Shown here: positions 1-23,748 of the stretch, one piece after another
Layout of the letters: each line of letters opens with the position of its first letter
Position numbering within the stretch: position 1 is the first letter of the stretch
Origin: a virus
Length of the DNA: 23,748 nt
Strand: one strand, 5' to 3'
IMG/VR virus record: IMGVR_UViG_3300037493_001361
Span: 1 to 23,748 of that record
Program-made: the position numbers and the translations under genes
Notes under the pieces: generated by a model
Seen by the model: only the letters and a program-made list of their open reading frames with translations
The model's database searches: none
Told to the model about the DNA's origin: nothing

Positions 1-688
1 TATCACCTAATAAAATGTAACCATTAGTGTCAATTCTAAAACGCTCAAGCCCGTTTGTTTTGGTTACGAAATCTTTAGCATCGGTAGTGCCTATAAAATT
101 AGTGGAGTTAGTGCCAGCGTTGCCTGTTAAACTCCATGCTAAATTATTTAAACTTGCTTTGCCAAGCAATCCACTATTATCAGCAGTTACTATAACACTA
201 CCACTACCTCCAAGTCCATTTAATTGCAATGTTGAATCAATTATTACAGGATAGAAAGTAGTTCCATTGTTATACGAAGAACTTAAATGCCCTCCCTGCC
301 AATTTAATTCATATCCTACTGCACAATTCAAACTTATACCTTTAGAACCGCCTGTTCCGTTGTCAAATGTTCCTTCTTTTAACGATGTTGAATTATCTAA
401 TAATACTCCACCGTATGCGCCAATTATCAAATTACCACTATCCAATAATTGAACATTATTTGAAGTAGTATTTCCAACAGTAGTTACGGATTGTAAGTTT
501 TGACTTCCACTACCGCCTAAATTAGCGATAGATTGAACGCTTGTTTTTTTAGTTATTCCGTTTTGAACAACAGGAGTTAATTCACTACCGGTTAAACTTC
601 CCGCTTGTGGCAGGGCAGAGATTTTAATTCCCTGCCCGTAACCCACAACCGAAAGTAACGATAATGCAATAAATATTACCTTACGCAT
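1..688 (-). CDS. Fibre-like virion or surface protein with signal peptide (3' end cut by window edge)
   Basis: The frame is open from ATG at 688 to the left edge, giving 229 complete codons and no stop, so the C-terminus lies outside the window. Residues 1-19 (MRKVIFIALSLLSVVGYGQ) look like a Sec signal peptide of the kind common in Bacteroidota. Next comes KISALPQAGSLTG and ELTPVVQNGITKKTSV, a pattern often seen near the N-terminus of phage fibre and adhesin proteins. The rest is rich in Gly, Ser, Thr and Asn, with a segment TTDAKDFVTKTNGLERFRID near residues 203-222 typical of beta-rich fibre shafts. The gene is last in the minus-strand structural series, 17 bases after the 179-residue tail gene, a usual place for host-binding proteins. 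A signal peptide on a virion protein is odd; it could instead be a phage-encoded exported protein. Role as receptor-binding fibre is inferred. Confidence 0.7.
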   Translation of the reverse strand, partial: MRKVIFIALSLLSVVGYGQGIKISALPQAGSLTGSELTPVVQNGITKKTSVQSIANLGGSGSQNLQSVTTVGNTTSNNVQLLDSGNLIIGAYGGVLLDNSTSLKEGTFDNGTGGSKGISLNCAVGYELNWQGGHLSSSYNNGTTFYPVIIDSTLQLNGLGGSGSVIVTADNSGLLGKASLNNLAWSLTGNAGTNSTNFIGTTDAKDFVTKTNGLERFRIDTNGYILLGD

Positions 689-705
689 CGTTTATTTTTT
701 AAAGA

Positions 706-1245
706 TTAAGGAATATAGCACTCATCAAAGATACCTTCTGGAGTATCAAAAGGACAAGGCAAATCAGCGGCTTGCCATTTGATTTGAGTATTCCATGTAA
801 CCAAACTTGTCAAATCATCCTGAACTTCATACATCGGCACAATTACAACAGTCTTTGTAGAGATGTAACATTTGCTCGAAGTTCTCCAACCGAATTTGAA
901 GTTTCTGTTTTTCTTAATAGTGTTATACCACTCACAGTTACTTGCAAAATTAGGGTCAAAGTATTTAGCTGTAAAATCGTAAGCCAAAAGTTGTTCAACC
1001 GTATCGCCAAACCCTGCACCAAATTTAGGAGAAGGTGCGCTAAGGTCACCGTGTGTTTCAGGTATAATAAAAATGTCACCAGACGCGATACCTGCCGCCC
1101 ATTCTGTAGGGTCTGTTTCGTCTGTAAATGTAAAAGCATTGCTAACAAAGAAAGCTGAACGGATACGTCCCAATTCTTGTGTTTCGCAAGGGTCGCAACT
1201 GTGTTGGTTCACAGGGTTGCAAGTCGATGGATAATATGTTCCCAT
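706..1245 (-). CDS. Probable tail structural protein (179 aa)
   Basis: This 179-residue protein has no recognised domain. Its N-terminus is Cys-rich (Cys9, Cys17, Cys20, with a CDPC motif), followed by a mix of aromatic and beta-prone segments (SAFFVSNAFTFTD; TKTVVIVPMYEV), as expected for a tail-tube or related beta-sandwich protein. It lies between the 224-residue gene and the fibre-like gene, three bases after the upstream stop, so it is co-transcribed with the capsid and connector genes. By position it could be the major tail tube or a tail terminator component, since no other obvious tube protein is visible in the window. That assignment is inference from gene order. The antisense frames in the same interval are shadows. 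Confidence 0.6.
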   Translation of the reverse strand: MGTYYPSTCNPVNQHSCDPCETQELGRIRSAFFVSNAFTFTDETDPTEWAAGIASGDIFIIPETHGDLSAPSPKFGAGFGDTVEQLLAYDFTAKYFDPNFASNCEWYNTIKKNRNFKFGWRTSSKCYISTKTVVIVPMYEVQDDLTSLVTWNTQIKWQAADLPCPFDTPEGIFDECYIP

Positions 1246-1248
1246 TGT

Positions 1249-1923
1249 TTAAGTTTTTAAATGTTTGTTATTTTCTGTGTTAATAATCTCGCCATTTTCA
1301 GCAAGTAGATAATAGTCACAATTACATAATTGAAAGCACCCTTTTCTCCATGTGCTTTGAATCTGATATGTGATAGCAAAATATAAATCATCCGTATCAA
1401 TAGAAAAATCTACATTTTTATATTCTTCATTCCAAACCGATTGGCTTAGAAAGTTTGTTGATTGCATTGCGTAAGTAACGTTATCTATTTTCAAAGAATT
1501 TAAAAGCGCGTTATTTTGGTTATCCATGTTATCTGGAAAGTTGCTTGTTATTATTGCTTCTAATTCTTCTTTCTTCAAATTCAACGCGCTCCATTTACCG
1601 TAAACGACCATTTTAACTAATGCCGTTTCTTTCACATATTTATTTCTATCCCCAAATTCAGAACGTTGACCTGCTATGTTGTTTAACTCGTATCTCTTTG
1701 CTAAAACCTTATGATAAATAACAATAGGGTAAGTGTCATCAGGCGAACATTCAATAGTGTTAGATTCTCTGTTGTTATTTATTACACAAGGGAATACTTG
1801 ATTGCCCCTTGTAACTTCATTTGAAACACCCTCATATCTTCCACTTTGGAAACGTTGCTCTGATAAAGCACCCTTTCTCAATTCTTGGTTTACCACTAAG
1901 CATAATTCATTTAAAAAAGGCAT
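1249..1923 (-). CDS. Probable connector or tail protein, unknown (224 aa)
   Basis: This is a 224-residue protein without a motif I recognise. It is hydrophilic, with no signal peptide or membrane segment, and contains a CNCDYYLLAENGE segment near the C-terminus. Its ATG overlaps the TGA of the preceding 192-residue gene by one base (TGATG), which suggests translational coupling. The neighbours (capsid, 343-residue protein, gp10-like protein, 179-residue tail protein) place it in the head-tail joining or tail region. Head completion, tail terminator or tail tube roles are all possible and cannot be separated from the sequence alone. Confidence 0.6.
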   Translation of the reverse strand: MPFLNELCLVVNQELRKGALSEQRFQSGRYEGVSNEVTRGNQVFPCVINNNRESNTIECSPDDTYPIVIYHKVLAKRYELNNIAGQRSEFGDRNKYVKETALVKMVVYGKWSALNLKKEELEAIITSNFPDNMDNQNNALLNSLKIDNVTYAMQSTNFLSQSVWNEEYKNVDFSIDTDDLYFAITYQIQSTWRKGCFQLCNCDYYLLAENGEIINTENNKHLKT

Positions 1924-2501
1924 CAGTAGTTATAGTTTCCAAATGTTTTATCAATCACTTTACCTGTTTCAAAAGCCGCAACATCTGCCGCAATTTCAGA
2001 TTCAGCGTCTGTCAATGCCCAAATCTTTTTACCGTATTTAGTTTCTAATCCTTTTGAGCGTTCATACATTTCTGTATTATTCCAACCTAAACCGTAACCG
2101 TTCTCTGTAGGGATAATAGTAAACTGACTATTCATTTGCCCTGTTAAACTTAAATTTACTTTATCAGTAGGTCTACCAATGTTTTCACGAAAGCCTTTAT
2201 ACGAATCAAAATATTTAGTCTTGTGCGGTTGTCCGTTCTTAAACTTTGTTTTTCCTGTTTTACCAACCGGAGCAAATGCTTTAGGGCTTTTGTTAGGATT
2301 AACATACAAAGGGTGAGTAGTATCATATTGACCGATATTAGAATCGTCAGCCGCTTTGCCTTCCTCGTGTATGCGTTTCTTAATAACGCTAATCATAGAA
2401 GATGCTACACCCCTTAACACAGTATCGTAACCCTCACCACCTTTGGTAAATGTTTTCAAACTTTCTTCAATATGTGGTAACTTAATTCTTATAGTTATCA
2501 T
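1923..2501 (-). CDS. Head-tail connector / tail completion protein, HK97 gp10-like by position (192 aa)
   Basis: This 192-residue protein is rich in Lys and Gly in the middle (KTGKTKFKNGQPHKTKYFDS). It contains NLSLTGQMNSQF followed by GYGLGWNNTEMYERSKGLE and GKKIWALTDAESE. That order resembles phage virion morphogenesis and tail-completion proteins, which have an LTG.M element, a variable beta region, then a conserved segment ending in an aromatic Leu-Thr. It starts inside the last four bases of the 343-residue gene (ATGA), and its TGA is shared with the next ATG. It probably sits at the neck between connector and tail. The family assignment is from remembered pattern and position only. Confidence 0.6.
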   Translation of the reverse strand: MITIRIKLPHIEESLKTFTKGGEGYDTVLRGVASSMISVIKKRIHEEGKAADDSNIGQYDTTHPLYVNPNKSPKAFAPVGKTGKTKFKNGQPHKTKYFDSYKGFRENIGRPTDKVNLSLTGQMNSQFTIIPTENGYGLGWNNTEMYERSKGLETKYGKKIWALTDAESEIAADVAAFETGKVIDKTFGNYNY

Positions 2502-3529
2502 GGTAAAGAATCTGCTAAAATTACCTGTCCGTTACAATCAATACAAGGGTCGCTAACCTGAATATTTATACCGTCTAATGCCATTTGCAACTCCGTGTAA
2601 TATCTTGCTTCAAATTCCGTTCTTAATCCTTTTGCTTTTTCAAAGTCAATAGTAGTGTAACGGTTAAGCCTGTCTGTGTATATTCTTTCGGCTAACAATT
2701 CAGCACCTAACAAATACCAAAGAGCCGTAGATATAACTGATTTGTTTTTGCAGATTATCCCCTCGTATTTACAGCGAACCGAAACAACACCAACTATGCC
2801 GTAAGTGTTATTTAGGTAAGTTAGATTTCCCGCATCGTTTTTATCAGATGCTTTACAAGCCATTACACGCGAACTTGCATCCCAAAGGTTTAGGAAGTAG
2901 TTAGAATAAAAGGCATCAAAAGTCCAATCTAAAGGAAGATAAACGGAATCAATATCAGTAGCATCGTAACTAACAAAAAGATTCATTACATCGAAGAAGT
3001 CTTTATTGACCTCAACTGTATTCCATCCAACAACACCAACTACATCTTTAGAATAAACCAATGTTGCAAATCCGTTTATGATTGAAAAGAATCTAATCGG
3101 AATAGTTTTGGCTTCTTTAAGGTAGATATAAAGCGTTTGGACGTTTATTACCTGCATTGGACTTACCCATCCTTGAAAGTTAGTTATCTGTAATTGAGGA
3201 ATACCCATTTGGATATTAAAGCCTCTATACTCGGCACTTGCGGGAGTTTGGAAATCAACAGTATTTACTTGCTTTTGCCATGAAGTATTTTCAGTAACGC
3301 GCCTTAAATTATAGCGGGTAGAAAATCTATTCTGCACATCGGTAGTGAATCGCTGTAATGCTCTGCGTTGAACGCTTTGCCATACTTCAAAGAACGTTAC
3401 TTGCTCATCATTTGCTGTTTTGTCTATTGCCTTTATCGAAATACCCGGCAAATCATTTACGTATAAACCGCTTACAGGTTCTTCACCTTTAGCCCAACGT
3501 AAACCGATAAAGTCTTTTAAACATTCCAT
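2498..3529 (-). CDS. Structural protein after the capsid gene, unknown (343 aa)
   Basis: This is a 343-residue soluble protein with mixed alpha/beta composition and many aromatic residues. Residues 268-330 (STALWYLLGAELLAERIYTD, then a charged helical stretch) look helical. The C-terminus has a CIDC pair in SDPCIDCNGQV. It is the first gene after the major capsid gene and begins 24 bases beyond a strong stem-loop (3553-3576). Proteins at this place in siphovirus head modules are usually head-tail adaptors or minor head proteins, but this one is longer than typical adaptors, so a decoration or minor structural role is also possible. It shares four bases with the next gene (ATGA), so the two are likely translated together. 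Confidence 0.6.
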   Translation of the reverse strand: MECLKDFIGLRWAKGEEPVSGLYVNDLPGISIKAIDKTANDEQVTFFEVWQSVQRRALQRFTTDVQNRFSTRYNLRRVTENTSWQKQVNTVDFQTPASAEYRGFNIQMGIPQLQITNFQGWVSPMQVINVQTLYIYLKEAKTIPIRFFSIINGFATLVYSKDVVGVVGWNTVEVNKDFFDVMNLFVSYDATDIDSVYLPLDWTFDAFYSNYFLNLWDASSRVMACKASDKNDAGNLTYLNNTYGIVGVVSVRCKYEGIICKNKSVISTALWYLLGAELLAERIYTDRLNRYTTIDFEKAKGLRTEFEARYYTELQMALDGINIQVSDPCIDCNGQVILADSLP

Positions 3530-3552
3530 TCAAAAACAAGTTTTTTAGAAGA

Positions 3553-3576
3553 GGCGGGTTAATTTCTCAACCCGCC
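3553..3576 (-). terminator. GC-rich stem-loop after the capsid gene (terminator or attenuator)
   Basis: GGCGGGTT and AACCCGCC form a perfect 8-bp stem around an 8-base loop in the 79-base gap behind the capsid gene. On the minus-strand transcript the stem is followed by TCTTCT and then AAAAAACTTGTTTTT, so the U-tract is weak. It is the most GC-rich inverted repeat noticed in the window. It probably ends or attenuates part of the capsid transcript, or protects its 3' end, before the connector genes start 24 bases further on. Confidence 0.5.
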
Positions 3577-3583
3577 CCTAAGT

Positions 3584-3601
3584 GTAACCTTACGGGGTTA
3601 C
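3584..3601 (-). promoter_or_regulatory. Second small stem-loop directly after the capsid stop
   Basis: GTAACC (3584-3589) pairs with GGTTAC (3596-3601) around a 6-base loop. It begins seven bases past the capsid stop codon and is followed eight bases later by the stronger 3553-3576 stem. Two consecutive stem-loops behind a highly expressed gene fit transcript protection or attenuation; function is inferred. Confidence 0.35.
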
Positions 3602-3608
3602 GGTGTTA

Positions 3609-4724
3609 TTATACGTTGTTAGTTACTGTGTAACGCAATGCACCATTAGCACCATTCAAACGGTCAAGAACCGAATATGAATCGCTTGGAACTTGGAATA
3701 AACCGTAGTTCTTAGTAATGAAAAGCGCGTAACCTTTATCGTAGGTAGTTTCTTCACCGTATGCGTTAAGCAATGAAGTAGGGCAGTCAATAGGCTTTAA
3801 TTGCATATCGAAAGTCATACCGTTGATAGTGCCGTCATTTTGTGAACCAATTACAGGAATCTGCGCTTGGAACAATTCAGAAACACCCAACATACCAGAG
3901 AAAGAACCAACAAACTTGTCAATATCCGCAAATCCGATAGCACCCAAATCAAAAACACCGATTTGGTTAGCTCCTAAATTAGAAGAAGCAGAAGCGAACA
4001 AGTCAAGATACCATTGATATTCTGATTCAAACTGTGCGTTGTTTACACCGTTTTGCCCTAAACCTGCACCAATCAACTGACGCTGGTAGTTGTTAAACAA
4101 ACCTGAACCTACAATGTGACGTTTGCCGAACATTTCGTTTGTATCAGCATCACCCATAAGTTTACCAATACCGGTATTTACATCGAACTTAGTAGCGTCT
4201 TTGTTGATATTCAGAGTAGTTGCGGTATTTAAACCAGTCACAACGTTAGTTCCCCAAGTAATATCTCCTAAAAGTTTGCCATCAATGTGACCCAAAATAG
4301 CATTTGCGGCACTCATAACACGCTCAACATGCTCTTTCATAAGAGTAGTTGACGGTTTGCCTACTGCTACGCTTTGGATAGCGTCTGCCATGTAAAGGCG
4401 CAAATCTTCAAATGAAACATAGATACCTGTTTTAGCAACACGTGGTATGCTTAGGGTAGTTTCATTGTAAGCCGGAACATAATCAATATCACAATCGTCA
4501 CTTTCTTTTACGATGCCTTCTGTTGCACGTGGACGGTATTTGATTTGAACAGTTCTGCGTTGTCCTGTTGGTAAAGATGTTTTTAATACATTTAATCCTC
4601 TTACTGCGTTAGACGCAAGTAACATTTTAAGGAATCCCGTAGCTGTTAGCTTGTATTCTGGGTCGTCTGCACCTGTAAATTCTGCGAGAGATTTTAGCAA
4701 GTATGGGGCGTAACCTAATGCCAT
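3609..4724 (-). CDS. Major capsid protein (by context)
   Basis: This is a 371-residue soluble protein, a usual size for an HK97-fold major capsid protein. The N-terminus (MALGYAPYLLKSLAEFTGADDPEY) is followed by a long basic and charged stretch, then SIPRVAKTGIYVSFEDLRLY. The middle contains a Gly- and Asn-rich segment, and the C-terminal part includes GYALFITKNYGLFQVPSDSY. It lies immediately after the scaffold-like gene with only a 42-base gap, and is flanked by stem-loops on both sides (4741-4760 upstream, 3553-3601 downstream). Gene order portal, MuF, scaffold, this gene, connectors supports the call. No capsid motif is diagnostic by eye, so the evidence is position, size and isolated translation signals. 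Confidence 0.75.
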   Translation of the reverse strand: MALGYAPYLLKSLAEFTGADDPEYKLTATGFLKMLLASNAVRGLNVLKTSLPTGQRRTVQIKYRPRATEGIVKESDDCDIDYVPAYNETTLSIPRVAKTGIYVSFEDLRLYMADAIQSVAVGKPSTTLMKEHVERVMSAANAILGHIDGKLLGDITWGTNVVTGLNTATTLNINKDATKFDVNTGIGKLMGDADTNEMFGKRHIVGSGLFNNYQRQLIGAGLGQNGVNNAQFESEYQWYLDLFASASSNLGANQIGVFDLGAIGFADIDKFVGSFSGMLGVSELFQAQIPVIGSQNDGTINGMTFDMQLKPIDCPTSLLNAYGEETTYDKGYALFITKNYGLFQVPSDSYSVLDRLNGANGALRYTVTNNV

Positions 4725-4740
4725 GATTTTAAACTTGGTT

Positions 4741-4760
4741 TTGTGATTTCAGAATCACAA
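4741..4760 (-). promoter_or_regulatory. Stem-loop between scaffold and capsid genes
   Basis: TTGTGATT and AATCACAA form a perfect 8-bp stem with a TCAG loop (CTGA on the transcribed strand). It fills most of the 42-base gap, with its nearest base 17 bases upstream of the capsid ATG. It lacks a trailing U-tract, so it is more likely an RNA processing, stability or translation-control element than a terminator. Confidence 0.4.
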
Positions 4761-4766
4761 GGGAGT

Positions 4767-5648
4767 TTAAGCGTGTGCGCTATTCTTAGCGAAGTTTTCA
4801 GCTTGTTGTAAATTGAAATCAGAAACTGACTTCAACCCCTTGTTAGTCTTACTATCTGTTATAATACGATTAGTAGGCTGTGTGTTTCCTTGCGGAGTTA
4901 CATCAGAAACTTTTAACATAGGGCGAACTGCACTTGTGGCGAAGTCGCTAAAATTAACTGCCTTGTTATCTTCCATATAAACCAAATCAGGCTTATCGGA
5001 ATAAACAAGTTTTATGTTTTTGCCGTCACGAACTGCTTTTAAGTTCTTTTCGGCTAATTTACTTCTCAATAATTCATTTGCACCGTTTAATCGGATAGCT
5101 TCAGGTATTGCTTCCGAATAAGTCTTTGCTGAAAGTTCAGAAGTTACCGCGAAATCTAAAATTTCATTTTCAGCATCCTGTTTTACTTTAGCAACTTGCG
5201 CCTCGAAATCTGTTTTAGCCGTCAATATAGACTGATTCAGCTTGTTGATTTCATCTTGCAATGCTTTCTTATCGCCACTTGACGCGCCAACTTTAGCGGC
5301 TTGCAAATCAGCAATCTTCTTTGTAAGCGCGCCAACCTTTTTATAAGTTGATTTCTCTAATTTCAATTCTGCCTTACTTGCATCATCTAATCCGTATTCG
5401 CTCATAAGGTTTTCAAGTTCGCTTTCCATTGGCGAAAGTGTTTTACCTTTAAAGTGAACTTCTAATGCTGGTGAGTTCTTTGCACTTTCCAAAGACATTG
5501 AACTATTAACGTAATCTAATAGCGGAGTGCCAACAGAATCGTCAATTTGTGAATTAGATGAAAGTAAGTCTGCAAATTTAGCATCAGTAACGTCTAAACC
5601 TGCTTTGATAATTAGTTGCTTTACAATGTCGCGTAGTGGCAATGCCAT
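4767..5648 (-). CDS. Scaffold-like head assembly protein
   Basis: I place the start at ATG 5648 (MALPLRDIVKQ), giving 293 residues. A longer open frame reaches back to 5747, but its added N-terminus crosses the divergent regulatory region and does not look coding. The protein is rich in Lys, Glu, Ala and Gln, with a predicted coiled coil around residues 75-165 (KKIADLQAAKVGASS, LQDEINKLNQSILTAKTDFE). It ends in a low-complexity, Asn- and Thr-rich tail (residues 245-293). Such an acidic-basic coiled-coil protein directly before the capsid gene is typical of phage scaffolds, which guide procapsid assembly and are then removed. No protease motif is seen. The upstream region also serves the divergent plus-strand island. 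Confidence 0.65.
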   Translation of the reverse strand: MALPLRDIVKQLIIKAGLDVTDAKFADLLSSNSQIDDSVGTPLLDYVNSSMSLESAKNSPALEVHFKGKTLSPMESELENLMSEYGLDDASKAELKLEKSTYKKVGALTKKIADLQAAKVGASSGDKKALQDEINKLNQSILTAKTDFEAQVAKVKQDAENEILDFAVTSELSAKTYSEAIPEAIRLNGANELLRSKLAEKNLKAVRDGKNIKLVYSDKPDLVYMEDNKAVNFSDFATSAVRPMLKVSDVTPQGNTQPTNRIITDSKTNKGLKSVSDFNLQQAENFAKNSAHA

Positions 5649-5665
5649 ATTTTGAATTTTAGTTC

Positions 5666-5690
5666 GGTGTAAAAATAATAAGATTACACC
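5666..5690. promoter_or_regulatory. Inverted repeat in the divergent intergenic region (operator candidate)
   Basis: GGTGTAA (5666-5672) and TTACACC (5684-5690) are perfect 7-base arms 11 bases apart. They lie between the scaffold start at 5648 and the plus-strand promoter candidate at 5702-5725. As DNA this could bind a dimeric repressor. As RNA it would be a hairpin in the scaffold leader. The neighbouring ribbon-helix-helix-like gene (5751) is an obvious candidate ligand, but this is inference. Confidence 0.4.
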
Positions 5691-5701
5691 TTGTTTTACT
5701 A

Positions 5702-5725
5702 TTTGAAAAGTTTTGTATATATTTG
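5702..5725 (+). promoter_or_regulatory. Bacteroidota-type promoter candidate for the plus-strand island
   Basis: TATATTTG at 5718-5725 matches the TAnnTTTG -7 box of Bacteroidota. A TTTG at 5702-5705 lies upstream, but the 12-base gap is shorter than the usual 19-21, so the -33 element is uncertain. A transcript starting about six bases on would have a leader of roughly 20 bases before ATG 5751. TATTTGAAAA (5700-5709) recurs at 16683-16692 in front of the lipoprotein gene. Confidence 0.45.
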
Positions 5726-5750
5726 CCGTTATATTAAATAACACCACATT

Positions 5751-5921
5751 ATGAAAAAGGATGAAAAGCCAAAAGCTATATTATTAAAAGATATTAGCGA
5801 TGAGGTTTGGGATAAAATGTGTGAAACAAAAAGAAAGATTCTTGCTAACAATAAGAAGCGCGATTATGTTAGCCATGAAGAAGCTATTTATAAACTAATT
5901 AAAAATAACTGCAATGATTGA
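5751..5921 (+). CDS. Small ribbon-helix-helix-like protein (56 aa), possible regulator of the island
   Basis: This 56-residue basic protein opens the plus-strand island. AILLKDIS (residues 9-16) could be the beta strand, SDEVWDKMCETKRKILANNK (16-35) the first helix, and SHEEAIYKLIKN (41-52) the second. That order matches Arc/MetJ-type ribbon-helix-helix DNA-binding proteins, although the loop between the helices is somewhat long. The ATG follows the TATATTTG box by 25 bases, and the TGA overlaps the next gene by eight bases. An inverted repeat stands about 60 bases upstream. The simplest reading is an autoregulator of the divergent promoter region. It might instead be an unrelated small phage protein. 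Confidence 0.5.
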   Translation: MKKDEKPKAILLKDISDEVWDKMCETKRKILANNKKRDYVSHEEAIYKLIKNNCND

Positions 5922-6591
5922 GATGAAACAAATAGACGGAAATAGTATTGACCTGTCTAATAGCGTGGCATTTGTTGAGCATTACAACAAACCAAATTCA
6001 TTCGCTAAACAGATTATTGAAAAAGAAATAAACGCAGGTTTGTGGTATGATGATATACTATTCAATCTACCGAATGATTCTGTAATAATTGACGCGGGGG
6101 CTAATGTGGGTTTGTTTAGCTTGTATATGTTGCCAAGAATTAAAAAAGTTTATTGTATTGAGCCATCTCACGTTAAAACACTTTATTCAATACTTCTAAA
6201 ACTTGCTAATTCATTTTACATTTCAGAATCTGCACTATTCAATTATGATGGTTGGTGTTCATTATTTAGCAATGAAATAAACTCAACAATGAATAACGTT
6301 GTATCTAAAAAAGGTGATACACTATGCCATACGCTTAAAACGTTTACCAATGAAAATAAAATAGAATCAGTTAATTTGCTAAAATTAGATATTGAGGGAG
6401 GTGAACAACAGGTAATAATGGAAGATGAAACTATTGGCGAGGCTTTATCTATTTGCAAGAATGTATTTATAGAAGTTCACCCGATACCATACGGTAACGC
6501 AGACGAACAAGGGATAATAAATAAAATGATTTCATTTGGGTTTAACCATAAAAAAGGGGCGCGAGAATTAAGCCACTACTTTACAAGATGA
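5914..6591 (+). CDS. FkbM-family SAM-dependent methyltransferase
   Basis: This 225-residue protein has class I methyltransferase motifs in FkbM order: IIDAGANVGLFSLY (residues 58-71, SAM-binding motif I), VYCIEPS (79-85, the acidic end of beta-2), LLKLDIEGGE (155-164) and FIEVHP (185-190). LKLDIEGGE is the characteristic FkbM motif. Family members methylate hydroxyls of sugars or small molecules, so a glycan acceptor fits its glycosyltransferase neighbours. ATG 5914 overlaps the upstream TGA; an in-frame ATG at 5923 is a possible alternative start. The gene ends in an ATGA overlap with the next one, so it is part of one operon. The motifs are clear; the substrate is unknown. Confidence 0.85.
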   Translation: MIEMKQIDGNSIDLSNSVAFVEHYNKPNSFAKQIIEKEINAGLWYDDILFNLPNDSVIIDAGANVGLFSLYMLPRIKKVYCIEPSHVKTLYSILLKLANSFYISESALFNYDGWCSLFSNEINSTMNNVVSKKGDTLCHTLKTFTNENKIESVNLLKLDIEGGEQQVIMEDETIGEALSICKNVFIEVHPIPYGNADEQGIINKMISFGFNHKKGARELSHYFTR

Positions 6592-6749
6592 AAACTAAAT
6601 TTACTACACAACGCGAAGAAGAACTACACAACGATTTAAAAACAGTTCTTGAAATGATTTCGACTGCTAAACATACTATTGCAGACGTTTCATTATTGCA
6701 GTTGAAGATTAAGGCGGTTGAACTAAAAGAAAAGCATAATATAAAATGA
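6588..6749 (+). CDS. Small hypothetical protein in glycan island (53 aa)
   Basis: This 53-residue protein is joined to both neighbours by ATGA overlaps, which argues that it is translated. It is strongly helical and charged: REEELHNDLKTVLEMIS and SLLQLKIKAVELKEKHNIK could form two amphipathic helices, as in small coiled-coil or helical-hairpin proteins. No family recognised. It may be an accessory subunit of the island enzymes or an unrelated phage gene. Confidence 0.55.
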   Translation: MKTKFTTQREEELHNDLKTVLEMISTAKHTIADVSLLQLKIKAVELKEKHNIK

Positions 6750-6955
6750 TGACAAAAGAATTTAAAGAAACCTATAACAGAATAGTCACATCATATCAAT
6801 GCGTAAATGCCGCATCTATGCCAAGTTCATGTAACGATTTATCAAACTCAAATAGTTTAGTTATATACGTTGGGTGCGGTAGATTCAAATGCGTTACGGT
6901 AGATGATTTGAATGAAGTAGAATTGTTTTGCAAATCAATCGAAAATATAAAATGA
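6746..6955 (+). CDS. Small hypothetical protein in glycan island (69 aa)
   Basis: This 69-residue protein overlaps both neighbours by four bases (ATGA). An in-frame ATG at 6749 is an equally good start. The composition is Ser-, Asn- and Cys-rich in the middle (Cys19, Cys29, Cys45, Cys49), with YVGCGRFKCVTVDDLNEVEL near residues 42-61, a beta-alpha pattern. No family recognised. Overlap spacing is the main evidence that it is real. Confidence 0.55.
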   Translation: MMTKEFKETYNRIVTSYQCVNAASMPSSCNDLSNSNSLVIYVGCGRFKCVTVDDLNEVELFCKSIENIK

Positions 6956-7710
6956 TAGTCAATAGCTTTTGGGTAAGCGGTAAACTTCAACCGATAAACA
7001 TGCTTTGCATTAAATCATTTATTGCATACGGGCATGAGTTTCATTTATACTGCTATGATTTAAGCGATATGTTCGGGCAACTATCAGAACAACTAACCTT
7101 AGATGAATTAACCAGCGTTCACATTTGTAGTGCAGAATTTATACTGCCACAATCAGAAATATATTACTACAAAAACATGATGGACTGTAAAGAGCATTTC
7201 AAGTATGGCGGTATAGCTGAAAGATTGAAAGCTGAATTACTTTATGCTATTGGCGGTTGGCATGTTGACTTAGACGTTATCTGTTTAAAATCGTTTGAAG
7301 ATTTAACCGAAGATTATGTTTTAAGACCGATTGAAGATACTGTTGTAGGTAATATTATAAAAGCACCTAAAGAATCTAAATTGGCTTTAGATTACGTGAA
7401 CTGGACAAAAGGTATAGATGCTGATAATACTATTTGGAGTAAGTCTTTTGAGGGTTTAGGTTTAGCAGTTATAAATAACGGGATTGAACATTTCATAGTA
7501 GATAAATCTGTATTTGGTATTGATGAATTAGAATGGTTTGAGCCGGTATATAAAAGACTTGAATACGAATATCAAATTTCACACTTTAAAGATTCATACG
7601 CATTGCACATGTGCCAAGCGTGGAGCGTTGAATTAGGATGGGATAAAAACTACCAGCAAGGGAGTTATTATGATTCACTACTAAAAAAATACAACATAAA
7701 TGGAAGATAA
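6952..7710 (+). CDS. GT32-like glycosyltransferase (DxD type)
   Basis: The preferred start is ATG 6952, which overlaps the preceding TGA as ATGA and gives 252 residues beginning MIVNSFWVSG. A start at 6928 would overlap more and is less likely. The fold signature of capsular sugar-transferase (Gly_transf_sug, GT32) proteins is present: an N-terminal strand, a Lys-Ser-Phe helix, then YGGIAERLKAELL (residues 85-97) and IGGWHVDLDVIC (100-111). The latter holds the metal-binding Asp106-Leu-Asp108. The family transfers sugars from nucleotide donors in the cytoplasm. With the FkbM methyltransferase it suggests a modified glycan product. The acceptor is unknown; a phage virion protein or host surface polymer are both possible. 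Confidence 0.8.
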   Translation: MIVNSFWVSGKLQPINMLCIKSFIAYGHEFHLYCYDLSDMFGQLSEQLTLDELTSVHICSAEFILPQSEIYYYKNMMDCKEHFKYGGIAERLKAELLYAIGGWHVDLDVICLKSFEDLTEDYVLRPIEDTVVGNIIKAPKESKLALDYVNWTKGIDADNTIWSKSFEGLGLAVINNGIEHFIVDKSVFGIDELEWFEPVYKRLEYEYQISHFKDSYALHMCQAWSVELGWDKNYQQGSYYDSLLKKYNINGR

Positions 7711-7870
7711 CCAAGAAGAAGCATTAAAGGCAATTTACTTATTGCGAGAAGTAATAAAGCGAAAATTGTTTTCAGGTAGAACACACAGAAACATAAGGCG
7801 CGAACTTGGTTTGAGTTTAAAGAAGTATTTAGCAATAATGAGTTTACCAGAACTACCAAAAAATAAATAG
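7700..7870 (+). CDS. Small basic hypothetical protein (56 aa)
   Basis: This 56-residue protein overlaps the end of the GT32-like gene by 11 bases and ends directly before the next ATG, with no spacer, so it fits the operon. It is basic and helical. RNIRRELGLSLKKYLAIM (residues 30-47) vaguely resembles a helix-turn-helix, but the match is weak. No family recognised. Confidence 0.5.
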   Translation: MEDNQEEALKAIYLLREVIKRKLFSGRTHRNIRRELGLSLKKYLAIMSLPELPKNK

Positions 7871-9328
7871 ATGATACCTGCATTTGTAATAAACATGCCT
7901 AACTCTAAAGAACGTTACAGGCTTTTTCAAGAAGAATGTAAACGTGAAAATATAGAAGTTGAACGGCTTGATGGAGTTGACGGATTGCCTTATTTGCAGA
8001 AAGGAGATAAGCCATTAACGCGCGGTATTATCGGTTGTATTATGGCGAGTAGTAACGCGATAAGATTAGCCAAAGAACGCGGTTATGAATCTGTTTTAAT
8101 ATTTGATGATGATGCTGAATTGTGCGATAATTTCAAAGAGGAGTTAGAAAAGGTAATGAGTGAACTTCCTAAACATTGGGATTTTTTACGGTTACATAAA
8201 ACAACATCGGGAACTCCTAAAATAGAAATCTATTCAGATAATCTAAACCAAGTTTACGGAGGCAATGGAACGTATGGCTATGTAGTTAATTCTCGTTTTT
8301 ATGATGATTTATTGAGATGGCAAAAGGATGAATTTAGAAAGCCATCTAAACAGGATATTGGCTTTATAAAGACTTATGATGTTATCCTACAAGAAATGAT
8401 GAATACCTATTCATTCTTTGAGGTTAAAACTTCTTTAGTATTTCACAGGGACGGATATTCAGATAGAATGGGCATGGATATGAAATACGGACTGAATAAA
8501 CCTGTAAAAGAAGTTTACAAAAAATATGATGGAACTGAAATTGTGATTTCAGAATACAAGCCAGTAGTTAAGATATACTACCCGTTGCACGTTCAACTAC
8601 ATGCTGAAAAGTTAGCTGAAACTCTTTGTAGTTTAGGCTATAACGCACAAGCCACAAGAGAAGTGAATGATGATGATTGTTTGTATATTTTGTATTGTGC
8701 TTTTCAAATTAAGAACCTACCTAAAAAATATATTGTTTATCAATGTGAGCAATGGAACAGCGGTTGGTTTGATAAGTGGTATTGGGATATTATGGACGGG
8801 GCTTTGCAGATTTGGGAGTTTGCCGAATGTAACTTAGAAAAATACCCTGCTAATCTATTGTCTAAAGTTTCTTACGTTCCAGCTGGGTTGGTAAACGGCA
8901 GAATTGAAACTAAGAATATTGATGTTTTGTTTTATGGTGCAATCAGTAAACACAGATTAGACGTAATAAATAACGTAAGGCGAACCGGAATACACATCAT
9001 GTATAAATCTGATGCTTATGGCGAACAAATGAAAGCTATTTTAAGCAGGTCAAAGGTTGTTTTAAATGTTCACTTTTATGAAGATGGATATTTAGAGGCT
9101 TTCAGAATTAACGAGGCTTTGTCTTGTGGTTGCCATGTAGTAAGTGAAAGAAACGATAAAGCATTCTACCCTAAAAAATACCGCGATTTGGTAAGGTTTG
9201 GAACTAACACTAATGAATTATGCTTTGCGATTAGAAACGCGCTAAATACTACACCTAAATATGATTTAAGCGTGTTGGATAACACTAACTACATTAAAGA
9301 GGCATTAAGCAAACTTATCACGAAGTAA
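7871..9328 (+). CDS. Two-domain glycosyltransferase: GT25-like plus CgeB/GT-B-like
   Basis: This is a 485-residue protein with two apparent catalytic domains. Residues 1 to about 200 resemble GT25 (LPS beta-galactosyltransferase type): AFVINMPNSKERY, then LTRGIIGCIMASSNAIRLAK (49-68), and an acidic FDDDAE (79-84) at the metal-binding position. Residues about 225-485 resemble CgeB/Glyco_trans_1_2 proteins: KNIDVLFYGAISKHR, then SRSKVVLNVHFYEDG, then EAFRINEALSCGCHVVSE. A two-step enzyme could add two sugars in turn or pair a catalytic with a binding domain. It is the last gene of the island and overlaps the convergent MuF gene end by 24 bases. No terminator is seen between them. Domain calls rest on motif order; the donor sugar is unknown. 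Confidence 0.8.
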   Translation: MIPAFVINMPNSKERYRLFQEECKRENIEVERLDGVDGLPYLQKGDKPLTRGIIGCIMASSNAIRLAKERGYESVLIFDDDAELCDNFKEELEKVMSELPKHWDFLRLHKTTSGTPKIEIYSDNLNQVYGGNGTYGYVVNSRFYDDLLRWQKDEFRKPSKQDIGFIKTYDVILQEMMNTYSFFEVKTSLVFHRDGYSDRMGMDMKYGLNKPVKEVYKKYDGTEIVISEYKPVVKIYYPLHVQLHAEKLAETLCSLGYNAQATREVNDDDCLYILYCAFQIKNLPKKYIVYQCEQWNSGWFDKWYWDIMDGALQIWEFAECNLEKYPANLLSKVSYVPAGLVNGRIETKNIDVLFYGAISKHRLDVINNVRRTGIHIMYKSDAYGEQMKAILSRSKVVLNVHFYEDGYLEAFRINEALSCGCHVVSERNDKAFYPKKYRDLVRFGTNTNELCFAIRNALNTTPKYDLSVLDNTNYIKEALSKLITK

Positions 9329-10201
9329 TTTAGGCACAATAGCATCACTAACAGGAACTAAATGATGCTCGCAGTTATATCCACCTGCATAAACCTCAAA
9401 GTTATTTGGATTAGTGCCGTCAATCATACCTTGCGGTAATCCTGTTTTATCGTAAATTTCACCTTTCATTTCTTTGAACTCTTTGAAGTTTCCTTTTATA
9501 ATTTCCGGAAACTCTGAACGGTGTATAAATTCTTTTTCTCTACACGCCTCACAGAATGTTCTTGAGGTTTTAATTAGCGCACCACGATAGGCAAACCAAT
9601 TAAACCCTAAATCATTTGTTACCGTCTGCATATATTGACGCGAATACTGGTTAAGTGAATCAGTTGTAACCTGCGAAGTATAACGCTCTAATGCACCAAC
9701 AGTATCGTTATTAGCTGTAATGAAGTTTCTTATCTGTGTAGCCATTTCAGACCAACTACCGCCCGTTGTTGAGTTAGTTAGTAGTATATCATGGACGGGT
9801 TGGATAAGCGCGTTATTTAACCCTGCTTCTGTCAAATAATCAATAGCTGAAGTGATTGACTGATTACTTATTTCTTTTAATACTGGTGTTGGCTTAAACT
9901 TCTTTGAAACACTTTCAAAATACTTATTCTGAATGTTAGCCACTTCATCAAAAGACTTAATAAACTTATCTAACTTTTCAGGATAATCAGACTTCTTAAT
10001 TATTGAATAGATACGGTCTTTAAACGCGGCTATTTTGCGAAGATTAGAAACGTTTACTTTTATAGTATCACCTGTTGTATCTAAGTCCTTAATAAATATT
10101 TCAATCTCACTTGAAATTTGTTTTTGAATAGCCGGCATTGATTCTTGAAAATCGCTAACCGAACCATCCAAAGTTTCAATAAGTTGTTTTATATAGTCCA
10201 T
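9305..10201 (-). CDS. MuF-type minor head protein
   Basis: This 298-residue protein is helical in its N-terminal two-thirds, then has the C-terminal MuF pattern: NQYSRQYMQTVTNDLGFNWF, RTFCEACREKEFIHRSEFPE, and GGYNCEHHLVPVSD near the end. The CEAC and NCEHHL elements match the Cys/His cluster of phage Mu gpF and SPP1 gp7-like proteins. These are minor head proteins that associate with the portal and are packaged into the procapsid. It follows the portal with a 45-residue gene between them. Its ATG overlaps that gene's TGA (TGATG). Its 3' end overlaps the converging plus-strand glycosyltransferase by 24 bases. Confidence is high because of the adjacent portal. Confidence 0.8.
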   Translation of the reverse strand: MDYIKQLIETLDGSVSDFQESMPAIQKQISSEIEIFIKDLDTTGDTIKVNVSNLRKIAAFKDRIYSIIKKSDYPEKLDKFIKSFDEVANIQNKYFESVSKKFKPTPVLKEISNQSITSAIDYLTEAGLNNALIQPVHDILLTNSTTGGSWSEMATQIRNFITANNDTVGALERYTSQVTTDSLNQYSRQYMQTVTNDLGFNWFAYRGALIKTSRTFCEACREKEFIHRSEFPEIIKGNFKEFKEMKGEIYDKTGLPQGMIDGTNPNNFEVYAGGYNCEHHLVPVSDAIVPKLLRDKFA

Positions 10202-10338
10202 CAGTTTAAATGAAAATACATATCGCGTTTATAATTCAGTAAAACGGTGTGGTAAATATATCTGTAATGCAAAATTGAACCGCTTTCAAACATTAAAAAG
10301 CCGGTGCATCCAATAACATATTCCCATTCGCTTATCAT
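10201..10338 (-). CDS. Small gene between portal and MuF (45 aa)
   Basis: This open frame fills a 133-base interval between portal and MuF that would otherwise look empty. Its ATG shares ATGA with the portal stop, and its TGA shares TGATG with the MuF start, so both ends fit coupled translation. The 45-residue product (MISEWEYVIGCTGFLMFESG...) is aromatic-rich (six Tyr, two Cys-free termini, one Cys) and has no clear membrane helix. No family recognised. The evidence is the overlap at both ends; codon usage cannot be judged at this length. Confidence 0.6.
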   Translation of the reverse strand: MISEWEYVIGCTGFLMFESGSILHYRYIYHTVLLNYKRDMYFHLN

Positions 10339-12185
10339 TCTCCACCTTCTTGGTTTATCGGTATTACATTTGTAATCGGAGGCTGTTTAGCTGTAATATT
10401 TTGCTTCATTGAATTATTTGAAATAACATTAGCAGCATAGCCCTCTAAAATTGCAACCTGCTCCATTAAATTCATATCGCAAAAATCTTCATTCTCAGTT
10501 AAAGCGCGTTTAACGTAAAAGCCAATATTGCAAGATATAATGTAGTCAATTTCTCTACAACCTCCACCTTGCTTAATAGCTAACTTTTCATCTTCTGTTT
10601 TAGCAGCTAAAGGGTCAAGTTTAAAATTCAATTCTAATTCTTCTTTAACGGCAGGTTGTTCACTAAATTTCTTTGAGCAAAAATCTATCTCAAACGCCTT
10701 TAAAGTAATATCAGAAAGCCCACCTGATTGCGTTGCACTTCCTAATTCTTGAATTAAATACTGCGAAGAAAGTAAATCAAACTTTTGAGGCACTGGTATA
10801 TCCGGGCAAAGTTCACGTCTTGTTTCTAAATCGGGAACAACTAACCGATAGCGATAATCGCATATAACCCAATAAAGCATATCCATTACCCCTACAATAT
10901 CTTCAGCTATTGTATAAACAAAGTTATTCAATTCATCTCTGTCAACTTGTTTAGCTTCACCTGAAATAGCCAAAGGAACTTGTGTAAGAAACTGCATATT
11001 GATAGAAGAAAGGGCATCAAACTTATGTTTGTTTACGCTCTTTTCCATTGCGTCAATTATAGCAACAACATCACCTTTAGCAACATAACCAAACGGAGGA
11101 ATAGGTGCGGGGCTTTCTCCCATATTCTCCTTTGAACTTCTTACAATGAATTTCTTATATGGTCCTGATACGCCTTGACTACCTGTGCCTTGACAGGACG
11201 GACAAGTTATGTAACGTTGTTTTTGTTGTTTGCCGTATTGCTCTAATATTTTACCTGTTGCTATTCCGTTTACATCTTTACAATTCATACAAGGCTGTGA
11301 AGCCCACTCCCATTTTTCGGGATATAACGCGCCAACTTTAGCACCTTGCAAATCTGAATACTCGCGCACCGCCTCATTTAGTGATGGCGTCATTGAACTA
11401 ATACGACTTTCCCAAACTGAATATTCCTCATGTGTTTTAAGGAATATACCTTTAATTCTGATAATAGGAATATACCCTAAGTTATGGTCGTAAGAATCAA
11501 CTAACTTTATGTTTTTATTGCTATCAGCTTCTGCCCATGTTTCAATGGTATTTGCTTTTACAACATACCACATATCACCCTGTTGCATTTCTGACTTTGA
11601 ATCGGTGTATTGATATTTATTCAAAGACTTCAAAACAGCATATTGATTTTCAATGTAGTCAAGTATCTGGTCGCTATTAAAAATAATAGGGTAAGGTTTT
11701 AAATATTCTTGGTCAGTTTGTGGACGCGCTAAGGGGCAAACAACTATCAACCCGTTCGGGTCAATCAAATACTCTTTCAATAAAACACCAAATACCCACA
11801 TAGTAAGTGAACCGTAATAAGGAAACTTCTTTTCGCAATATTCAAATAGTGTTTCATATTCAGGTATTGCGCTATTTTGAGTTTCGCTATCGTATTCAAT
11901 AGACCAATCAGAACTACGTCTAATCTTACCCAATGAAGTAATTACACTTGTGATGGTTTCTTTAGTTTTAGATTGGTATATACTTTTTCTAAATGCGTGT
12001 ATAGCTTCGCTTTCATGTGGTCTGCGTTCTTCAATCAACTTATAAGGGTATAAGCCGTCTGCATGTATCTTTAGTTCTTCATACATTCTTTTACACTCCT
12101 CGTAAATAGGTGAACGTCTGCGCCCTTTGAAGTAATCAATTAAGGCTTTGTCAGTTAGATTTTGAACGGTGTCGATGCTTATCAT
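10335..12185 (-). CDS. Portal protein with zinc-ribbon-like insert
   Basis: This is a 616-residue protein. The position directly before a MuF gene and the size fit a portal, the dodecameric ring through which DNA is packaged. The sequence runs from helical N-terminal segments to a central region (PYPIIFNSDQILDYIENQ, SYDHNLGYIPIIRIKG), as in phage portals. The oddity is a CMNC pair (residues 299-302) and a CPSC pair (328-331) with 25 residues between, followed by QGTG. That spacing fits a zinc ribbon or knuckle inserted in the middle of the protein. It overlaps the glycosyltransferase gene before it (ATGA) and the small gene after it. The portal assignment is by context and length; the metal site is visible only as Cys spacing. 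Confidence 0.75.
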   Translation of the reverse strand: MISIDTVQNLTDKALIDYFKGRRRSPIYEECKRMYEELKIHADGLYPYKLIEERRPHESEAIHAFRKSIYQSKTKETITSVITSLGKIRRSSDWSIEYDSETQNSAIPEYETLFEYCEKKFPYYGSLTMWVFGVLLKEYLIDPNGLIVVCPLARPQTDQEYLKPYPIIFNSDQILDYIENQYAVLKSLNKYQYTDSKSEMQQGDMWYVVKANTIETWAEADSNKNIKLVDSYDHNLGYIPIIRIKGIFLKTHEEYSVWESRISSMTPSLNEAVREYSDLQGAKVGALYPEKWEWASQPCMNCKDVNGIATGKILEQYGKQQKQRYITCPSCQGTGSQGVSGPYKKFIVRSSKENMGESPAPIPPFGYVAKGDVVAIIDAMEKSVNKHKFDALSSINMQFLTQVPLAISGEAKQVDRDELNNFVYTIAEDIVGVMDMLYWVICDYRYRLVVPDLETRRELCPDIPVPQKFDLLSSQYLIQELGSATQSGGLSDITLKAFEIDFCSKKFSEQPAVKEELELNFKLDPLAAKTEDEKLAIKQGGGCREIDYIISCNIGFYVKRALTENEDFCDMNLMEQVAILEGYAANVISNNSMKQNITAKQPPITNVIPINQEGGE

Positions 12186-13090
12186 CTTGTTTGTCTTTGT
12201 TTATTCCATTGCTTTTTGTTGTATGCCTTATAATGATAAGGTAAATTTAATCCCTTTGCGTGTGCTTGTGCTAATTGATTATAACGCTGTAATATTGTTT
12301 CTGGTATAACATTGCCTCCGATTGAATAGCCATAGTAATTATTTAATACCTCATGCCATGACATTTGCCGGTCAGCTAAACCCCAATAAACAACTACAAA
12401 GTTATCTTTGTGAGGATAGTAACCTAAAACACAAGCGGCAATGTCAAAAGCTAATTCATCCGGTATATCCTGCCCAAACTCCGTTGCCTTTACTTTTGGG
12501 TTGTCGAATATTTCACGAACAAAGTTGAAATATTTTTCATTTGATTCTGTCCGTTTGAAATAAATAAACTCCGATGCTAAATGGTAGAACTTCCCTTGTG
12601 TTTCATACTTTTCCTTTACTTCGTTAATATCGCACCAAATAGAGAAAGTTTTTTTCAAAACAAGTTGCGACAAATCAGCAAAACCTCTATTCTGAAAAGT
12701 AAAATCAATATCACTAAGAGAATCAAACAACTCCGAAATAGATTTAGTAGGAATCCAAATCATATCAGCGTCTAAAAATATAGTTGTTTCAAACGGGCTT
12801 AATTCATATACACAAGTCTTTGCTTTTATGTAAACGGTCTTTTCGTTTTTAGTGTAGTATTCTTTCGGACATTCAGCAAACGAAGTAAACAATGATTTAT
12901 GTTTCTCCGTTAAATGATTTAAAGCATCATCTGAATACACTAAATGTATATTAACTTCTTTGTCTTTGTAGCGTATTGATGCCGCTAAATTAGCCGCCAT
13001 TCGTCCGTATTGTGGCGAACCTAAAGCGATTAAAACAATGCCGCGCCCTTGCGGTTTAACCTTATTTTTACTTCCTAATTTTCTACCCAC
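12182..13090 (-). CDS. GT-A-type (GT8-like) glycosyltransferase beside the portal
   Basis: This 302-residue protein has a nucleotide-diphospho-sugar transferase pattern: an N-terminal strand GIVLIALGSPQYGRMAANLA, then FETTIFLDADMIWIPT (residues 100-115), with Asp107-Ala-Asp109 as the metal/donor site. A later ASEFIYFK and IPDELAFDIA follow the usual order of GT8-like enzymes. An unusual N-terminal leader GRKLGSKNKVKPQGRG resembles the GRPKGSxN AT-hook-like segment of the terminase small subunit in this window. Its start overlaps the tail gene before it by eight bases, and its stop overlaps the portal start (ATGA), so it is an integral member of the structural operon. It may glycosylate virion parts; the target is not known. 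Confidence 0.75.
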   Translation of the reverse strand: MGRKLGSKNKVKPQGRGIVLIALGSPQYGRMAANLAASIRYKDKEVNIHLVYSDDALNHLTEKHKSLFTSFAECPKEYYTKNEKTVYIKAKTCVYELSPFETTIFLDADMIWIPTKSISELFDSLSDIDFTFQNRGFADLSQLVLKKTFSIWCDINEVKEKYETQGKFYHLASEFIYFKRTESNEKYFNFVREIFDNPKVKATEFGQDIPDELAFDIAACVLGYYPHKDNFVVVYWGLADRQMSWHEVLNNYYGYSIGGNVIPETILQRYNQLAQAHAKGLNLPYHYKAYNKKQWNKQRQTR

Positions 13091-13937
13091 AGTTTGAATT
13101 TATGTTTGCTCTTGCACTTGCTAATCTTAATACTGTTTTGCCTTGTGCTAATTGAAAAAATGGTATGTTTTCTTCCTGCCAATTTATATCTACTTTTTCA
13201 GTTCTTATGAAAGGGTCTTGTGTTAATCCTGAATATGCACAAGTAATTCTAACATCAGGATGTGCCGTTGCAACTACAAATCTTTCTAACCATTCTTCTG
13301 GAAAGTAATTTGTTTTCACTTGATAATCTTTCCATATTCTTTGCATAAGCATTACACTACTGCCATTGCTTTTAGAATAACTCTTTTCTTCTATTGCGTT
13401 TGTCGGTGAGTGCAAATATAACTCTAATCTAATTCTATTGTATGTTGGGCTTGTATAATTAAATCCAAACATATTTGAATCAGCTCTATACGAAATAACA
13501 CTTGTTGGAGGCGAACATTCATTATCTACTTTATAAAAACAAGTATCCATACAACCGAAATTAGTTCCACCGGAATAAATCAATATACCAAAACATTGAT
13601 TGACGTTTATAAGTTCCCAAATGTTACCGATGTTATAAACAAAATACCCAATATAAATATCTGGGTTTGCATCAACACCTGTTTCTACTTTTACCCATGT
13701 AGCAGTCCAGTTTTCTTCGCTTAGCAAACCAACTTCACAATCTAATGTTATCGAACCGTGTATAGGTTGTATAGGAAAAGTATCTTTATCAGCACCGTCA
13801 ACTTCTGCTATTAGTTGAAATTGCAAGTCCTCTAATTCAAACATCGGCAAACATGGCTTTTCAGCATCATTACAATTAAATGGTTGTTCTGTGAATTGAA
13901 GAAAAGAAAATGTAGGACTGCTCATTGTAATTGCCAT
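13083..13937 (-). CDS. Tail-associated protein, unknown (284 aa)
   Basis: This 284-residue protein is rich in aromatic residues, Asn and Cys (for example CNDAEKPCLP, GCMDTCFYKVDNEC), with alternating beta-type segments and no signal peptide. The start at 13937 lies one base after the stop of the 912-residue tail gene, so the two are co-translated, and it overlaps the next gene by eight bases. Located right after the tape measure and the large tail protein, it is likely a tail tip or baseplate component. Several Cys pairs may bind metal or form disulfides if exposed. No family recognised. Confidence 0.55.
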   Translation of the reverse strand: MAITMSSPTFSFLQFTEQPFNCNDAEKPCLPMFELEDLQFQLIAEVDGADKDTFPIQPIHGSITLDCEVGLLSEENWTATWVKVETGVDANPDIYIGYFVYNIGNIWELINVNQCFGILIYSGGTNFGCMDTCFYKVDNECSPPTSVISYRADSNMFGFNYTSPTYNRIRLELYLHSPTNAIEEKSYSKSNGSSVMLMQRIWKDYQVKTNYFPEEWLERFVVATAHPDVRITCAYSGLTQDPFIRTEKVDINWQEENIPFFQLAQGKTVLRLASARANINSNCG

Positions 13938-13938
13938 A

Positions 13939-16677
13939 CTATACTATTTTAGGTCTTAAAGTGAAATTAACTAAGCCGTTATAAGGCGAATACTGCATAT
14001 CTTCTATCCATCCGTATTCCATTGTGCTACTTCCACATTGATAGCCTATTAAGCCATAAGGGTTAGCTTTTACGGTTAGATATTGAACATAAGTCATAGG
14101 ATATTCAAAGGTCACTAATTCAGGGTAAAATAAAGGATAGTTAGCTGTTGGGTCTGCGAAGTTATCTAAAGATATATCTTGGTTTTCTGCTATTGGTGCG
14201 TTCTCTAATCTGCATGGCGTTAATACTTCACCGCTTGCTAATATGTTTCCCTCACCGTTTGTAAACTTAATTGACTTGGTAATGAAATTGCGATAGCTTC
14301 TTAAAATACTTTTCATCCATCGCATTGCGTTACGGGATGGTGCAAGGCGGTAATTGTAAACCGTATCTGGGTTTAATATATTTGTTGGCGAATCTAAACC
14401 CTGTTCAACTCTTAATGCAACATTTGTAGATTGAATATTAAATGGAATACCTGTATTTTCATCTATAACAGCTTCTAATACATCTATCAATGTAGTGTTA
14501 AATGGACCGTTAGCAGCACCAAGAACTGTAAATGTGCCGTTGTTCGATGTTGTGCCTGTTATAGAAATTGTATCATTTACTGCAATCTCATAATCTTGCC
14601 CCTGCAAAACAATTAAACCTCCAAAGGCAATAAATTGCCCTATTGGGTTATATTCATAAGGCTGTCTTGTAAGGCATAGGAAAAATATATCATTATCGTA
14701 ACGAGAATCAGCAGTAGTTAGTCCGTATTGTCTGCGCGTCCATTCGATAGCGTAATCAGAAGCTAAGAATTTACAGGTTACGTCTAATTCGTTTTTGAGT
14801 TCAGATAATTCAGTCCTATATTGGTGCAGTGTAAAAATATCATTAAGCCCGTTTATATTCCACGTTTTCCATTTATCGTAACCTATTTTTATTGTCGAAA
14901 AAATAAGTGATGCATCAACTTTTCTAACAACTGCGCGAATAGAATCACATTCCATTAAAACAGAATTATTATAGAAGTATTCTTGCGGTTCAACTCTAAT
15001 TAGTTTCTTGTTTTCATATGGTCGAAATGTATCATCCTCTAAACCCATTCCGATATTATCAGTAGAGTTTAAAGCATTAAACATATCCTGCATTGATACG
15101 GTCATCTTTTGCTGTGTTGAGCCGTCAGAGTTTGGAGCATTTCTTATTCTTAATCCGTTTAATACCGCCCTTAATCCACCACACCCATCACTTGCACTTA
15201 CATAAGGCTCTGCATCGGTTCTACCAAAGTAATCTGAATAAACGCGCATACAGTCATTTGTTGTTGATTCAACACATCTGCTTAATGTTTCGTTTATTAA
15301 ATAAACACCCGCCTTAGTTGGGTTACATTCTGATTCGCTACTCAAATCAATTAGCAAATCATTGTTTATTCTTATTGTAGGGTTGTTCTGTAATGAATCA
15401 GATTTAAAACATGAATAGAAAAAGTAATAGAAAATACTTTGACCTGCATTTAACGTGATAGTTTGGTCGAATGAGTATGTGAAGTTTTGCGTATCTGGAA
15501 CTGAACCTGTAAAGCTGTAAAGTGTAGTGTTATCTATTAAAGTTCCACCAAACGCAGAATCACCTATGTAAATTAGAAACTTTAAATCTTCACTTCTATT
15601 CGCTGAATAAGTATTTATAAATGTGCCGCTAAATGAAATTCTTACCCTAACTTGGAAAGACGGGCATATTGGCAACAAATCTAATTTCAATACTGCACTT
15701 GGATTGCTGTCTGCATTTATACCGTTTGGTGCATATTCTGAAATACTGCCATTCATTGTTGATAGGTCAGACTGAATAACGTTTGATGCTAAAGTAAACC
15801 ATCCGTTACGACTTCCCGCTAAAAAACCTCCTGTTCCATTAGGTAAATATCCTGTTGGGTCTGATGGTGTTGTTGGGTTTTGTATGGCATATACACTTAC
15901 TTGTTCTGTTGATACCGCTTTTGATTCTAAGAATATAATCTTTGATGGTAATGATATTTCCTTATTCAATCCAATATAAGCAGGTAAGGTAAATAGCAAT
16001 AAACAACCTTGCAAATGCACACCGTTGTATGCTTCATTAGTAATTGATTCGGCAACTACAAACGTGCTTCTATCGTAGAAAGGATCGTATGAATATGATA
16101 CAACCGTAAACGTCCCGTTGTTACTTGCTGAATCGGTTATAACTATTTGCACTCCGTCAATAGTTCCGGCAAATTCACCTAAAACATTTATTGTATGTGG
16201 CGCAACAAATTCAGCAACAACATCATCATCAAACTCGGTGCAAACTTTATCGAATGTATTTAATGAATCTAAATCTACCTGTTGGTCGTAACGGTTGCGG
16301 AATATCATTAGGCAATCTAAAGCCTCTAATGATACTTCTGAATAGCATTCATCACCGCAAATGTCTTTATATGTAGAAAACACAAACCGCCCTAAATAAA
16401 GTTGTTCGTATGGGTCACCTTCTGCACATTGATATTCTATAAGTAGTTGAACATTTGCACTTGCCCCGTATGCTTCATAAGCTGTTTTAAGTATTCCAAA
16501 CCCATCACCAACAAACTGTAAAGACGCAACAGAATCATCGGCAAAGTCAAAAAAGCCATGCCAAACTTTATCCCGTTTCATTCTTAGATTTATACCATCC
16601 CACCCAATAGGCTCATCTATTACGGTAGAAATACCTAACGGGTTAGTAGTATAATCTATGATGGTGAATGTTAGCAT
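13939..16677 (-). CDS. Large tail or baseplate protein with two repeated beta modules (912 aa)
   Basis: This 912-residue protein follows the tape measure, where the distal tail and hub proteins usually lie. The N-terminus (MLTFTIIDYTTNPLGISTVI, then WDGINLRMKRDKVWHGFFDF) reads like a tail-hub N-terminal region. Two internal modules share the core SNNGTFTV, at residues 185-192 and 711-718, each preceded by strand-rich sequence with an Asp/Asn-Thr-Ile pattern and followed by a further strand. About 520 residues separate them, with a Ser- and Asn-rich central region. A tail tip or host-binding role is likely. The N-terminus sits only a few bases from the lipoprotein promoter region on the other strand. 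Module identity beyond the core was not aligned. Confidence 0.6.
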   Translation of the reverse strand: MLTFTIIDYTTNPLGISTVIDEPIGWDGINLRMKRDKVWHGFFDFADDSVASLQFVGDGFGILKTAYEAYGASANVQLLIEYQCAEGDPYEQLYLGRFVFSTYKDICGDECYSEVSLEALDCLMIFRNRYDQQVDLDSLNTFDKVCTEFDDDVVAEFVAPHTINVLGEFAGTIDGVQIVITDSASNNGTFTVVSYSYDPFYDRSTFVVAESITNEAYNGVHLQGCLLLFTLPAYIGLNKEISLPSKIIFLESKAVSTEQVSVYAIQNPTTPSDPTGYLPNGTGGFLAGSRNGWFTLASNVIQSDLSTMNGSISEYAPNGINADSNPSAVLKLDLLPICPSFQVRVRISFSGTFINTYSANRSEDLKFLIYIGDSAFGGTLIDNTTLYSFTGSVPDTQNFTYSFDQTITLNAGQSIFYYFFYSCFKSDSLQNNPTIRINNDLLIDLSSESECNPTKAGVYLINETLSRCVESTTNDCMRVYSDYFGRTDAEPYVSASDGCGGLRAVLNGLRIRNAPNSDGSTQQKMTVSMQDMFNALNSTDNIGMGLEDDTFRPYENKKLIRVEPQEYFYNNSVLMECDSIRAVVRKVDASLIFSTIKIGYDKWKTWNINGLNDIFTLHQYRTELSELKNELDVTCKFLASDYAIEWTRRQYGLTTADSRYDNDIFFLCLTRQPYEYNPIGQFIAFGGLIVLQGQDYEIAVNDTISITGTTSNNGTFTVLGAANGPFNTTLIDVLEAVIDENTGIPFNIQSTNVALRVEQGLDSPTNILNPDTVYNYRLAPSRNAMRWMKSILRSYRNFITKSIKFTNGEGNILASGEVLTPCRLENAPIAENQDISLDNFADPTANYPLFYPELVTFEYPMTYVQYLTVKANPYGLIGYQCGSSTMEYGWIEDMQYSPYNGLVNFTLRPKIV

Positions 16678-16684
16678 TTTTTTA

Positions 16685-16709
16685 TTTGAAAATGTTTATT
16701 ATACATTTG
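16685..16709 (+). promoter_or_regulatory. Promoter candidate for the lipoprotein gene
   Basis: TACATTTG at 16702-16709 matches the TAnnTTTG -7 box; TTTG at 16685-16688 could be part of an upstream element, but the gap of 13 bases is short. The ATG is only five bases after the box, so a transcript would be nearly leaderless. TATTTGAAAA at 16683-16692 is identical to 5700-5709 ahead of the other plus-strand gene group. Confidence 0.35.
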
Positions 16710-16713
16710 TAGT

Positions 16714-16911
16714 ATGAAAAAAATAATCTTCGCATCTATTATCATAGCTTCTTTCAGTTCTTGCACTAAACAATGTTTCAAATGTTCTATTGAAAAAGTT
16801 GATAGAAACGGTCAGGTAATAGGAACTACCAATGAAAGATATTGTATTGACAAAGATAGTTATCAATACCAAACAATTAAGAACGACCCCGCTTGTAAGG
16901 CGAGTATTTAA
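16714..16911 (+). CDS. Small predicted lipoprotein, possible superinfection-exclusion moron
   Basis: This 65-residue protein begins MKKIIFASIIIASFSSCTK: charged start, hydrophobic core, then FSSC with Cys17 as the lipobox Cys. That is a signal peptidase II site, so the mature product would be a 49-residue lipoprotein anchored in the host membrane. The mature part has four further Cys (CFKC, YC, AC) and a charged beta-turn region. The gene is on the plus strand, alone, between two minus-strand tail genes, with its own promoter-like element and only one base to the tape measure stop, a typical moron layout. Small phage lipoproteins can block superinfection at the cell surface, but no homology to a known one is visible. 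A remnant of host DNA is the alternative. Confidence 0.65.
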   Translation: MKKIIFASIIIASFSSCTKQCFKCSIEKVDRNGQVIGTTNERYCIDKDSYQYQTIKNDPACKASI

Positions 16912-16912
16912 T

Positions 16913-19273
16913 TTAGCTTTCATATCGGTTATTTAAACTTTGAACCTTTTTGCCTTTTTCAATTACATGCAAAGAGAAACCGCCTTTATCAATATTTATA
17001 TGTGTTTGAGGGTTTGCCCTTAATTCTTCAGCTATTACTTTGCCCAATTTCTTGTAATCTATATCCTGTTTAACAACAACAGCATTTAAGCCACTTATTT
17101 CAGGTGCGTGTGGCATCGGTGGATAATAAGCCGCTTGCAGTAGTTTAGGCAAATCTTCATTTTTAATACCAGCTAACTGCTTATTTATTTCAGTAGGAAC
17201 TACACGCTCCCCAATGTTCAAACGAGCGTGAACGGTATCAACTCCGCTTGGTGCGTTCCCTTGTTCTACATATTCAGTTCCCTTTGCGTATGCTGGAGGT
17301 TTTGCACCTGCTATTAACCCAACCTGTAAAGCTGTTGATGCAATTATAGAAGCAAGCCCAACGAAGAACGCAGGGTTAGGAACAACACCAACAACCGGAG
17401 GCGCGGATGCCATTAAAGTAGTAATTGCCAATGCACCGTTTATAATAGCTTGTTCTTGTTTAGCCTGTTGTTCTGCTTTCCATTGCTTTAATTTTAAAGC
17501 CGCTTCTTGTTTAGCATACTTTTCATCAATAGCCGCCTTTTGCCCGTCTGTTAGGTTTTTATTCTCTAATTCTTTAGTCTTTTTCTTTTCTAATAACTTA
17601 ATACCTTCTTCGTATTCTTTGTTAATTCTATCATTTTGTATATTGAATAGAGAGTTTGATAGTTGTTCTGCAAACTTTATAGATGCCGTTGCTACACTCT
17701 TTTGCAAGTCTAATTCCTCTTTTGCTTTTTTATCTTGAGCAACACCTATTTCATGCAACTGCTTCAACTTTGCATCTTCTGAAATCTTCCACTCCTCACG
17801 TTTTTTCTTTTCCCATTCTTGGAAATCCTCAAAAGACATTGTTTCAAATGCAGTTTGAATTTCTGCCAAATGATTATAATAATCTTCCTCAAACTTTATC
17901 CTATCTTCGTTATTGCTTTTAATTTGTGCAAGTGCCGCAATATGTTCTCTGTAATCTTTTATTTCTTTATTCCATCTGTCATCACGTTGTTTCTTTAATT
18001 CTTCCCATTCAGCATCGCTACGTTTTAGTAATTCGTCAAAGTATGCTTTATCGGCTTGTTCTTTTGCTTTTTTATTATCATCGTCAATCTTAGAACCTGA
18101 CTTTTTAAGGTCGTTAATACGTTTTTGAGATTCTATAATTTCGCCATCACCTGCTAATATTTGTGCTTTTAGCGCGATGTAACTTGCACTTTCTTCTCCA
18201 AAAGTTTTCTTTATTGATTCTGATGCCGTTTCTTGTCCTTTTACGCGAATTTTAATCGCATCTTGCAATTTTTCTTCGTAAGAAATTTTAATACTAATTG
18301 CTTCTCTTTCTGTTTTGGCATTTAATAAATCTCGTTCATGTTGATTTTTTGCTGACTTATCTCTATTCTTTATTCTTGTTTCTTCTTTCTTATCCTCAAG
18401 TTCCTGTAAATCTGATAGTGCTTTTTTACGTGCCGCTATTTCTTCTTCTGTTTCCTGTTGCTTATTAAGCCAATAGATTAAACCTACAACTGCCGCAACT
18501 AAAACTGTAACGCCTCCAGTAGCAGCAGCCCAAGCAGCAGCAGAACTAATAGCAAATCTCTTTTGGATAAACTCAACTACTGTTAATGCCGCCCCGTATG
18601 CCTGTGTAGCTATACCCCCTTTCTCTGTTGCAATATTCGCTAATTCCTGCACCCCTTGAAGTGCCGCCATTGCGCCCTGAACTTTTAGTAAAGTCTTTTG
18701 GACGTTTTCGTTCTCGCTACCTAAAGCCGCCATTGTGCCGGTAACTAAACTAAACCCTGCCGCCATACCACGCGCCCCCTGCACCAATGTATCAAATACG
18801 CGAGTGTCAGAAGCTAGCTTCTTAATTTCGCCCCTTGTATCGCCAATAGTATCTTGTAATTCAGCCGTTGCCTTTGCTAATTCTTTAAACTGCTTTGTGC
18901 CACTTTGCCCCAATGCTGCCATCGTTGCAAGTTCTTTTTGCATTGCCTTTAATGCCCCTGTTGCTGTCCCGTATTTAGTAATTAACGCCTCTGTTACTTT
19001 ACCTTGCTCGTATAGCTTCTCAACCGCGCCCTGTAAGTCTTTAGAGTATTCTTTTATAGCACCATTAGCAACAGTTTTGTTTAAGTCCTGTAAGTTAGTG
19101 GCTAATTGCTTAGTGCCTTGTTCGGCTTGTTGGTTTGCCTTGTTTACTTCCGCGAACGCAGTTTCGTAATCCTTTCCAGTTTTGATTACCTGCTTATCTA
19201 CGTCCTGTAAACTTTTTTGAAGTTGGTCTGTATTGCCTATAAAGTCAATTACTACCGTATTATCTTGTGCCAC
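16913..19273 (-). CDS. Tail tape measure protein
   Basis: This is a 786-residue protein, the second longest in the window. It starts with GTG 19273 (MAQDNTVVIDFIGNTDQLQK), the usual short beta start of tape measures. It has long heptad-rich coiled-coil stretches at about 20-160 and 275-605, with Lys/Glu-rich runs. Two hydrophobic segments are visible: about 242-269 (ISSAAAWAAATGGVTVLVAA) and 609-658 (ending with QVGLIAGAK), as in tape measures that cross the host membrane. A C-terminal region follows with GERVVPTEIN. The chaperone gene and its frameshift precede it, the standard tape-measure neighbour. By the common rule of about 0.15 nm per residue, the tail would be near 115-120 nm, an inference only. 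Confidence 0.85.
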   Translation of the reverse strand: MAQDNTVVIDFIGNTDQLQKSLQDVDKQVIKTGKDYETAFAEVNKANQQAEQGTKQLATNLQDLNKTVANGAIKEYSKDLQGAVEKLYEQGKVTEALITKYGTATGALKAMQKELATMAALGQSGTKQFKELAKATAELQDTIGDTRGEIKKLASDTRVFDTLVQGARGMAAGFSLVTGTMAALGSENENVQKTLLKVQGAMAALQGVQELANIATEKGGIATQAYGAALTVVEFIQKRFAISSAAAWAAATGGVTVLVAAVVGLIYWLNKQQETEEEIAARKKALSDLQELEDKKEETRIKNRDKSAKNQHERDLLNAKTEREAISIKISYEEKLQDAIKIRVKGQETASESIKKTFGEESASYIALKAQILAGDGEIIESQKRINDLKKSGSKIDDDNKKAKEQADKAYFDELLKRSDAEWEELKKQRDDRWNKEIKDYREHIAALAQIKSNNEDRIKFEEDYYNHLAEIQTAFETMSFEDFQEWEKKKREEWKISEDAKLKQLHEIGVAQDKKAKEELDLQKSVATASIKFAEQLSNSLFNIQNDRINKEYEEGIKLLEKKKTKELENKNLTDGQKAAIDEKYAKQEAALKLKQWKAEQQAKQEQAIINGALAITTLMASAPPVVGVVPNPAFFVGLASIIASTALQVGLIAGAKPPAYAKGTEYVEQGNAPSGVDTVHARLNIGERVVPTEINKQLAGIKNEDLPKLLQAAYYPPMPHAPEISGLNAVVVKQDIDYKKLGKVIAEELRANPQTHINIDKGGFSLHVIEKGKKVQSLNNRYES

Positions 19274-20011
19274 CCTGTTTCATTTGAGGGTTATTTTGTT
19301 TTGTAGTGAGGGCTTTATTTAGCTTACTCATAAATTCGTAAATCGTATCGTTTATACTGCTCCACTTACTTTCATCTCCTCCGAGAATAACCGTTCTGTA
19401 AAGTTCGGTAAATCTTTCTTCTGTTGCCCCGACAATATCGTTAAGACTTTTCCCAACTGTGCTTTGTCTAACTCCTTTTGAATCTCTGTATAGCTCAGGG
19501 AACTCGTAGCGGAATCGTTCAAGTAAGGAAGTAACCTCACTATTGGTTCGTGCAAAAAAAAAGCAAGAGCCGATTCATGCTTCTTCCAATGTTCAATCTT
19601 TTTAGCCGCGTAACTCCATTCCCAATCATCGGGATTCTCTGAATTATCAAAGAATACAACAGATGCTAACTTATAAACCAAGTCCTCACTATGCACCCAA
19701 GTTAAACGCTCCTTTAATTGGTTGTTTAAAGTCAATACACTTGATAATTCTTTTAAACCTACCTTACCAGTTGTCAATACTTTTTCAACTGCCTTAACGT
19801 GAGCGTCTAAATAAAACGCATCACATTTCATGCTTAGTTCATCATATACTGAAAAGAACTTTAACGCTCTTTTGTATGGCAGATTTGCGATAGTGTCAAA
19901 CTCTTTATAATCAACACCGCCAACAGTAAAAGCATATTTGGTAACGTGCTTTGTAGCGGTAAACTTTGAATATCCGAAAAGGTTATATTTTATCTTATCT
20001 ATAAATCGCAT
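19260..20011 (-). CDS. Tail assembly chaperone, -1 frameshift fusion product
   Basis: Reading begins at ATG 20011 and runs in the zero frame for 152 codons. A -1 slip on the nine-T run at 19554-19562 then leads to a stop TAA at 19260-19262. The fusion would be 250 residues. The extension after the slip begins FARTNSEVTSLLERF and includes ELYRDSKGV, NDIVGATEERFTELYR and EFMSKLNKALTTKQ, a clean amphipathic, coding-like stretch of about 98 residues that ends 14 bases inside the tape measure start. The layout matches the G/GT chaperone pairs of long-tailed phages, in which a minor fraction of ribosomes shift -1 and the fusion helps the tape measure fold. By hand count the third-position GC of the extension (22 of 66 codons) is lower than the zero frame over the same interval (32 of 66), so the -1 frame is the more gene-like. 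Confidence 0.7.
19352..20011 (-). CDS. Tail assembly chaperone, zero-frame (short) product
   Basis: Same start as the fusion; without the slip translation continues to the stop at 19352, giving 219 residues (MRFIDKIKYNLFGYSKFTAT..., ending EEMKVSGAV). The last 67 codons overlap the -1 extension. The protein is a mixed alpha/beta chaperone-like product without a recognised domain name; its place before the tape measure is the evidence. The zero frame after the slip has more G or C at third positions than the window's usual, perhaps because both frames are constrained. If the T run is miscounted in the assembly, this product may be an artefact and only a single 250-residue frame would exist. 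Confidence 0.65.
   Translation of the reverse strand: MRFIDKIKYNLFGYSKFTATKHVTKYAFTVGGVDYKEFDTIANLPYKRALKFFSVYDELSMKCDAFYLDAHVKAVEKVLTTGKVGLKELSSVLTLNNQLKERLTWVHSEDLVYKLASVVFFDNSENPDDWEWSYAAKKIEHWKKHESALAFFLHEPIVRLLPYLNDSATSSLSYTEIQKELDKAQLGKVLTILSGQQKKDLPNFTERLFSEEMKVSGAV
19554..19562 (-). other. Slippery homopolymer (nine T on the coding strand)
   Basis: The chaperone reads GCT TTT TTT TTG CAC here, and T TTT TTT is a slippery heptamer for -1 slippage at codons 151-152. The two Phe codons re-pair perfectly after the slip. Nine identical bases also raise the chance of an assembly error, so the frame should be checked. Confidence 0.6.
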
Positions 20012-20235
20012 AAATCGTTTACTATGTTAGAAATCAAACCTCCTTTTATTGCTTTGCCTCCACTAAATAAATTATACTTACCGCGTGAATAGTATAACTG
20101 TAATTCATATTGACCTTTTCTGCACTTTACTTTTTTACCGTTGCAACTTCCACATTCATGGCATCCAGTCCAAATAGATTTATCCAAACCAATGTTTGTA
20201 AGATAATCATTTGCCTGTATAACACTCATTCCCAT
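19999..20235 (-). CDS. Small Cys-rich hypothetical protein (78 aa)
   Basis: I place the start at ATG 20235, one base after the stop of the membrane-protein gene, giving 78 residues beginning MGMSVIQANDYLTNIG. A GTG start at 20274 would add 13 residues but overlaps the previous gene by 38 bases. The protein has a CHECGSC cluster followed by KCRKGQYELQLYYSRGKYNL, a basic, probably metal-binding segment. It overlaps the chaperone start by 13 bases. No family recognised; it could be a small zinc-binding accessory protein. Confidence 0.55.
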   Translation of the reverse strand: MGMSVIQANDYLTNIGLDKSIWTGCHECGSCNGKKVKCRKGQYELQLYYSRGKYNLFSGGKAIKGGLISNIVNDLCDL

Positions 20236-20236
20236 A

Positions 20237-20539
20237 TTAGCAGCCGTAATCTGTTGAACGTTCCAAAAATGCACAAATAAGTTTATTTAAACCTCCGACA
20301 ATTAACACAGCAAACAATAATTCAAATGTAACAGGCTTAACTTGAACCGTCCAAATAAACACAGTCCAGAATGAAGCCATACAAACCATGCAATCGAATA
20401 AAGGTTTAGCCAACCAATCAACTAATAAAAGTTTAGCCGGTGCGTATAGCCAGTTAAATATCATTCCTTGATGTGCAATAGAAACGTGAATTGCTAAACA
20501 TGCTAAAGATACCTGTAAACAGAATATTAGTAAGTTCAT
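20237..20539 (-). CDS. Small membrane protein (100 aa)
   Basis: This 100-residue hydrophobic protein has three probable transmembrane segments: about 3-20, 28-62 (with DCMVCMASFW near 49-58) and 70-89. A DCMVCMASFW-type motif recalls the CxxC-x-S-F-W element of some small integral membrane proteins, such as DUF1360. Its ATG overlaps the preceding stop (TAATG). A holin or membrane accessory role is possible, but no lysis partner is seen in the window. Function unknown. Confidence 0.6.
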   Translation of the reverse strand: MNLLIFCLQVSLACLAIHVSIAHQGMIFNWLYAPAKLLLVDWLAKPLFDCMVCMASFWTVFIWTVQVKPVTFELLFAVLIVGGLNKLICAFLERSTDYGC

Positions 20540-20910
20540 TACAGTATCACATTTACAGGTGAATTATTGAATAAGAAACTAACCCAAATGCAATCATAAG
20601 TAACACCGCTAAAAGTAAATTGTGTTACGCCTGAATAATAAACATCAACTGCTTTAGCCTCAAACTTAAAATCACCCGCATCTTTACAGAATAACCCTGT
20701 TGGCAGATTAGTAATGTTTGTGCCGTCAATAGTTATCGAACCATCCGCATCCGTTTCAATAGCATCGGTGCAAAATATGTTATTGAACTTATCAGTTATC
20801 CAAATGTAATAATCGGTATTAGCCTCTAAACCGCCAACAATTTGTATTGAATCTGGAAATTGAGATACACTAAACTTATAACATTCAGAACATGATTCGA
20901 GTAAATTCAT
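20539..20910 (-). CDS. Hypothetical protein, possible virion or adhesion domain (123 aa)
   Basis: ATG 20910 (MNLLESCSECYKF) is preferred; the longer frame starts at a TTG. The 123-residue protein has an N-terminal CSEC pair, then a beta-rich region (DSIQIVGGLEANTDYYIWIT) resembling an Ig-like or fibronectin-type fold, with Cys65 and Cys104. It follows terminase with a 25-base gap and overlaps the membrane gene by one base. TAAATTTG at 20917-20924 might be a -7 box, but a transcript from it would be nearly leaderless. Function unknown. Confidence 0.5.
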   Translation of the reverse strand: MNLLESCSECYKFSVSQFPDSIQIVGGLEANTDYYIWITDKFNNIFCTDAIETDADGSITIDGTNITNLPTGLFCKDAGDFKFEAKAVDVYYSGVTQFTFSGVTYDCIWVSFLFNNSPVNVIL

Positions 20911-20935
20911 ATCGTGCAAATTTAAGTAAAATAAA

Positions 20936-22186
20936 TTAGATTCTGAAAAAAGGTTTTACCGCTATATTTAATACATACCTCCATCCGTCCAAGAAGTCAG
21001 AAAAGCGTTTAGTGTTTGACCTGTCTTTAATAATTTTACCATCAAAGTCAACCTCAACATACTGTAAATCATAGATTAGTGGCTTACATTTATCAGGGTC
21101 AATTTCTACATTCCAATTCTTGTGAACTGCGTTTACAAATATTTTATTATCCTCAATACGTGGGTTTACTGTTGGCACTTGCATTTGTTGCATACTCAAA
21201 TTCATTTGCGACTGAATTATTTTATAGTAAGTAAGTGAATCTTTTACCATTGCCGAATGTGAATTACCCGAAGCATCACCAGTAACCATCCAAAGTGAAT
21301 CTGGATAGCTTGCAAGTAACCTATCGCACATCTCATAAACGTTTGAGTTATCCAACTTAATTGATTCAATAGCCCTAACAGTTTGTATTTCGTGTAACAC
21401 CTGAACAACGGTGCAGGTCATAGGGTTTACGTTAAAGTCAAAAGTAGCCCATGTAGTTCTTTGATTATCCCATGTAGTAGGTTTGACTTGACTATCATCA
21501 AAAGCCCAACAGAATTTACCTTCTTTGTTTTCAACTCCCCATTCACCTTTAAAATATATCTTGTAAAGGTTAGGGTCGCTCATTGCTTTATTCTCTAATA
21601 CCTTTCGATATTCAGCGTCAATAAAGTGGTTATCTTGGAATGTAGTTCTTAAACAATCAAATTCAGGTAAAGGCGAATCATGGAAACGTGATTTAAGCCA
21701 ATGCCTTTCGCTTATCGGGTTATAGGTGAACATTATTTGCTTATAATGTGGAGTTTCGCCTCTTAGACGTAAATCTAACTGGTCAAAGTCACTTGCTAAT
21801 AATTCAGTTGCCTCCTCTATCCAAATGCTTGTAATGCCGGCTATTGACTTTAATTTTTCCACATCATCTAAACCTGCTAACAATATTTCATTACCTGAAA
21901 TATGTATAAACCTCATTTCTGATTTATTGATAGTAAATTCAGCACTTAAACCCATATCATCAATAGTATCTCGTAGTAACTGATAAACGGAGGAGCGCAA
22001 AGTATTGGCTACTTTTCTAATGCAAAGAATACGATGTGGCTTTTCAGTCTTTAAACGAATAATAACCTTTTGAGCCGCAAATACAGATTTCCCACTTCCC
22101 GAACCGCCCCACAAATGAAGATAGCGTTTAGTATTACTTAGATACGGAATATAAACATCATTGATTAGTATCTGACTGCTGTTCAT
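20936..22186 (-). CDS. terL: Terminase large subunit
   Basis: This 416-residue protein is the packaging motor. Walker A is GGSGSGKS (residues 27-34), Walker B IWIEEA (121-126) with the Glu-Glu pair, and coupling motif FTYNP (153-157). The C-terminal nuclease shows the expected Asp positions: TFDFNVNP (248-255), GDASG (303-307) and SDFLDGWRY (396-404), a metal-binding set for RNase H-like cutting. Length is typical of PBSX/SPP1-like terminases. It overlaps the small subunit by 29 bases and is followed by small unknown genes and not by the portal, which lies about 9 kb away. Confidence is high on motifs. Confidence 0.95.
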   Translation of the reverse strand: MNSSQILINDVYIPYLSNTKRYLHLWGGSGSGKSVFAAQKVIIRLKTEKPHRILCIRKVANTLRSSVYQLLRDTIDDMGLSAEFTINKSEMRFIHISGNEILLAGLDDVEKLKSIAGITSIWIEEATELLASDFDQLDLRLRGETPHYKQIMFTYNPISERHWLKSRFHDSPLPEFDCLRTTFQDNHFIDAEYRKVLENKAMSDPNLYKIYFKGEWGVENKEGKFCWAFDDSQVKPTTWDNQRTTWATFDFNVNPMTCTVVQVLHEIQTVRAIESIKLDNSNVYEMCDRLLASYPDSLWMVTGDASGNSHSAMVKDSLTYYKIIQSQMNLSMQQMQVPTVNPRIEDNKIFVNAVHKNWNVEIDPDKCKPLIYDLQYVEVDFDGKIIKDRSNTKRFSDFLDGWRYVLNIAVKPFFRI

Positions 22187-22460
22187 CTTTGCGTGTTGAC
22201 GCTGGAGAGATTATCAAATTAGCAATTCCATCGCTTGATATTTGTGCGCTCACTTCCGTAGGTATCAACTTTGCCGCTATCGCATGAAACTCACGCGGAA
22301 ACTCTTTAGCGAATTGCTTTAATTCTGTTTTAGGGTCGTCTTGTAACTCATTAAAAACATTTAGCACAGTTTCCTTTACTGTTTTCATTTGCTTGGTAAA
22401 TTCGTTTTGAGAACCTTTAGGGCGACCTTTAGCCAACTTATGTCCTTTTTCAAAAGGCAT
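22158..22460 (-). CDS. terS: Terminase small subunit
   Basis: This 100-residue protein starts MPFEKGHKLAKGRPKGSQNE. The GRPKGSQN segment is the AT-hook-like leader found in small terminases of many Bacteroidota and other phages. The rest (KETVLNVFNELQDDPKTE...) is helical. It recognises the packaging site and loads the large subunit, whose gene it overlaps by 29 bases. The TATATTTG at 22481-22488 lies 21 bases upstream of the start and may drive it. Start chosen at ATG 22460. Confidence 0.85.
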   Translation of the reverse strand: MPFEKGHKLAKGRPKGSQNEFTKQMKTVKETVLNVFNELQDDPKTELKQFAKEFPREFHAIAAKLIPTEVSAQISSDGIANLIISPASTRKDEQQSDTNQ

Positions 22461-22480
22461 TATTCTATATTTATTTAATA

Positions 22481-22488
22481 CAAATATA
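22481..22488 (-). promoter_or_regulatory. Candidate -7 box for the terminase operon
   Basis: Reading the minus strand, TATATTTG matches TAnnTTTG and would start transcription about 15 bases before the terS ATG. No clear TTTG -33 element is seen 19-21 bases upstream, so this is a half match. TAnnTTTG is not rare in AT-rich DNA. Confidence 0.35.
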
Positions 22489-22489
22489 A

Positions 22490-22690
22490 CTAATTTTCCT
22501 TTTGCAGTTTAAAAAACATCGGCTTTAGTTTATCGGGTATCTTCTTAACCAACCTACCGCCTTTAAAGTTATCACTTACAATTCCTTTTAGCTGACTGCA
22601 GAATCCTTTTGAGGTTTCAAATATAAAATATAATCGCTTATCGGAGGTTACTAAGTTAAATCCGTCTTTGGTTTGGTAGAGTTTAGGCAT
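22490..22690 (-). CDS. Small hypothetical protein (66 aa)
   Basis: This 66-residue basic protein (MPKLYQTKDGFNLVTSDKRL...) has the beta-rich look of a small single-domain protein and no family I recognise. Its start overlaps the Mom-like gene's end by eight bases. Evidence is the overlap and the complete frame; function unknown. Confidence 0.55.
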   Translation of the reverse strand: MPKLYQTKDGFNLVTSDKRLYFIFETSKGFCSQLKGIVSDNFKGGRLVKKIPDKLKPMFFKLQKEN

Positions 22691-23462
22691 GTTTTCTTTT
22701 TGGGTATGGTTTTATTAAATGCTCAATTTTTGATTTGTGATATTGTTGTTCTTTTTTTGTGCCTGTAAATAAAAAGTATCTGTGTTTACTATTTTGCTTT
22801 ATCCTAACTGCATCTGGGTATATCTTCAAAATATCTTCCATTCTTTGAGAGCCTACCTTTTGCCTTATATTTCTACTGCCAACTAATTTACCTTTTATCA
22901 TCCACGCCTCCCTATCTATTGTCTTTCCGTTGGCTTTAGGATTACTTTCCCGCATACTTGCAACGTAGTGGAAATTACAAGCCTGATAGATAGTTCCTAT
23001 TTCCCCCGCTAAATGGTCTGTTGTTGCTGTTACTATTTTATATTTTTTGGGTAATAATTTTACCGCGCTCATTATCAATTTGCTATTTGTATTTATTGGA
23101 GTCCAATGTAAACAAACGCCCCTGCTTAATAATATTATTTTGCCTGTGTAATCGTATTTATCCCATACACCTAAATTTTCTGTGTATTCTTGACCGAAAA
23201 CAACTACACCGCCACAAACATTGTCGAAAAATATACCAAAAGCGAAAAAGTTTACAGCTGGCATACAGCCCAACCACTCATATTCAATAATCATTTTAGC
23301 GGCAGAATGTAAATCAATTTCCTTTACTACTGCTTTCTTTAAATCTGTATCTAAATTGCACCAATAATTGCCAAAGAGATTATTCAAATCTGAAATAGAC
23401 TTTTTATCTCTTATGATTTTTTGGTGAGCAACCCCTATATCGAATACCTGTCCTATCATCAA
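22683..23462 (-). CDS. Mom-like / GNAT-fold protein, possible DNA modification enzyme
   Basis: This 259-residue protein shows a GNAT-like order: DLHSAAKMIIEYEWLGCMPA (residues 51-70), FAFGIFFDNVCGGVVVFG (73-90), LSRGVCLHWTPINTNSKLI (112-130) and TTDHLAGEIGTIYQACNFHY (147-166). The last two blocks match the pattern of Mu Mom-family proteins, which modify adenines in phage DNA to block restriction; a similar GTxYxAxNW element also occurs in DruA-type proteins, so the family call is not final. It lies just after the VRR-NUC gene and ahead of terminase, fitting late DNA modification before packaging. A four-base overlap joins it to the nuclease gene. Catalysis was not checked residue by residue. 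Confidence 0.6.
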   Translation of the reverse strand: MMIGQVFDIGVAHQKIIRDKKSISDLNNLFGNYWCNLDTDLKKAVVKEIDLHSAAKMIIEYEWLGCMPAVNFFAFGIFFDNVCGGVVVFGQEYTENLGVWDKYDYTGKIILLSRGVCLHWTPINTNSKLIMSAVKLLPKKYKIVTATTDHLAGEIGTIYQACNFHYVASMRESNPKANGKTIDREAWMIKGKLVGSRNIRQKVGSQRMEDILKIYPDAVRIKQNSKHRYFLFTGTKKEQQYHKSKIEHLIKPYPKRKHA

Positions 23463-23748
23463 AACGGATTTTGCTCAAGGTTACTGAATTTCTGAATGTC
23501 GGGGTTAAAATACTGTATAAATTCCGATTCACTTCTAATTATATAATACTCATACCCCAATGCCTCAATATCTTTTTGAAAGTGTTTCTGCTTTTCGCTT
23601 TGTTTTCCTATTTCAGTTTTAAACTCCAAAAATATAACTCTATTTGGCATTATAGCAATTACATCACTAACACCTGCCAGAACTCCGCTATTTATTTTGT
23701 GGTAATTATTTTCATTCGGCACGCTAAAGATTACACATTTTGGTTCAC
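23459..23748 (-). CDS. VRR-NUC nuclease, 5' end beyond window
   Basis: The frame is open to the right edge, so the start lies outside the window; a GTG at 23722 exists but would cut conserved sequence (EPKCVIFSVPNENNYHKINS precedes the motif). The visible part carries the PD-(D/E)xK pattern of VRR-NUC: SGVLAGVSDVIAI (Asp), FLEFKTEIG (Glu-Phe-Lys), SEKQKHFQKDIEALGYEYYI (Gln motif). Such phage nucleases are usually about 90-130 residues and act on branched DNA, for example resolving junctions before packaging. It overlaps the Mom-like gene by four bases. Confidence 0.8.
   Translation of the reverse strand, partial: EPKCVIFSVPNENNYHKINSGVLAGVSDVIAIMPNRVIFLEFKTEIGKQSEKQKHFQKDIEALGYEYYIIRSESEFIQYFNPDIQKFSNLEQNPF

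Follow-up and report, generated by a model that had tools for sequence, protein, structure and literature searches.

Why does a phage head module carry, between its scaffold and MuF genes, a block of genes directed against it, and what do the products of that block act on? The DNA analysed here (the window) is a 23,748-nt fragment of a phage genome, in which seven tightly packed open reading frames occupy the plus strand at 5751–9328 between two minus-strand head genes. An earlier note had described these as a linked set for building or modifying a methylated glycan, either on the virion or on the host surface. Features of the locus were as follows.

4767..5648, minus strand: scaffold-position gene, left flank of the slot, between MuF and MCP; annotated by synteny
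5649..5750, no strand: divergent spacer with promoter-like motif TATATTTG, 33–26 bases before the first cargo gene; match to the Bacteroidota -7 consensus
5751..5921, plus strand: slot-specific leader protein, 56 aa; profile homologues confined to the MuF-scaffold junction
5914..6591, plus strand: FkbM methyltransferase, 225 aa (PF05050, 1.6e-9; phrog_8156, 8e-12)
6588..6749, plus strand: small gene A, 53 aa; 96% identical in relative L005, dN/dS 0.05
6746..6955, plus strand: small gene B, 69 aa; window only
6952..7710, plus strand: GT32-like glycosyltransferase, 252 aa, DLD motif (PF04488, 3.9e-4); 90% identical in L005, dN/dS 0.13
7700..7870, plus strand: small gene C, 56 aa; resembles a helix-turn-helix by eye; 100% identical in L005 at protein level, dN/dS 0.02
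7871..9328, plus strand: two-domain glycosyltransferase, GT25 (about residues 1–200) and CgeB/GT4-like (about 235–485) (PF01755, PF13524); 90% identical in L005, dN/dS 0.12
9305..10201, minus strand: MuF-position gene, right flank of the slot; a short form that lacks a C-terminal extension; follows portal
10335..12185, minus strand: portal gene (phrog_7376, 7.7e-13)
12182..13090, minus strand: core glycosyltransferase of the head operon, predicted GT8-like fold with an invariant DxD, outside the slot; orthologues adjoin portal in most relatives

Outside this locus the window also has a Mom-family DNA-modification gene. No Rfam RNAs or tRNAs were detected in the window.

Organization of the island

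All seven proposed genes were recovered on the plus strand, with the scaffold-position and MuF-position genes on the minus strand at either side. Neighbouring island genes overlap by 4–11 bases or abut, the pattern expected of a coupled operon, and the last of them overlaps the 3' end of the MuF gene by 24 bases; the divergent spacer measures 102 bases, since the scaffold gene starts at 5648. Where testable against the nearest relative, L005, the island genes are under purifying selection (dN/dS 0.02–0.13), by which chance open reading frames were ruled out as the island's origin. Misassembly joining a host polysaccharide locus to a phage, which the earlier note had named as a possible artefact, was checked and is refuted with near certainty: no point in its support was found, independent contigs had the block in common with the window, down to its exact junctions and the 24-base overlap, and dozens of phages hold opposite-strand cargo at the same place.

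The statement that MuF and scaffold genes are normally adjacent held in part, as relatives without cargo usually have a same-strand gene of 65–130 aa in a gap of 0.2–0.45 kb. The scaffold-position gene gave no Pfam match and has orthologues in more than 30 relatives. A search limited to simple intrinsic terminators found none at the MuF end; the sole site was at 5636–5648 (shuffle mean, 2.3).

Cargo enzymes

The enzyme calls of the earlier note were compared with Pfam cut-offs. The FkbM assignment was borne out (PF05050, 38.6 bits; cut-off, 22.7), with its SAM motif DAGANVG and DIEGGE intact. The GT25/CgeB-like assignment was likewise sustained, both domains being matched in one protein (PF01755, GT25, 6.4e-12, 46.2 bits, cut-off 24; PF13524, Glyco_trans_1_2, CgeB-like, 3.4e-6); an AlphaFold2 model of this protein, built from two sequences only, was discarded at pLDDT 33.5. 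The GT32-like protein retains the DLD motif but scores just under the cut-off for PF04488 (Gly_transf_sug; 21.5 bits, cut-off 23). Its gene most likely starts at 6952 rather than 6928, because the ATG at 6952 is common to L005. The three small genes and the first gene were without a Pfam family match, and small gene B had no homologue in any fetched relative. The cargo encodes no membrane protein, flippase or lipid-carrier enzyme and no transmembrane segments (maximum hydropathy, 1.3). It is very probably glycan-modifying; both the enzyme families and the recurrence of other glycosyltransferase and FkbM sets here, in at least five lineages, support the reading as a set for making or modifying a methylated glycan.

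The MuF-scaffold junction in related phages

Relatives were collected with the portal gene as anchor and a portal tree was built; a first genome scan with a tail profile as query gave no match. Comparison of about 100 related contigs and prophages shows a cargo slot at the MuF-scaffold junction, ranging from 0.2 to 8.7 kb. Its cargo is oriented against the head operon, ends at the MuF stop codon and reaches up to 16 genes. The search of related phages proposed in the earlier note recovered the window's block in part in L005, and other sets or no cargo at the same junction elsewhere. The flanks of L005 are 93–95% identical to those of the window, yet the FkbM gene and small gene B are missing and a 152-aa gene has been added; in L003 the junction is filled by a different gene set. 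The junction is filled in all three phages with the same strand logic and different cargo, which was counted as support for a slot.

Glycan sets (GT2, GT7, GT11, GT25, GT32, GT47, FkbM) arose in the slot at least five times, with GT2/GT7/GT11/GT25/GT47/FkbM sets in L180, L162, L177, L175, L137, L159, L179, L158 and host contig G531. Other phages hold T4 Imm-like superinfection-immunity proteins, RNA ligase, ThyX or lipoproteins (L014 and G594) there, or have an empty slot; DUF3440, PAPS-reductase-like and ADP-ribosylglycohydrolase genes are further cargo, and the latter two, like RNA ligase and ThyX, have no evident surface role. FkbM or Methyltransf_24 genes occur in the slot of eight relatives together with T4 Imm-like Imm_superinfect proteins (5e-14, 2e-13), which are missing from the window's cargo. 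The constant element is the site, and the glycan set is only one of its cargoes.

The slot-bearing phages are a large, almost uncultured group infecting Bacteroidota. They include Chitinophagales prophages: integrases lie near the prophages in host genomes G802 and G594. The viral records of L180 and L175, both with glycan cargo, also contain an integrase. By tblastn with portal or capsid, no isolated relatives were found beyond a 25% match in Polaribacter phages. The swapped cargo, the slot-specific leader described below and the Chitinophagales prophages together indicate, with high confidence, that this group conserves a moron-type slot for accessory genes at the junction, rather than a glycan system as such.

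Leader protein and predicted promoter

Most cargo sets have a dedicated leader protein family (50–80 aa) in common. Its profile matched 32 of 13,967 open reading frames, and all 32 lay in the MuF-scaffold junction on the strand opposite to the head genes; the junction accounts for 6.7% of the searched DNA, and this confinement is a new observation here. The profile is too degenerate for scanning contigs, and tblastn with one leader gave no match in 50,697 phage records. The window's leader is 87% identical to that of the distant L003 and 69–70% identical to that of the near-identical L005, indicating independent exchange. The FkbM/Imm clade has a second leader type that does not align with this family. 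The description of the first gene as a possible regulator was a guess: the leader looks ribbon-helix-helix-like by eye, but PDB and Pfam profile searches returned no ribbon-helix-helix match and the identity was dropped.

The spacer motif matches the Bacteroidota -7 promoter consensus TAnnTTTG (PMC7366714). This motif lies upstream of the first gene in 20 of 32 leader loci, compared with 6.4% in shuffles (p 1.6e-16, relatives counted singly), and suggests that the cargo has its own host-type promoter; a sigma-70 promoter scan was uninformative. Tentatively, and against the balance of probability, the leader may act as the slot's own keeper, a small DNA-binding protein tied to one junction in one phage group that controls or marks the insertion platform. 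Phages could then exchange entire antisense operons, be it for glycan sets, immunity proteins or RNA repair, inside the head module with virion assembly undisturbed. Should the accessory-slot reading hold, the leader and the MuF-scaffold flanks would provide a sequence handle for collecting the group's accessory cargo, in which glycan enzymes from GT families 2, 7, 11, 25, 32 and 47 abound. It would also become testable whether the target of such phage glycan genes is the host surface or the particle, and how late head transcription proceeds alongside antisense operons.

Comparison with known systems

The view that no named system has this content and place needs qualifying, as Corndog has a similar gene content in the head module and the term moron covers the general phenomenon. 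In Cluster O mycobacteriophages (Corndog), an O-methyltransferase and three glycosyltransferases lie between portal and protease (PMC4351075). Glycosyltransferase and methyltransferase families within the head module are common to both, whereas the Corndog-type genes share the strand of the head genes and are conserved in the cluster, and those of the window are on the opposite strand, with their own predicted promoter, and are swapped between close relatives. Morons, such as STMMW_20121, antisense to lytic genes (PMC7067206), share with the slot an opposite orientation among structural genes and a variable presence, and have, as is predicted for the slot, their own promoter and host-modifying cargo. 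The window has an insertion among structural genes that differs in close relatives and a promoter motif, but lacks a detected terminator of its own; the slot differs from morons in its one fixed junction, its leader family and its gene number. P22 gtrABC serotype conversion (PMC11436027) is another case in which phage genes modify a sugar, with possible exclusion of other phages, but Pfam searches of the window's cargo found no GtrA flippase, GtrB bactoprenol glucosyltransferase or membrane-spanning GtrC family.

Target of the glycan cargo

The favoured target, to which we give about an even chance and which we place ahead of a virion glycan, is the host envelope. Transcription of the cargo would start at the predicted promoter in the spacer by the scaffold gene, leader first, and run to the MuF stop. 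The GT32-like and two-domain GT25/CgeB-like enzymes would add sugars, one of which the FkbM enzyme would methylate; early in infection, or in a lysogen, these soluble enzymes would alter a glycan or glycoprotein of the host envelope, so that competing phages would no longer bind, giving superinfection exclusion. As the cargo lacks a membrane protein, flippase and lipid-carrier enzyme, the classical gtr-type surface route is absent and the enzymes would need a cytosolic precursor. It also counts against a host-surface target that Imm-like and lipoprotein cargo belongs to relatives, not to this phage, and that for many cargo sets no role at a surface is apparent.

A less probable but substantial alternative is that the cargo glycosylates and methylates a virion protein, extending a first sugar from the core GT8-like enzyme, with variable glycans shielding or diversifying the particle. 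The cargo enzymes are all soluble, and the conserved glycosyltransferase embedded beside portal (AlphaFold2 pLDDT 91.6; closest to glycogenin and LgtC in the PDB, E about 1e-8) is a separate candidate for virion glycosylation; capsid modification has been proposed for the Corndog genes (PMC4351075). Of 83 phages with the core enzyme, 21 have glycan cargo, compared with none of the 21 that lack it (Fisher p 0.006), but this represents five gains and is not significant once phylogeny is allowed for (P 0.18), and a requirement of glycan cargo for the core enzyme was rejected. Moreover, glycan cargo is often missing from phages with the core enzyme, and its opposite strand and predicted promoter are unlike the late co-transcription of Corndog.

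It is improbable that the cargo acts on neither surface but on phage DNA bases, a host regulator or secreted glycoproteins. The functional mixture in the slot (RNA ligase, ThyX, DUF3440), the Mom-family gene and a weak match of the GT25 protein to TAGT (TET-associated GT; E 0.03) are consistent with such targets; however, that match is far below cut-off, no TET/JBP or base hydroxylase was found in the 23,748-nt fragment, and surface or protein glycans are the typical setting of GT25, GT32, GT11, GT7, GT47 and FkbM.

Very unlikely, finally, is a slot that serves as the immunity-gene site of MuF polymorphic toxins, with the island a by-product of their hypervariability: the group shares a hypervariable MuF 3' end with those loci, in which a small open reading frame usually follows the toxin gene (PMC5576092), and C-terminal MuF extensions occur in 31 of 123 relatives, three matching ADP-ribosyltransferase, M78 peptidase and CdiA_C domains (Pfam), but the window's MuF is short (298 aa, ending 7 residues beyond its conserved portion), immunity genes would be expected on the same strand, and the antisense cargo consists of enzymes. 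MuF toxin hypervariability may be a source of the junction's variability, not of the island's function.

The MuF-scaffold slot in the window

By sequence, the interval between the MuF and scaffold genes is a fixed junction (the slot) whose antisense cargo is swapped. It has a first gene specific to the slot and a promoter-like motif, and the cargo includes assignable enzyme families. The window record (23,748 bases; phage fragment, IMG/VR) carries terminase, tape measure, tail, portal, MuF-position, scaffold-position and capsid genes on the minus strand, and 5751-9328 is filled by seven plus-strand genes, as the earlier note had described. Features discussed below include:

5751-5921 (+), first gene (leader), 56 aa, scaffold-proximal
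7871-9328 (+), GT25/CgeB protein
12182-13090 (-), glycosyltransferase beside the portal (core enzyme)

The island encodes an FkbM methyltransferase (Pfam, 1.6e-9; catalytic signatures DAGANVG and DIEGGE intact), a GT32-type domain (3.9e-4, slightly below the family cut-off; DLD signature intact) and a single protein with GT25 (6.4e-12) and CgeB/GT4-like (3.4e-6) domains. Neighbouring genes abut or share 4-11 bases, and there is a 24-base overlap between the last gene and the 3' end of MuF. In comparison with the nearest relative, L005 (IMGVR_UViG_3300020044_005518; portal 98%), dN/dS was 0.12 for GT25, 0.13 for GT32, 0.05 and 0.02 for two small genes and 0.04-0.12 for head genes. The island genes are real and maintained. 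A 14-residue stretch in the GT25/CgeB linker (~residues 208-235), absent from the L005 copy, resembles by clustering a 152-aa protein adjoining scaffold in L005, and is possibly a recombination scar.

Cargo exchange among relatives

The earlier note had proposed searching this junction in relatives for the same set and for lines lacking it; lines with other cargo and cargo-free lines were found, and contents varied, with a partial set in L005 and a different one in L003 (IMGVR_UViG_3300010885_048176), both of which hold an opposite-strand block there. FkbM and small gene B are missing from the L005 block, in which the 152-aa gene is additional; DNA identity to the window was 93-95% in the flanks, 89% in common cargo and only 71% in the first gene. 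L003 DNA resembled the window from scaffold to the first-gene end (5912), then not at all up to the MuF stop (9328), its cargo there comprising GT2 proteins, a separate FkbM with 32% identity to the window's, and proteins with no family assigned. The window first gene was 87% identical to that of L003 and 69-70% to that of L005, the opposite of the genome-wide pattern; the first gene itself has therefore been exchanged.

In ~160 further viral loci gathered with tail and portal profiles, the slot, mapped with MuF and scaffold, ranged from 213 bases to 8.7 kb. Phages without cargo had one same-strand gene of 65-130 aa; cargo, where present, was mostly on the opposite strand and extended to the MuF stop. 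Glycan cargo was gained at least 5 times on the portal tree.

Slot cargo in relatives (L, viral loci; G, loci in bacterial genomes)
L180: GT7, GT47, two FkbM, Methyltransf_24, GT11, GT2
L162: GT7, FkbM-GT47 fusion, GT11, GT2, two NUMOD/HNH endonucleases (15521-16111, 18485-19072)
L177: glycan cargo; NUMOD/HNH endonuclease (15707-16396)
L072: NUMOD/HNH endonuclease (14037-14633)
L175: asparagine synthase-like, GT2, hexapeptide transferase
L137, L159: GT25
L179: GT7
L158: GT2
G531: leader, GT2, GT11, Methyltransf_24, FkbM-GT47, GT7
L145 (7369-8106), L146 (4013-4744): RNA ligase
L153 (14043-14702): ThyX
L164: DUF3440, ParB-like and SNF2-like proteins
L172: ADP-ribosylglycohydrolase
L014, G594: lipoproteins

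An FkbM/Imm clade (L025, L027, L028, L029, L033, L041, L050, L051) had FkbM in 6/8, a second methyltransferase in 7/8, T4 Imm-like Imm_superinfect proteins in the slot and a different first gene (71-75 aa). The homing-type NUMOD/HNH endonucleases are a possible means of cargo exchange. MuF carried a C-terminal extension in 31/123 relatives, in several with toxin-like domains as in MuF polymorphic toxins (PMC5576092). Three are putative members of that class in phages of Bacteroidota:

L019, 16767-18287, C-terminal ADP-ribosyltransferase
L014, 9035-10645, C-terminal M78 peptidase-like domain
L023, 14866-16215, C-terminal CdiA_C domain

Such extensions may explain the junction's proneness to variation.

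Leader family and promoter-like motif

A profile built from 17 first genes was searched against 13,967 ORFs (193 loci, 2.56 Mb). All 32 matching ORFs (one locus counted twice through overlapping fetched stretches) lay in the MuF-scaffold junction on the opposite strand, junctions making up 6.7% of the DNA. The leader was the scaffold-proximal cargo gene in 18/20 checked and accompanied glycan, RNA-ligase and other cargo without distinction. TAnnTTTG, the Bacteroidota -7 element (PMC7366714), occurred within 90 bases upstream in 20/32 versus 6.4% of shuffles (p 1.6e-16, inflated by related sequences, which do not inflate the contrast itself). The leader's shape suggests a ribbon-helix-helix regulator; profile searches for that identity gave no confirmation, and tblastn with one leader against 50,697 phage records found no match. 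The slot behaves like a moron locus (PMC7067206) and additionally has its own leader. It resembles the Corndog modification genes (PMC4351075) in content but differs in strand and exchange, and the window island lacks the defining features of gtr clusters.

Hosts and lysogeny

Tail relatives were found in genomes of Terrimonas, Sphingobacterium and Sporocytophaga. The portal profile gave full-length matches (E < 1e-190) in 6/396 genomes of Terrimonas's order, Chitinophagales, and nothing beyond short weak matches in 395 genomes sampled across the phylum. The loci in G802 (7.3 Mb contig) and G594 are prophages: the phage genes are embedded in bacterial contigs, and a tyrosine integrase is encoded 20-31 kb away from portal. 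An integrase was present in the records of L180 and L175, both of them phages with glycan cargo; none was found in L162, L025 or L050 (the latter two being the FkbM/Imm-clade records tested), so lysogeny is not a precondition.

Target of the cargo enzymes

Host RNA polymerase would read the cargo earlier than, or independently of, the late genes, with the leader tuning its transcription; the enzymes would place sugars on a glycan or glycoprotein of the host envelope and methylate them, altering receptors used by other phages. The host surface is favoured because relatives' slots hold Imm-like proteins and lipoproteins, the cargo has its own putative promoter, and prophages occur. That the enzymes instead act on the virion seems rather unlikely but has some support: all window cargo enzymes are soluble, and a conserved GT8-fold enzyme adjoins portal in most of the group. 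Glycan cargo was confined to phages with this core enzyme (21/83 versus 0/21 without), but the association was inconclusive once phylogeny was considered. The core enzyme has a predicted GT8 fold (pLDDT 91.6) with best PDB matches to glycogenin and LgtC, and its DxD is invariant across the group; by itself it is a candidate virion-glycosylation enzyme.

Other features of the window

16714-16911 (+), putative lipoprotein of 65 aa with the lipobox SSC, antisense to the tape measure and tail genes between which it lies
22683-23462 (-), Mom-family DNA-modification protein (PF25680, 1.5e-24)

L003 encodes a similar putative lipoprotein at the matching position (5280-5468), and from these two phages the tape measure-tail interval appears to be a second small antisense slot.

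Follow-up and report, generated by a model that had tools for sequence, protein, structure and literature searches.

A gene directly upstream of the tape-measure gene of an uncultured phage of Bacteroidota type very probably gives rise to two proteins by a one-base backward slip on a run of T. We consider it highly likely that these are two forms of one tail assembly chaperone, the longer of which would be made by -1 ribosomal frameshifting. The chaperone family is new and the mechanism is a known one; the distinctive feature is the long stretch coding in both frames (38-69 codons across the family). The window, i.e. the whole stretch of DNA that was analysed, corresponds to one virus record of IMG/VR (23,748 bases). 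Coordinates are collected in Table 1.

Table 1. Positions of the gene, its slip site, neighbouring features of the window and sites in other loci
Feature	Position	Strand	Remarks
Short product, zero-frame ORF	19352..20011	minus	219 aa; ATG at 20011, stop ends at 19352
T9 slippery run	19554..19562	minus	zero frame reads GCT TTT TTT TTG
First in-frame heptamer, T_TTT_TTT	19556..19562	minus	in 96/99 loci
Second in-frame heptamer, T_TTT_TTG	19553..19559	minus	same as the P2 E/E+E' slip site (PMC3091744)
-1 frame extension	19260..19562	minus	FFFARTNSEV...QGGTR; TAA 19262-19260
Dual-coded stretch	19352..19553	minus	about 66 codons in both frames
Tape-measure gene	16913..19273	minus	GTG at 19273 overlaps the end of the -1 extension
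Mom-like DNA modification protein	22683..23462	minus	Pfam PF25680, E 1.5e-24
FkbM methyltransferase and two probable glycosyltransferases	5914..9328	plus
Lipoprotein-like ORF	16714..16911	plus	65 aa; MKKIIFASIIIASFSSC...
Slip site with A9	L020 4361-4369; L035 2612-2620		one lineage
T10 run	L052 4444-4453		same stretch in G454:C29 near 152800
PDS1-type chaperone loci	L030 3543-4316; L031; L082-L089; L250-L254
PDS1-type gene annotated as two ORFs	L088 1201-1966		Croceibacter phage P2559S

Inspection of the window confirmed the nine T that the original prediction had described within the 219-residue frame; no other run of A or T in the window is longer than seven. The -1 frame, which had been expected to stay open for about 98 codons and to stop just inside the tape-measure gene, contains 97 open codons past the run (or 100 with the three Phe codons of the run itself), and its TAA lies 11-13 nt into the tape-measure ORF. 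The predicted long product has 250 aa, made up of residues 1-152 followed by the -1 extension. A standard ORF listing of the window gives the shorter frame only, as had been anticipated for automatic calling, and in the family the long product is missed by automatic annotation in all but one locus. Third-position GC across the overlap had been counted by hand as 22/66 codons in the -1 frame and 32/66 in the zero frame; on recounting, the values were very similar, 22/68 and 33/67, respectively, and the neighbouring structural genes have 27-33%.

The agent of the slip (the ribosome rather than RNA polymerase), the ratio of the two products and the chaperone function are what we infer beyond the sequence itself. 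Most ribosomes would stay in the zero frame and make the 219-aa short form. On T_TTT_TTT or T_TTT_TTG both tRNAs would, in a minority of ribosomes, shift their pairing back by one base, and reading would go on in the -1 frame, yielding the 250-aa long form, in which a helical domain of about 98 residues would follow about 152 common residues. By analogy with gpG and gpGT of lambda, the common part may bind the tape measure, and the -1 domain may recruit the major tail protein.

When the synonymous codons of the zero frame of the window were permuted, the -1 frame stayed open across the overlap in none of 2000 trials. The same permutation left it open in less than 6% of the trials for 31 of 35 loci. 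A chance origin of the open -1 frame is excluded. Between the window and the related locus L003, zero-frame synonymous divergence was 0.42 before the slip and 0.10 within the overlap; pooled over 16 pairs, it was 0.75 and 0.38, respectively. For the tail that is read in the -1 frame only, the comparison of the window with L003 gave a dN/dS of 0.05, from 10 changes at 17 synonymous sites and 4 at 70 nonsynonymous sites, and the 16 pooled pairs gave pS 0.66 and pN 0.24. This tail is evidently under purifying selection. Which frame is the better conserved one in the overlap varies by pair: it is the short form for L026/L048 and the long form for the window and L003. The drop of zero-frame synonymous divergence in the overlap and the constrained -1-only tail form the pattern that translation and selection of both frames would give.

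A survey of IMG/VR and of GTDB genomes, together with prophage searches, yielded 99 distinct loci, situated in virus contigs and in prophages; among them are loci from Dysgonomonas sp. 216 and from uncultured Bacteroidetes bins, in a prophage or a contig. Homologues of the short product have 95-30% identity. The prophage survey found the gene in 1 of 393 genomes of an order and in 3 of 101 genomes of a family, and tblastn with four queries revealed no cultured relative among 50,697 phage records. In every relative the -1 frame is open past the run, and the extension, which has 86-112 codons where measured, can be aligned throughout. For the prophage of Dysgonomonas sp. 216 (L026), predicted peptides are FFFTKAVTGINSIFAECR... 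from the long form and FFLQKPLLELIPFLQNVEF... from the short form.

A slippery heptamer stands in frame at the same place in each of the 99 loci; it is T_TTT_TTT in 96, T_TTT_TTC alone in one and A_AAA_AAA in two. T_TTT_TTT is usually followed by an overlapping T_TTT_TTG, T_TTT_TTA or T_TTT_TTC. With the amino acids present and the codon usage of the respective contig taken into account, chance alone would be expected to give the heptamer at about 30 of the 96 T-type sites. By far the commonest run is T9, found in the same register in 76 distinct loci. Shorter runs are T8 (seven loci), T7 (five loci, GAT TTT TTT A..) and T6 (one locus); L145, reading GAT TTT TTC TTG, has no long homopolymer; its heptamer is intact and the -1 extension is retained. 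The extension is conserved, and the heptamer is in frame, in all thirteen of the T8, T7 and T6 loci. On a maximum-likelihood tree of the short proteins T8 arose on several branches, and the run length changed at least 11 times (T9, T8, T7, T6, T10, A9) with the in-frame heptamer never lost; these counts of changes are minimal, and the loci are not mutually independent. Since the larger set holds T8, T7 and T6 (TTT TTC) sites, the constant feature in this set of sequences is the in-frame T_TTT_TTY (or A_AAA_AAA) heptamer, not nine T. Conservation among relatives had been proposed as a check of both the T run and the extension: the extension and the in-frame heptamer were kept, but the length of nine T was not constant. 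The constancy of the in-frame heptamer, together with the inconstancy of run length, favours -1 ribosomal frameshifting of the lambda G/GT or P2 E/E+E' type.

In the lineage of L020 and L035 the slip site lies about eight codons further upstream and T9 is replaced by A9; the former FFL motif has decayed to MFL.

The extension could also be reached if RNA polymerase inserted an extra U at the nine T and the resulting mRNAs were translated normally. We leaned to this transcriptional slippage as the main mechanism after the first 37 loci, in which every run was nine or longer, as in the published criterion of a conserved run of nine (Baranov 2005, PMC1088944). The predominance of T9 counts against ribosomal frameshifting, since RNA polymerase, too, can slip on nine T (PMC1088944); transcriptional slippage is described for runs longer than eight T, Shigella mxiE being the example given (PMC3711429). 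Other genes of these phages avoid A or T runs of eight and longer: elsewhere A runs of at least nine were seen 3 times (18.7 expected) and T runs of at least nine were not seen (3.8 expected), with in-frame A7 tolerated (29 seen, 32 expected). When 28 loci were folded in sliding windows and compared with dinucleotide shuffles, no specific conserved or stimulatory RNA structure was seen downstream or upstream of the site, nor was a conserved structure found in the short-run loci alone; the lack of a conserved downstream structure was counted for transcriptional slippage.

The T8, T7 and T6 sites in register demoted transcriptional slippage to a rival, which we now regard as quite unlikely. Programmed transcriptional realignment would go with a conserved run length of 8-9 or more, but the five T7 loci and the T6 locus conserve the extension, and the short-run loci always have the in-frame heptamer. 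Slippage by E. coli polymerase in a reporter amounted to only about 5-10% at T7/T8, with nothing below T7 (PMC6260861). By this measure T7 should give a few percent, and T6 plus C should give no polymerase slippage. On the tree, moreover, run length is labile but register is not.

In the L052 prophage the run is T10: the zero frame encodes the long form, and the conserved short tail stays open in +1, out of reach of -1 frameshifting. This arrangement, which -1 frameshifting could not produce, counts against our proposal, and that both tails are still readable at T10 speaks for the polymerase. It is conceivable, though doubtful, that in the T9 and T10 lineages, including that of the window, polymerase slippage adds to ribosomal slippage, so that the family would hold both mechanisms and could move between them. 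If so, the L052 prophage would represent a lineage living on polymerase slippage alone. We know of no tail chaperone made by polymerase slippage.

The T10 run and single frame of L052 might also suggest a sequencing or assembly error in the window, the true run being ten T in one uninterrupted 250-aa frame. The original prediction had singled out such a corrected count as a danger to itself. We find this hardly credible: the two nearest relatives, L002 and L003, which come from other, independent metagenomes, also have T9 and keep the -1 frame, T9 stands in the same register in 76 distinct loci, with T6-T8 in others, and the zero frame past the run is itself conserved across the family. Relatives lacking a -1 reading, the second danger that had been named, did not turn up.

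Overlap is common among phage genes, and the -1 ORF might be a separate overlapping gene with its own start, which is very improbable. In the window the first ATG, GTG or TTG of the -1 frame comes 74 codons into the extension, and a start codon within the first fifth of the extension occurs in only 3 of 97 loci; internal initiation is therefore not available. In addition, the -1 homology starts exactly at the run. Programmed -1 frameshifting in a tail chaperone gene, as originally predicted, is supported by the position of the gene, the heptamer, the extension, the dual coding and the purifying selection.

The tail chaperone identity of the gene is supported by synteny and architecture. In tblastn the best E value of the tape-measure protein was 7e-9 against proteins annotated as tape measures in Porphyromonas, Parabacteroides and Bacteroides phages, and 7e-10 against a stretch of an Alistipes phage without annotation; its match to a tape-measure PHROG is weaker (E 7.6e-4). 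A long ORF adjoins or overlaps the -1 stop in 95 of 98 loci; in the median of 95 loci, the start of this next ORF lies 4 nt ahead of where the -1 stop ends. Upstream of the 219-aa ORF, on the minus strand, lie three small ORFs and the terminase large subunit gene (Pfam Terminase_3). The three small ORFs had no family matches, and no major tail protein was identified adjoining the gene.

Three further features of the window were noted. A Mom-like DNA modification protein is encoded upstream of the terminase genes. A plus-strand segment coding for an FkbM methyltransferase and two probable glycosyltransferases is inserted into the minus-strand structural operon. The lipoprotein-like ORF, which has 97% identity in L003, takes up almost all of the space separating the tape measure from the minus-strand gene that follows.

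Structure prediction gives the short product, with good confidence (mean pLDDT 83), a beta hairpin and then helices. The -1 extension is predicted, with low confidence, to form helices (pLDDT 65). The short form runs 41-72 residues past the slip in its own conserved frame, so that it is more than a slightly shortened long form: the two products are similar in length (in the window, 219 against 250 aa) and end in different, selected C-termini. The short form matched no Pfam or PHROG family, no member of a 31-row alignment matched a tail-chaperone family, and a fold search of the PDB with the short form gave no match. Judged by such profile comparisons, the gene is not a member of any Pfam or PHROG chaperone family.

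These results would name a previously unlabelled gene family of many uncultured Bacteroidota-associated phages (about 99 distinct loci). A frameshift in Bacteroidota phages was not described in the literature searched; the classic tail-chaperone frameshift would extend to Bacteroidota, with the slip site kept through the changes of run length described above. Because run length varies and the in-frame heptamer does not, the family is a natural test of slip-site requirements.

Bacteroidota phages have a second chaperone family, that of PDS1, B40-8, B124-14 and FPSV, whose gene is annotated as tail assembly chaperone in several records. Its members include PDS1, TCUEAP2, AS73P1, BKO1-3, BF486P2, P2559Y, UZM3, FPSV-S2, tant8-1 and others. 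Homology of the window family with the PDS1/B40-8 chaperones was considered and rejected: hhalign gave a probability of 3.9%, i.e. none was detectable. Like the window gene, the PDS1-type gene stands before the tape measure and has a conserved mid-gene homopolymer, a run of A9-A11 at codon 128-132 in 14 of 15 representatives. Both other frames meet stops at most about 30 codons past this run. The PDS1-type gene is a candidate for dnaX-like slippage: unlike in the window gene, the zero frame encodes the long form, and the product of slippage would be a truncated short form. The fifteenth representative, that of Croceibacter phage P2559S, is annotated as two ORFs because it has A8 where its relatives have A9-A11; it may be either a real split gene or a homopolymer miscall.

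Two-product frameshifts ahead of the tape measure have long been known from long-tailed phages. In pairs of the G/GT type the short form is in excess, and both forms are needed for tail assembly and are absent from the virion. By position and architecture, the gene described here belongs with these tail assembly chaperone pairs: it lies directly upstream of the tape measure, and its sequence predicts two products with a common N-terminus and an in-frame slippery site. In lambda the shift occurs near the 3' end of G (PMC5009743). The window gene resembles lambda G/GT in the common N-terminus of the two products, the -1 shift and the place before the tape measure, but its short form has a conserved C-terminus of its own, and family searches found no protein similarity.

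P2 E/E+E' (Christie 2002, Xu 2004) uses a T_TTT_TTG slip site without a downstream hairpin (PMC3091744), and the P2-like Smp131 and related prophages have a T7G or T7C site (PMC3931495). No protein similarity to P2 E/E+E' was found. As in P2, the gene precedes the tape measure, T_TTT_TTG is present, there is no downstream hairpin, and the -1 extension reaches into the start of the tape-measure gene. Unlike in P2, most sites have T9 and a pair of overlapping heptamers, and the two frames share 38-69 codons, whereas 37 nt are described for P2. The nine-base homopolymer of most members recalls Shigella mxiE and Thermus dnaX (PMC1088944, PMC3711429); in contrast to these, some lineages of the present family have a shortened run (T7 or T6), and the in-frame heptamer is always kept.
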